From NCBI GenBank assembly GCA_028015205.1, contig CM051516.1, positions 24,604,593 through 24,668,592 on the forward strand: 64,000 bases of DNA, given 5' to 3'. Of this stretch, positions 1-64,000 are shown piece by piece. Each line of letters begins with the position of its first letter. Position 1 is the first letter of the stretch. The translations under genes and the position numbers were made by a program. A model generated the notes under the pieces. That model was not told the origin of the DNA. It searched no databases and was given only the letters and a program-made list of their open reading frames with translations. The DNA comes from Mytilisepta virgata. Its lineage: Eukaryota > Mollusca > Bivalvia > Mytilida > Mytilidae.

Positions 1-995
1 TGGGGACTAACTGCGCACCACTTATTGCAGACCTGTTTCTGTATTGATACGAATCACAATTTATATAAAAAATCAGCAAAGGCCAAACGAAACAACATTT
101 GATACAAAATAACAATCCAAAGATACAATATTAGATATAGTAAATTTATACTATGCTGTATACGACGCATTTCAAGGAGTTACCTCTCATCAGCAGCATT
201 AAAACCAAAACATTTAGAAGACCAAAAACCAAACTTATTTTAAAACAAGAAGTACTCATAACCAAAAATACCGAAATAGGAAGCCAAATTTCAGCTAAGG
301 AGATCTACCATGTGCAATACACGGAATGAAACCTTAGTAATTCTATTATTTTTGAATTTTGCTAAATACAAACATTTCATAACACTTTTAGATATTTGGA
401 TATTTTGACTGTCAATAATGACGACTTTAGTATGTACACTAAAGAGATTTATAATGTTGAACTTACTTTAAATAAAGCTAATACTAGCAATGAACACTGC
501 ACTTTCCAGGGTCTTGATATCTATATCTCTAACAGGAAGCTTAATACTAACATTTACGATAAGAGAGATGATTTTTCATTTCCTATTGTTAATTATCCGT
601 TTTAGATGGCGACGTTCCCTTGGCACCATCGTATGGTGTTTATATATCTCCTCGTGTATGTAACAACGTATTTGATTTTAACGAAAGAAATCCCTGTATT
701 ACTGAAAAAATATTACGACAGGGATTTCGATATCACAAACTTGTCAAAATGTTTACTAAATTTTATCATCGGTACTAGGACCTCATTCGTAAATATAAAT
801 CAACGTGCAAACATCTTATATGTTCAGGTATTTTACATCCCATCTTTTACGGTAATATTCTATACAAAGCGCAAATATGTCGACTTTCACCTGAAAAGCT
901 AATCAAACCTTTAAACAGACTTATCAACAAGGGATATAATTACAATATTGTTGTCAAGTCATTAAAGATGGCAGTTTTTGAAATCAATATTGATT
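1..995 (+). pseudogene. Degenerate reverse-transcriptase fragment of a dispersed retroelement, interrupted by a small repeat
   Basis: The first bases read as an RT block (GTNCAPLIADLFLY) in the +1 register. The reading is broken at about 110 by a repeat insertion and resumes at about 378 with YLDILTVNN, an RT active-site-like block with YLDD degraded to YLDI. It then continues with recognisable pieces such as YDKRDDFSFPIVNYPF up to about 990. Several stops and frame changes (e.g. the TAG at 603) show it is dead. The same protein family recurs at 13.4, 48-49, 50.8-51.7 and 55.3 kb. After the RT, 1040-1300 holds a further conserved but non-coding stretch (from GGCATGAGAACGGGTTATG) that I read as the element's 3' region. 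I cannot place the family (PLE-, DIRS- or other non-LTR-like) without a tree. Confidence 0.8.
110..378 (+). repeat. Short interspersed repeat R, copy 1 (inserted in the RT pseudogene)
   Basis: About 265 bp beginning AATAACAATCCAAAGATAC and running through a block ending TCTACCATGTGCAATAC and a T-rich tail. The RT reading frame stops at its left edge and resumes at its right edge, so it is an insertion. Two more copies lie at 2125-2390 and 2604-2802. No clear terminal inverted repeat or target duplication could be fixed by eye. Confidence 0.65.
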
Positions 996-1641
996 CACTC
1001 ATAGGGTCTTTGCATCGGAAATAAACACATTTATTCTAAAACCAGTTGTTGGCATGAGAACGGGTTATGTTCTGCTCGTATAATTTATGATGGCATGATA
1101 TTTAATCCCTATCGGTATTTTGTGATTCATTTTGCTGAACTCGTATACATTATTGTTTAGGGGTGCGGGATTTTTTCGCTGCGTTGAAGACCCATTGGTA
1201 GCCTTGAGCTGTTTACTACTCTTTGGTCGTGTTGTTGTGTCTTTAACACATTCCCCGTTTCCATTCTCTATTCTATATACATATATACACATTTATGCCT
1301 ACAATGAAAATAATTTGGTAACTGTCCAAAAAAAGGTCACAACCTTTGGTATCACCATCTACAAAAACAAAAGATATATATTAGTAAACAATAAACTTTA
1401 TAGAAAAGAATTAAGTCAACTGTATTTTGAATACAATTGTAGAACTGTATTTGATGTTTGACTCGACTAATGTTAAAAAGCCCATTACCTATTGATAACT
1501 TAACTAACATAGCACCCGAGAAAATACTTTATGAATTTTGAAAATAAATAAGAAATATTAGTCATATTGTTTTGTTTGTGAGAATTTTTCAAAGAAATAT
1601 TAATTTCAAAACTAATCAAAGCAGTCCCGCTACTCTTGTGT

Positions 1642-2090
1642 TTTTGAAATCCCTACAATCCAAACTAGTGTTGTTGCTATAGTGATTCCAAATATGTATG
1701 GCGGCTGCTAAGTAGAAATCACAAATAAAGAAGTCTTTCAGAAAATTTAAATTTACTGAAATTGGAATCACATATTTTAAAATTCAAGTGATCTAGTTTA
1801 GTCTTCAAGCTAATATGATAAATATATATATGTGTATTTACCAAGTAAAATTTAAAAAAATAATGGTCTTAGACACTTTCAGGAAATTTGCCGAAATTGG
1901 AATCACATATTTTTGAAATCCATACGACCAAACTAGTGTTATTGGTATAGTGAATCCAAATATATATGATTGTTAAGTAGAAATCACAAATAAATTAGTC
2001 CTTGAGTCTTTCAGGAAATTTGCCAAAATTGGAATCACATATTTTTTTAATCCAAATGATCCCGATAAGTCTTAAAGCTAATATCATCCA
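1642..2090 (+). repeat. AT-rich direct duplication, about two units of ~230 bp
   Basis: The block containing AAACTAGTGTT, then AAGTAGAAATCACAAATAAA, then ATTGGAATCACATATTTT occurs at 1655-1790 and again at 1925-2050, with an extra partial copy at 1866-1915. No coding capacity. Confidence 0.6.
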
Positions 2091-2124
2091 AAAAAAATAG
2101 TCTATATTTGCTAAGGTAAAACAA

Positions 2125-2390
2125 TAACAATCCAAAGATACTAATATTAGATATAGTAAATTTATACTATGCTGTATACGACACATTTCAAGGAGTTACC
2201 TCTCATCAGCAGCATTAAAACCGAAACATTTGTAAGACCAAAAACCAAACTTATTTTAAACAAGAAGTACTCATAACCAAACATACCGAAATAGGAAGCC
2301 AAATTTCAGCTAAGGAGATCTACCATGTGCAATACAAGGAATGAACCCTTAGTATTTCAAATTTTTTTTAATTTAGCTAAATACTGGTAA
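2125..2390 (+). repeat. Short interspersed repeat R, copy 2
   Basis: Nearly identical to the copy at 110-378 over at least 220 bp, from ACAATCCAAAGATACTAAT to the block ending GCAATACAAGGAATGAA. It joins directly to the 110-bp duplication that follows. Confidence 0.7.
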
Positions 2391-2600
2391 TTTCTGTAAC
2401 AAATCAATTAATGATCATGTCAGACAAGTCTGACGACTGGGATGATGAATACCCTCGGGGACCTAAGGTCCACCATGCAGAGGTTTGCTAAATACTGATA
2501 ATTTCTGTAACAAATCAATGAATGATCATGTCAGACAAGTCTGACGACTGGGTTGATGAATACCCTCGGGGACCTAGGGTCCACCATGCAGAGGCATCGT
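2374..2600 (+). repeat. Two-unit ~110-bp tandem duplication carrying a coding-like segment
   Basis: GCTAAATACTG followed by ATTTCTGTAACAAATCAAT and an ATG-started stretch reading MSDKSDDW(D/V)DEYPRGP occurs twice in tandem (ATG at about 2417 and 2528). The two units differ at a few bases, two of which change amino acids (D/V, K/R). The second unit runs on in frame for about 20 residues into copy 3 of repeat R. The peptide is acidic and of unknown origin. It could be a captured exon or chance. Confidence 0.55.
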
Positions 2601-2603
2601 CCC

Positions 2604-2802
2604 AGGAGTTTCAAAATAACAATCCAAAGATACTAATATTAGATGTAGTAAATTTATACTGTGCTGTATACGACGCATTTCAAGGAGTTACCTCTCATCA
2701 GCAGCATTAAAACCGAAACATTTGGAAGACCAGAAACCAAACTTATTTTAAACAAGAAGTACTCATAACCAAAAATACCGAAATAGGAAGCCAAATTTCA
2801 GT
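2604..2802 (+). repeat. Short interspersed repeat R, copy 3 (3'-truncated)
   Basis: Shares the left edge (AATAACAATCCAAAG) with copies 1 and 2 but stops abruptly after CCAAATTTCAG at 2802, where unrelated sequence begins. Confidence 0.65.
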
Positions 2803-3829
2803 CCCCACCCACAGTGGAATCAATGACCCAAGTTTCATCTTTCTAAATCCAGTGGTTACTGATATTATCCTGGACATTACAAACGTACGTACGTACTCCG
2901 AATAGCAAAACAATATCCTAGCGGGCATAATTATATTCAAAACTTGATAATTGAAGAAATCCGCCTCTGTGTGCAAACTTTAAAATTATTAAAGATGAGA
3001 CAATTAATGAATAGACGTTAGATTTTCTATATGTTCACATTCAAAGACATGATTAGATACACTGTTTACTTGACTGGTTTCCTACAAATAACTATGTATA
3101 AAACTAAAAACATTTTAGCGATTGTAAATTTCTGACGATTTCCATAATTTTAAAATGTTTTTATCTACTTTTTATCGATTTCTTTATGGAATAGAAACCC
3201 AAAGATGGTACGATTTAAGCTATTATTTGTTCCTCTGTGACATGAAAAATTAAAATTAAGATTATATTTTTTATCATTTTCATCGTATAATGATCGAACT
3301 TTTACAATCTGCCAATCATTGCACAAAATTCTTTCCCATGATGCAACAGCGACGCCATGAACGTCTGCTAAATCAAAGATTTAAAGAAAAATCGAATGTT
3401 TTCACTGTAGATTTTGGTCAAAACAACTGTGAGCAACAGCCTTCCCCAAAAAGATTTTTGAAAATAATGTTTGTCTTACATAAAGACTCTTTTTTGGCAA
3501 GGTTGTTGCTCATATCAAACTTTAAGTTCACAGGTCCAAAAAATGAAAGAAATTGGGTGTTTTTCATTGATTTCTTTATAATTAGCCATTTTGGTGCATA
3601 TTACTGTTATTACAGAAATTGTTTCCTGAAAACAAAATATGTTCCTAAAAATACACAATTTTAAGAGTACTTATAAGTTATTTAATTTTGGAATTCAAGG
3701 GGCCACACATCATACCATTCCATTTAAAAAATAATAAATATGATTGTTTAGTTGATATCAGAGTATAAGCGATTATCAAGACATGTCAAAATGAAATTTA
3801 CATTCATTTATAACCCACTATTATTTTAG
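2803..3829. other. No gene recognised; intron or intergenic
   Basis: AT-rich sequence without convincing coding potential. It contains the hairpin at 3431-3513 and ends in the polypyrimidine/AG acceptor of the exon at 3830. A 124-codon open stretch at 3290-3664 spans the hairpin arms and resembles no family I know. Confidence 0.5.
3431..3513. other. ~83-nt imperfect hairpin (foldback, miRNA-precursor-like size)
   Basis: Arms of about 24 nt: GAGCAACAGCCTTCCCC... on the left and the complement of ...GGCAAGGTTGTTGCTC on the right, with three mismatches and a loop of about 35 nt. Length and near-complete pairing fit either a tiny foldback element or a small-RNA precursor. Nothing in the sequence decides between them. 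Confidence 0.45.
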
Positions 3830-3904
3830 TTAAACCTAAAGAGGACGAACCTCTCACGACGCCCAATAGTTCCAGCAAAAATGGAGACGACAATGCATGG
3901 AAAG
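3830..3904 (+). CDS. Internal exon, membrane-proximal stalk of a single-pass membrane protein (partial gene)
   Basis: A 75-bp exon with acceptor TTATTTTAG at 3821-3829 and donor GTAATT from 3905. In the only phase that suits both neighbours it reads KPKEDEPLTTPNSSS followed by KNGDDNAWK, a hydrophilic Ser/Thr/Asp-rich stretch typical of an extracellular stalk. Its last base plus two bases of the exon at 4753 make one codon, giving an uninterrupted reading into a transmembrane segment. Upstream exons encoding the ectodomain are not recognisable in the window and presumably lie before position 1 or are masked by repeats. The protein family is unknown. Confidence rests on the matching splice phase, not on homology. 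Confidence 0.6.
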
Positions 3905-4752
3905 GTAATTAGTTGTCTTTTTTCTATCTTGAGGGATTTTAACCAAATTTATGTAGAAAGTGTATTTGGACGATAGCTTGATCAAGTTTGAAAACGGGCA
4001 CTCTCGGTTAATTTTTGTTGAAGGAAAGATTAAACTTTATGAATTAGCATGGTACATCAGCTTGTTTGTTACACAGCAGAATGGGACATAACATTTCTTC
4101 ATTTGTATAACCATAAGACTGCAACTTTTTTTATAGTTAATTTTAAGTTTTGCACCGGTTCCATGCCTTGATGCCTTTTGGCCGGTGCCTAAAACATGAA
4201 AGGGTATTCATGATTTAAATTGAAAAATGTATTTATTTATCTATTTCATCATTATTTCATACATTATCTCCGACTCTCAACAAACTAAAAACAAACAAAG
4301 AGACAAGTTCATGGTCAATCAAGACGCTCACATATGATCTGAGCAATAAACAAATTGAACAAAATGATTAAATTGATTAACATGATTATTAATTATTATG
4401 TAGATACTTACATATTACATAAAGCTGGACGTATTTATTGTGCTGCAAGGAGCTTCTAAGGTATCAATACAACTAATTCAGTGACCATCTGTTTAAAATA
4501 CTATGACTGATGTTTGAAGAGTCACGGCATCATCTATCTTTGTACTAAATTATAAATACAATCATATAAAATCTAAAAATGATAATCATGGTTATTAAAA
4601 TATTCTAAAATGAAGTAACCCCTTTGCCCTTTCAACAAATAATTGATATCCTTTGGTTTTTTTTTATTTCTGTTATATATTTGGTACATTAAAGTGATAT
4701 ACATATTCACATTTTCATGTTTTTTTATTAATTCGTAAAATGTACTATTTAG

Positions 4753-4844
4753 TTGCAGGATCGGTGATTGGTGCACTGATTTGTGTGCTCATCCTGGTTA
4801 TTGTTCTAATTGTATACCTAAGGAAGAGGGAAAGTTCTCGTTAG
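4753..4844 (+). CDS. Terminal coding exon: transmembrane helix and short basic tail
   Basis: Begins after the acceptor ACTATTTAG (AG 4751-4752). In phase with the 3830-3904 exon it reads AGS then VIGALICVLILVIVLIVYL, then LRKRESSR and a TAG stop at 4842-4844. That is a ~21-residue hydrophobic helix followed by a positively charged stop-transfer sequence, so a type I membrane protein with a very short cytoplasmic tail. The stop codon ends flush with a good donor (TTAG/GTAGGT), so the 3' UTR is probably spliced to a downstream exon at about 7214. The cytoplasmic tail has no visible signalling motif. Confidence 0.65.
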
Positions 4845-5340
4845 GTAGGTGTACCTAAAAAGTTTTTTTAAAAGATACTTTTATATGATATACTTAAAAA
4901 TATAACAATATTCTGTAAATTCGGAAATGTTTGAGTGGATTCATTATTCAAAATCATCGTTAACAAAGAAATTGCGAAATTAATGAAGACGATTGATATT
5001 TTGTTTTTGTAGTAGACATAACAATTGAAATCAAAATGCGAGATTTAATTATTAAAATATTCACCTGTCTCATTTTATCAATAATAGAAACATATTCAAA
5101 CAGTTTGTTGCATGTGTAATTTACAGTCGGCATTTTAAGACTTCAGATTGTCACTTTCTGACATCAGTTTTGTTCACTGGTCTTTCACCAGGCTTTGTTG
5201 CAATTTATTATATTTATTACTTGCTAAATGAAAGGAACGTCCCTTCGAAATCACATTATTCTATAAATATGTTAATCAAATAATATATACTTATCTCTGT
5301 ATATTGCTAATGAAAGTGATTAAGCAATAAAATTGGACAT

Positions 5341-5640
5341 AAATTCTAAGTAATGTCAAGAAATACCAAAGGGATATTCGAAGGAGGGGAAAATCAAAAC
5401 AACTGAAAAAACCCGGAGAAGAACGAAGACAAGACCAGAACAATAAAAAATACCACGTCCAATAACCAAAAACACTTGAACGTGGACCCACCAACAAACC
5501 GGCGATAGACTCGTGCGCTCCGGAAGAGTAAGCAGTCTCTGCTTCCTGCAGGACACCCGCCATACTGCTCATGTCAAATCCGGTATGCGGAAGGGACAAC
5601 ATGAATGGAACAGGTCCATTTTCATTTGGGAAACGTTTTT
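5341..5640 (-). repeat. Remnant of the RT-element 3' region (copy A)
   Basis: Shares with 6715-7015 and 29405-29735 a characteristic order of words: tracts of CAAAACA/ACAAATAAA, then GTGCTCCGGAAG, GTAAGCAGT, CTGCTTCC and GGAACAGGTCCA. The minus strand is accidentally open over about 100 codons. I do not regard this as a gene. In copy 29405-29812 the same block directly follows an RT C-terminus, so it is the element's downstream non-coding part. Confidence 0.55.
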
Positions 5641-5999
5641 TCTAAGCAAGCAATGCAAAGATCGCACGAAACAAAAACACAAATAAATAAAAACAAAAAA
5701 AAACAACAACAGTGATGATATGAGATTTTTATTTAATATACAATGTAATATCGGGTTATTCACTGGAAAACACGTTCAACATAAAAACGTTCAACACTAG
5801 TTAGGTCGAAAACAAGCACAAAATCACTACCATTGTACACACATCATACAGAATAGTGCAAATGTAAAATATAATAATAATAAAAAGGCAGGTACCCTGT
5901 ATTTGAAGATATCACAACTCACACAATTTAACCTCCAGAGATGTCAAACTATTAAGAAAATATCAATTATACAGGCGTTTAACTTTTATAGATATTATC

Positions 6000-6400
6000 A
6001 GCTCACCCGGCCTAAACTTTCCTTTAAAGATCTTGCCCCCTTAAACCAATAGGCCAATTTGAACAAAGCTTAGCAGCAATGGTCCTTATGTTTTCCTCTT
6101 TCAGAATTGTATCCGATGTCCGGGCCGTCATCCAAGGTGGCCGCAAGAGCTAAACATAGTTTAACATAGGACCCTTTTGGGGAATTTACTCAGAATTATA
6201 TCTGATGACCCCACCCATCATCCAAGATGGCTGCCAGAGCCGAACAGTGAAACAGTGTTTAACATAGGGCCAAATTGAAAACTCACTAAAAAATCTTCTT
6301 GTTTGAAACCAGCGGGCCGGTTGGAACTTGACAGCAATGTTCAAGGCTGCCAGTCAAGATGAACATAGTCCAGGGAGCTATACAGGATCTTTGGAAACCT
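6000..6400 (-). mobile_element. Interspersed element with ~160-bp internal tandem units (short copy)
   Basis: Starts CAGCTCACCCGGCC and ends near GTCCAGGGAGCTATACAGGATC. Internal units contain GCAGCAATGGTCCTTA, ATCCGATG, CATCCAAGATGGC and AACATAGTTTAACATAGG. The same element occurs at 14450-15470 (opposite strand), 46540-47185, 52440-52628 and 56795-57655. No open reading frame, so non-autonomous. Confidence 0.65.
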
Positions 6401-6659
6401 AGTTTGTTTCTATTAACATAATACAGCACTTAAAAATGTGTATCCGTTAGAAATTATGTTTCCCACTTACAAATGTGTATTCGTTAGAAATTATGTTTCC
6501 TTGTATATTTTTGTTGCATTTTTTGTTAATGACGGTGGCAATGACTTATCCAGGTTTGCAACACTAGACAAAAATAGAGACCCATAAGTTTCAAGAGCGA
6601 TTAATATTTATTTAATCATATTAAACAAATATTCTGAGATATATATCATTTTTAAATTC

Positions 6660-7015
6660 TATCAAAATTAATTCCTGTTTAGTTATATTCAAAGTAGAAT
6701 TTTGAATCAAGAGGACAAATACACCTAAGGAGCAAATAAAAAAAGTAGTCCATTGGCCAGACAAACCCGCGAAGAAAATGTAGCAACCACAAGCACAACA
6801 AATAAACACTGAAAACTAAAAAACAATGAACAACACGAACTCCTATGAAAAACAGGAGTGAACACATGTGCTCCGGAAGGGTAAGCAGTTCCTGCTCCGT
6901 ATACGGCACCCGTCGTGAGGTTCAACAAAGTCACAAATCGATGGAGACACATGAAATGTTACGATAGTGGGAACAGGTCCAACATCATCTTAGACATTGG
7001 AACACTGTAATGGTC
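6660..7015 (-). repeat. Remnant of the RT-element 3' region (copy B)
   Basis: Near match to 29405-29735: AGAGGACAAATA, then ACAAATAAACACTGAAAACT, GTGCTCCGGAAGGGTAAGC, CTGCTCCGTATAC and GGGAACAGGTCCAACATCAT. Lies in the presumed last intron of the membrane-protein gene. Apparent minus-strand open frames here are shared by all copies and are not convincing genes. Confidence 0.6.
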
Positions 7016-7213
7016 AATCAAATCTGATCTCCAAATGAATATTTAATAAAATATTCGTCTAAAATGTGTACTCCTTCTAAATTCTAAATAATCTGTTTCA
7101 CAAATTGAGGATTGTAGACAGTGACAGTAAATTATGCATTCTTTTCATCTTTTTAAACGACAAATTTACAGAGTACATGATTGTAATTTTTTTTACTTGT
7201 TTGTCTGTTTCAG

Positions 7214-7300
7214 ACCGCCTCTGCTGTAAATAAATGCTGATTTTCAAATAACTGTGGATACGATTTAAAACAAATGCTTGAAATAAAATAATCTGAAATG
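7214..7300 (+). other. Candidate 3' UTR exon with polyadenylation signal
   Basis: A strong acceptor (TTTGTCTGTTTCAG ending at 7213) is followed by a short AT-rich stretch with two AATAAA-type signals (about 7228 and 7282). This is the first good acceptor/poly-A pair after the donor at 4845 on the same strand, so I infer the last, non-coding exon of the membrane-protein gene. Only transcript data would settle it. Confidence 0.4.
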
Positions 7301-9136
7301 TGTTGATGAATTTCTTCTGTAAGAAATATTTTATATTTTCATTATATGTGCAAAATTAGGGTTTGTCGGAATACATTAAAAACGAAATATATTCGTGTCA
7401 TCAAAACTAAATGTCCTGAAATGTTCGAGAGTTCATGTTGCCTTTTGTACAAACTATATCGTCTAAAAATTGGCCTCCTCATTATCATCATCTGCGATGC
7501 ACAATACTGTCCAATGTGTATGCAGTGACCATTTTATTGTATAGCAACATCTTTTAAATGTGAAATTAGCTTATCTTCTTATCAATTACGCCATTTTATG
7601 ACAAAAAATTTCATAGATTGAAAAGTCGCAGAATATTGCTTACTTTCTGCATGGAATATTACGTTGCTATACAACAACATACAATATTGTTGCCAAATTT
7701 CCAGTTATTTTAATTTGCACCAATTCCACGCCAGGTCGATTAGGGTGTCTTTATTAGATAATTAGTGGTTTAGTACAAATGTGTTCACATATATTAGCAT
7801 TTGGAGGGTTGGGTGCGATAAGAGCTCACCATTCAGTATACTCGAACTCAGAGTTGTGGTTCTGCTGCTGCGACAATACAAAATTTATCGACTGTAAACA
7901 TTCAAAATATATCAAATATAGTTTCAGCGCCAAAAGGGATGATACTTCGGAGACTTAAAATAGCATTTTTAATTTTAAACGTCCTTATTCATGACATGAC
8001 TGTGTTAAACATCCGTTACACAATTTCTACAAATGGAAGAAATGGAATCAACCAAAATTAACAGATGGGGCCCCAAGATGAAAAAATCACTTAAATTATC
8101 GGAAGGGTTCAAGTTCAGTTGACAGTGAGTGTTAAAATATAAAAAAATAAATATTCTAAATATTTTGAAATACAAAACATACATGTATCAATACATTAAT
8201 TATACTTTATTTGCATATTTTCATACATTGAGTCAAGCAAACACTATACAGAACTGTACAAATGATGGAATAAACAACATAAACTCTTGACTACAAACGA
8301 TTTGCTATGCAGTAAATAAATGTACTAATCATTGTTCATCAACATTCCGTTGAATGTTATCTATAAAAATTACCTATCACTTCCTTAATTATTTCATGGA
8401 TTGATTCACAATAAATAATCTTTTGAGTATGAGAAAAAATAACTATGAAAATTATTTTCTGAAGGACACGGATTTATTTAAGCACAAAACTTGTTTCCGA
8501 ATCGTATATACATGATATATTGATCATGTTGATTATTCAATTGTAAATGTATATTACTTGAACTTAATTATTGTATGAATTAATTAATAAAATATGTTTA
8601 CATTAACTCATTTTCGCAATTCTAGTGATCGCATACTTCAGACAAAAGTTTAATATTTGGATTTACGCGGCATAATTTTTAACTGATTGAGTGGTTGTTC
8701 AAATTCAAAAATATGGTAGACTGTACAAATTTTTACAAATCGTTTCTTAAAATTGAGTTTTGTATACAATACAAGAAGAAGTGACACTGACACCATCAAT
8801 TTTGTTGCACAATATGCATAATCTGTGTTCCCGAGCATGTAAAGTTTGATATTAAGAAAAAAGAGAATTCCAAACAAAATCGTTAAACACAAGATATACA
8901 TGTGAATTAAAATTCCCGCCAACGTTTATTTACATATACGTATCTAGGGTAAACAATTTAATTTAAAAGATCGAAAGAGGGATTGAAAGAAAAGTCTTCT
9001 AAAGTGATATGTTCAGACACCATCATTTTGTTTTGATCCAGAGGATTTTACAACGATTGTTTTTATCTTTTCTAAATATATTTATCATTACATAATTTGT
9101 CTTCCTACGTCAACATATAATTAAAATAATGTTTAG
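7301..9136. other. No gene recognised
   Basis: AT-rich sequence with only short open frames. A 90-codon minus-strand open frame at 8650-8922 is hydrophobic and rich in Leu/Ile/Phe, as expected by chance from AT-rich DNA. It lacks a known domain and its 5' end is not an ATG. Confidence 0.5.
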
Positions 9137-9319
9137 TAAAGTTTTATGGCAAGCCAAAGTGGACAAAAAGAGCTATTTCTTAATATTAAAAAATCATTTT
9201 TTAATATTAAGAATTCATTTTTTAATATAAGAAATTCATTTTCTAATATTAAAAAACAATCACTGAAGAGTGTTGAATTGTTTATTTCTTTTCAATAACT
9301 CCTCCCTGTTTTTAAAGAA

Positions 9320-9847
9320 TAAAAAAATATGGCCGAAATTGGAGATGAATTTCACTATCTATTTCTGTGTCAAAACGAACGTATACAGCGTATTCGTACA
9401 AAATTTATTCCATCATATTACATCGCGCACCCAAGAGCAGATAAACTGAAGGGCATTTTATCTCTATGTAATAAAACAGTTTTGAATAATTTGGCAATTT
9501 TCATCCAGAAAATTAATAAATTGTTTTAATATGTATTTACTTATACAGTTTCACTGCGACACAGTAATCCAAAATTATACAAGATCTTGATTTGATCATG
9601 GAGCTCTTAAATTTTTTTTTATTTTTTATTTTTTTATTTTTTTTTTTTTTTTTTTGGATACAATACTATGTAAGTGTTCGGTTCGTCGTTAAACATTTCA
9701 TTTATGTATAGTATTATAGCTAATTATTAGGTTAGTTTATCACCGTGCCTTGTCTATCATTATATTAATGTTGTATATTTTTGTTGCCTCTTGTAACAGT
9801 GTAATGCTGTCTGAGTGTATAATAAAATCTTGGAATCTTGAATCTTG
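9320..9847 (+). pseudogene. 3' end of a non-LTR retrotransposon (LINE)
   Basis: From 9329 the frame reads a segment with EIGDEFHYLF and KLKGILSLCNKTVLNNLAIF, resembling the conserved region after the RT of bivalve LINEs, and stops with TAA at 9527-9529. A T-rich 3' UTR with a long T tract (9609-9655) follows. The end is a short tandem tail, AATCTTGG then AATCTTG repeats, preceded by AATAAAA. Such simple-repeat tails are typical of CR1/L2-like elements. 5'-truncated copy inside the Mutator-like element. Confidence 0.65.
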
Positions 9848-10116
9848 AAAGAAAGAATGAATTCAATCAGATTTTGCTAAGGATTGACGGGGCAGCTTTA
9901 TCAAATAATTTCGAAGAAGTTGAAATCCTGGTTAGAGATGCCTCAACTAAACTGGAAAATGGGAGAGGAGAATTAGATGAGGAAACTATTGAGCAGCTTC
10001 AATCGTCACTCGCATCCATGTCAAGACTTGCCAGAGACATGGGGAATGTTTCTGTAAATTCTGGCTACAAAGCCGATAGACATTTTTTCAAAATCATATC
10101 TTCTTCCACTTTCTGA
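9840..10116 (+). pseudogene. Coding-like fragment inside the Mutator-like element (origin unknown)
   Basis: Immediately after the LINE tail an open frame of about 90 codons ends at a TGA (10114-10116). It reads as hydrophilic, helix-prone protein: LLRIDGAALSNNFEEVEIL, then RGELDEETIEQLQSSLASM. Its acidic, Leu-periodic composition differs from the AT-noise around it. It has no ATG of its own at the 5' end. It could be an exon captured from a host gene (Pack-MULE style) or the element's own old coding sequence. I do not recognise the family. Confidence 0.4.
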
Positions 10117-10189
10117 TTCGAGATTTCAAGTTAACAAAATCATTGGCATACATATTAAGGAGGGAGGGCAAAAGGGAGAATAGGGGTCC

Positions 10190-10330
10190 GTTAACAGGTT
10201 AACAACAAACTTAATTTACAGAAAACAGTTAACCGAAACCAAAAATTTAGGTTAACAGCTAAATTCACTTAGTGAAAAACAGTTAACAGTAAAAATTAGA
10301 TGCAATAGAACCATTAACAACAGCCAAAAT
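10190..10330. repeat. Cluster of GTTAAC motifs
   Basis: The palindrome GTTAAC occurs five times in about 90 bp (CCGTTAACAGGTTAACAAC, CAGTTAACCG, GGTTAACAGC, CAGTTAACAG), plus variants such as ATTAAC. Inside the Mutator-like element. Function unknown. Confidence 0.5.
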
Positions 10331-11059
10331 ATGCCCAAAACAGTTACTAAGAACTCTTGTCAGCTAATCCTGTTGGCTTGTTAAATTGTTTTTATCACTC
10401 CTTCTCATGCATGCTTAAGTTTGGAAATGGATGCAACTTGGCATGGTTACTTATAAGGTTAAGTTGATCATATGTATTCTTAACTTTTTCATTAACTGAC
10501 TTTCGTTGTATTACCCGGGTAAAATAATTTTCATAGGACAATGTTGCAATATTTTTAATATTAAGAAATGATTTTCTAATATTAAGAATTCATTTTCTAA
10601 TATTAAAAAATATGGTATTAGAAAATGATTTTCGAATATTAGAAAATTATTTTTTAATATTAGAAAATGGTTTTTTTTTAATATTAGGAAATGATTTTTT
10701 AATATTAAGAAATGATTTTTAATATTAAAAAAAATAGCTCTTTTTGTCCACTTTGGCTTGCCATAAAGTTTTAAATAACTCTAAAAACGAAAGTACGTGT
10801 ACATATATACATACAATTTTAGAAAATACATTGACAGAGTCTGTAAGTACTTATTTTACTGTCTTTAGTGAAAGTGAAATTTTGTTTTTGAGGAAACCAA
10901 ATTTGTATCCCTATTATACGTACGGTGGATGAATGAACTATTGTCATCTTGATCGTAACGTTGGGCAATTTTGACTCCGGCACAATTTCTTGTGTTATCA
11001 ACTCCTCTTTCACTTTTGAGTTTAGGAATTTAATTACTGTATAGGATGGTTGCCTGCCA

Positions 11060-11385
11060 CCTGTAGATGCGCAATAAGGTTTTAGAATTCTTATTTTCTA
11101 AACAAGAGGTCCACAGGGGTGGAATTAACTTCGAAAATTATTAATTCAAGCTTGTGACCATAACTCGGTTTCATTTTTCAGTCTATGCATTTTATTTCTA
11201 TATAATATTGTCATGCACCATGCATATACAAATGCGCAATAAGGTTTTAGAATTTTAATTTTCTAAAATTGGGTCCACAGGGGTCGAATTTCGAAAAATT
11301 GTCAATTTAAGATTGTGACGTAAACTCCTCTTTCATTTTTCAATTTATGCATTTTAGTTTTATACAGTAGTGTCATGCACCTTTT
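11060..11385 (+). repeat. ~163-bp direct duplication, third partial copy at 11861
   Basis: ATGCGCAATAAGGTTTTAGA starts units at 11067 and 11231, each followed by GTCCACAGGGG, TCGAAAA, TTGTGAC, TCATTTTTCA and TGTCATGCACC. A third copy of the start is at 11861-11900. Non-coding. Confidence 0.6.
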
Positions 11386-12316
11386 GGTGACGTCACACAT
11401 CACCTATACCATGCCCAAGTAAATTGTATAGAAATGCACTGGGACGATCAGGAATCGAGAAAATAAACTACTTGTAGTAGTTTTAGTTGTGCTATATAGT
11501 ACTTTCTCATATATTTAGAAATATATTTATGCTATTTCGAAAAGTTTAAATTTTGGTCTTATCCCTTCCAAATGCTTTTGAAAATTTGTCTTATTTTCTC
11601 GATAAGTCCATACTGTTAAATCATCTAACTCTGATAAATTGGCTTCTTTGTCGTTTTTAAACATAAAATTGTAATTTAACCAAAACTGATGGAAAAATTT
11701 TGGTGCTATGTACTAATTAATACATTCATAACTTTTCGAAATATCGTAATTGCAATAGTTTAAATTTTGATTATATCCCTTCCAAATTGATTTGAAACTT
11801 AGCTATTTTGAAATGTGTTATTTTTTACTATTATTATTTGAGATGGCGCCCATACTGTATTTAGATGCGCAATAAGGTTTTAGAATTTTGATTTTCAAAA
11901 ATTGGTTCCCTTTATAGTAATTACATTATTATTACATGTTTATTCATGAAACTTTGTCCTTATAATTAGAACAAAACATTTCCATCTGTTGCAAAAAAAA
12001 TCAATAAGATAACGCACATATTTTGAATATTTTCATTACAAAGTATCTTTTTATTAAAGTCGTATATCAAATATATATATTAAAAAGATAGAACAAGACA
12101 GTACAGAAACTAGAGCACTAGTAGCAATGTATATATTATTCTCTAATTAACTGTTATTATTAAACATGTTAAAAAGAACTTTATAATCCCGACTTCAATT
12201 GTAATAACTTTCTGTTAATGTACTGTACCTCCATGATGTTTTCTTGAGTAAAATTCTAATTTGGACTTTTTTACGTTTTGCACGAATTTGTTCAAGGTTA
12301 TAATATTTTAAGTATT
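11386..12316. other. No gene recognised
   Basis: AT-rich sequence with the isolated repeat start at 11861. No convincing open frame, splice-site pair or RNA gene. Confidence 0.5.
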
Positions 12317-12490
12317 AGATACAGAACAAAGGTAACAAAAGAACGAGCCGGCAACAACCCTTGTCGTATATTTTTTCTGCCCGAGTAGTCAGGTCAAGGT
12401 CCGAGACGTCAGTCTGACTACAAGTGCAGAAAAACTATCCGGCATAGGTTGTTACCGGTTCCGTTCTTTTGTTATTTTTGTTCTGTATCT
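12317..12490. mobile_element. Foldback MITE-like element, ~174 bp
   Basis: About 50-bp arms: AGATACAGAACAAAGGTAAC... on the left against the complement of ...TTATTTTTGTTCTGTATCT on the right, with few mismatches. Both arms carry the AACAAAAGAACG and CCGG(C/T)AACAACC words. The short middle itself contains GTCAG...CTGAC. No clear target duplication. Confidence 0.6.
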
Positions 12491-13160
12491 GACTTGTACG
12501 GCGTCTCATTAAGATGCATTTCTCATATTCCTTTTTTTCAAATTTTTGTTATCATTGCGGCTTAATAATGCCTGATAATCAGATTCTAAGCAATTCAGAA
12601 TTGACCATAAAAGAGGAACGGTGTTGTTTTAATAACAAATAAACAAAACAAAACAAAACAAAAACAAACAAAAAAACACATGTGCATGTATGTCTCTCCG
12701 GAAGCATTGTTTGTAATCAATAAGATTCATAGAAAAAATGGTACATAAATTTTAATTTCAAACATTTGAAATTAAAAAAAAAACTTTTCTAATCACTTGT
12801 TCACGTTTTGAATTAGTTTCATTATGTTCTTCTACATCTAATTTTCTAAATATATTTTTATATATTCATTATATAAAGGTGCGTGTGCATGGTGTAATGG
12901 AAATTCCGTACTTATTTAATATTTTTGTTTGTTTCAATTTCAAATTTCTTTAAATATAATAGATTGTTTATTCATTTAAATATTCAACTCATAATTGAAT
13001 CGAGTGGACCCTTGACAAGGTTCAAGGTCGTCTTGAAACCTGTTGGCCACTTTCTTAAATGTTACACGACAGGGCGTTTTAGCAACAAAATGAGCGACAG
13101 TATGTTTGATGTTGAAACGGATTTGATACAATCAATTATGTTTCACTTTACATAGCTGTA

Positions 13161-13354
13161 GAAAAAACAGTACTTAATAAACGGGTGTTACGTGGATAAT
13201 TTTTACGAATAGAATCGCTCTTATGTCACATCCTATAAGTAGGTCAAAGTATTAAAATATTAAAATACCTTTGACCTACTTATAGGATGTTAACGCACGA
13301 GCTATTCTATTCATAAAAAGTGTCCGTGTAACACCCGTTAAAGTACTGTTTTTC
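13161..13354. mobile_element. Foldback MITE-like element, ~194 bp
   Basis: Almost entirely self-complementary: GAAAAAACAGTACTT and ACGGGTGTTAC on the left match AACACCCGT and AAGTACTGTTTTTC on the right. The centre is an arm pair of CATCCTATAAGTAGGTCAAA against its complement around a TATTAAAATATTAAAATA loop. Confidence 0.65.
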
Positions 13355-13419
13355 TGTTGGGGATAAACAACTTCTATTACAGGGTTATAGATTTCACAAG
13401 CTGCTTAATGCTTTTTAAA

Positions 13420-13690
13420 AAATCTATAATAGATATCAACATCTTTTATCTAAATACCAGGCTTCCAGAAAAGCACTTATGAACGGGATTTCCCATCCTA
13501 GTTTCCATTGTAATATCGTGAATAAATGCAAAGTCTCGCTAGTATCCCATAGGAACTTGGTAGTTACTTTCCAGAGTAAGGGCTACAAATATGAAATTAT
13601 GTGTAATTCTGTAAAAATTGCTCTTTCTCCCAATGACTTGAAGACTTTAAATTCATACTGGATTCTCATGTATACTGCCTATTTCTATTG
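13420..13690 (+). pseudogene. RT-element remnant (C-terminal part)
   Basis: Reads, with frame changes, the same C-terminal block seen at 48.1-48.3 kb and 51.5-51.7 kb: a NRYQHL-like piece, SRKALMNGISHPSFH and NIVNKCKVSL. The homology continues as non-coding 3' sequence to about 14220, including the words TACTGTATTGGTTTTTATAG and AAACCGGTTTAAAT shared with the palindrome arms. Confidence 0.65.
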
Positions 13691-14449
13691 ACCGCTATGA
13701 CGAGATAGCATTAAACCCTTTATGGCAGTGTTATTTCAGATATTGTCCTTTATTAGAACGACAGTATCTGACCTGTTGCTATGAGAACATTAGCTAGTTT
13801 TACAGTTAAAACGAGCACATTTTGACCCTGCTATCTAAATTAGTACCATCCAGTCTAATTTTGCAATTCTAGCAAGAAGTCAACTTGTTGGTAATCATAC
13901 TGTATTGGTTTTTATAGTGTGTTTTACACACAAGAAATTCATGATAGATAAGGGGGACCATTGGTAAAACCGGTTTAAATCCAGCACTGTTCAGTGCCTG
14001 TACCAAGTCAGACTATCCAGACTCTATGCTGTGTTTATGTTTTTTGTTTTGTACTGTTTTATGCTATTTTTGTCCAGAGGTCTGTCAGTTGTGTTGCTTT
14101 GATTGATTGGTTTGTCATTTTTAAACTTTCATTTTGTCGTTTATTTAAATCCCAACTAATATTTTCAAATTATGAATTGTCACTTTTTGTCCTAAATAAT
14201 TTTCAAAATGACAAATCATGAATATCGGCAAAAGAACACCAAAGCGACAAAACAGTGGGAAAGGTCTATAATTTAAAATCCAATGAAAAGACTAATAAAA
14301 CACAACAAATAAACGCACGCACCAATAACGCATATGACATCAGGTGTTTCAGAAGAGTAATCATGTGCTGCTCCGTTGTCCTAAATTTAGTGTAATCGAA
14401 AAAATATAGATTGTGATTTTTTGTCCTATATGTTCTATCAATATGCAAA

Positions 14450-15470
14450 CTAGAGGCTCCCAGGAGCCTGTATCGCTCACCTGGACTATGTCCATCTTGA
14501 CTGGCAGCCGGGAACATTGCCGTCAAGCCAACTGGCTCACTGGTTTCAAATAATAAGATCTGTCATTAATATTTCCCATTAGGTCCTATGTTAAACTATG
14601 TTCGGCTTTGGTGGCCATCTTGGATGACGGGTGGGGTCATCGGATACATTCTGAAAGAGGACAAACTAAGGACCATTACCGCTAAGTTTGGTTCAAAATG
14701 GCCCTGTGGTTTTAGACAAGAAGATCTTTAAGTGAATTTCCTGTAGGGTACTATGTTTAACTTTGTTTAGGTCTGTCGGCCTTTTTGGATGTTAGGCGAG
14801 ATCATCGGAAACAATTCTGAAAGAGAGCCTCTTAAGGACCATTGCTGTCAATTTTTGTTCCAATTGGCCCAAGCGGTTTCAGACAAGAAGATCTTTCAGT
14901 AAATTCCCCAAATGGTCCTACGTTAAACTATGTTCGGCTCTGGCGGTCATATTGTACGAGCGGGGTCATCGGATATAATTCCGAAAAAGGTCATCCTAAG
15001 AACCATTGCTGCCTAGTTTTGTTCCAATTGCCCAAATTGTTTCAGACCAGAAGATCTTTAAATAAATTTCTGATGGGGTCCTATGTTAAACTATGTTCGG
15101 CTCTGACGACAATCTTGGATGACTGGTGGGGTCATAAGATATACTTCTGAAAGAGGACCACCTAAGGACCATATTGCTACCTAGTTTTATTCCAATTGGC
15201 CAAGTGGTTTCAGACAAGATCTCTTAAATTTCCCATAGGATCCTATGTTAAACTATGATCGGCTCTGGCGGCCATCTCGGATGACACGCCGGATCATCGG
15301 ATATAATTCTGAAAGAGGACCACCTAAGGACCATCGCTGCTAAATTTTGTTCTAATTGGTCCATTGGTTTCAGAGGAGAAGATCTTTATAGGAGAGTTTA
15401 CGATGACGGACGACGGACGCCCGACGCCAAGTGATGGCAAAAGATCACATGGCCTTCTAGGCCAGATGAG
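14450..15470 (+). mobile_element. Interspersed element with ~160-bp internal tandem units (full-size copy, ~5 units)
   Basis: Left end GAGGCTCCCAGGAGCCTGTA, itself a small palindrome, followed by TCGCTCACCTGGACTATG. The right end ends in GGCCTTCTAGGCCAGATGAGCT. Between them about five diverged units of 155-170 bp, each with AACTATGTTCGGCTCTGG, GGATGAC, GGGGTCATCGGATA, GACCATTGCTGC and TCAGACAAGAAGATCTTT. No transposase. Five copies in this window make it one of the main local repeat families. Known bivalve elements with core tandem units (pearl-type) are a reasonable comparison, not a proof. Confidence 0.7.
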
Positions 15471-16281
15471 CTATAAATTGAATTGCGACTTGTCCGTAAA
15501 TGTCGTCCTGTGACTTTCTGTCTGTAGTACAATTATGTTAATTCTTCAGGATTTTTTCCAATCAATTGAATCTATGAGAATGTTTAACAACATTAAAATG
15601 AAAAAAATAGTGGTATTATTTGTGAATAATTGATAACTGATTTAAACTTATGACCAGTTCACGACATATATTGGTCGTGACGTCACAACCTTACAAATTG
15701 GCGACAAGATGATCGACAGTGCAACAATTGTGTTCCTAAAAACATTTGATCAAATACAGTTATTACTTTACATACATTACATATCTGAATTACGCTTTTA
15801 TCTTGACCAGAATTGGCGCTGGCCTTTAAATCTCATAGAAGGTAAAATGTAAAGCTTATAACTTCCTCCATAAAATAGTACATAACTATATTTCAAACAC
15901 TCGTGCAAAATAAGGTGGGAAATAATGACCTACATGTACATGTATGTTTCAAAATTGAAACAAAATATTCATAAGTAAACTCTTTAAAATACATATATAT
16001 ATCAGTGCTACTTCAGAATTAAGTACATATAACAATATTCCAAGGTACCAAAGTCAAAACATAGGTGAACTACAAGTTTCTATGGAACGAAATTACCTGA
16101 AAATGGTTGGAAAGTAAACTGTGTAAATATTATTTCTCTTCAAAATTAATAATATATACGAATTTACTATTAAAGCATTGACATACATAAAAGTGAATAA
16201 ACTAAATAAAAATTGATACACGTTCCGCCCTCGTATGTCAGAAATATAGCAATTGTAATTATAGTTGCATTTTTATTTCAG
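15471..16281. other. No gene recognised; intron or 5' flank of the TIR gene
   Basis: AT-rich. The last bases form the polypyrimidine tract and AG (TTTTTATTTCAG, ending 16281) that I take as the acceptor of the exon at 16282. No upstream coding exon could be identified. Confidence 0.5.
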
Positions 16282-18522
16282 GTCTTTGAACAGTGTAAGG
16301 GACATCTCAAAGCAAGGATGCAAATGGATATTTTGGAGTTACTTGTGATACGTTTCTCACTTTGTAGTTTGCCCTTTATTGCAGTTACTTTACTCTCTAA
16401 AAAAAAAGACTTCGAATTTTGGTGGAAATATACGCCTGTTTGTTTCTTTATTCTGTTATCAGTATTTCTTCCAAGAAAAATAAGGTGGATGTTTAAATAC
16501 CTTGTACCAATTATTTTATTGACAATTGATATAAAACATATGTTTTCGTTGCAGACGACAAATAAGTACACAGATTTATTTTTGGATAGTTTCTTCTACA
16601 TCGGCCCGACTACTTTCATTTTATTTATTAAATCATGGCAAGATGAAGCGCGTTCGATACTTATCATACTTACATTACGAATTTATAAATGGATATCAAA
16701 ATTCGGATACCTCCGCATTTTTCTCTACATATTATTGTGTACAGCAAATGCCTTCCTGTTTGTTTTCCTGTTTCAGTATATTGAACTTACAATGTGTAGT
16801 GCAATGTTCAACAAGTATATGAATCCATCAACTATGTCTGTATCAGTGAACGCAGAAAATAGAAATAAAGATTATAATTTACCAGAGCTACAGGCATATG
16901 AAATGTATTTTTCGTACGAATTACATTTACTGAATGGTAGTTTAGAACATAACGGATATTTTGCAAAAATAAATGATATCAGATCGCCCCTTTGCAGAAA
17001 GGCTTACTATAGAGTGCCGGGAGAGGACGTATTGCTTTCCTGTTACGTGAATGTAAGAAGAACCGAGTTAGATTATGATGGTCATACTGAATTTAGTGGG
17101 AATTACAAACATTTTTATTGGATGATGGATAAAAAGCGTATAAAATCAGGTGATCAGATATTCTTGGATGATCATGGTGCTCACCTTAAAATTAACTCTA
17201 TTACAAAACGATATTTCAACAAAGAAATAATTTTATGGGCAGAGAAAGGCGTCTTGTCTTTTCAAGGTAAACTATTAAAGATAAGAATAAAGATTGGATA
17301 TTTCTTCATTTATTTGCAGAAGGAGTTAGTTCATTATGTACATATTCCGAATGGTCACGTTTTGGACATAAATAATTTAAAATTTCACGTTTCAGCTCAA
17401 AATGAAGATGTTGTTATTCACCATAGCGTGGATAGTATTGTTAGTGAAAAAGTTCAAGGGAACAGTGCCACGCTTTGCAATTCCAAATTCGATGGATGCA
17501 GTCCTTTTGTTCATTTTTTGTTCAAGATATCTTACAAGAAATACTTTTTCGACAACCATATCCTTAATTCTGTTCACCATTCCTCTGTAAAAGACACATA
17601 TTCAGCAAGATCTCTCTCTTGTGTTTGCGAATTAATATATGGAAAACATTATTATTTTGTTCAAAAATTTCGACTGAACCCGAAATCAAAGATTTATACT
17701 GTAGACGAGTTTCAGTTACCGTATTTATTTATAGTTCTTCCAATCGGAATGACATCGTTTTCTAGGTCAACATACGAAACGTTAAGGATCGAAGTTTTGG
17801 AACGCATATCTAAAAACGAAAATTGGAGATACGCTTTTCGATTTTTTAAAGATGAAACAACATTTTATTTTTATATGCATATATTTGAATACATAGTTGT
17901 TTCAATGTCTGTTGGTCATATTTTTATGATTTTCATCTGGGCAATTAAAATTTATAACTTTTTTTTTGTTCGGAAAGTAGCAAGCCTTATATTGGTAAGG
18001 AATCCACATGCTATGCCTATCGAAAACTGTCCATGTAAAAAAACGCAAAATATCGCGGCTTTGACTTATGTCAGCGAGATCGTGTATGACATTATGATAA
18101 TCTATAATTGTGAGGATTATGAACTTGCAATAACCGCTTTTGTCCCCTTTTTTGAGGAACATGCCTTCAAAGTGTTTCTAGATGAACGCAATATAACTCC
18201 TGGACGATCACTAATATCAGCTTATTACGAAGCCGTGCAGTCTAGTAGGTTATATGTGGTCATCGGATCTGGAACCTTTCTGGACGATCGATGGAATAAT
18301 GAATTTGTTTTGCGAGATTTGGTCTTACCAATAATCCACGAACGCCAAGGACATCATGTGATTTTGATTAAGTGGAATATTGCTGAAGTACCACCTCCTT
18401 TACGATGGAACCCACAGGTAGTAATAGCGAATTGGTCTGAAACATTAACGCTTCGAGATAACATAACTGTTCTTAGAAATAAGCTAAAGGAAATACCATG
18501 TATTGGAAGAAGGTTTTGCTGA
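16282..18522 (+). CDS. TIR-domain membrane receptor-like protein, long terminal exon
   Basis: An open frame runs from 16213 to a TGA at 18520-18522 (768 codons), but without an ATG until 16318. A phase-0 acceptor (TTTTATTTCAG) lies just before codon 24 (16282), so an upstream exon is likely; otherwise translation starts at Met36. Residues from the open-frame start: five or six hydrophobic helices between about 42 and 190; a ~360-residue region that is probably extracellular; an Ig-like core at about 262-345 (Cys277, Trp303, LKINSI at 325-330, with Trp342 where the second Cys is expected); a transmembrane helix at about 557-580; and a TIR domain at about 625-760. TIR box 1 is YDIMIIY, box 2 FLDERNITPG. 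The WNNEF motif carries Glu at the position equivalent to the conserved acidic residue. The classical box-3 FW is absent. Probable role: innate-immune or cell-surface signalling through TIR-TIR contacts. Ligand unknown. Confidence 0.8.
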   Translation, partial: VFEQCKGHLKARMQMDILELLVIRFSLCSLPFIAVTLLSKKKDFEFWWKYTPVCFFILLSVFLPRKIRWMFKYLVPIILLTIDIKHMFSLQTTNKYTDLFLDSFFYIGPTTFILFIKSWQDEARSILIILTLRIYKWISKFGYLRIFLYILLCTANAFLFVFLFQYIELTMCSAMFNKYMNPSTMSVSVNAENRNKDYNLPELQAYEMYFSYELHLLNGSLEHNGYFAKINDIRSPLCRKAYYRVPGEDVLLSCYVNVRRTELDYDGHTEFSGNYKHFYWMMDKKRIKSGDQIFLDDHGAHLKINSITKRYFNKEIILWAEKGVLSFQGKLLKIRIKIGYFFIYLQKELVHYVHIPNGHVLDINNLKFHVSAQNEDVVIHHSVDSIVSEKVQGNSATLCNSKFDGCSPFVHFLFKISYKKYFFDNHILNSVHHSSVKDTYSARSLSCVCELIYGKHYYFVQKFRLNPKSKIYTVDEFQLPYLFIVLPIGMTSFSRSTYETLRIEVLERISKNENWRYAFRFFKDETTFYFYMHIFEYIVVSMSVGHIFMIFIWAIKIYNFFFVRKVASLILVRNPHAMPIENCPCKKTQNIAALTYVSEIVYDIMIIYNCEDYELAITAFVPFFEEHAFKVFLDERNITPGRSLISAYYEAVQSSRLYVVIGSGTFLDDRWNNEFVLRDLVLPIIHERQGHHVILIKWNIAEVPPPLRWNPQVVIANWSETLTLRDNITVLRNKLKEIPCIGRRFC

Positions 18523-19373
18523 AGAGAAATCATCGGAATTTCTGTTTGCCAAATTTCCTAAATTTACTTGGATTGTAATGACTGAAACGGTCAGGGTCAT
18601 GATTTCGGCTTTCATTATTTTAGAATTTTAGAATAACTAAAAACAGTAAAACTACATACATCTCAGACGACAAACCTTACAATCACCTGAAGAGATTTAA
18701 ATTTCTTAAAATGAAGAGAATGTCACAGTCTAACTCTGCTGTAAAAGAAAATAGAAACGAACTACATTGTAAATCTAGTTTCGGAACAGAAAACTTCACT
18801 GATAATTATTTGTGCAACCTGCGAGAAATTAACAGCTTCAGACACTTAAGGGAATCGTTGTTTAAATATTGTCTTTGTTTAATTTTTTCCTGTGTGCGTG
18901 TCCGTTATTACATTTTTTTCCATGGTAGTCTGCATCTGGATATTCTTTCCAGAGACTAAGGTCTAAACCAGGAAGTTCATCGCAGTTCTTCAGTTTACTG
19001 AAATATTAAGACAAGGCAGCATTTAAAAAAGACAAGGGACATGTGAACCAAAATAAAACTACCTAGAGAGTCCAAGGCAAAGGACAGAGGAATGCAATTT
19101 ATAACTATAGTCTGCTCAATTAAATTCCCAACTATTTTAAATTTACTGTTTCACAAATAAATTATAAATCATTGCTTGATGCAAAAATTTTCGATTTACT
19201 TCAATTTTATATTTTAAATACTGCTAAGGTATTCATGAAAACCTTTAAATTTCAAATTTTTATATCTTAAGCAAACATTATATTTAAAATAAAACATAGA
19301 TACTTAGGCTCATCTTGAAGTTACGAAAATGTTGTTACATTATGTTTTGGGAACTCTTGTTGTATTAAACTCT
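18523..19373. other. 3' flank of the TIR gene; no gene recognised
   Basis: Contains the presumed 3' UTR. A strict AATAAA is not close to the stop; AAAATAAAA occurs at about 19050. An 82-codon ATG-started frame at 18711-18959 has no recognised domain. Confidence 0.45.
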
Positions 19374-19377
19374 TTAA

Positions 19378-19657
19378 GGTATCCGGACCATAATAGATCA
19401 TGATCGAAAATTGTATCTCTTTTTGACCGTGAATGGCTGAACCAAACAATTTAAAGCTGGAATTTTATATATTTTTTTTTCTCAAGTTGAAACACACTTT
19501 GTTGCTTATATGCAGAGTCTGTAAAAAGAATTTACTTATATTGGCATTTCCGAAGTTTGCAGATAATTACCGAGGTCATTTCAATCATTTCAATTGCGTT
19601 ATATGGAACATCCGGGAACTTTTGAATAATCACGTGGTCATTTATGGTCCGGATACC
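19378..19657. mobile_element. MITE with TTAA target duplication, 280 bp
   Basis: Perfect 16-bp inverted ends GGTATCCGGACCATAA, flanked on both sides by TTAA (19374-19377, 19658-19661). A TTAA duplication is used by piggyBac and Kolobok transposons. The GG terminus favours Kolobok, but this is inference. A truncated second copy is at 56256-56438. Confidence 0.8.
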
Positions 19658-19661
19658 TTAA

Positions 19662-21359
19662 AGTCAAAATTCATGGTAGATATCAAAGTTATTGGTAGCA
19701 CTCATAAATGACACTGTACACAAAATTTACTCCTAAAAATTGTCGATGTGTCAAAATATATTTGACGATTCCACTATGAGCGATATACAAAGCAAAATAT
19801 ATTAACCAGGAATTATTTTTAAAGCCAATTCTGATCCGCTGTCGACTATTATGGTACCTATCTGTCGTAGTACATACCACGTGTTTTGAGGGAACAGAAA
19901 TGCTTTCTCCTGCATCTTTTGAACTCCTAAGTTCTCACATAAAAGCTTTGCCATTGACACAGACTTTATTGAGTTAAGCTGCTCTAAAAAAAGCGAAAAT
20001 GCACAATAAGAAAAATGAATATATATTATATTATTCATTCTGATTTTTTAAATTTTAACCGTCACTATTATCGTCTTCAATAGTTGTAAAATTGGGTCTA
20101 TGTCACTGCTGGTGGGCTGTAAGTCCCCGGGGGCATTATCAGCCCAGTAGCCAGAATTTTTGTTCTGGCAGGATTCATTACTGAAATGCCTCTAAATTTT
20201 CCGTTAAAAATTTTACAAAATTATCAGAAATTTATAAGGCTCTTCCTGTTGATGCAGAGGTAACCCTTAGCTCACTTTGGGTTCCTTTTTGCTTTAATTG
20301 TTTTGGATTTTAAAAGTTGTGCTTATTAATTCATCATTATATCTTTAACCGGTTTTCCAACACTTTGATCTCGAATACTGCTGATGAGTTGTCAGTCAAC
20401 GAAATGGTCATACATTGCATCAAATTTATTTCGGTATTTTGTGATACGTTTTAGGCCATCTTATTTGTGTGAGTTCGGGCGAATTTTATAAAATTTTGAG
20501 GCTCATTATTGTGCTTGTCATTTTGGTATGCTCACTATTGAATGGTGACATGGTGACTAATAGAAGTCATTAATTGACTACCATAACCTCTTCTGGCTGA
20601 TCATGTCCATATTCTGGACTGGACAAATAAAGAAATATTTCGACGGGTCAATGTAAATAATTGACGAGATGTTGTTATTCATCATCGTCGTTTGTTTGTG
20701 TGTTTTTGCACGTGGATGTATTAAACAAAATAATTATACCGTCATGCATGAGATGGCAAAACTTAGCACGATTTTAGGCCCGCTATAAGTACTCCCTTCC
20801 CAAATTTGTTTGATAGCTTTGATTGAAAGAATAATGTCATTATAACAAGTTGTTTTCTGGTAATGACTTTATCAGGTTTATTATTACAGGCTCTTTCCAA
20901 TATTGTCAAGAACCGATACGTTTTCATTATTCCATATATATTAAACGATAGAAGTAATAGTGGTGCATTTCATCTCCGATATGTTTTAAAGAAAAGTATA
21001 ATGTTTCATCTCCGCGAATAGATATTTATTTCAGCTAATTGTTTTCTTAGTCACATATCCATTAGCCTGAAAAATAACATTGATTACATCGATATTAGAG
21101 AGTTTGTACTCGAATTACTCGTATATATATACATGGTACTACACCTGAAATCAGTTCACAGGAAACAGTTATGAAGTAACATAGATACAATTAAAAAGTC
21201 ATTTAGAACAAATGTGAGGTCTTTCCCTTGACCTATGACATCAGACAACTTGGACCCAACAGACTTGTAGAGTTCAAAGAACAAAGTTCAAGCAAGCAAC
21301 ATCTTTTCTGTTAGTTTTTGTTCTAAAGTTTTAAAGATAAACACTATTTTTAATTTAAA
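19662..21359. other. No gene recognised
   Basis: AT-rich. At 20095-20170 a GC-richer stretch (CTGGTGGGCTGTAAGTCCCC, CATTATCAGCCCAGTAG) resembles an interspersed repeat start I associate with bivalve genomes, but no second copy lies in the window. Confidence 0.4.
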
Positions 21360-22270
21360 GGGGCCCTGTCAGGACAAATTTATATAAACTAGATATCATG
21401 GAGATGGTACCCATCTCTGTGGGCCCCGCTATAAAAACCTGGGCACCACAGGGCACCCATACAAAACCGAATTATTTAGCCTTAAGACCACAGATCAAGA
21501 TTGAAGGTAAGGTAATCCAAGGGTGGAGCAAAATGAAACAAACTTGATCTGCATCTCGTCAAGGTAGACTTACATACCAACAAGAGTTAACACTTAAGTA
21601 TGTCTTGCCTGCTGGAACCATCAGAACAATAATTCTTTCTTACTTCCACTATATTTTCATAAATTTATAAGGATTTTCAGTTTCTGAGACCAAAAGTAGT
21701 TTATAAAACTTGAACATTGCTAATATATGCAATAAAAATTATCAAAGTCACTCAACCAGAAAATCAAGGTCAAGGTTAAAAGATGGGGATGCAACTGTGC
21801 TAAGCTATTACTAGGGCATATGCATACCAAGTTTCATCAACCTAAGACCTATAATTCTTGAGATATGGATGTGCTCATAAAATCTTAACACTGCTATTAT
21901 ATGCATTGAAAATTGTCAAAGTCACTCAACCAGAAAATCAAGGGCATGGTCACAAGATGGGGATGCAACTGTGCTAAGCTACTACTGGGGCATATGCATA
22001 CCAAGTTTCATCAACCTAGGGCCTATAGTTCTTGAGATATGGAGGTGCAGATAAAACTTTAACACTGCTATTATATGCATTAAAAATTGTCAAAGTCACT
22101 CAACCAGAAAATCAAGATGGGGATGCAACTATGCTAAGCTATTACTGGGGCATATGTATACCAAGTTTCATCAACCTAGGACTTGTAGTTCTTTAGATAT
22201 TGAGGTGCTCATAAAACCTTAACACTGCTATTATATGTATTGAAAGTTGTCAAAGTCACTCAACCGGACA
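21360..22270 (+). repeat. Repeat element with ~170-bp tandem units (about 3.3 units)
   Basis: A unique left part (GGGGCCCTGTCAGGAC, then GGGCCCCGCTATAAAAACC) is followed by direct repeats of a unit containing GTCAAAGTCACTCAACC, AGATGGGGATGCAACT, GGGGCATATGCATACCAAG and TTTCATCAACCTA. Units begin at about 21722, 21897, 22071 and (partial) 22231. Non-coding. Confidence 0.7.
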
Positions 22271-22419
22271 ACACATTAAATCCAGAATTATTTATCAATA
22301 GTACCTTGAAGTGAATAGGTTCAGAATTAATGCAAAATGGTTTCTAATAGTTATATTTAAGCTTTAGATCCTTAGTTAATATATATATGATAAAGAAGTT
22401 ATTATTTTTATATGGCCGC

Positions 22420-22760
22420 AAAAAAATTGCGGACGTATTATGGTATGATGCTATGATGCTTTCGTCGTTGTTGTTGTCTGTTAACTTAGTGTTCCCACAA
22501 TAACTTAAGTTCTAGTTATTCAAATGCTATGAAATTTTACAATAATGTTCAGCCCATAAAAGGATATGAATGAGATTGATGTGGGGGTCCCCCTTTATTT
22601 GTTTAGAAATTAGGGGCCCCAAAGGGCCAAAAATTCAAATATTTTATTTGTTCCCACAATAACTTTGCTTCTGGTTGGCCAATTGCTGTGTTATTTGACA
22701 ATGATGTTCCTTACCATTAAACCATAGAGAGGACGATGCAAAAGGTCTTTAAAATGATGA
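22420..22760 (+). repeat. Possible interspersed repeat with two related blocks
   Basis: GTTCCCACAATAACTT occurs at 22491 and 22663, each followed by TCTAGTT/TCTGGTT, GCTATG/GCTGTG and an ACAAT(A/G)ATGTTC block. The start GGCCGCAAAAAAATTGCGG is a hairpin. No coding content. Confidence 0.4.
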
Positions 22761-22996
22761 TAAATGAGAAGCAAAACAAAAAAGACTATGGATTGTGTTT
22801 ATTAATACAGATCTGTACGAATTGATTGAATTCAACAATCAACTTGTTTCACTTCAGAAGGTAAGTGATTCAATACCTGTAGAGGTTAGCCAGGTACTGA
22901 ATATCATTTTATACCATTTAAGACTAACCTCTGACATTGACAGTTTAAAATTCTGAACATAACACTTCATATTGGTCACAAAAAGTATATATGTTA

Positions 22997-23280
22997 GGGA
23001 GCGACCATTTGATTTTTATGGGTGGGCTATGGTGAAATTTAAAATTTAATTTAAAGGCAGGATGGCAGAAATCCAGAAATAAAAAGGCAGGACAGTGCTT
23101 TGAATTTAAAAAAAAAGGCAGGACGGTATTTTTGGCTGAAAAATTTATAGTAGCTTTAAAAATAAAAAATTTGCGCGCTAGCGCTCAAAAAAAAAATCCA
23201 GGCTCGGCTTTTTCCGGAAATAAAAAAGCAGGACGAAGAAAATCTCCATAGCCCCCCATAAAAATCAAATGGTTGCTCCC
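22997..23280. mobile_element. PIF/Harbinger-type MITE, 284 bp
   Basis: Inverted ends of ~36 bp: GGGAGCGACCATTTGATTTT... against the complement of ...AAAATCAAATGGTTGCTCCC, with three or four mismatches, flanked by TTA (22994-22996 and 23281-23283). A 3-bp TWA duplication and GGG termini are the PIF/Harbinger signature. The middle contains four AAAGGCAGGA-like words. Confidence 0.75.
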
Positions 23281-23439
23281 TTACTATATTATCTGTAATA
23301 ATTTAAAATAAGCAATATCGCATTTAATGATACTTCCAAGTCTAAGGAATGTGATGCCTGTTTCTAGGGAAAAAACAAACTTCAGGTTGAAAAATTACAA
23401 AACAATTTGAATATGAAAATGTATGGTTATCAAGGAGAT

Positions 23440-25390
23440 TTTATTATGGTATTCTTGTTGCGATTGTGTGACCTTGACCTAAGACCTTTGACCTTGGTCT
23501 TAAATTGAAGCTCTTTTCTTAATGAACACAAAAAGTATACATGTTTACTATACAATCTGCAACGGTTTAAAACGCAGTTTACGAAATGTTTTTGGCCGCC
23601 ATTTTTGAACCAATCAATTGAATCATGTTCTGTTTGGGCTCAAATTGTAGGTCATTTAATTCTTTTTCAAATTAATCCTATATTTCATTCATCATCTTTT
23701 AGGGTTAAAAAGTTATAAATAAAAAACATTTTCAAAATAGGAATCAAGGGCAAAACCTCTAAAACGACAAGTTTTACGCTTTGGCACTTGTAACATTTTT
23801 TGTAGATTTCGACATGATGAACATTTTTCCCATGTATTGTCCGCTTCAATTTTGTACGGTTTAAGTGTTATTTCATAAAAACTGTTTACGGTGTCGGCCA
23901 TTTTGAAAATGGTTGCCCGTAAACATTGGACTTTGGTCTTAAATTGAAGTACTTACAATGACCGTCACAAAAGATCCATATGTTTACTATATTATCTCTG
24001 ACGGCTTAAAAGTTATAAGCCAAAAACGAATAAGCCGAAACGCGTCAAGGGCCATAACTCGGAAACGGTTTGTCGAACAGTTTTCGACCCTTTATATCAA
24101 ATAAAGGTCTAAATGAGAGGAGTATTTTCCCCATTTAATGTCTGCTTCTATCTTTTATGGTTCATGAGATATACTGCACACAAAGTGTAACATGACCTCT
24201 GACCTTGAGCTTTGACCTTGACATTTTTGGATGCAACATATGTCACCTAGGATGATAGGAGAAGGTCCCAAGTTTCTAGGACTAACCGTTTTGAAGAAAA
24301 AAAATTTGACGCGTCGCGACACTTTTCGACTCAAAAACGCGTAACCAGGAAGTGGATCGAAAAAAAAAAATTTTGCATGACAAATCATGGCCATGAGTCT
24401 GACAACATTTTTCCCACTTTAGATTTTTGATATCCATTATGGTTTTTGAGTTTATCTGTACACAATGTTTTTGGTAGCGGGGCAGATAACTCTGTTACTA
24501 AAATTAGATTGGTTTCGCAGGGTCAGTCAGAGCGAGTCAGAGTATGACCGAATAATGGTACCAAGTTTCGAAATGATACGTCGCAACACTTTTTTGCCAT
24601 TTTTGGCAGAAAAAAAAATAGTAATCATACAAAAAACTTATGGTTGCTAAGGAGTTTCTGGTAAGGTACTCTTGTTGCTAAGGTGTGACCTTGAGATATG
24701 ACATTTGACCTTGGTCTTAAATTGAAGCTCTTTTCTTACTGAACACAAAAAGTATACATGTTTACTATATAATCTGTAACGGTTTAAAAGTAATTGGTAA
24801 ATAACGCAGTTTACAATATGTTTTTGGCCGCCATTTTGAAAACACTCAACCGAATCATGTACTGTTTGGGCTCAAATTGTAGGTCTTTTAAGTCGCTATC
24901 AAATGAACCCTATGTTTTATTCATTATCTTTTATGGTTAAAAAGTTATAAACAAAAAATCATTTTTCAAAATACGAATCAAGAGCATTAACTCAAAAACG
25001 ATAAGTTTTACGCTTTCGCACTTGAGCATTTTTTGTAGATTTCGACATGATGAACATTTTTCCCATGTATTGTCCACTTCAATTTTGTATGGTTTAAGTG
25101 TTATTTCATAAAAACTGTTTACGGTGTCGGCCATTTTGAAAATGGCTACCCGTAAACATTGGACTTTGGTCTTAAATTGAAGTACTCACAATGACGGTCA
25201 CAAAAAAAAACCCATATGTTTACTATATTATCTCTGACGGCTTAAAAGTTATAAGCCAAAAACGAATAAGCCGAAACGCGTCAAGGGCCATAACTCGGAA
25301 ACGGTTTGTCGAACAGTTTTAGACCCTTTATATCAAATAAAGGTCTAAATGAGAGGAGTATTTTCCCCATTTAATGTCTGCTTCTCCAAA
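23440..25390 (+). repeat. ~1.2-kb direct tandem duplication
   Basis: The stretch 23440-24150 recurs at 24660-25385 with the same order of words: GACCTTGGTCTTAAATTGAA, AAAAGTATACATGTTTACTA, TTTGGGCTCAAATTGTAGGT, CATTTTTCCCATGTATTGTC and CTCGGAAACGGTTTGTCGAA. Spacing is about 1215 bp. The intervening 24150-24660 belongs to the same unit. Both copies contain internally repeated half-units (the TAAATTGAAG words recur within each). Differences are scattered, so this is not a recent event. No coding sequence. Confidence 0.75.
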
Positions 25391-25562
25391 AACAGTGTAT
25401 GGACCGAATCGAAGCTGAGGTCAATTTTATGTTTTTGGAGCGACCTGCCTGTCCATATATTACCATTTGGCCCGAAGTGTTATGAACTATTTCTTAGATT
25501 ATTCTTATTAATGATATGTAGATTGCCATACTCCATTAGCGGGTTAATCGCCTTAAACATTA

Positions 25563-25585
25563 TCCCCCCCCCCCCCCCCCCACCA
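25563..25585. repeat. Poly-C tract followed by CCA repeats
   Basis: About 20 consecutive C followed by ACCACCACCCC, isolated in AT-rich DNA. It could form an i-motif/G-quadruplex and is a likely assembly trouble spot. Confidence 0.9.
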
Positions 25586-26036
25586 CCACCCCTTCAGAAA
25601 ATGTAGTTTTTCAGATAAACCTGAAATATCAGTTTAAATAATATTTTTTAAAGGCTTGGGATTAATTCTTAATCCCAACAATATCTACTCAAGAACATTT
25701 TTACGCACAAAATCGCAAACCAATCAAAAAGAATGGCATTCTGCACGCAAGAAAAAGAACTGGAAAATCATATACACTGTAGTTTTCCCCTTTTAAATCG
25801 TATTTACAGAATTAATTATTCTTTGTAATTGTACATTTTTCTGAGAAGCGACATGTATTTGGCCACAAGACGAATGTTTACAATGAAACAAGTTTGCTAC
25901 ACGTAGCCATATGTCCCCCACCGCAGAGAACAGTCGAAACCCCACAATATATACAAAATATTTATTATTGAAATGGTGGCACAGTATGAATGCCAACACA
26001 TAATAAAAAAAATTGCAGCACAATACAAATAAAAAT

Positions 26037-26370
26037 ATGCGTCCACAAAGTCTTCCTGTAGTGTCACATGCACAAAAACATTAAAGTCCCATAACTTCCG
26101 TCAAATTTGTTGACTCACAATTGCGGTTCGATAGGATCAAGTACATGTGGTGACTAACAATTCTATAAAATTTGAACAAAATCAGATCCGCGGTCTCCAA
26201 TGAGTTGCGTCCACAAAGTGTTCCTTAAGTGTCACATGCACAAAAAAGTTAAAGTCACATAACTCCTGTAAAATCTGTCTAATGAAAATCGCGGTATGAA
26301 AGGATCAAGTACATGTGGTGAATACCAATACTACAAAATTTTAACTAAATCCGATCAGCGGTTTGATTTA
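26037..26370 (+). repeat. Two-unit ~170-bp tandem repeat
   Basis: TGCGTCCACAAAGT(C/G)TTCCT starts units at 26038 and 26208. Each continues with GTGTCACATGCACAAAAA, TAACT, GGATCAAGTACATGTGGTGA and a final GATC(C/A)GCGGT. The second runs into the LINE 3' end at about 26365. Confidence 0.7.
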
Positions 26371-27690
26371 TAATAATTTTATTTGTATTAAACAAAAGGG
26401 ATTGGACACAAGTTTTTCCAACTTATGAAGTCCTCTCCCAAGTAATATAAGTAACAATTAGTCAAATCATATAACAACATATAAAGAAAAGAGCATGCAT
26501 ATACAAACAATATTAACATATTGACAAATTAAGGAGCTATTTGACATTTAACATATGGTTGAATACGAAAATAGTAATAACGATTTGAAAGACAAGAAGG
26601 ATAGGATGGGTGGGTGATGACTTATATGAAGGAGTGGTGTTTGCCTGAACGAAAAAGTATACTCATACAAGCAAAAATCGTTTGGAACCCTTGATAAATT
26701 TGAAGAGTTGTTGGAAAATAAATACATTCTCTTCATATGTTAAGTTGGAACAACCTTTAGTTAATACTTCAATATTTATTTCCACTTGTAAAAAATTTAA
26801 TGATCGAAATAAAGTGTTTCGTATATCCTGATATAGTGGGCAATGTAAGAAAAAATGGTAGACGTCCTCACGTGGAGCACCACATCTACAAGAAGGATCA
26901 GAAATTATATTTACTCTAAATAAATCATAATTTAGAAAGGATGAAAAACAGCGAAGTTGTGTTAGGCAGATGTTAAGTTTCCTTGGACCATAAGCGTAGT
27001 GTCTTGGTACTGTGCGAGTATTAGAATTTCTTCCTTTCACTGCCCGTTTAAATTTGGATATTGTATCGAGGTTACGTACAGTTTCATCGAGTTTATTCCA
27101 TTCTCGGATAGTAGAGGGAACAAAAGATTCACTAGTTAGTGTAAGTCTACTAAAAGGGATTATAATGTCGGAACCATTACGTAAGGGATATATATAGTAG
27201 TGCTCTGTATACTTGGAGGAATTAAGTTGCATAAATATTGAGGTGTATTTCCATTATGGATATTATAAAATAAATTTAACTTTCTTGTTTTTCTTCTTGT
27301 CCAAAGTGTTTCCCAACCAAGTTCACTGTATAAATATTCAGTTTTAGTAAAAATAGGCAAACCAGTGATTATTCTTGCGGCTTCTAATTGCATTTTTTCT
27401 AATTTCTAATTTATCTGAATAGACAATACCGCAGTTGTCCCATACTCCGCAGGCATATTCAAAAAGAGGCCTAATATATAGTAAATATAATTTTTCTAGA
27501 TTTTCCCTGCTTAAGGTCAAGGCGAAGTAATTGAAAGTATCCTACAGTTTTCTAATTTTTTGTCAGTATGTAAAGGTAATCGAAATACATTGGAATATGA
27601 AATAGAAAAGGGGGTAAAATGCGTTCTGAAATTAACTTTTAACATAGGATATATAGGGAAAACGTCAATTTTTCGACAATTTTGCTCAAA
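26365..27690 (-). pseudogene. LINE (CR1/Jockey-like) remnant: C-terminal part of the RT ORF and 3' end
   Basis: Minus strand from about 27690 down. Fragments in different frames read EYACGVWDNCG, then QLEAARIITGLPIFTKTEYL and ELGWETLWTRRK, then a 189-codon frame (27232-26663) with FVPSTIREWNKL, HYAYGPRKLNICLTQLRC and a Cys/His cluster SCRCGAPREDVYHFFLHC. This order (post-RT thumb, then CxC...H...HC) is characteristic of bivalve CR1/L2-like LINEs. Frameshifts between pieces show it is inactive. The 3' end at about 26365-26385 carries an AATAAAATTATTATAAATC-type tail. Confidence 0.8.
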
Positions 27691-29404
27691 AAGTCTATAA
27701 AAACCATTGATGTTAATCCTACAGTTTCTTATTATATTGCCTCACCCACGAGCGTTCTGATGATATAAAAATGTTTGGGGGTCCCTATGCTTGATTTCGT
27801 TGTATCGGCTGCTGAAGATAATATCAACTACTAATTTGGGTGATTTTTTTCAGGCAACGTCATGACGTCCAGCGTTCGATAACGTTTATGTATTGCAGAT
27901 AATAATTATAGGACAAACAACAAACCTTTTTCTTTCATCTGATATAATTTTGTAATTTTAATGTTTTTATTAATTTTTTATTAATTTGTATTGCGCCTGT
28001 ATCCTTATAGTCCCGTGAAATAAATCACAATGCGTCAAGTGCAACTCCACGTAATTTCAAAACAACATTTTTTATTTCAATGTGCGTTAAATTTAGAGGG
28101 TATTGTCATTATCACAAAATAAAAAACTTCTTATAAAAAATCCTTGCACGCGAGAGATAAGGAGTATTGTAAAGATCCGTAAGGATAATTGACGGCGGAA
28201 ACATTTTTCACACACAGTGGGAACTGATAATGCCTTATTTTTGCTGAAATATTCGCTGTTAAATCCCTTACAAATTAGGCCAAACCAAACTGATTTTTAG
28301 GTCGTTGGATTTCGCCGCTGCATTTTTTTTTGTCGCTCCATTTAAAAATAAGAGCTCAAAATTCGTCCCTATTTCAAATTAAAAAATAAAAATTTGTGTC
28401 ACACTTAAGTTTTATATTCGCCTGAAAAAAAACATTCCGTTAGAAAAAAAGTTTGCTCGCTCCAATTTAGTGTAACCAAAATAAAAAAACAATTAATGTA
28501 CATTCTCAAAGAATCATGTCATGAGATCATAAAAGTAAGCTAACATCGGTCACAATTTCAATTGATTCTGTTTAATTCGCAGTATTCAAATGCCGAAGCG
28601 GTACGAATTATTTCCAATACCAGGCGAATTCTAGAGAACGGTGAAATTGTAAAGACGTTTAATAAAAAATATTAGTAACAATATTTTTTAGAAGGACAAT
28701 GAGGACCGTCTTCACTTGCTTGATATTTTTATTTCTCAATTTTCTAAGTCAAAAAAAGGTGACTTACGGCATGGTAATACCATGGAGGTAGTACACTGTA
28801 CATATATACCTAAAATTTAAACTAAGCAAATTACTTGCATAATATTTAATGTACAAATAACAACACGTACATATGAGTCTGAAATGAATTATGTCTAAAT
28901 ATGAGTTTACAAAATAAAATAATGCTTTCGAATGCATTTTGATAATGAATGGACGTGTGAACGCACAAAGCCTTTTGAAACGTTTCGAAAAAGTTTTGCG
29001 TTGAGTAAAACTGTAAGTCTGAACACACCTTAGGGCGACTCCACTGCTCCTCCGGGGTCAACGTCATAATGGCTACGATGTCAGACAATCAGTCGGGGAC
29101 GTAATACAATGACAAGGGGTTGTTACCCTTGAAACGGTAAACAAATGAACACTAGATGGCGTTCAATTACTTCGCCTTGACCTTAAACAGAATTTTAGTT
29201 TTCGTAAGATACATAAATGTTTAGAAACGCTATTAATAATATTATCGATATGTTTTTGCCATTTCGCATCAGAAGTAAATCGCATCGGAAGTAAATTTAA
29301 CTCCAAGATGTTTAATGCATATTTCGTCATAAGATGACACACACTCAAGGTTTCAGGTTGCTCGCAACACACATCGTGTAAATTGTGAGTGTAATATTAT
29401 GATC
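27691..29404. other. No gene recognised
   Basis: AT-rich, without a convincing open frame. At 29160-29290 the sequence CGCATC(A/G)GAAGTAAAT is locally duplicated. I see no splice-supported exon or RNA gene. Confidence 0.45.
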
Positions 29405-29812
29405 TATTAAAAGAGGACAAATATACCTAAAGAGCAATACAAAAACGTAATCAATTAGACAGACAAACCCGAGAAGACATATGAACAACCACAAGCACAA
29501 CAAATAAACACTGAAAACTAAAAAACAATAAACAACACGAACTCCTATAAAAACCAGGAGTGAACTCAGGTGCTCCGGAAGGGTAAGCCGTTCCTGCTCC
29601 GTATACTACATCCGTCGTGAAGTCCAACAAAGTCAATCCGATGGTAGTCACAAATCGGTGGAGGTACATGAAATGTAACAACAGTGGGAACAGGTCCAAC
29701 ATCATCTTAGATATTGGAACACCCTAACGGTCAATCAATTCGTGATGACGACAGTAAAATTTCCTAAGTGATGACATCAACTTATCTTTGATAAAAACCC
29801 TGGTAAAACAGT
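29405..29812 (-). pseudogene. RT-element remnant: RT C-terminus plus downstream region (copy C)
   Basis: 29735-29812 matches the RT C-terminal block at 55500-55575 (GGTCAATCAATT(C/T)GTGATGACGAC and a shared AACCCTG). Below it, 29405-29735 is a good copy of the downstream block also present at 5341-5640 and 6660-7015. This copy links the two parts and shows the block is the 3' end of the RT element. Confidence 0.6.
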
Positions 29813-30085
29813 TTTACAAGTTGAATCTTAATGCTACAGTAGGCAGCTCAAAGTACATTTATAACGTATGAATAACAAATATAATTGTATTTAGTTATAA
29901 ATCTACCTTACTACGTTTATGATAATTAAAATCAAAGACCCGGGTCTTAAAAATTTGCTGAAGATGGCTCACCCATCACCTCCTAGTCTTTTATTTCCAG
30001 AAAACCTCTTATGTTAATTTGCAAGCGTGTTAATCGCATTCTAATCGAGTTATTTGAGTTTTACATTTATAAATACTTTTTGGAT

Positions 30086-30202
30086 AACTAATTCAAGAAT
30101 TTGAATATCGCAAAATATTCAACAAGTGACCGAAAAACACCTTAATTCACGAATGGTCACGAGTTGAATATTTTCGATATTCAAACTATTGAATTAGTGA
30201 TA
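30086..30202. repeat. Foldback with ~47-bp arms
   Basis: ACTAATTCAAGAATTTGAAT, then ATCGCAAAATATTCAAC and GTGACC on the left pair with GGTCACGAGTTGAATATTTT, CGATATTCAAACTATTGAAT and TAGT on the right, with five or so mismatches and a ~28-nt loop. Confidence 0.6.
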
Positions 30203-30930
30203 CTGTTTATTACATTGATAAAATAGACAAAAAATGCTTCAAAAGTGTAGTATTTTCCTTAGATCCCTTCCTGAACCTTTCGACGTCAACACGTCATTTG
30301 CTAGTAACGCCCTTGACGACGTTAAATAAAAACCGATCTTTCACTGTGTGAAAATATCGAATTTATTTTCACTGTAAATTACGATAAATCACCATCACCA
30401 ATGAATAATTTGTACCATTTACTTTGTGTTTGTTTCTTTGTTCAGTGGTTGTATTTTCGTAGCCCACAAAGGCGTAGCAAATAAAGATATCAGTAATTTG
30501 AGTAACCTTCTTTTGATGTCTAAAGGTCGAGAAATTTAGTTTATCGGCAATTCACACTTTTTCCTTTCGATGTAATAGTCAGACATTTTTCAGTATTCAT
30601 GACATGACACTCGAAAATATCATGCAATACATTATGACGTCAAAAGCGGATGCTTCGCCGATAAATAATATTAGACACTGATGTACTAAATATTGACTTC
30701 ATCAATTTGAATATATGTCTCGCGTTTGTCTCGACCGATATTCAACGTGATAAAGCCAATATCAAAAACCATTAGTGTCTATTAATTTAATTTGATTGGA
30801 TGAACAATATAGACCAACATTGGTTATACTGTATAACTTGGTTTGGTCTTTAATTAATCCGCGACTTGTAAATTAAGTCCAATGTCATTATTGATTCTTG
30901 AATCAAGGGATCTTTATACTTCTGTTTGGA

Positions 30931-31100
30931 AATTAAATTATAAGGAATGTTTCCAATTTTTTAACAGGTTATACTTCAATAACCTCGTTTGGGTCAGTTC
31001 ATGGCATTCATAAACCGCTGGTTTATTATGCCTAAATAGACCCAAACCAGGTTATATCGTAGAAACTTTCAAAAATTGGAAAAATTCCTTAAATAATTAT
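30931..31100. repeat. Foldback, ~170 bp, nearly fully self-complementary
   Basis: Left words TAAGGAATGTTTCCAATTTTT, AACCTCGTTTGGGTC and ATGGCAT pair with ATGCCTAAATAGACCCAAAC, AGGTTAT and AAAAATTGGAAAAATTCCTTA on the right. The apex is AAACCGCTGGTTT. Confidence 0.6.
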
Positions 31101-31898
31101 TCTATGTGACTATTTTATGCTATCATTCACATAATACTTTATCGCTATATGAATTGTTGTTGTATAGCAATGTAATATTCCTTGTTAAACACAACCAAAA
31201 ATTAGCGCTGATATTGCACTGAGTGCTCATCAGTAGTTTTCTTGGTTGGTTGGAAGGTCTTATTTGCTTTGATATACAAAGAAAGCGCTACTACACAAAA
31301 TTGGGAAATAATGTCCCTTCGTAAAATATTGTATCACACCCGCAAGCTCGTGCGATTTTACATTCTACTACGGACAGTGTTTCCTAATATTCATAAAATA
31401 ACCTCAAATTATAGTCCAAGTACATTATATTGCAACAAGTGATTAAACAAAAAAATTGCAAGCGCCCGTACAGTACACGTATAAGCACCTATACAGTCAG
31501 AGAAATGATGTGTTGTTTGTTTGCAAGTAATTTACTTCATTTTATAGGCAAAATAATTCGATAAAATTTGGTTTTAGCGTATAAAAAGGAATTAACTTCT
31601 GGATAACCTAAAGAATACCTTCTTATTTCTTACCATGTTTTACTTATTCAGTTTTAAAGTCAAAATTTCAAACACTAAATGTAAGAAGCATCTTGATCAA
31701 AGCTTGATAAAAGTGATATTAATCATATTTGTGAAAAAAATGTTCTTGTAATTTTATAGGCATTTAAACAGTCAAGTGTCAAAGGAGGCAAACATACCTA
31801 AACTTTCCATAAAATCTGTGTAAAATTCCAAAATCTATTATTAAGTCTGAGCGATCTTCCTTGCAAGTGACCGATTTGCTGCTATACAAAATCGCAAC

Positions 31899-31998
31899 TT
31901 AACAACTGACAGAAAACATGTTCATTTCCGCTCCCACACTGTGATCAGAGTATAAACATTTTAGTGCATCGCTTATAATTATAGGATCCAATAATGAG
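31899..31998 (-). pseudogene. LINE endonuclease domain, distal piece (continues from 45063, split by the Gypsy element)
   Basis: Read on the minus strand after excision of the LTR element, the frame left open at 45068 continues as LDPIIISDALKCLYSDH, the C-terminal APE-endonuclease block with the SDH catalytic motif, and then meets a stop at about 31899. The continuity across 13 kb proves that the LTR element inserted into this LINE. Confidence 0.75.
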
Positions 31999-32652
31999 TG
32001 TCATGCCGGCCAACCTACATGTACAGGTGTACATGTTTCTATATTTATTTATTATTCATTGATTGGTGTTGATATATTATTATGACAAATATTATGTTCT
32101 GTATTTATTGAAAGTGCTATATAATTGTTAATTCAGATTAAGTAACTTTTACACTCTATATAATAGATTTTCTACTTTCACTTTCATTGTTTACATTTTG
32201 TAATAGTACATTACGTCATTGGAATGTTGACCGGAAGCCCTCCATATGCAAATTTATTTATGTTTACCGTTGCCGATAATTACTGTATTTATGTTATCTA
32301 GCTATTGTATGTCATAATTGCAGTAGGGCACTTCATATTTTATGTATTATTGTTAATTGATAACCTGCATTATTGCAGGAAAGGTCGCAAAGTCTTGTTT
32401 TCAAAGTTAGGGAACTTCATGTGTTGTGAGATCGGAGGGCGCTTCCGAATCGTATTTTTACCTTTAAATACCTTTGTAATCTGTTATTTAAGGCATGACT
32501 GCTTCAGTATTTTATCGCTGAATAGTTGTATTTCATTGTCAGCTTTCATGCATGCCTGTATATTGTTAATTTTACATAAATATCTCCGAGAGTGCATGGT
32601 CATTTTTAGCTTACTTTTACCGGAAGTAATTGGTCAAAGCAAGAAGCCTTTT

Positions 32653-32700
32653 CATTGGCTAGCATTTTATGACGTCAGTTGCCGCCACTGAGCGTCAGAT
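32653..32700 (+). promoter_or_regulatory. Putative LTR promoter: inverted CCAAT box, CRE, Inr-like start
   Basis: ATTGGCT (32654-32660, reverse CCAAT) is followed by a perfect CRE, TGACGTCA (32670-32677), and, some 15-20 bp on, CACTGAGCGTCAGATT, where an initiator-type start (TCAGATT) is possible. No TATA box in the usual place. The spacing is typical of TATA-less CRE/CCAAT promoters. CREB/ATF-family control is inferred. The same sequence is in the 3' LTR at about 43958-44005. Confidence 0.5.
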
Positions 32701-32751
32701 TTGAGAATACTTTCAATTCGGGAAGACGCAATATCCAACCGCTCAAGATAA

Positions 32752-32787
32752 ATGTCTCAAGCACAGCTTGCTTCCGCCGTAGCGATG
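32752..32787 (+). CDS. Leader coding exon for the third gene (12 codons, start ATG to splice donor)
   Basis: The first ATG downstream of the putative start site (32752) opens MSQAQLASAVAM, whose last ATG codon (32785-32787) abuts a donor, ATG/GTAAAT. The exon ends in phase 0. The acceptor TTTTAATTGCAG at 41335-41346 opens the third gene also in phase 0. Unspliced, the frame ends ten codons later at a TGA, making a 22-codon upstream ORF in the genomic RNA. This is how a retroviral env mRNA is made. Here it would supply the otherwise missing start codon of the third gene. Inference from sequence only. Confidence 0.6.
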
Positions 32788-32894
32788 GTAAATTATTATT
32801 ACCAAATTCGTGTTTTATGATATTTAATTCACGCGGAAATAATTATGTTGATTTTAGCTTATTTTTAGTCTCTATTTCTTGGGCAAACGTCCGT

Positions 32895-33380
32895 GAGTTG
32901 CACCTTGAAACTTGGTGCAACTTCGCACTTGTTGAATATTTGAGTATTAGCTTCTTTGGCTAATATGGATAGGAAATAACAGTTTAGATATATTTTATTC
33001 CGTTTATTGTAATATTTGGCGGATTTTGTTCTTGTGCCGTTTTTGCCTATTGGAATTGTTTTAATATTTGATCCTGGTGCTCCTTGCACCAGAAACTTTG
33101 ATTTGATGTCTTGGTGCACCAGAATAACTTTAGGACAGTTTTGCACCTTACTTTGAATAGTAAATAGTTTAGTTGAAACCTCGAGGTGCAAGACTCTGTA
33201 AAACAAATTCTTGCACCACGTTTGGCGCACCTTGAAGTTACTGCACCAGGAATTCTCGGTGCATAACTATTATTTGCACCATAACCTGTTTTGTTATTGC
33301 ACCATAAATTCTGGTGTTGCACCACATTTAATACCTTCGCTTTGCACCTCAATCTTTAGGTGCAATGTTAATGCACCTCA
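32895..33380 (+). other. Array of TGCACC/GGTGCA motifs forming serial hairpins in the LTR R region
   Basis: About 11 TGCACC and 5 GGTGCA hexamers in under 500 bp, where about 0.25 is expected for both strands. Many pair locally: AGTTGCACC with GGTGCAACT (9 bp); CTGGTGC with GCACCAG (7 bp, 5-nt loop); palindrome TGGTGCACCA; GGTGCAAGA with TCTTGCACC; TTGCACCT with AGGTGCAA; AGGTGCA with TGCACCT. Both LTRs carry the identical array. If R starts near 32690 and ends after 33502, it is present at both ends of the genomic RNA. Confidence 0.8.
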
Positions 33381-33501
33381 TATTTTTATAGGGACCACGC
33401 ACTCTCCTATATAAATCATATGCTATTATTCTAGTTGATATTATTCTTGTTGAATATTGTACTTTGATCTATTATTCATAACATGCTGTGACTTCTGGTA
33501 C

Positions 33502-33507
33502 AATAAA
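33502..33507 (+). terminator. LTR polyadenylation signal AATAAA
   Basis: TACAATAAATCATAAACTTG is the only AATAAA in the distal part of the LTR, with GT/T-rich sequence (ACTTGATTCTGAGTAG) following. It is the natural end of R. Repeated in the 3' LTR at about 44806-44811, where it would end the transcript. Confidence 0.6.
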
Positions 33508-33694
33508 TCATAAACTTGATTCTGAGTAGTCACTTCAAGCCAAATAGACTGCTCCCTACTATTTTACAAACGAGCTCCTGAAGGAAGACTGCATGATGAT
33601 CGAACCCATCCCCCTTTTGAACACTGATTAGAACCAGTGTATTTATATTACGATATTCCCCTTGTTCGTTGCTCACCTCACTGTGGCTTGCGTG

Positions 33695-33726
<32 letters not shown>

Positions 33727-33761
33727 AGATAACTACCACACTGGCGGGGCAGCACGACAAC

Positions 33762-33779
33762 TGGCATCCTCGGCGGGAT
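33762..33779 (+). other. Putative primer-binding site
   Basis: TGGCATCCTCGGCGGGAT starts 2 nt after the LTR end and begins with the TGG that pairs to tRNA 3' CCA. I could not name the tRNA. Matching it to the acceptor/T-arm ends of the host tRNA set would decide. Confidence 0.5.
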
Positions 33780-33969
33780 GATTAACTGACATAGTTATCT
33801 TCCATTTGAACATGTTGAATTTAAACCTTAAATTAAAGGTTACTAGTTGAAATTTATTATTTCCTATAGTGGTCCTGTATATGTACTACCTGTAGCTTCC
33901 CGATTGTTAGTTGATTTATTTATTCTCATTTCTCACATTACCCTGTTGATTGTATTTAATATTGACAAA

Positions 33970-35574
33970 ATGGATAACTCCAGAAATTTTGATGATTCTC
34001 TGAATGAGAGCACACATAGTCGAAACGTACCTGAAAATCTAATGGAATTTGATGTGGTGGACGAAGTAGTTGGTACCCCCGTCAGGTCCCCAAGAGATTA
34101 CAATAATAGGGCTAATATGGGCCAAGTTGATTTCAATAGAATGTGGCAAGACATGGAAAACAAATTTCAAAGTCACCAGGCTCAAATGAAAGCCCAAATT
34201 GAAGAAATGATTTCACGAGTAAATGCTGAAATCTCAGTAATTAAAGATGGGCTTCAAAACCCAAGTTCTCTAAGAAATCAATTAGAATCTGGAGACCACC
34301 ATAACAATGGCTCGTCAGTACCACAATTGTCACAACCTCCTATAAATTATAATGAAAATACATGTACTATAAATAGAGAAAATCAACACAATATATCTGC
34401 AGCTAATAATTTTATTAGTAACAGTAGTTCAGTTGGTCAGTGTAGACAACATGTTGATCATACTATTAACACTCAGTTGAATATGACAAATGCTGGTCCT
34501 CGGCAGTCTTGTAGTTTGCCAAATAGTTACAAAAATTCAACCTCATTGTCTGGAAACAGTAGTCAAAATCAAAATGCTGGTGCTAAAATGAAGCCACAGT
34601 ATTATGATGGGTCTGAAGATCTAGACGATTATTTGGCACAATACGAAATTTTAGCAGATTTAAACTCGTGGAGTTACGAAGCCAAATCATTATATTTAGC
34701 AAGTAGTCTAAAAGGTGATGCGAGAGCTTTACTTTCGGAATTGAGTTCTCTTGAGAGGCGTGATTATGAGTGTCTTGTCAAGATATTGACAGTGAGATTT
34801 GGTTCTTGGAATCGTGCTGAGATCTACAAGGCCAATCTGCAGACGAGGGTCAAACGTCGTGATGAGTCAATATCAGAAGTGGCCCAATCAATAAAAAAAT
34901 TAACCAGGCAAGCATATCCTAACGCACCGTACAGTGTAATTTCCACACTGGCCAGGGATCATTTTATTGATGCTCTCCCTGAGGCAGATATGAGGCTTCG
35001 TCTCCGTGAGGCGCAAGTCAATGACATATCAGATGCAGAGATTTTAGCTATGCGGCTGGAGGCGTATCGTGTTGCGGATCGCCAAAAGTCAAGTAGGAAG
35101 AATATGCACTTTGCAAACCAAGTCAGTACGGATGGTTGTCCGGATCCCACATTACAGGACTCCACAGTAAAATCTATTGTTGATGGTTTTAGGCATGAGT
35201 TCAAAGGGTTGGCTAATGATCTCAAGCAAGTTGTCAAATCTCAGCCTAAACCTGAAAAAGAAAAACAGAGTTTTAGATCAAACCATGGAAATCAAAATAG
35301 TAGAGATCAAAATTATAATAATGGTTGGTCAAATAACAACGGTTTCCAAACCCGTAGATACAATGGTGGTTCGAGTACTGGTCATTTTAATCAGTACACC
35401 AATGGCCAAAATAGACCTTATAACAACGGTGAAAATAGATCTTATAACAATGGACAAAATAGATATAACAATAATTTGAACCCATATAGAACTGGTTTCC
35501 AGGGAAACCAAAATATGTCGAGCACAGGGGCCAGTGCAAGACAAATGAGACAAGGCCCACCACAGTCCGGTTAA
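33970..35574 (+). CDS. gag: Gag polyprotein of the Gypsy-type element
   Basis: 534 codons from the first ATG (33970) to TAA. The frame is open from 33847, but the earlier part has no ATG. A 5' half with a Met/Gln-rich coiled stretch (about 34140-34260, DMENKFQSHQAQMKAQIEEM) and an Asn/Ser-rich linker precedes a retrotransposon capsid-like region (about 34590-35100) with YYDGSEDLDDYLAQYE, LKGDARALL and ARDHFIDALPEADMR. The C-terminus (35280-35570) is an Asn/Gly/Arg tail with repeated NGQNR/NNGENR units and no CCHC zinc knuckle, unusual for a Gypsy Gag. Basic RNA binding by the Arg/Asn tail is inferred. Intact in this copy. Confidence 0.9.
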   Translation: MDNSRNFDDSLNESTHSRNVPENLMEFDVVDEVVGTPVRSPRDYNNRANMGQVDFNRMWQDMENKFQSHQAQMKAQIEEMISRVNAEISVIKDGLQNPSSLRNQLESGDHHNNGSSVPQLSQPPINYNENTCTINRENQHNISAANNFISNSSSVGQCRQHVDHTINTQLNMTNAGPRQSCSLPNSYKNSTSLSGNSSQNQNAGAKMKPQYYDGSEDLDDYLAQYEILADLNSWSYEAKSLYLASSLKGDARALLSELSSLERRDYECLVKILTVRFGSWNRAEIYKANLQTRVKRRDESISEVAQSIKKLTRQAYPNAPYSVISTLARDHFIDALPEADMRLRLREAQVNDISDAEILAMRLEAYRVADRQKSSRKNMHFANQVSTDGCPDPTLQDSTVKSIVDGFRHEFKGLANDLKQVVKSQPKPEKEKQSFRSNHGNQNSRDQNYNNGWSNNNGFQTRRYNGGSSTGHFNQYTNGQNRPYNNGENRSYNNGQNRYNNNLNPYRTGFQGNQNMSSTGASARQMRQGPPQSG

Positions 35575-36866
35575 ATATATCCAAATTTGGAGATCAAGGG
35601 TTATTTGTAGCCGCAAAGATCCAAAATGATTGTATAAATATGTTGATTGATACTGGTGCCAGTGTCACCATACTGAATAAAACTGTTTTTGATAAATTGT
35701 ACCCTTCCCCTCCAAATTTTTTAGAACCTGTGCAGTTAAGTTTAGTAACTGCTACAGGTGAGATTGCTCCATTTTATGGAAAGAAAATTGTTGATATTAC
35801 CATTGGAGATCATATGTATAGCCAAGAAATTTTGGTGGCCGATATTCAAAACGATGGAATTCTGGGAGTTGATTTTTTGTCACCTAATAAAATAGATGTA
35901 CTTTTAAGTAAAAGTTGTTTGATGATAAGAGGAAAGAAAATTCCATGTTTTCATTTTGATAAAAAGTTGAAACCGACAGTTTGTCGTGTTGCTGTGACTG
36001 AGGACATAGTAGTTCCTCCAGGATCAGAGATCCTAGTTCAAGGAAAAATTGTTGATCCCATTATTAATATTGAAACTGGTTTAGTCAGTTCAGTGTCAAA
36101 TATTGATAAGACAGGGCTTATGATGGCTTATGAGTTAGTTAATATTGAGAATGAACTGGTTCCCCTTAGATTGATGAATATCACAGATAAAGTCTGTAAA
36201 ATGAAGAAACATACTATTACTGCTCAGTTAGAGGCTGTTGACCCACGAAACCCTGTTATTTCTAAAAATAAAGTTGAACACAACAAAGTTGATGTAAATA
36301 ATGTTGTCGTTTCTGATGTGATACCCCCTCATTTAGTAGACTTATACCAAAATAGTTGTGAAGGCCTTGATGAAAAGGAGAAGGCCCAATTTAGAGCCCT
36401 CCTTATAAAATTTCAGGATGCTTTTTCGAAAGATCCTAAAGATATTGGTACTACACCCCTTATTGAGCACACCATAGATACCGGTGATGCGAGACCAATT
36501 AAAATACCACCCCGAAGAATCCCAATATCAAAGATAAAAGAGGCCGAACAAGAGATGGAAGAAATGGCTGAACGTAACATAATTGAGCCCAGTGACAGTC
36601 CCTGGTGTTCACCAGTTGTTTTAATAACCAAAAACGATGGGTCATTGCGATTTTGCATTGATTACCGTCAGTTGAATGCTAGAACTATAAAATCTGGTCA
36701 GCCTATTAATCGAATTGACGATTCATTAGATGCCTTGTCGGGTGCTAAACTGTTCTCAGTTTTAGACCTAAGGAGTGGGTATTGGAATGTCAAAATAGCA
36801 GATCAAGATCGCCCGAAGACAGCTTTTGCAATACCTGGCAGTGGCTTGTGGCAGTTTAAGAAAATG
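35490..36866 (+). CDS. pol: Pol, 5' part: aspartic protease and N-terminal half of reverse transcriptase
   Basis: The frame, -1 relative to gag, is open from 35490, overlapping gag by 85 nt. Protease: LIDTGASVTIL (active-site DTG at about 35646), flap/second half with DGILGVDFL. RT: fingers from about 36490 (PPRRIPISKIKEAEQEM), WCSPVVLITKNDGSLRFCID, RQLNARTIKSGQP and FSVLDLRSGYW carrying the first catalytic Asp. Reading ends at LWQFKKM, where the 1.4-kb insertion begins. The RT is completed after it at 38275. Expression as Gag-Pol through frameshifting is indicated by the slippery heptamer at 35502. Confidence 0.9.
35502..35508 (+). promoter_or_regulatory. -1 ribosomal frameshift slippery site G-GGA-AAC
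   Basis: GGGAAAC sits with GGA AAC in gag-frame codons, 12 nt after the pol frame opens and 66 nt before the gag stop. That is the X XXY YYZ arrangement needed for -1 slippage into pol. Downstream, GGGGCC (about 35527) can pair with GGCCC (about 35554), and GCAC with GTGC in its loop, a possible stimulatory hairpin or pseudoknot. The heptamer type is known from simple retroviruses. Function here is inferred. Confidence 0.6.
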
Positions 36867-38271
36867 GGTCAAAGACACAAATGGCCGGGTTGCTGGGTGT
36901 TATTGTAGTGGTGACAAAGGTGATTAAAAGATCATATTGCACATGGGAAATAATTCTTGAAATAATTCCATAAAGTGAGGTGCACATCTTCAATATATAT
37001 AGAAACATTCTATGAAGTTTCAAGGATGTGGGTGAAAAACTGTAGGAGGAGTTGATTTCACAAAATAGGTACCCTCTATTGAAGATGTCAATAAAAAACG
37101 ACTAAGTTCCAATGTTTGGAAAAATGGGAAATAATTCCTGAAATAATTCCATAAAGTGAGGTGCACATCTTCAATATATATAGAAACATTCTATGAAGTT
37201 TCAAGGATGTGGGTGAAAAACTGTAGGAGGAGTTGATTTCACAAAATAGGTACCCTCTATTGAAGATGTCAATAAAAAAACAACTAAGTTCCAATGTTTG
37301 GAAAAATGGGAAATAATTCCTGAAATAATTCCATAAAGTGAGGTGCACATCTTCAATATATATAGAAACATTCTATGAAGTTTCAAGGATGTGGGTGAAA
37401 AACTGTAGGAGGAGTTGATTTCACAAAATAGGTACCCTCTATTGAAGATGTCAATAAAAAACGACTAAGTTCCAAGGTTTGGAAAAATGGGAAATAATTC
37501 CTGAAATAATTCCATAAAGTGAGGTGCACATCTTCAATATATATAGAAACATTCTATTAAGTTTCAAGGATGTGGGTGAAAAATTGTAGGAGGAGTTGAT
37601 TTCACAAAATAGGTACCCTCTATTGAAGATGTCAATAAAAAAACAACTAAGTTCCAAAGTTTGGAAAAATGGGAAATAATTCCTGAAATAACTCCATAAA
37701 GTGAGGTGCACATCTTCAATATATATAGAAACATTCTATGAAGTTTCAAGGATGTGGGTGAAAAACTGTAGGAGGAGTTGATTTCACAAAATAGGTACCC
37801 TCTATTGAAGATGTCAATAAAAAAACAACTAAGTTCCAAAGTTTGGAAAAATGGGAAATAATTCCTGAAATAACTCCATAAAGTGAGGTGCACATCTTCA
37901 ATATATATAGAAACATTCTATGAAGTTTCAAGGATGTGGGTGAAAAACTGTAGGAGGAGTTGATTTCACAAAATAGGTATCCTCTATTGAAGATGTCAAT
38001 AAAAAACGACTAAGTTCCAAAGTTTGGAAAAATGGGAAATAATTCCTGAAATAATTCCATAAAGTGAGGTGCACATCTTCAATATATATAGAAACATTCT
38101 ATGAAGTTTCAAGGATGTGGGTGAAAAACTGTAGGAGGAGTTGATTTCACAAAATAGGTACCCATTTTCCCCGCCCGCCCGCCGCCGCCGCCGCCCGCCC
38201 GCCGCCCGCCCGCCGCCCGCCCGACATTCACCATACTATAACCCGGATTTGCACTCTGTGCAACCCGGCCA
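36867..38271. mobile_element. Satellite-bearing insertion in RT: seven ~181-bp units and a GC microsatellite
   Basis: Splits RT between LWQFKKM and MPFGLCNAP. AAAATG is present on both sides (36861-36866, 38272-38277), a likely 6-bp target duplication. Inverted TGGCCGGGTTGC (36882-36893) and GCAACCCGGCCA (38260-38271) lie at or near the ends; the left copy is 15 bp inside. The core has seven starts of CAAGGATGTGGGTG spaced 181-183 bp, almost identical to each other, then a CCGCCCGCC tract (38168-38222). Non-autonomous, no ORF. Minus-strand open frames here merely reflect the 181-bp unit. Confidence 0.85.
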
Positions 38272-38274
38272 AAA

Positions 38275-40713
38275 ATGCCATTCGGCTTGTGTAATGCTCC
38301 TGCCACTTTTGTTAGATTGATGGAAAAGGTTTTAAGGGGCTTATCCTTTAAAATTTGTCTAGTTTATCTAGACGACATTATAGTTATGTCAAAGACATTT
38401 GAAGAGCATCTTGATAATTTAGCTCAAGTCATTTCATGCTTACAACAAGCTGATTTAAAATTGCATCCAAAGAAATGTGATTTATTTAAAGAAAAAGTAT
38501 CCTTTTTGGGACATGTTGTTAGTGCAGACGGTGTTGCTACTGACCCTGCAAAGTTAGAATCTGTGATGAATTGGCCCGTTCCCAAAAATTTAAAACAAGT
38601 GCGATCATTTATCGGTTTTTGTTCGTACTACCGAAGATTTATTAAAGGATTTGCTGATATAGCTCGTCCATTACATAAGCTGACTGAGGCAGGTCAGAAG
38701 TTTGAATTTAATGATATATGTTTGAAAGCTTTTGAAACCTTAAAGGCTGCCCTTACTAGTGCACCTATATTAGGTTACCCCAATGCTGAAGGTTCTTTTG
38801 TATTAGATACCGATGCAAGTAATGAGGGTATGGGGTCTGTTTTGTCCCAAACTCAAAATGGAGTTGAGCGAGTTATTGCTTACTTTAGCAAAGCATTTTC
38901 CAAGCAGGAACGCAGATACTGCGTCACCAGAAGAGAACTTCTTGCCGTAGTGGCATCCATAAAACATTTCCACCACTATTTGTATGGTCATAAATTTTTA
39001 GTTCACAGTGACCATGGTGCTTTGAGGTGGATTTTTAATTTTAAAAACCCTGAAGGTCAGCTAGCTCGATGGCTTGAGACCCTGGCTACTTACGATTTTA
39101 AGATTGAACATCGAGCTGGTCGAGTCCACTCAAATGCTGATGGCTTATCTAGACGTCCATGTTGTGAGTCAGGATGTAATTACTGCCTCCGAGCTGAAAC
39201 GAGATATGAAAATAACTCACATTTAATGAGTCCAATTTTGGAAAATGAGAAATGTAGATTTGAAAATATAAATGTAGATGAGAATGTTTCCAATAATATT
39301 AGTAACCCTTGTGTAAATGCTGTGACTAGGTCCCAGACAAAATCTGGAAGTTCGACCGAGTCGGATGATAAATTGCACTTTGGGAATGACAAATCTTTGT
39401 TCGATGAACAAAGACGGGATCCGGTTATTGGGAAAGTCATTGAATGGGTTTTGAATAAAGAACGTCCTGATTGGCAGAAAATATCAGCTGAAGGTGTTGA
39501 ATTGAAATTTTACTGGTCAAGGTTTGATTCTCTTGATATGAGAGATGATATTTTGTGTCATAAATTTGAAAATGATGTTGGAAATAAAGTTACATGGCAA
39601 ATTTTACTGCCCATCAGTTTACGTAAAACTGTGTTGAATTATTTACATAATGTCCCTACTGCTGGACATCTTGGTGTTAAAAAGACTTTAGTGAAAGTCC
39701 GGTCCAGATATTTTTGGTATGGATTGAGACGAGACGTTGAATACTGGATCTCAAAATGTGATATTTGTACATCCAGAAAAGGTCCTAGTAGAAAGCCCAA
39801 AGCCCCTTTGAGAATATATTCTGTTGGTGTTCCTATGGAACGTTTAGCCATTGATGTGACAGGCCCCTTTCCCAGATCGAAACAAGGCAATAGATTTATC
39901 CTTGTCATTAGTGATTATTTTACAAAATGGACTCAAGCTTTTGCTATGAGAGATCAAGAAGCTCCTACTGTTGCAAATATTTTAGTAAACGAGGTTATTT
40001 CCCTTTTTGGTGTGCCTCGTTTGCTACACAGTGACAAAGGTTCAAACTTTGAGTCAAATGTGTTTACTGAAATGTGTAAGCTTCTTGGAATTGACAAAAC
40101 ACGGACTACCACCAAAAGACCCCAATCTGATGGTATGGTAGAACGTAATATTAAAACCATAAAAGAAATGTTGTCTGCCTTTGTTGATACAAACCAAAAA
40201 AACTGGGATGTAAATATACCTTTACTGATGATGGCTTATCGGTCAGCAATTCATGCGTCCACTGGAGTCAGTCCCTGCTCCATGATGTTGGGAAGATAGA
40301 TAACTCTTCCGGTTGAACTTCTTCTGGGTATCCCTGAAAAAGAAAATGTTGAATTTACAAATGCTACCCAATATGCGTATGAATTGGCTGAAAGTATGAA
40401 TCTCATACATGATTTTGCCCGAAATCGATTGAAGTTAACTGGTCAAACCATGCAGAAGTATTATAATCATAAAACATTGTATAAACAGTATGAACCTGGA
40501 ACTCCTATTTGGTTTCATAATCCTAAATCCACAAAAGGATTAAGTAGAAAATTACAACCCCAGTGGTGTGGTCCATTTATTGTGACACATAAATTGAACG
40601 ATGTAATTTATAGAATTCAAGAAACTCAAAAATCCAAACCTAAAGTTGTCCACCATGATAGATTGAAATTATATACTGGAGACAACGCTCCAAAGTGGTT
40701 TACCCCTAGTTAA
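38275..40713 (+). pseudogene. pol: Pol, 3' part: rest of RT, RNase H, integrase; in-frame stop
   Basis: Residues count from the Met of MPFGLCNAP. YLDD at 31-34 (RT catalytic pair). RNase H at about 175-290 with DTD (178-180), Glu221, Asp246 and Asp289. Integrase HHCC finger His458, His465, Cys495, Cys498. Catalytic core Asp527, Asp587 and Glu623. An in-frame TAG at 40297-40299 follows MMLGR. The same frame then continues to 40713 with the C-terminal integrase domain (WCGPFIV, a GPY/F-type motif, and VVHHDRLKLY). All catalytic residues are present. One nonsense change and the upstream insertion are the only lesions I see. Confidence 0.9.
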
Positions 40714-40775
40714 ATTGTTTAAAATACAAATAGATAAAACAACATGTAGTATTGTCATTATTTTGGCAATTTGAT

Positions 40776-41148
40776 GGTTATATGAGCATCTACTGTAGAG
40801 AATGCTCTCGTAGATGCATAACCAACAATTGTTTCTTGTCTATTATGTATAACTTTGAAATAAATGCTGTTCCATTTAGTTGAAATATAAATGTATTATT
40901 CATGTAGAATTTCTTAATTACGACCTGTCAGTTAGGTGTCGTTGGTCTATCGGAAAGAATGTTGATTGAAAAGTTTATAAAATATCGTGTATAGAAAGAA
41001 CAGTGGTTGAAAAGATCTTTATATATAGATGATTTGTATTTGTTCGAGTATTGATTATATTCCTTTTATGCTAATGGTATACAAGTATTAAAAGTAGAGC
41101 TTATGGAAGCCTCCATTGTAGAGAATGCTCTCATGGATGGTGTAAGCT
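40776..41148 (+). other. Two related RNA hairpins between pol and the third gene
   Basis: Hairpin 1 (40776-40823): GGTTAT...GCATCTAC, loop TGTAGAGAATGCTCTC, GTAGATGCATAACC. Hairpin 2 (41098-41148): AGCTTA...CCTCCAT, the identical 16-nt loop, ATGGATGG...TAAGCT. Stem bases differ while pairing is kept: the loop-closing C-G becomes T-A, the third pair T-A becomes C-G, and the outer arms GGTTAT/ATAACC become AGCTTA/TAAGCT. The loop can itself form GAGA/TCTC. This pattern points to selection on RNA structure. Position and duplication recall constitutive transport elements of simple retroviruses, an analogy only. Confidence 0.65.
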
Positions 41149-41346
41149 ATAGTGCAAATATGAAGTAATTTATATATGTTTACCAAGTTAAACATCTCTG
41201 TAGAATATCTGTATGGAAGACAGGAAGCAGACTGATCACCTGTAATTCGTCTTTCCCTACAAATAAAGTGAGAATAGATAAATATATAAGTTATTACGTA
41301 AAGTTATATTTTTATTTAAAATGTTGAATTTTTGTTTTAATTGCAG

Positions 41347-42606
41347 ATTACTCAATGGTCTTGTGGACTTTGTGGAACCCAGGAATTCAAGAGCCCACCC
41401 AAGGCCGTCATTAGACGCCACATCCTAGAGCAACATAGTGGCTTTGGCTTCAGATGTAATGGATGTAGTAAGATCTTCGGAAGAGCAGACCAACGCCACC
41501 AGGGTTGCAAGTATCCCAATGGGGGGAATGCAACCCTGATGAGCCGTTTAACTGGAAAGTCTGGGCCAGCTGTAGAGGCCGAGTATGAAATCTTTAAGAA
41601 GTCGGCAGAGGATCATATCAAAGCCAACCATACTACACACAGGGTACCTATACCTACCAAACCAGTAAAGAGGGCAAGCAGTGAGCCTGGCTTCAAGAAG
41701 CCACCAGCCAAACGTCAGAGGAGTATGTCTGTGGCATCAGCGCCCATGGTGTCACCACTGTCCAAAGTTGAGCCTCCCCCTGCCATTACCTACAGTACAA
41801 GTAAGTCTTGTGCTGTAGCCAGAAAGGGAATAATATTGGACAGTGGAACAGTTGATGGGGATGCTGATCTCCCCTTGGCTACCAAGGTACCGGTATCTGA
41901 AGTTCCTGAGGAGTCAGATGAGGTGGGGACTACAGTTGATAGTGTTTCTGAGGGCCCATCCTCATGCATCTCTGATGCTGAGGATGGTGAGATCCAATCC
42001 CAGCCGGATGATCAACTCAGCATTGCAGTTGATCCCTCAGAGACACTAAATGCCTTCAGCATGTCCACACCTCCCCCTAGTAGACAGGACTTCAGGAAGG
42101 TTGCTGCGCGTGCAGAAACCACAGAGACTGCAACTAGCAGTCGAGTAGACATGGCCACCACCGCCAATACCACCAGGCGTGTGGCACAGGATATTCAAGC
42201 TAGTGTGACGGAGGTAAAGCTGGCGTCCTGGAGCGACGCACAGAATGGGAGAGTTGTTCTCGATGTAGGGGGTACCAGGTTTGTGACATCAAAAGCCACA
42301 CTCAGAAGTGACCCAGGATCATTGCTCGCTGCAATGATCCAACCTGGTTCCCGCATGCACCATTTGAGGTGCGATGATTTCAATGCTCCTATTTACTTCC
42401 TTGACCGGGACCCAGCTCACTTCCGCCACATCTTGAACTACTTGAGATTAGGTAGCTCCTGGTCAGTTCAATCCTTACCTAGAGAGGCAAGGTACCTATA
42501 TGACATAAGGGCCGAAGCTGAACATTATATGTTGAAAGGGTTGATTGAAACTTTAAACAGGAGAATTGCCATACTGAGTGAAGCCCGCTTCGATGTAATT
42601 ATTTAA
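41347..42606 (+). CDS. Third gene of the element: zinc-finger-like N-terminus plus BTB/KCTD-type domain
   Basis: 419 codons following the acceptor TTTTAATTGCAG (AG 41345-41346). An in-frame TAA lies just upstream and the first internal ATG comes after the finger region, so splicing to a leader ATG (32752-32787) is needed. N-terminus: CGLC-X15-H-X4-H (about 41362-41433), then CNGC-X10-H-X2-C. Next come basic NLS-like patches (KPVKRASSEPGFKK, PPAKRQRS) and an acidic Ser/Glu-rich linker. The C-terminus from about 42250 reads VVLDVGGTRFVTSKATLRSD, then YFLDRDPAHFRHILNYLRLG and LPREARYLYDI, the KCTD/Kv T1 tetramerisation signature. Sits where env would be, between integrase and the polypurine tract. 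GC content is visibly higher than gag/pol. Probable host-derived nuclear, oligomeric nucleic-acid-binding protein. Intact. Confidence 0.85.
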   Translation: MTQWSCGLCGTQEFKSPPKAVIRRHILEQHSGFGFRCNGCSKIFGRADQRHQGCKYPNGGNATLMSRLTGKSGPAVEAEYEIFKKSAEDHIKANHTTHRVPIPTKPVKRASSEPGFKKPPAKRQRSMSVASAPMVSPLSKVEPPPAITYSTSKSCAVARKGIILDSGTVDGDADLPLATKVPVSEVPEESDEVGTTVDSVSEGPSSCISDAEDGEIQSQPDDQLSIAVDPSETLNAFSMSTPPPSRQDFRKVAARAETTETATSSRVDMATTANTTRRVAQDIQASVTEVKLASWSDAQNGRVVLDVGGTRFVTSKATLRSDPGSLLAAMIQPGSRMHHLRCDDFNAPIYFLDRDPAHFRHILNYLRLGSSWSVQSLPREARYLYDIRAEAEHYMLKGLIETLNRRIAILSEARFDVII

Positions 42607-43285
42607 ATTTTAATGTGGTTTAAGTTGCATACAGTTATATATTTTAATGTAGCTTTAAACTGCATACAGTTGACATATTTTCTATTTTATATAGAAAATT
42701 TATATTTAGTTGATATTTTGATTATAATGTCTAATTAGAGACATTTCATTCATACCTGTCAGTGGTATGCCATATTCAACCGCTAAGATGTCGTTCCAAG
42801 TGTCCATTCTCCAATTGATGACGATGTGTTACCATTTCCAAAGATGTACCTGAAGAATAAGAAGGACAATTCATAGTGCTATTTATTCGCTTGTGAGGAC
42901 ATTCACAAAGACAGTGCTTTTTATGTATTCATTGTAAATTTCTTATGAAAATTGTGTATATTTAATTATTAGGAATATGTATTGCTATGAGAAAGTATGT
43001 TATTTGACATTGTATAATATTGTTCTTGAATGTCAAATATATTTCTTTTTGTATATCAATTGGTAGGAGTATATAACGAGATTTTTAAGTATATGAGTGA
43101 ACATTTCATTTTTATTTTTTGAGCTATCTTTGAGCATTATGCTATGATATATTTAATTTTTCATAAAGATAAAGTAATGAAATGAAAAGTAATATGCATT
43201 GAAATATTTTCTTTCTATTTAAGTGTGTTACTTGATAAAATTTTATACTTACGGTAATTCTTTCACTCTATTGGAGACCAATTCC
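42607..43285 (+). other. Non-coding 3' region of the element
   Basis: AT-rich sequence between the third gene and the polypurine tract. No open frame or repeat of note, apart from the direct repeat of GCATACAGTT(A/G) with TATTTTAATGTAG (about 42620-42675). Confidence 0.6.
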
Positions 43286-43303
43286 AAAGTGAGGTGGGGG
43301 CAG
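43286..43303 (+). other. Polypurine tract
   Basis: AAAGTGAGGTGGGGGCAG lies directly before the 3' LTR TG. It is purine-rich apart from two T and a C, and in the position of plus-strand priming. Confidence 0.75.
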
Positions 43304-45062
43304 TGTCATGCCGGCCAACCTACATGTACAGGTGTACATGTTTCTATATTTATTTATTATTCATTGATTGGTGTTGATATATTATTATGACAAATATTAT
43401 GTTCTGTATTTATTGAAAGTGCTATATAATTGTTAATTCAGATTAAGTAACTTTTACACTCTATATAATAGATTTTCTACTTTCACTTTCATTGTTTACA
43501 TTTTGTAATAGTACATTACGTCATTGGAATGTTGACCGGAAGCCCTCCATATGCAAATTTATTTATGTTTACCGTTGCCGATAATTACTGTATTTATGTT
43601 ATCTAGCTATTGTATGTCATAATTGCAGTAGGGCACTTTATATTTAATGTATTATTGTTAATTGATAACCTGCATTATTGCAGGAAAGGTCGCAAAGTCT
43701 TGTTTTCAAAGTTAGGGAACTTCATGTGTTGTGAGATCGGAGGGCGCTTCCGAATCGTATTTTTACCTTTAAATACCTTTGTAATCTGTTATTTAAGGCA
43801 TGACTGCTTCAGTATTTTATCGCTGAATAGTTGTATTTCATTGTCAGCTTTCATGCATGCCTGTATATTGTTAATTTTACATAAATATCTCCGAGAGTGC
43901 ATGGTCATTTTTAGCTTACTTTTACCGGAAGTAATTGGTCAAAGCAAGAAGCCTTTTCATTGGCTAGCATTTTATGACGTCAGTTGCCGCCACTGAGCGT
44001 CAGATTTGAGAATACTTTCAATTCGGGAAGACGCAATATCCAACCGCTCAAGATAAATGTCTCAAGCACAGCTTGCTTCCGCCGTAGCGATGGTAAATTA
44101 TTATTACCAAATTCGTGTTTTATGATATTTAATTCACGCGGAAATAATTATGTTGATTTTAGCTTATTTCAAGTCTCTATTTCTTGGGCAAACGTCCGTG
44201 AGTTGCACCTTGAAACTTGGTGCAACTTCGCACTTGTTGAATATTTGAGTATTAGCTTCTTTGGCTAATATGGATAGGAAATAACAGTTTAGATATATTT
44301 TATTCCGTTTATTGTAATATTTGGCGGATTTTGTTCTTGTGCCGTTTTTGCCTATTGGAATTGTTTTAATATTTGATCCTGGTGCTCCTTGCACCAGAAA
44401 CTTTGATTTGATGTCTTGGTGCACCAGAATAACTTTAGGACAGTTTTGCACCTTACTTTGAATAGTAAATAGTTTAGTTGAAACCTCGAGGTGCAAGACT
44501 CTGTAAAACAAATTCTTGCACCACGTTTGGCGCACCTTGAAGTTACTGCACCAGGAATTCTCGGTGCATAACTATTATTTGCACCATAACCTGTTTTGTT
44601 ATTGCACCATAAATTCTGGTGTTGCACCACATTTAATACCTTCGCTTTGCACCTCAATCTTTAGGTGCAATGTTAATGCACCTCATATTTTTATAGGGAC
44701 CACGCACTCTCCTATATAAATCATATGCTATTATTCTAGTTGATATTATTCTTGTTGAATATTGTACTTTGATCTATTATTCATAACATGCTGTGACTTC
44801 TGGTACAATAAATCATAAACTTGATTCTGAGTAGTCACTTCAAGCCAAATAGACTGCTCCCTACTATTTTACAAACGAGCTCCTGAAGGTAGACTGCATG
44901 ATGATCGAACCCATCCCCCTTTTGAACACTGATTAGAACCAGTGTATTTATATTACGATATTCCCCTTGTTCGTTGCTCACCTCACTGTGGCTTGCGTGA
45001 AAAAAAAAAAAAAAAAAAAAAAAAAAGGGAGATAACTACCACACTGGCGGGGCAGCACGACA
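43304..45062 (+). repeat. 3' LTR, 1759 bp
   Basis: Matches 31999-33759 except about five substitutions (two near 43636-43643, two near 44169, one near 44888) and a 27-A instead of 29-A tract. Followed by the ATGAG duplication. Confidence 0.95.
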
Positions 45063-45860
45063 ATGAGCTTATGTTATCGGTAATTCTTGTTGGTTTATCG
45101 ATGACATTTCTAAAATTAAAATGACTAATGAGATCCCATAGCTTGTTATTATTAACGAACAAAAGATTTGAATTAAGGTCACGAGAAATCACGATGTTTT
45201 CGTTCGTTTGAAAGGCCTGCTCGATTGACCAAGTTAACCGAGTCCAAAAATCAGCGTCAGTCCGTTGTGGACGATATATATTACAAAGCAGAAACGATTG
45301 GTCTTTTGCATGTACTTCTGCCCAAAGAGTTTCATCCAAATGATTTTCAAATTCAGCTCTCCGTCTTATACCGATATTTTATATGTATAAATTAAAAGAC
45401 CGCCGCCATTGTCAGTACGATCTTTCCGTAGGGGACGTGGAATAAATGAATCTATTATTAGGCAACCGTTATCAATATTACTACTAAGATGTGTTTCAGT
45501 AAGGATAAGAATGTCAAATTCTTCGGCAAAAATGTGGAGAAAGTGTAATTTATTTCTGATACTGCGTATATTCATATTACAAATTGAAATAGATTTTTCT
45601 GCAGCCAAATTATCGGAGGCACTAATAGACGAATTGTTCGGGGTTTCGGGAGCAGGGTTAGTTTCGATATTACCTATGAGAAGTATAAAATGTAAAACAT
45701 AAAGAAGATAAACAGTATTTATTTTTGGATTTAAACTTTGAAGAATATGAAGGCAAGAGATGAAGAACGAGCACTGTAAGTTTATCATCAATATATCAAA
45801 ATAGTTATCTGTTTGAAAAACAGAGTTTCCGCACGATCTCTGTCTACTAGTATTGAAAAT
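45063..45860 (-). pseudogene. LINE (CR1/Jockey-like) 5' part: APE-type endonuclease, split by the Gypsy element
   Basis: On the minus strand, 45791-45366 reads NIETNPAPET (a conserved LINE N-terminal word), ICNMNIRSIRNKLHFLH, FDILILTETHLSS (catalytic Glu) and GGGLLIYTYK. After a frameshift, 45339-45068 reads LWAEVHAKDQSFLLCNIYRP, ENIVISRDLN (normally GDLN) and KPTRITDNISS, where the LTR element interrupts. The rest of the domain is at 31998-31899. Inactive because of the frameshift, the GDLN change and the insertion. Confidence 0.85.
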
Positions 45861-46364
45861 TACAATTGCTGCTCTATATTCTTCTATACTATTACCCGTT
45901 AGGGATTAAATATATAAAAATATGGAAGCAGCAAAAGGAAAACTTATAACAACTAGAATAATCATCAGGTATTTCTTCGCATAAGTCATCACCACAGGAA
46001 AACATTGGAAAATTTAAGTACAATGTCTTTGAAAACATGGACCATAATAAAATACTGTACATTATAAGGTAAACTAGTGCCATTTACAGGCAAAAGAAGA
46101 TAGATGGAAGCTTCGTATAGGAAAATGTATTATTCGTATTATACAATTACTGTATTATAATCTCTTCAATTTAAACACAAGGGAAGATTATCTATTTCTC
46201 ACATTGGAAAAAAAAAACCAGAACCAATGAATTCATAGAACAAAAGAACAAAAAAGTTTATTCTCTGAAATAACCATTTCTATCGTTCCGGTTGGTATTT
46301 TTACCCATTTCTTCATGATACATGTGATACAAATGTACGGAGCCCCGCAGTGGACACGACAAAA
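45861..46364. other. No gene recognised
   Basis: AT-rich flank of the LINE 5' end. A 63-codon hydrophobic minus-strand frame (45892-46083) has no support. Confidence 0.45.
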
Positions 46365-46540
46365 AAATTTATATCGTTATCTCAATTTATGATATCGTTA
46401 TCACTATTTATGATATCTTTATCTCGATTTGTGATATCGTTATCTCGAATTGTTATATCGTTATCCCGATTTGTTATATCGTTATATCAATTTATTGTAC
46501 CGTTATCTCGATTTATTATTTCGTTATCTCGGTTTATTAG
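46365..46540 (+). repeat. 21-bp minisatellite, about 8-9 units
   Basis: Unit approximately GATATCGTTATCTCGATTTGT, diverged copies head to tail. Because 21 is a multiple of three the plus strand is open and would encode a heptad repeat (ISLSRFV)n, starting from an ATG at 46350, but no gene context supports translation. Directly abuts the element at 46540. Confidence 0.8.
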
Positions 46541-47185
46541 CTCACCTGGCCCGTCGTTGTCGTCGTAAACGTTCCTTAAAAGATCTTCTCCTCTGAAACC
46601 ACTGGGCCAATTCAAACAAAAGTTGGCTGCAATGGTCCTTAAGTGATCCTCTTTCAGACGTGTATTCGATGACCCCTTCCATCATCCAAGATGACCGCCA
46701 GAGCCGAACATAGTTTTACATAGGATCCTATTGGAAATTGACTTAAAGACCTGCTTGTCCGAAACCCCTTGGCTAATTGGAACAATACTGGGCAGCAATG
46801 GTCCTTAGGTTGTTCTCTTTCAGAATTATATCCGATGACTCGATTGTCATCCAGGATAGCCGCCAGAGTCGAACATAGTTTAACATAGGACTCTATGTGA
46901 AATTTACTTAAAGATTTTCTCGTCTGAAACCACTTGGCCAATTTGAACAAAACACGGCAGCAATGGTCCTCTTTCAGGAGTATATCCGATGTTCCTGGCC
47001 ACTATCCAAGATGGATGCCAGAAATGACTAAGTTTAACATAGGACCTAATGTGAAAGTTCATTAAGTGATCTTCTTGTTTTAAATCCAGCGAGCAAATTA
47101 GAACTTGACATCAATTATTCAGGCTGACAGTCAAAATGGACAAAGTCCAGGTGAACGATACAGGCTCCTGGGAGCCTCTAGTTAT
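46540..47185 (-). mobile_element. Interspersed element with ~160-bp internal tandem units (copy, ~3 units)
   Basis: Starts AGCTCACCTGGCCCGTCGTTG and ends GATACAGGCTCCTGGGAGCC. Contains GACCGCCAGAGCCGAACATAG-type units spaced ~160-170 bp. Its right end (46999-47185) is also part of the left palindrome arm. Confidence 0.7.
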
Positions 47186-47999
47186 ATTGTTATTTCGATG
47201 CAATATTGTAAGTTAAATACCTGTCCACTAACAATCCAAACCGAATAAGATTCATTATTAGCACATAATTTCTAAGTTAATTACCATTTGTATCATTTAT
47301 AATTTATAATTCCAATAGTACTAGTTGAGTCATGGTTGTTCAGTGTTTCGGTTTAGCTTTTAAGAACCAAGGCATATCCTCATCTATAAAGAAGACATGA
47401 AAATGTGTTTCCGCCAATAACATAACTATTATATTTTAATATAAGAGGAATGGGGTACGACACTGATGCTCTCTTTCAATAGAAAAGTCATGAAAGTGTC
47501 TTGCAATTCTTTCGTTTAAAAGAATTTTACTTTTATATAGATAATTTGTTTAAGTGTATTCTGTGAGATAATATTTTATATTTTTATAAACAAACAACAA
47601 AATGGATAACAGGAAAGTAAACAATAACATACCAATCAATCAATGCAACCTAACTTACAAAACGCCGGACAAAAAATAAAAGTGTACAAAACACAAACAT
47701 GAACACAACAGAGTCAGGATAATCTAATTTGGTACAGACACTGAATAGTGGCGGGGTTAAATCGGTTTAATTGGTACCCAAACCTCCCGCTTTTTCAATT
47801 ATGACAGTCTGGTGTATAAAACACACTGTAAAAACCAATACAGTATGATTACCAACAATGGGACCGCTTGCTAGAAATGAAAATTAGTGGACGGTTTAAC
47901 ATTAAAACTAGCTAAGGCTCTCAAAGCTGCAGGTCGCATACTTCGATATACTGTACGAAAAAATATGAAATAACACTTCCATAAAGGGTTTAATGGTAT

Positions 48000-49010
48000 C
48001 TAGTCATAGAGTTCAATAGAAATCGGCAGTATTCGTGAGAGGTCATTATGAATTTAAAGTCTTCAAGCCATTCGAAGAAAGGTAAATTTTTACAGAATTA
48101 TACATAATTTCATATTTGTAGTCCTTACTGTGAAAAAAATCTTAGGTAAATCCCAAGTTTCTGTGTTTTACTAGCGAGACTTCTGCATTTATTCACGATA
48201 CTGCTGTGGAAACTGGGATGGGAAAATCCTTTCATGATAAATGCTTTTCTTGAAGCTGGATATTTAGATGAAAGATGTTGATATCTATTATAAAACTTTT
48301 TAAAGGCATTAAGCAGCAAATATTTTTTAGTAATCGTATGGTTTCGTTCGTTAATCTTCTAGCCGAGAGCATATTCGTGCAAAACGTACAAGCTGTGATA
48401 TGTACACTATATTCGATGGTACCAAAGGCACGTCTCCATCAAGAAAGGGGAAGGTAGTAATTGGAAAATTAAAATCGTCCCTTTTGTCATAAATTTTAGC
48501 ACGTATCTCTCCATTTTAGATATGTATAGTAAGATCTAAAAAAGAACAGCATTTACTATTCTTATTAGCTTTGTTCAAATGTAGCTCTTTTGGGTGAATG
48601 TCTTTTGCATATTTAAGAAACTCGGGGTTATCAACAGTAAGTACATCATCAAGATATCTGCAATTATTGTTATAAATGTCAATTAATTTATCATGATTCT
48701 GTATTTTACACTTAAGGAGGTTTTTTCATGAAAGACTGTTCTTAAGAATATAAAAATAAGTCGGCAATAAGAGTTTGTACCCATAGGAATCCCAGTGACC
48801 TGTCGATACACAGTATTGCCAAAAATGAAGAAATAATTTTTGAACATTTATAAGATGGATTATAGAATGAAGCAAAAGCACATTTCTGATAAACAAAATC
48901 TGATGAATAAACCATGTCGCCCATTGTTTTTAAATATTGTCTGTAGATCTTTAAGGTTAATAGAGGAATGATGTTGATGATGCATATTATGGTTTGTTGT
49001 TTTTCCATGC
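48000..49010 (-). pseudogene. RT-element remnant in the left palindrome arm
   Basis: Minus strand, from 49008: KIYRQYLKTMGDMVYSSDFV and YQKCAFASFYNPSYKCSK; then the GIPMGTN-like block with frame change, YLDDVLTVDNPEF-type block around 48650, and C-terminus FYNRYQHLSSKYPASRKAF plus HPSFHSSIVNKCRSLASK (48319-48125). Several frame breaks. Confidence 0.75.
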
Positions 49011-50789
49011 GACGGTCGTGGGCGTAGTCGAGGACTTATTATGACTAGTTATTATTATTCTTCTTTCTTCAGTAGCTGTTTTTTTTTGCAGAGTTTTCTC
49101 GAAAACGGCTCATTCTATTGAAACCAAACTTGGAACAAACATATAGTCCAGTCAGATCAAGTTTTAACCTCAAACTAATTGCAACAGAAAATGTTTTAGT
49201 TCTAATCTATAGCATTAAGCCCCAAATATACACAGAAAAAAGTCTCATAAAATGTTACTTGGGGAAAACTCAAAATCAGCATTTTTAATTTCCTATGGAA
49301 ATTAACATTGGAAAGGGGAGATAACTCTGCAAAAATGCTTCTTTTTTTGGAAGTTTTTGGTTGATTTTCTTAAAATTCATGTAAAGTATGATACTTTGAT
49401 GGGGTTATAAGTTCGTATTTGACTATATTATATAATCTTCTGCTCATGAAATGTACAAAACCGAAATGTTATGGGTATTTTTATTTTTTTGCGCATTTTT
49501 CATTAAAGAAATTGCAAATTTGTGGCTTTTTAACCATTTTGAAAAAATAATGTGAAAATTTGGTATAGTTTATATCTGTAAATTATATTTGATCAGCATC
49601 TTCTTTGTTTAAAGAAACTTTAAACCACATAAAGAAAAATATATGCTTAATTATTTTTATTAAATTTGAGATTCTTTACCTTGACAAGTTGAAAAATTTA
49701 ATAAATGGTCAACTAATGAATTACGAAATCTAGGTTGTAGCTTGATAAAAGATATGAAAAAAACTTTAGAGTTGTTTGTTATACTCTAAAGACGGATAAC
49801 ATAACAAGAATCAATAAATTCTGCTGAATAGAAGCGGTAAAGTTATAATTTTGTATCAATTTTTATTGATATTTCTGCCTTTTTTTGCAGAGTTATCTCA
49901 CATTTTCAATGCAAATGTCCATAGGGATTTTAAAATCGTGATTTTTTAATCTTCCACAAGTTAGATTTTGTTGGACTTTTTTTCTGTGTATATTTGGGGT
50001 ATAATGCTGAAGATTTAAACTTAAAAAATCTTCTTTTGCAATAACTTTAAGGTTAGGGTCAAATTTATGCTAGATTGACTGGACTAATAGGGAACCATCT
50101 GAGGTAGTGCCTCGTCATACTAAAAAATCCAAGATGGCGGCCATTTTTTAAACGGCCGGTCGTCTCTTTCCATGAAAGTGTCTTGCATTTATTTTATTTA
50201 AACGAATGTTTCAATATGATTCGAAAAATAAATCCAAGATTCAGATCCCACTAGTATTTCCAACAAAATATAACCCGACTCTTCGGCAATTAGGAAGGGC
50301 TATTAAGAAGCATTGGTATGATATCATAATGATGAACAGAGCAACAGAATCCTCAATAGACCTCCCGAGTTTCTAAAATATGCAAAATACATTTATCCAA
50401 AAGACCTACATTTCAAATTATTCAAGTATATCTACTCACACGGCAGCCATTTTGAAAATAGTGGCCATCTTTCATATTTCAAAATCATTGTCTATAGAAT
50501 TTTCGATGAAGCTGAACATTTCTATGCTAAAATTGAATCTTGTCAAGAATTTGTTTTCTATTTTTTAAGATTTATAAAAATCAGATAGCGGCCGTTTCAA
50601 AATGGCGGCAATCTTGGATATTTTAGTATGACGAGGCACTACCTCAGATGGTTCCCTATTTTTGTTCCAAGTTTGGTTTCAATAGATTGAGCCGTTTTCG
50701 AGAAAACTCTGCAAAAAAAAAATAACAGCTACTGAAGAAAAAATAATAACTAGTCATAATAAGTCCTCGACTACGCCCACGACCGTCGC

Positions 50790-52200
50790 ATGGCAAAACA
50801 ACAAACCATAATATACATCATCAACGTCGTTCCTCTATTAACCTTAAAGATCTACAGACAATATTTAAAAATAATGGGCGACATGGTTTATTCATCAGAT
50901 TTTGTTCCATTCCTACTTCTCAGTTACATAAGATTTATCAGAAATGTGCTTTTGCTTCATTCTATAATCCATCTTAAAAATGGTGATACTGTGTATCGAC
51001 AGGTCATTGGGATTCCTATGGGTACAAACTCTTATTGCCGACTTATTCTTATATTCTTATGAACAGTCTTTCATGAAAAAAACTCATTAAGTGTAAAATA
51101 CAGAATCATGATAAATTAATTGACATTTATAACAATAATTGCAGGTATCTTGATAATGTACTTACTGTTGATAACCCCGAGTTTCTTAAATATGCAAAAG
51201 ACATTCGCCAAAAAGAGCTACATTTGAACAAAGCTAATAAGAATAGTAAATGCTGTTCTTTTTTAGATCTTACTATACATATCTAAAATGGAGAGATACG
51301 TGCTAAAATTTATGACAAAAGGGACGATTTTAATTTTCCAATTACTAGCTTCCCCTTTCTTGATGGAGACGTGCCTTTGGTACCATCGTTTAGAGTGTAC
51401 ATATCATACCTTGTACGTTTTGCACGAATATGCTCTCGGCTAGAAGATTAACGAACGAAACCATACGATTACTAAAAAAATATTTGCTGCTTAATGCTGC
51501 TTTAAAAGGTTTTATAATAGATATCAACGTCTTTCATCTAAATATCCAGCTTCCAGAAAAACACTTATCATGAAAAGATTTCCCATCCCAGTTTCTACTG
51601 CAGTATCGTGAATAAATGCAGAAGTCTCGCTAGTAACCCACAGAAACGTGGGATTTACTTAAGATTTTTTCACAGTAAGGGCTAGAAATATGAAATTATG
51701 TGTAATTCTGTAAAAATTGCCCTTTCTTTAATGGCTTGAAGACTTTAAATTCATAATGGCCTCTCACGAATACTGCCGATTTCTATTGAACTCTATAACT
51801 AGATACCATTAAACCCTTTATGGAAGTGTTATTTCATATTGTTTTCGTTCAGTAGAGGGAAGTATCCGACCTGCAGCTATGAGAGCCTTAGCTTGTTTTA
51901 ATGTTAAACCCTCCACTCTAATTTTCATTTCTAGCAAGCGGTCACATTGCTGGTAATCATACTGTATTGGTTTGTATAGTGTTTTATACACCAGACTTTC
52001 ATAATAGAAGAAATGGGAGGTTTGGGTACCAATTAAACCGGTTTAACCCCGCCAATATTCAGTTTCTGTACCAAATTAGACTATCCTGACTCTGTTGTGT
52101 TCATGTTTATGTTTTGTACACTTTTATTTTTTGTCCGGCGTTTTGTAAGTCAGGCTGCTTTGACTGATTGGCATGTTATTGTTGACTTTTCCTGTTATCC
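50790..52200 (+). pseudogene. RT-element remnant in the right palindrome arm
   Basis: Plus-strand mirror of 48000-49010: LKIYRQYLKIMGDMVYSSDF, VYRQVIGIPMGTNS, a broken YLDN(V)LTVDNPEF block at about 51145-51185, and the C-terminal block at 51495-51660. The non-coding 3' part continues to about 52200 with AAACCGGTTTAA(C) and TACTGTATTGGTTTGTATAG. Confidence 0.75.
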
Positions 52201-52439
52201 ATTTTGTTGTTTGTTTATAAAAATATAAAATATTATCTCACAGAATACACTTAAACAAATTATCTATATAAAAGTAAAATTCTGAATAACTATGACTCGA
52301 CTAGTACTATTGGAATTATAAATTATAAATGATACAAATGGTAATTAACTTAGAAATCATGTGCTAATAATGAATCTTATTCGGTTTGGATTGTTAGTGG
52401 ACAGGTATTTAACTTACAATATTGCATCGAAATAACAAT

Positions 52440-52628
52440 ATAACTAGAGGCTCCCAGGAGCCTGTATCGCTCACCTGGACTTTGTCCATTTTGACTGTCA
52501 GCCTGAATAATTGCTGTCAAGTTCTAATTGGCTCATTGGATTTAAAACAAGAAGATCATTCAGTGAACTTTCCTTTTATGTCCTATGTTAAACTTAGTTC
52601 ATTTCTGGCATCCATCCTGGATAGTGGC
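52440..52628 (+). mobile_element. Interspersed tandem-unit element, truncated left end
   Basis: GAGGCTCCCAGGAGCCTGTA and TCGCTCACCTGGACTTTGTC as at 14450, then a single partial unit ending at CATCCATCCTGGATAGTGG, where LINE sequence begins. Confidence 0.7.
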
Positions 52629-52630
52629 TT

Positions 52631-53165
52631 AAACTAGATATATTAGATTTCTCTAGAGTCAGGGGGTCACATGATATATCAAAAATTTCGTGTAAATCAT
52701 TTACAAAACAATTAAAAAGGGTAGGTCTTTGACTATCCCCTTGTTTTACTCCTCTCTTTAGGCTAAAAAATTCTGAATAATCAGTATCTGCCTTAATTGC
52801 AGATTTGCTTGAACTGTATATATTTTTTATAACTTCATAGAACTTGCCTCCAATGCCAGTTCCCATAAGTTTGTACATTAAGCCTTCATGTCACAAAGAA
52901 TCAAAAGCCTTTCAAAGGTCTACAAAACAGGCATAAATTTTTTGCTTGTTTTTGTTAAGATATTTAGTAATTAACGTTTTTAATATGAAAATACTGTCTG
53001 TGGTTCTGTGATTCGACCTGAACCCGAATTGCTGTTTTGCATACCTATTTTCATAGTGGATATTCAACCTATCATTCAATAATGAGATAATTAATTTTGC
53101 TATGGAGTTTTGAAGGCATATTCCCCTGTAGTTGTTTAAATCTGAATTATATAATCGTACTAGCT
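52631..53165 (-). pseudogene. LINE RT-domain fragment
   Basis: Minus strand from 53165: pieces reading LNDRLNIHYENRYAKQQFGF and FRSNHRTTDSIFILKTLITK (in two frames), FVDL-KAFDS with a stop in the middle (catalytic Asp block), then LMGTGIGGKFYEVIKNIYSS and GVKQGDSQRPTLFN, the conserved GVKQGDxLSPTLFN motif with L-S changed. Truncated at 52631 by the tandem-unit element. The following YADD block is missing. Confidence 0.8.
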
Positions 53166-53167
53166 GG

Positions 53168-53227
<60 letters not shown>
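53168..53227. repeat. (TA)n microsatellite
   Basis: About 29 TA units. A second TA run (with CA) is at 53904-53943. Confidence 0.95.
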
Positions 53228-53228
<1 letters not shown>

Positions 53229-53900
53229 TGTAATGGATGTGGATTTGATTAGTCTCCCTTTTTATGTTCAGATTAATGTTTTCTTAATTATATGTTCATT
53301 TTACGTTTAATTCGATTTAAATACACTAAAATATAAAGTAGCTTAATTTGTTTAACTGTTAAAGTATTTAACTATGATAGCTGTTTAATATTTTATGAAT
53401 TTTAGCTTATAAAAAATTTCTTCTATACCTTATCTTTAAATTTATCTGAGAAAGCTATAACATTGATCAGGAGTTGCAGCTGTGGAGAGAAGACCACTCT
53501 CTACGTGTACAAGCCGGCATAACTGCCAAAGTTCTTGTACACTTTAATTTCAGTCTAAATTAGACTTAGCTCGCAGGAATCCATCGATTCCACCCGAGTT
53601 CTTTTTCTGCAACTACTTTGGCATTACTTTGGTACTTTAAACTAAATTCTAAAACACAACGCGAATTACTTTTTTTAATTACTTTTTTAGCTTTGTTATT
53701 TAAGGTTTCATCTTGGTTTAATTTGACTACAAGTATGTTTGGCTATATAGTTGTATATTTGTAAATAAAATATTGTCTTATGTCGAAATTATGTCTGTTC
53801 AGCCAGAATCTGACACCAGGTATCCCGATGATCGAATAGGGTCGAAGTACTGGCTATTACACGTCCTGGGAGGTGTCTTCACTGACCCCCTCCTGTTACA
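53229..53900 (+). repeat. Possible solo LTR, ~672 bp
   Basis: Begins TGTAATGGATGTGGATTTGA and ends CCTCCTGTTACA, TG...CA with short inverted TGTAA/TTACA ends. An AATAAAATATTGTCTTATGTC poly-A region sits 120 bp before the end, followed by a U5-like stretch. It contains no ORF. The TA/CA microsatellite on both sides hides any target duplication (TAAAT vs ATACA do not match), so this remains tentative. Confidence 0.4.
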
Positions 53901-53902
53901 AT

Positions 53903-53944
<42 letters not shown>

Positions 53945-53946
<2 letters not shown>

Positions 53947-55335
53947 TAATGCAAATATATATATATTCACTATACGAACTTTGAGAAGTTCCTCTGTGAT
54001 TACCTAACATTTAATGAGGCCATCAATGTGAAAATTAAAACAGAAACTGAAAACAAAACATGTAATAATATTTACAATGTAATGTATTATTGAACTTTTG
54101 GATATGATTAACCACGGTAATGATCGGTAATAAAAACATTTGCACGAATATTACAAACGAGAGGGGGGGAATGGATAATCCATTTTTTCAATATATGTGC
54201 TGGTATAATTGAATTTAATTAAGACAAAAGAGCACAAATTTTGACTTCGCATTATATCGGAATAAACAATTTACATGATGTAATGTTTGAAAGAAGAAGA
54301 AAAAAAGAAAAATAAAAAACACATTGGAACTAACAATCAAATTTTTGTCTTTTTTGTTTTTTGTTTTTTTTTTAAACTCGTATGTAGTATAATGCAAATA
54401 AGCATAATGTAGAATAATAATAAGGATATTTTAATGAAATGATTTTTTTTAGTTCCCGTCCACTCGTGTCAAGCAGCTCACCAACCTCCCACCCGCTAAT
54501 AATTTTACTTGTACGATATACACAAAAGGATAATTCTGATTACATGTTATTGATATAAAGAAAGATCACTGTATTAGTAACATAAAATACATATACATGT
54601 ATATCTATATAATATTATATAAATATAAAAATAACGCAACTATAATTTTCAAATCAATTACGAAAAAACTACACATCAGAATTTATATTGAAGTTTGTGA
54701 TGTTCTATTATCGTCGTCATGGTCGTTGTCCTCTTGTACTTTGTATATGCTCCCTGGGTTTTTGCAACAAGTACGTATACCTGTAGAATATGAGCAATAT
54801 ATTAGTGAGAATTATATTTTGTTTAAAGCATTTATCAAGATTACATAGTAGGCGGTTTCTCTTATACATTTTTTTTGTGTTTTATTTTATATACGACTAG
54901 TAGAGTAATGGAGAGTTTTTACTTCTTACAAGAAAAAGTATACATAAATAAAAATGATAATTATCAAAATGATAAAAACAAACCAAATCTTTCACATGTA
55001 AGTTTTCTTTCTCTTTTTATACACTGGGGTGTTGTCATGTTGGTACATGCAATGCACGTTTCGTAGAATTACCAATATGCTGCGGTGAACAGATTCTCGG
55101 CATGAATTTCTCATAATCGGAGATATGGATTTTCCATCAGCACCAAAGTAATTTGCAATGATTAATCTATAAATGTTTCATTCACCCGAGTCAAGTATAC
55201 TCTCTCACAAAAGAAACAAACATGCAAGATTTTTGATTTCCAGAATATTTACTTTCATTTAGGTACGTATAATAACGAAATAAGAACATGCTTTTTGTGA
55301 AATTTTGTCCGGTGAAGGAATATCACGGTTTTTGA
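53945..55335. other. No gene recognised
   Basis: AT-rich. An 83-codon frame at 54597-54848 and others are composition-driven. No splice-supported exon. Confidence 0.45.
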
Positions 55336-55640
55336 TCACATGTGAACGTTTCGGGTCAGTATGCTGCACAAAAATAAGAACAGGTGCACGATGAAATCGT
55401 GGTTTAATTTTAACAGCGTATAATGGTTAAATTGGTTTCCGACGCTGTTTGACATGTAACTGAAGTTATCTAGTCTCATACGCAAGATAGAAACTTCGTA
55501 TTGGTCAATCAATTTGTGATGACGACCGTACAACTTTTGGAGTGATGAAATCAACATAGACTGAACATAACCCTGTCTTCCTTGGATTTCGAATTTGGAC
55601 TTTCCCACTGTTTTGTCGCTTCGGTATTCTTTTGCGGATA
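55336..55640 (-). pseudogene. RT-element remnant (C-terminal block)
   Basis: Minus strand reads GYVQSMLISSLQKLYGRHHK and LIDQYEVSILRMRLDNF, the KFYGRHHDLxDRY-type C-terminus of the RT family. Its upstream part GGACTTTCCCACTGTTTTGT is shared (reverse strand) with 14236-14265. Truncated at both ends. Confidence 0.65.
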
Positions 55641-56251
55641 TTTAAATGTAACGAATTGGAAAACCATGTTGACATGGTTTAAGACCATCCAGAATGTTTG
55701 TTACACTAACGGCCTTAATGGAAGAATAAATACTGCAAGTTCGATTTGATACTGAAAGGTTAAATAATGCATGGTTTGCAAGTTAAATGTTTACTTGGAC
55801 CTGACTGTAAGCCAGGGAAACGCAAATTCTGCTCTCGCTGAGATGACTGTATACTGTATTACAAAATTTACACGATTTTTTAAAGGTTCACCATTATAAT
55901 TAAAGTCAAAGTAGTAAGTGATTAATACTTATTATAATTACAAACTGAGAAGTTACATCAATAACTAACAAGAGACAAGAAAATTCTAAATTTTAACAAC
56001 CTTAAGTAATACATTCATACATTTATATAGATACTTACATGTACCACAGATATGTTTTTTCCTGTCAAAAGAAAGAATAGATGCAGTATATCTTTTCGTC
56101 CAGAAGAATATACTAGTATATTAACATGTAAGAAAATATTAAATTCGCAATAACGTTAATGTTATCAAATGTACTAATTATAAAAAATATACGAAGAATT
56201 ATGTTTCATATATCGAAACCTATTTATGACCGAATATTTTTTAAATCGTTA
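55641..56251. other. No gene recognised
   Basis: AT-rich DNA with only short chance frames. Confidence 0.45.
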
Positions 56252-56255
56252 TTAA

Positions 56256-56438
56256 GGTATCCGGACCATAATAGATCATGATCGAAAATTGTATCTCTTT
56301 TTGACCGTGAATGGCTGCACCAAACAATTTAAAGCTGGGATTTTGTATATATATTTTTCTCAAGTTGAAACCCAGTTTGTTGCTTACATGCAGAGTCTGT
56401 AAAAATAAGTTAGTTATATTGGCATTTCCGAAGTTTGC
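56256..56438 (+). mobile_element. TTAA MITE, second copy, 3'-truncated by a SINE
   Basis: TTAA (56252-56255) then GGTATCCGGACCATAATAG and near-identity with 19378-19560, up to AAGTTTGC. There tRNA-derived SINE sequence starts and the remaining 100 bp of the MITE are absent. Confidence 0.8.
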
Positions 56439-56705
56439 GACCGCCTCGGTGGTCTCGTGGTAGCGTGCTCGCCCCGAGTGCGGAAGGTCGCGGGTTCAAA
56501 CCAAAGACATTGAAATTAGTACTTGCTGCTTCTCCGCCAAGCACGCAGCATCTAGGAGTAAGAACATAGACTGGTCGGCTCGGAGTCAGTATAATGTGTC
56601 GAGTGAGAAGATATGTCATCCTGTGGAAAGTTACCTCGTGAGCTAGCACATTAAAAATCCGACTTAGCGTGTCGGTCTTGTACAAAGCAGGGATCATATT
56701 CATTA
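56439..56705 (+). mobile_element. tRNA-derived SINE
   Basis: Pol III-type internal promoter: A-box-like GGTCTCGTGGTAGCGTGC (about 56450) and B box GGTCGCGGGTTCAAACC (56486-56502), spaced as in a tRNA. The tRNA-unrelated body has AGCACGCAGCATCTAGGAGT, CTGGTCGGCTCGGAGTC and GTCATCCTGTGGAAAG, and the right part CTTGTACAAAGCAGGGATCAT. No poly-A. The tail may be ATTCATTATCAT. Confidence 0.7.
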
Positions 56706-56794
56706 TCATATCAACATGTTCTCGTAAAGAATTTTTGAATTCTTATTCAGATTTAGTTCTTTGTGACGGATTTCTGGAATTATTTGTTACAGTT

Positions 56795-57655
56795 TTTAGC
56801 TCATCTGGCCCAAGGAGCTATGTGAGCTATTGCCTTGGCGTCCGTCGTCCGGCGTCGTCGTAAATCTCCTTTAAAGATCTTCTCCTCTGAAACCATTGGG
56901 CCAATTGGAACAAAACTTGGCAGCAATGGTCCTTAGATGGTCCCCTGTCAGCATTTTACCAGCTGACCCCATCCGTCATTCAAGTTGGCCGCCAGAGCCG
57001 AACATAGTTTGACATAGGATCCTATGGGAAATTACTTAAAGATCTTCTTGACTGAAATGACTTGGCCAGTTGGTACATATTTGGCAGCAATAGTCCTTAG
57101 GTGGTCCTCGTTCAGAATTCTAACTGATGACCTCTCCTGTCATCCAAGGTGGCCGCCAGTGCCGAACATAGTTTGACATAGGACACTATGGGAAATTTAC
57201 TTAAAGATCTTCTTGTCTGAAACTGCTTTGCCAATTGGAAAAAACATGAAATCAATGGTCCTTAAGTGGTCCTCTTTCAGAATGAATTCCAATGACCCCG
57301 CCCGCCATCTAGGATGGCCTCTAGAGCCAAAAATAGTTAAACAGTACCCTATTGTAAATTTACTAAAACATCTTCTCGTCTGACACCACTGGCCCATTTG
57401 GAACAAAACTTGGCAAAAATGGTCGTTAGGTGGTTCTCTGTCAGAATTATATCCGATGACCCTTCCGCCATTGAAGATGGCTGCCAGAGCGCAACATTGT
57501 TTAGCATATGACCTACATGTAATGGGGGAAATCAATGAAATATCTTCGTGTTTGAAACCAGTGAGCCAGTTGGAATTTGACAGCAATGTCCCATGCTGCC
57601 AGTCAAGATGGACATAGTACAGATGAGCGATACAGGCTCCTGGGAGCCCCTAGCT
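56795..57655 (-). mobile_element. Interspersed element with ~160-bp internal tandem units (full-size copy)
   Basis: Starts AGCTCATCTGGCCCAAGGAG, GC-rich CGTCCGTCGTCCGGCGTCG, then units with ACCATTGGGCCAATTGG, GCAGCAATGGTCCTTA, GCCGCCAGAGCCGAACATAG. Ends GCGATACAGGCTCCTGGGAG. About five units. The most complete copy together with 14450-15470. Confidence 0.75.
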
Positions 57656-58050
57656 TAATTTTGTATAAAAGTTTAAAAATACATTATTGCGTGCACCAAT
57701 TTAATCTATATCAAAATCCATATCAAAATCAATAAATCATGATTTCTAATGAGCTCTAGATTATACATCAAATGTTAATTCATGATAACGGAGTTATGAA
57801 TTCGTGATCCCAAATGTACAAATTTACTTAACGGCTGTAGACAGTTCGAATTAATTTGTTAAATACTATATTAGAAATTTGGAATCATGATAATATTAAA
57901 TAAACGCCATTACATTCGTGGAAAGAGTTCCCGAAGGCGACAGTGTAACAGAGACTCTATTCCTGTAGTTATAAAGTTTGTTACTGAGGATTTTTTTTAA
58001 TTATTTGTTTTGTTCCAGTGCTAGTTTCAATGTTCCGAATCATTGTCCGG
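57656..58050. other. No gene recognised
   Basis: AT-rich spacer between two repeat blocks. Confidence 0.45.
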
Positions 58051-58054
58051 ATTT

Positions 58055-58850
58055 TTATGACTAGTTGAAAAAGTCCGGAACTTTTTTACTGGTTAAACAA
58101 ATCCTTATTTTTTTTCGGGGACCAAATAACAAATCCGTATTTTTTGTGTTGCATTTTAATTAGAATTTTACAAAATGTATAATAACCCACGTCCTCAATG
58201 AAAACTATCGTAAATAATATATTATATTTATGACTAGTCATTTTATTCCGGAACTTTGTAAATAGTCACTTTATTCAGGAATGATTAAATTAATCCGGAA
58301 CTTTTTGACTAGTCGATTTATTCCAGCATATTGTGATTTACTACTTAACAATAATACAATAAATTTAATTCTAAACTGATACAAAAATCGATATCTAAGA
58401 AATACTATTCATTAAAGTCAGTGAGATGTACTCACCAGTTTGACTGCAATTTTTAATACTATTGTATACTGAACAATACAAATAATTCAACACTAAACCT
58501 TTTTAAATTTGAAGACCCACAATTCGTTTAACTCTAAATTAATTATTTGACATAATATTTCCTATTAACATCAAATGCAGCATAAAATATATACCCCCCC
58601 TGTTTTTCACCCAACAATACAGAATGATGCCTTTTATTTTTTCTTGTTGAGTATAGTATCTACAATGGAACCTTTTGACTAGTTAATAAGTTCCTTTGTT
58701 TAACAATTAAACTTTATATTTGATGTTTTTTTAAAAACAACTATTTATTTTAAAATGTTATAAAAAGGAACCTTTTAACTAGTCAATAGATTCCTTTTCA
58801 TCCACTTTTCAACTACAGGAGGAACTTTTTGACTAGTTGAAAAGTTCCTC
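58055..58850. repeat. Cluster of degenerate palindromes centred on GACTAGT
   Basis: At least six sites of the form GGAAC-T(3-5)-GACTAGT-N-AAAA-GTTCC or its parts, at about 58058, 58232, 58290, 58673, 58767 and 58822. The last, GGAACTTTTTGACTAGTTGA followed by AAAGTTCC, is an almost perfect 28-bp palindrome. Spacer sequences between sites are unrelated, so this is not a simple tandem array. Confidence 0.7.
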
Positions 58851-58859
58851 CTGAATGAA

Positions 58860-59486
58860 AATGAAAAACAGGAATGTAGGAGGTCTGGTGGAATAGTTTT
58901 GGGTTACAAAGAAATTTATGAGGGGTTAACTGAGGTTTTAAAGCCCGACAGCAGATTTGTTTTATGGTGTAAAATATCTCCGAAACTAGCGGAATTAGAT
59001 TCTTTTCTATTATTGGGTATTATATTGTTTATATACCACCCATTCTCTGAATATTCACGCTACTCTTCCATTGATGCATTTAGTCAAATAGAGAATGAAT
59101 ACGTATTATTTCATTGAAAATTTTCAGAACATCTGTTTTGTTGATGATTTTAATGCACTATATCTTGGTGGAAGGAAATCATAATCTAAAAATGTATTTG
59201 ATTTCGAATGTGTTAAATGAATGAAATTTACCCTTAAGGCGTAACAGTATGGATAAGGTAAACTTTTGTAAAGGTAATAATATGTCTACTACAAACGGTA
59301 GAGTAGATGACGATGTGAATGGATAATGGATATTTAACATGTAAAAATACTAGTGTTGTAGATTATTGTATTGTAAACGCACATCTTTTAAAATATGTTG
59401 TAAATATGAATGTGTTAGATTTTTCACGTTTAAACTCCATTATGTATTACTGTTGATATTACACAATTTTAAAAAATGATCATACT
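58860..59486. other. No gene recognised
   Basis: Contains a 72-codon chance frame (58899-59117), not ATG-supported by any context. Leads into the LINE fragment. Confidence 0.45.
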
Positions 59487-60420
59487 ATGGATCATTTTGA
59501 CGCATTACTCGATAAAACAAAACGAACGGAATACATTAAAAAATGGGACCCCTCAAAATCTCAAGACTTCATTTCAGGCATAGATGAGGTTAAATGGAAA
59601 AACTTTACAATAAAACTGTGTAACATTGATAAGAGGGGAGTTAACCAGACAACAGTGGACAATATTGTCAGTGAGTTGTGTACACTTTCCTACATTCAGC
59701 AAACAAATACATTTGGAACATACACAAAACATGCAAATCAAACATATAAACCAAAACAAAATTTCACGAACAAATAGAATAAACCTAGTTTAATCTAGAC
59801 TGCAAAATTTGCTAGACAACACTACAGAAAATAACCAGTCACAAATGCACAAATGCAATGAAGCCAAAAAAAAAAACAAAACACTTGATAAAAGTTTAAA
59901 GCAACACCGTAAGACAAGACAAACGAAGAACTTAAATCTAAAAATTCTAAAGAATTTTGGAAAATCTTGAATAGTGGAAGAGAAAACAACCAGATATTGA
60001 TTTTGTCAAACTTTTTGACTTTTTTAGAGACCTTAATGTGTCAAACTAAGAGGTCAATGCAGATACGATACACATTGATTTTCAGGATTTAGCAGAATTG
60101 AACGAAAATATCAATTCTCCGTTTACAAGAGAAGAAGTCTTTAAATGTATTCAAAATTTGAAAACTAACAAAGCCTCGGGCGATGACCAAATTGGTAACG
60201 AGTATATAAAAGCAAATAAAGATCAGTTCATTGATATTTATGTCAAACTATTTAACCTTGTATTTGACACAGGCGTTTTTCCTGAAATTTGGCTTTTGGG
60301 TACTATTAAGCCTCTATACAAAAACAAGGGAAGAAAAGACGATCCAAAAAGCTTTAGACCCATTACAATCCTTAGTTGTTTTGTCAAACTTTTTACTGTG
60401 GTTTTAAAGGGGTACAGAAC
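59487..60420 (+). pseudogene. LINE fragment: linker after endonuclease and N-terminal RT
   Basis: 59487-59780 is open and reads a LINE inter-domain segment (TIKLCNIDKRGVNQTTVDNI). 59880-60010, in another frame, gives LKQHRKTRQTKNLNLKIL, then in changed frame KEFWKILNSGR. 60098-60415 reads FTREEVFKCIQNLKTNKASG, IWLLGTIKPLYKNKGRKDDP and KSFRPITILSCFVKLFT, the RT 0-2 motifs (NKASGxD; YRPI-LS). Breaks off at LKGY, before the catalytic blocks. Confidence 0.8.
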
Positions 60421-60955
60421 ACCTATCTGTGTCAACTCTTTGAAAACGTTTTAATCACATACTTTTAGTAAGGACGATAGTTTTCGGTCAAAATGCATGA
60501 AGTATATTCAGGGAATTTTAACAGGTTTATCAAATATGTGGACATTTCAAAACTTGCAAAACTTAAATGGTGATTGACTAACAGCAAATGTAAAGCAGAA
60601 ACTGAGAGATCAGTTTATACAGGGATGGTATAGTGTAAGAGAGACTTCTGCAGAAGCTAACAACTATAATCTTTATAATGATAAATTTGTTTTTAAAACA
60701 ATATTTCAGTATTTTAGATACAGTTAACTTAATCATATAAAATAAAAATTTAAAAAAAAACCCAAAAACCCCAAAACATAAAAATGTCAGTATAATTACA
60801 AGTAAAATTTTTTAGGACATTCAGCTAGATTTGGACAAAGAGAGACACCTCGATCATTCACATATTTGCTTCAGTAATAAATTACGACTTTCTGTTAGTT
60901 CTGATATCATATTAAATATAACAAATATCTTCATTAGTCATTAACCATATAAATC
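60421..60955 (+). other. LINE-derived or unidentified spacer
   Basis: 60560-60720 has an open stretch KQKLRDQFIQGWYSVRETSA resembling a LINE post-RT segment. The rest is AT-rich with an A tract at 60750-60780. Confidence 0.4.
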
Positions 60956-61500
60956 AGTTTAATAAAGTTATTATAGTTAATATTGAGCACTTATATATTG
61001 ATACTTCAAAAAATAAACAGAGTTACGTAATAGATAAAGTAAAGAATTGTTTAAAAACAAAATTTATTGATCTTTGGCATAAAGAATTAAAAAATGATAA
61101 TAAAACAAGAACCAAAGCTGGAAATAAGTTAAGAACATACAGAAAATTTAAATATATGTATAAACTTGAACCTTATTTAACTATAGGCTCTAATGAACAA
61201 AGAAAAGTATTTGCCAAATTTAGACTTAGTGATCATAACCTTAATATAGAAAGGGGTAGATATTTGAATTTAGAAATCAAAGACAGCAAATGTAACTTGT
61301 GTAAAGAAAATAAAGAACACCAGTTTACCACCTCGTGGGTAATTCGACATCCTTTCAGTTGTAAAATGGCTGTATTGTATATATTGTATATAGAAACATA
61401 TATGTACCTATGTATCTGACAATGGTTTGTATATATTGTATATAGAAACATCTCTGTACCTATGTATCTGACAATGGTTTATAAGAAATAAAGAATTGAA
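60956..61500 (+). pseudogene. LINE C-terminus and 3' tail
   Basis: Reads DLWHKELKNDNKTRTKAGNK, LRTYRKFKYMYKLEPYLT and QRKVFAKFRLSDHNLNIERG, with Cys pair CNLC, a conserved LINE C-terminus. It then loses frame. The 3' end has a 61-bp tandem duplication (TATATTGTATATAGAAACAT...TCTGACAATGGTTT twice) followed by AATAAAGAATTGAAATTGAA. Probably the 3' part of the element starting at 59487, with the RT core deleted. Confidence 0.75.
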
Positions 61501-61979
61501 ATTGAATTGCTATATCATGGCGACGTGATGGACGCCGGAGTACTCTAAGCTATTCACAACAATTTGGCTCTGCTTGAATTTAAAATCAAGCTACATCGTA
61601 GCTTAGGATTTTTTTTAATTTTTAGTCGAGAAAAGATTTGTTTCAATTCTTTATCATTTAAAACAAGTACAAAATATTAAACAAAATACATTTTAAATGC
61701 ATTATATAAGTATCTAAACATGGTAAGTAAACTGAGGTCCCGATAGTAAATTTAAACCATCGTTTTTCCCCGGCAACTACAAAGATTTTAGATTTACTGG
61801 AAGTAATGTATTAACTCCCCTTCTTAACTAGTAAAAACATTGCAGCTTCTTCTAGCTATGACTTATTTTAGTTTCCCTTTTTCGGTTGACCGAAGGACTT
61901 CGACGTAACTAGAGTAGACTAAAGTAGTTTTTATGATAATCAAAGGATATTATGATATTTTAATTATAAATTTTCAGGG

Positions 61980-62290
61980 TTGAAATTCGGATTTTTTTAT
62001 TGATTGATTGATTATTGGTTAACGTCCAGTAGAGATTATTATACGCATATCCACACGGATATGAAGCTGACTTTGTACTAGACATAGACGAAGCCAGAGT
62101 TTAATATTCTACCTCACAAAGAATCAGACATATTTCTCCATTCAAACAACTAATTCTGACTCCAAGCAAACTGACTAACTGAGTGCTTAGCGGAAAAGCG
62201 GCAAATACCAGTTTTAAAGTCTTGATTTGACTCGACCGGGGTTCTAGCCCAGGCCGTCCTACGCTCCAGTGTCAAATGCTACCATAAGAT
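61980..62290. repeat. Possible SINE-like repeat
   Basis: GATTGATTGATTATTGGTTAACGTCC followed 240 bp later by CGACCGGGGTTCTAGCCC, which resembles a degenerate B box. I associate the GATTGATTG-GGTTAACGTCCAG start with a dispersed bivalve repeat, but there is no second copy here to confirm it. Confidence 0.3.
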
Positions 62291-62319
62291 CATCATGGTT
62301 TGAAAGTCTGATGAAAAAT

Positions 62320-63405
62320 CTACATTCTGAGCTGTTTTGCGATTGACATGTAAATATAATGTACACAAACAAGAAAACGCCATCATCAATAGTTAAATTT
62401 AAAAATCCATGTACTTACTCGTCTGTACGTGTTGTGCCTTGCCCTAAAAACAGAAATACATATACATAAACGGTAAGCATGCTGCATTTTTCTTAATTGA
62501 AATAGAGCCTTAATATCGATTCTTTTAACGTTTATCTTAGAGGACCTTTATAGAGACTAACAGTTATAAACAATGGAATTGAATTTAAACAAAATTTTGG
62601 ATAAATGATTTAAGATTAAATATCTGCTGAATTTAAGTTCTTAACCTTTTCTAAGATAATTTATATAATTTATGCTTTATGAACTGTGAAGCGGTTAGCT
62701 TATGGAAAAGGTAAACTGACTACACGAGGTTATAAAAATATAATGTCAGGCTTGGGTAACCATAAAACCAGCTTTATCTTACTACTGCTACGTGTCTGAG
62801 CCAATTCAGACTACCATGACTTCTTGTTAAGATATCATTAATTGATTGAAAACAAGAATATCTTGAGCTCCCATAATCATTATCTGGGGGAGAAAATATA
62901 TTAGCAAACTTACAATTTGTTTTAGACACCAAAGAGTCAAGATAGATAATGGGTTGGGTAGCCATAAAATTGTTTTTAACCGAAGTACTGATAACTGTCG
63001 GTAGCAAGAAAGACTATTCTGCTATCTGTTGATTTTATGTTTATGTTCATGTGGTTTTCTTCTATAGGGCTGTCGGTTTGATGGTTTCATTTGATTGGAA
63101 TATCACCGTTGTCCTTTCCTAATATGTTGTTGGCGTGGCCAATGATGCGAGCACGGCAAAAGTCTTATCCATAAACTCATTTCCGGTATCACGATTCTAA
63201 AATTATAATTTGAAGCAATTCATTTCCCTTAATTCCGTTTCCAGCAAACGAAACTTTGTCTAGCTTTAGTATGTAGCATAATATGGCTGCACCCATTAAA
63301 CAAAGACTTTTCTAAATAACCCATATGTAGAAAATGCATAAGCTCCTATAGCGTTCGGTACAATCCGTTTAATTATTTATCAATATAATATGGAGTAGGC
63401 TTTAG
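62320..63405. other. No gene recognised
   Basis: AT-rich. A 77-codon minus-strand open frame (63007-62774) has balanced composition (SSRYSCFQSINDILTR) but no ATG at its 5' end, no splice sites I trust and no recognised domain. Confidence 0.4.
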
Positions 63406-63411
63406 CCTAAA

Positions 63412-63784
63412 ATCGGGCGAAGCCCATATCATAATATTTTTTAGTCCGTCGTCATGTAAACATGACCATATTGGAAGCCGTTGTTATGGTGTCATATTTG
63501 TAGGTCATTGAAGAAATTTTCGAATAAAGTTCCCAATGCGCACAAAAACTCGAAAAAAAGTCGGTGGAAAATTATATCGTATAAAAATTTTGTTTTGGCT
63601 ACCGCCAAAACATAATTTCTTTTTAAGTTTGTGCAAGTGCGAAAATATTTTTACCGGAAGTAGCGCTGTATTTTTGAGGGTTTCTGGGATATATTTACAA
63701 ATGCTACTTCCGGTTTGTAACTACAGTCTACTTGATATCTGGATTTGAGACCCATATTCTACACTTAGTCGGGCTTCGCCCGAT
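63412..63784. mobile_element. MITE-like element with ATCGGGCGAAGCCC ends
   Basis: ATCGGGCGAAGCCC (63412-63425) is repeated inverted as GGGCTTCGCCCGAT (63771-63784). The core also has an inverted ACCGGAAGTAGC (63654)/GCTACTTCCGGT (63703) pair. No clear target duplication. No coding content. Confidence 0.55.
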
Positions 63785-64000
63785 ATCAAATAAAGCGTTG
63801 TTTTTTCCAGACAATTTGAGAATAGTAAAATCATTTATTGGAAATTTTCTTGTTTTGAAAAATGATGCAAACATATATTTCGTTAATATCTGCATTTGAA
63901 TCTTTTAACTTAAACCGCCGTTTCTGTCTTTTTTAATATTGCTTGTCTTGATTTTCACAATATCTATATCAGCACAGTTCTATTTGTATTTGGTTTGTTC

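Follow-up and report, generated by a model that had tools for sequence, protein, structure and literature searches.

The window, a 64,000-nucleotide stretch of the Mytilisepta virgata genome, contains at positions 31999-45062 a single Ty3/Gypsy LTR retrotransposon insertion with gag, a broken pol and a third gene (ORF3) in the env position (Table 1). The LTRs are about 1.76 kb long and have TG..CA ends; since both of them and a 5-bp target duplication (ATGAG) flank 31999-45062, ORF3 lies inside one insertion. The 5' and 3' LTRs are identical at 1757 of 1764 aligned positions, the remainder being 5 substitutions and an A run that differs in length by 2 bases. Assignment to the Gypsy type, made earlier in a sequence-only reading of this DNA, agrees with the PR-RT-RNase H-IN domain order, the Ty3-like RT, the LTRs and the short target duplication, and the best match of pol among solved structures is Ty3 Gag-Pol (6.1e-84). 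A -1 frameshift at GGGAAAC probably joins gag to pol. In the window copy, pol is disrupted twice, by an unrelated repeat in RT and by a stop codon in integrase. The Gag protein has no zinc-knuckle match in Pfam, as had been noticed before, and neither gag nor ORF3 has a match in NCBIfam. The promoter-like cluster of the LTR is presumably made up of an ETS-type motif (ACCGGAAGT, 32619), two reverse CCAAT boxes (32629 and 32654) and a CRE (TGACGTCA, 32670). Joining of the two flanks of the insertion (31500-31998 and 45063-45800, minus strand) restores an endonuclease-like reading frame, which we take to be LINE-like.

Table 1. Features of the insertion and their coordinates in the window.
Feature	Position	Strand	Basis or remark
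Target-site duplication ATGAG, 5' copy	31994-31998
5' LTR, TG...CA ends	31999-33759	+	LTR alignment
Promoter-like cluster in LTR	32619-32700	+	motif match
Proposed exon 1, peptide MSQAQLASAVAM, ATG/gtaaat donor, phase 0 with ORF3	32752-32787	+	inferred
Probable primer binding site TGGCATCCTCGGCGGGATG	33762-33780	+	read from sequence
gag-like ORF, N/G/R-rich tail, no Pfam zinc knuckle	33970-35574	+
Candidate -1 frameshift site GGGAAAC in gag frame	35502-35508	+	pol frame open from 35490
pol, first part: protease and N-part of RT	35490-36908	+
Unrelated repeat in RT, seven 182-bp units	36872-38276		ends approximate
pol, second part: RT C-part, RNase H, integrase	38275-40713	+	in-frame stop at 40297
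RNA hairpin 1 (distal)	40775-40824	+
RNA hairpin 2 (proximal)	41098-41148	+
Predicted 3' splice site ttttgttttaattgcag/	41330-41346	+	AG acceptor, same place in 9/9 loci
ORF3	41347-42606	+	open frame and Pfam
Polypurine tract	43286-43303	+	also in 3/3 near-identical copies
3' LTR	43304-45062	+
Target-site duplication ATGAG, 3' copy	45063-45067

The repeat inserted in RT has short inverted ends (GGCCGGGTTGC / GCAACCCGGCC), and a second copy of it, found at L027:2190-3129, adjoins RT-like sequence (43% over 37 residues). With its 182-bp units it presumably resembles the pearl-type bivalve elements. The words GGTGCA and TGCACC are abundant at 32890-33380 of the 5' LTR and in the matching part of the 3' LTR.

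ORF3 was described in the sequence-only reading as an intact gene of 419 codons between integrase and the polypurine tract, and the frame is indeed open over this whole length; the longest open run in 2000 simulated sequences with the dinucleotide make-up of ORF3 was 211 codons. The start proposed for it, 41347, turned out to fall exactly after the AG of a predicted 3' splice site. The frame really opens six bases ahead of this exon start, at 41341, and its first in-frame ATG (41539) is located downstream of the zinc fingers, none being present before them. The predicted protein comprises tandem zinc fingers at residues 6-54 with the spacings C-x2-C-x15-H-x4-H (C2H2) and C-x2-C-x10-H-x2-C (C2HC), an NLS-like basic patch (residues 105-125), an acidic linker and a BTB_2 domain (residues 303-400). 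The combination of fingers with a domain of the KCTD/T1 type, likewise proposed before, was recovered. The profile search that had been suggested finds BTB_2 (Pfam, E of 5.9e-15), which is present in all seven members of alignment A2, whereas the C2H2 finger scores below Pfam's cut-off. The window and the five A2 relatives that span the fingers retain all eight Cys/His finger ligands; L034 also keeps all eight, its last spacing being one residue shorter. By sequence, the closest solved structures to the BTB domain are the T1 domain of KCNC1 (Kv3; 7.1e-10) and KCTD5 (5e-9), and the KCTD5 match spans the whole domain. The product is most likely soluble, with no transmembrane stretch in ORF3 (top 19-residue Kyte-Doolittle mean of 0.61, nothing above 1.6), and its KCTD-type domain would most likely make rings or tetramers. 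NES-like motifs in ORF3 are not above chance (4 found, 4.2 expected from shuffling). Single-sequence AlphaFold confidence is low, with a mean pLDDT of 38 for the whole of ORF3 and 45 for the BTB part, and a Foldseek search with this low-confidence BTB model gave no match at E <= 0.001.

ORF3 is GC-richer than gag and pol (0.497 vs 0.39 and 0.375-0.377, respectively), as had been observed, and its codon usage is distinct: the RSCU correlation of ORF3 with gag and pol is 0.33-0.46, against 0.77-0.86 among gag and pol. The contrast in GC had been taken to suggest capture of the gene from the host. The contrast itself holds; only GC and codon usage point to capture, which they do not by themselves establish.

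A search of the 1.03-Gb host genome gave at least 117 stretches that match (from 100 scored candidates out of 139), 88 of which were grouped into 52 loci; the remaining 29, all at E of 1e-10 or weaker, were not used. At least 42 of the 52 loci carry both halves of the gene, i.e., finger and BTB matches on one strand within 2.5 kb. The family ranges from near-identical copies down to families about 25% identical. Four copies, including that of the window, are 99-100% identical, and one of these four has a stop. The three other near-identical copies all have ORF3 followed by the polypurine tract and an LTR, the distance from the ORF3 start to the 3' LTR being 1957, 1957 and 1952 bases as compared to 1957 in the window. 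Eight diverged loci (L029-L036) were also taken; because L030 is close to L036 and L033 to L034, these and the window, nine loci, represent seven families. Integrase lies upstream of ORF3 in all six diverged loci for which upstream DNA was taken, and it is 58-85% identical to that of the window. The gene is thus found beside the Gypsy parts whose presence the sequence-only reading had proposed to check, with integrase upstream of it in these six loci and an LTR distance constant within 5 bases in three of three near-identical copies.

The matched stretches are free of stops in 28 of the 42 both-half loci and contain stops in the other 14; two of the 28 (L033 and L034) are disrupted between the matched stretches, so decay also occurs. 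Because most pairs are near saturation at synonymous sites, pN and pS are quoted here and their ratios are rough: for the window vs L029 they are 0.292 and 0.728 over the whole ORF3, 0.172/0.844 in the fingers, 0.173/0.747 in the BTB and 0.413/0.679 in the linker, with 0.111/0.647 for integrase, and for the window vs L031 they are 0.412/0.920 in the fingers, 0.236/0.787 in the BTB and 0.503/0.861 in the linker. Judged by these substitutions, purifying selection acts on the fingers and, most steadily, on the BTB, and less strongly on the linker. L030 and L036 differ by 1 synonymous and 3 nonsynonymous changes, which are too few to judge selection. The comparison across copies called for by the sequence-only reading, which had named absence of the gene from other copies, or stops in them, as the outcome that would speak for a one-off transduction, speaks against such a transduction as regards the three near-identical copies, all with the gene, and the selection between families; the 14 loci with stops are on the other side. 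ORF3 appears to be a fixed accessory gene of a Ty3/Gypsy clade, because of the number of loci, the integrase upstream and the purifying selection. The scans of viral_contigs and genome_contigs with ORF3 and of viral_contigs with pol revealed no relatives, and a plasmid tblastn gave a single chance match (E of 4).

RS/SR dipeptides exceed the number expected from composition in three of eight proteins, belonging to two families only (18 in L030, 15 in L035 and 19 in L036; about 9 expected), which would fit an RNA-processing role. The window ORF3 shows no such enrichment and the other four scored proteins no clear excess. Eleven ORF3 relatives that have 441-aa frames and score almost equally, located on host contigs C4, C6, C8, C11, C12, C14 and C59, look like a family that spread recently. 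Two of them, L030 and L036, are separated by 4 differences, and their linker is richer in SR.

Two features beyond those described in the sequence-only reading, the 3' splice site of ORF3 and twin RNA hairpins, point to RNA regulation. At the homologous position, all nine loci examined (the window and L029-L036) have an AG acceptor that is in phase 0 with ORF3. This, together with the lack of an in-frame ATG upstream of the fingers in the window, makes a spliced mRNA likely; the acceptor is there in the sequence, and from it we infer that the ORF3 message is actually spliced. Similarity drops clearly at the acceptor for L029 alone (0.42-0.49 before, 0.64-0.76 after), the difference being small in L031 and L032. 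In L029 and L035, the ORF3 frame continues upstream of the acceptor and contains ATGs, so the fingers there could be translated without splicing. A donor in the LTR, GCG ATG/gtaaat (exon end 32787), ranks fourth of the 15 donor-like sites that score at least 1 with a crude matrix, is the sole site among the top nine with an in-frame ATG and phase 0, and is located just after the ETS/CCAAT/CRE cluster. Weaker donors within gag, at 35121 (tenth) and 34791 (thirteenth), likewise have phase 0; they would yield a Gag-ORF3 fusion instead of the LTR-exon product. A TATA box at 33408 and an AATAAA at 33502 in the LTR suggest a start site downstream of the proposed LTR donor, which counts against exon 1.

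The two hairpins between integrase and the acceptor fold separately into one common shape of 20 pairs, of which 13 are the same in both, 5 differ at both bases and 2 at one. A repeated 15-base word was seen in 29 of 20,000 simulated spacers. An alignment of seven hairpins (two each from the window, L029 and L032, one from L031) has 91.4% paired cells. Two-sided changes are found in 9 of the 20 pairs (4.3 in shuffles, reached by 1 of 500), covariation is 0.405 vs 0.183 (sd 0.031) in shuffled alignments (reached by 0 of 500) and at most 0.074 when slid, and further pair types number 17 vs 13.6 in shuffles (reached by 16 of 500). RNAalifold on its own predicts 19 of the 20 pairs. The hairpins look selected at the RNA level, since they show wobble pairs and the reverse-strand fold of hairpin 2 is weaker. 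A hairpin model scores 67-73 bits on its seven training hairpins and 15.5 on the reverse strand of one, with no further match at E <= 1 in 362 kb; Rfam at gathering scores has no match in 31000-46000.

The loop is the most conserved part of the hairpin. Its 16-mer TGTAGAGAATGCTCTC occurs exactly 15 times in the 1.03-Gb host genome, and each of the 15 occurrences (10 loci; eight occurrences come from the four near-identical copies) precedes an ORF3 match on its own strand by 99-537 bases, counted to the start of that match. Among 20 matches with one mismatch, 6 are likewise upstream of ORF3, one more is 1.8 kb upstream and 13 lie near none of the 40 ORF3 loci used for comparison. The 35 matches in all reach 14 distinct ORF3 loci (0.0007 hits expected from coverage), while the loop pattern read backwards, as a control, has 4 matches in all. 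In L030, L033 and L035, far families that keep ORF3, no hairpin motif was found, so ORF3's role may not need hairpin RNA. The joint presence of hairpins and ORF3 in part of the group suggests a home-made system that handles the element's own RNA. Three one-mismatch loop words also lie within 410 bases of each other at C10:10467890-10468294, near none of the 40 ORF3 loci.

To our knowledge, the way in which unspliced genomic RNA leaves the nucleus is understood in very few LTR retrotransposons that lack envelope genes. We propose, partly by analogy, that ORF3 is made from a spliced mRNA and regulates the export or splicing of unspliced element RNA, a reading to which we give a probability of about 0.47, close to even. 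A 5' exon, probably in the LTR, would provide the start codon and be joined to the acceptor at 41346/41347, giving a subgenomic ORF3 message. The hairpins, which reside in the predicted intron, would be lost from this message and retained by unspliced element RNA alone. ORF3 would bind that RNA in the nucleus via the hairpins: the fingers would contact nucleic acid, the NLS-like patch would target the protein to the nucleus and the KCTD-type domain would assemble it. It would then promote export of the unspliced RNA and/or block its splicing, as CERV for Cer1 and Rev for HIV-1. This reading is favoured because of the predicted spliced message, the hairpins that unspliced RNA would keep and CERV as the nearest worked-out case.

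CERV is the env-position protein of Cer1, a Gypsy element of C. elegans, and the available passages of PMC10309623 describe it as made from a spliced mRNA, containing a Cys finger, predicted to form a ring and needed for genomic RNA export. Cer1, as described there, and the present element are both Ty3/Gypsy retrotransposons with an env-position ORF that has no envelope features and encodes a finger and a candidate NLS. In Cer1 this ORF forms the C-terminal part of the protein from the spliced mRNA, which has a Cys-rich finger and a predicted ring of 5 or more; expression by splicing and a ring or tetramer are predicted for ORF3 as well. Unlike ORF3, CERV has domains H, M and G that are not BTB, shows no obvious homology outside nematodes and uses gag-derived peptides for its N-terminal half; Cer1 Gag has CCHC fingers, whereas the Gag of the ORF3 element has no Pfam zinc knuckle, and no RNA hairpin element is described for Cer1 in those passages (PMC10309623). 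A structured RNA in unspliced RNA, as predicted for the ORF3 element, is known from the Rev/RRE system of HIV-1 and from Mason-Pfizer monkey virus with its NXF1-binding RNA, and Rev multimerises on its RNA, as ORF3 by analogy might (PMC10309623, passages available). The putative ORF3 system differs from Rev/RRE in protein fold and in its small hairpins with a conserved loop. It is possible, with the odds somewhat against it, that a Rev/RRE-like circuit arose within this Ty3/Gypsy clade independently of CERV, Rev and the NXF1-binding RNA element; in it, a spliced zinc-finger/KCTD-ring regulator would read one or two intronic hairpins to export or protect unspliced genomic RNA.

The hairpins could instead serve packaging, marking genomic RNA because splicing removes them, with the ORF3 fingers or Gag binding them in place of a zinc-knuckle nucleocapsid and the BTB oligomerising. 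This is unlikely: a Gag without a Pfam zinc knuckle, hairpins within a predicted intron and two phase 0 gag donors that could fuse Gag to ORF3 are consistent with it, but the NLS-like patch suggests the nucleus and the far families keep ORF3 without the hairpin motif. Many KCTD proteins bind CUL3, and several do not. A role of ORF3 as a cullin-3 adaptor, whose BTB would recruit CUL3 while the fingers or the linker would pick a host silencing factor for degradation, would agree with the KCTD/T1 type of the domain and its full-length KCTD5 match; it leaves unexplained why all 15 exact matches to the hairpin loop are linked to ORF3, and we consider it improbable. The fingers may equally bind DNA. 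We put little weight on ORF3 being a DNA-binding regulator that acts on its own LTR or on the choice of integration sites, since the hairpins look selected at the RNA level, even though tandem C2H2/C2HC fingers, an NLS-like patch and the promoter-like LTR cluster would suit such a function.

One-off transduction of a host exon that is non-functional in the element could account for the distinct GC and codon usage of ORF3 and for an acceptor inherited from a host gene, but it is very improbable and was rejected in view of the family of at least 42 both-half loci, the integrase upstream in six of six, the selection between families and the LTR at a constant distance. A degenerate or unusual envelope protein, i.e., an env or errantivirus membrane fusion protein, is suggested by position and was rejected as next to impossible, because ORF3 has an NLS-like patch and a BTB_2 domain and nothing above 1.6 on the Kyte-Doolittle scale.

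ORF3 shares the BTB_2 domain with the KCTD and Kv T1 proteins and differs from them by its N-terminal tandem zinc finger, its long linker and its location in an LTR element. ZBTB transcription factors have an N-terminal BTB followed by a C-terminal C2H2 array; ORF3 likewise combines a BTB with zinc fingers but in reversed order, with a BTB of the BTB_2 type and odd finger spacing. The sORF1 and sORF2 proteins of the mdg1 group are also accessory proteins of LTR retrotransposons, sORF1 being subnuclear, yet in the available part of PMC11952523 they are short and encoded upstream of gag, sORF2 is membrane-bound and no evidence of splicing is given. The portions seen of PMC6238403, PMC8647823, PMC8672886, PMC2774666 and PMC9004415 hold nothing bearing on ORF3.

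In the literature searched, with subscription journals thinly covered and papers partly seen, no BTB or KCTD gene was found on an LTR element, in line with the earlier statement that no described Ty3/Gypsy lineage was known to have such a gene. LTR elements with regulators are already known; a zinc-finger/KCTD protein together with an RNA hairpin element is new as far as that literature goes. In general, the earlier observation is confirmed and its interpretation partly supported. Ty3/Gypsy elements gain an old and widespread accessory gene with a KCTD-type domain, from which hosts might also domesticate zinc-finger/KCTD genes. The candidate protein and the candidate RNA site are conserved together and are small enough for in vitro work. 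Outside the insertion, the window also contains a 769-codon open frame at 16213-18522 with a C-terminal TIR domain.
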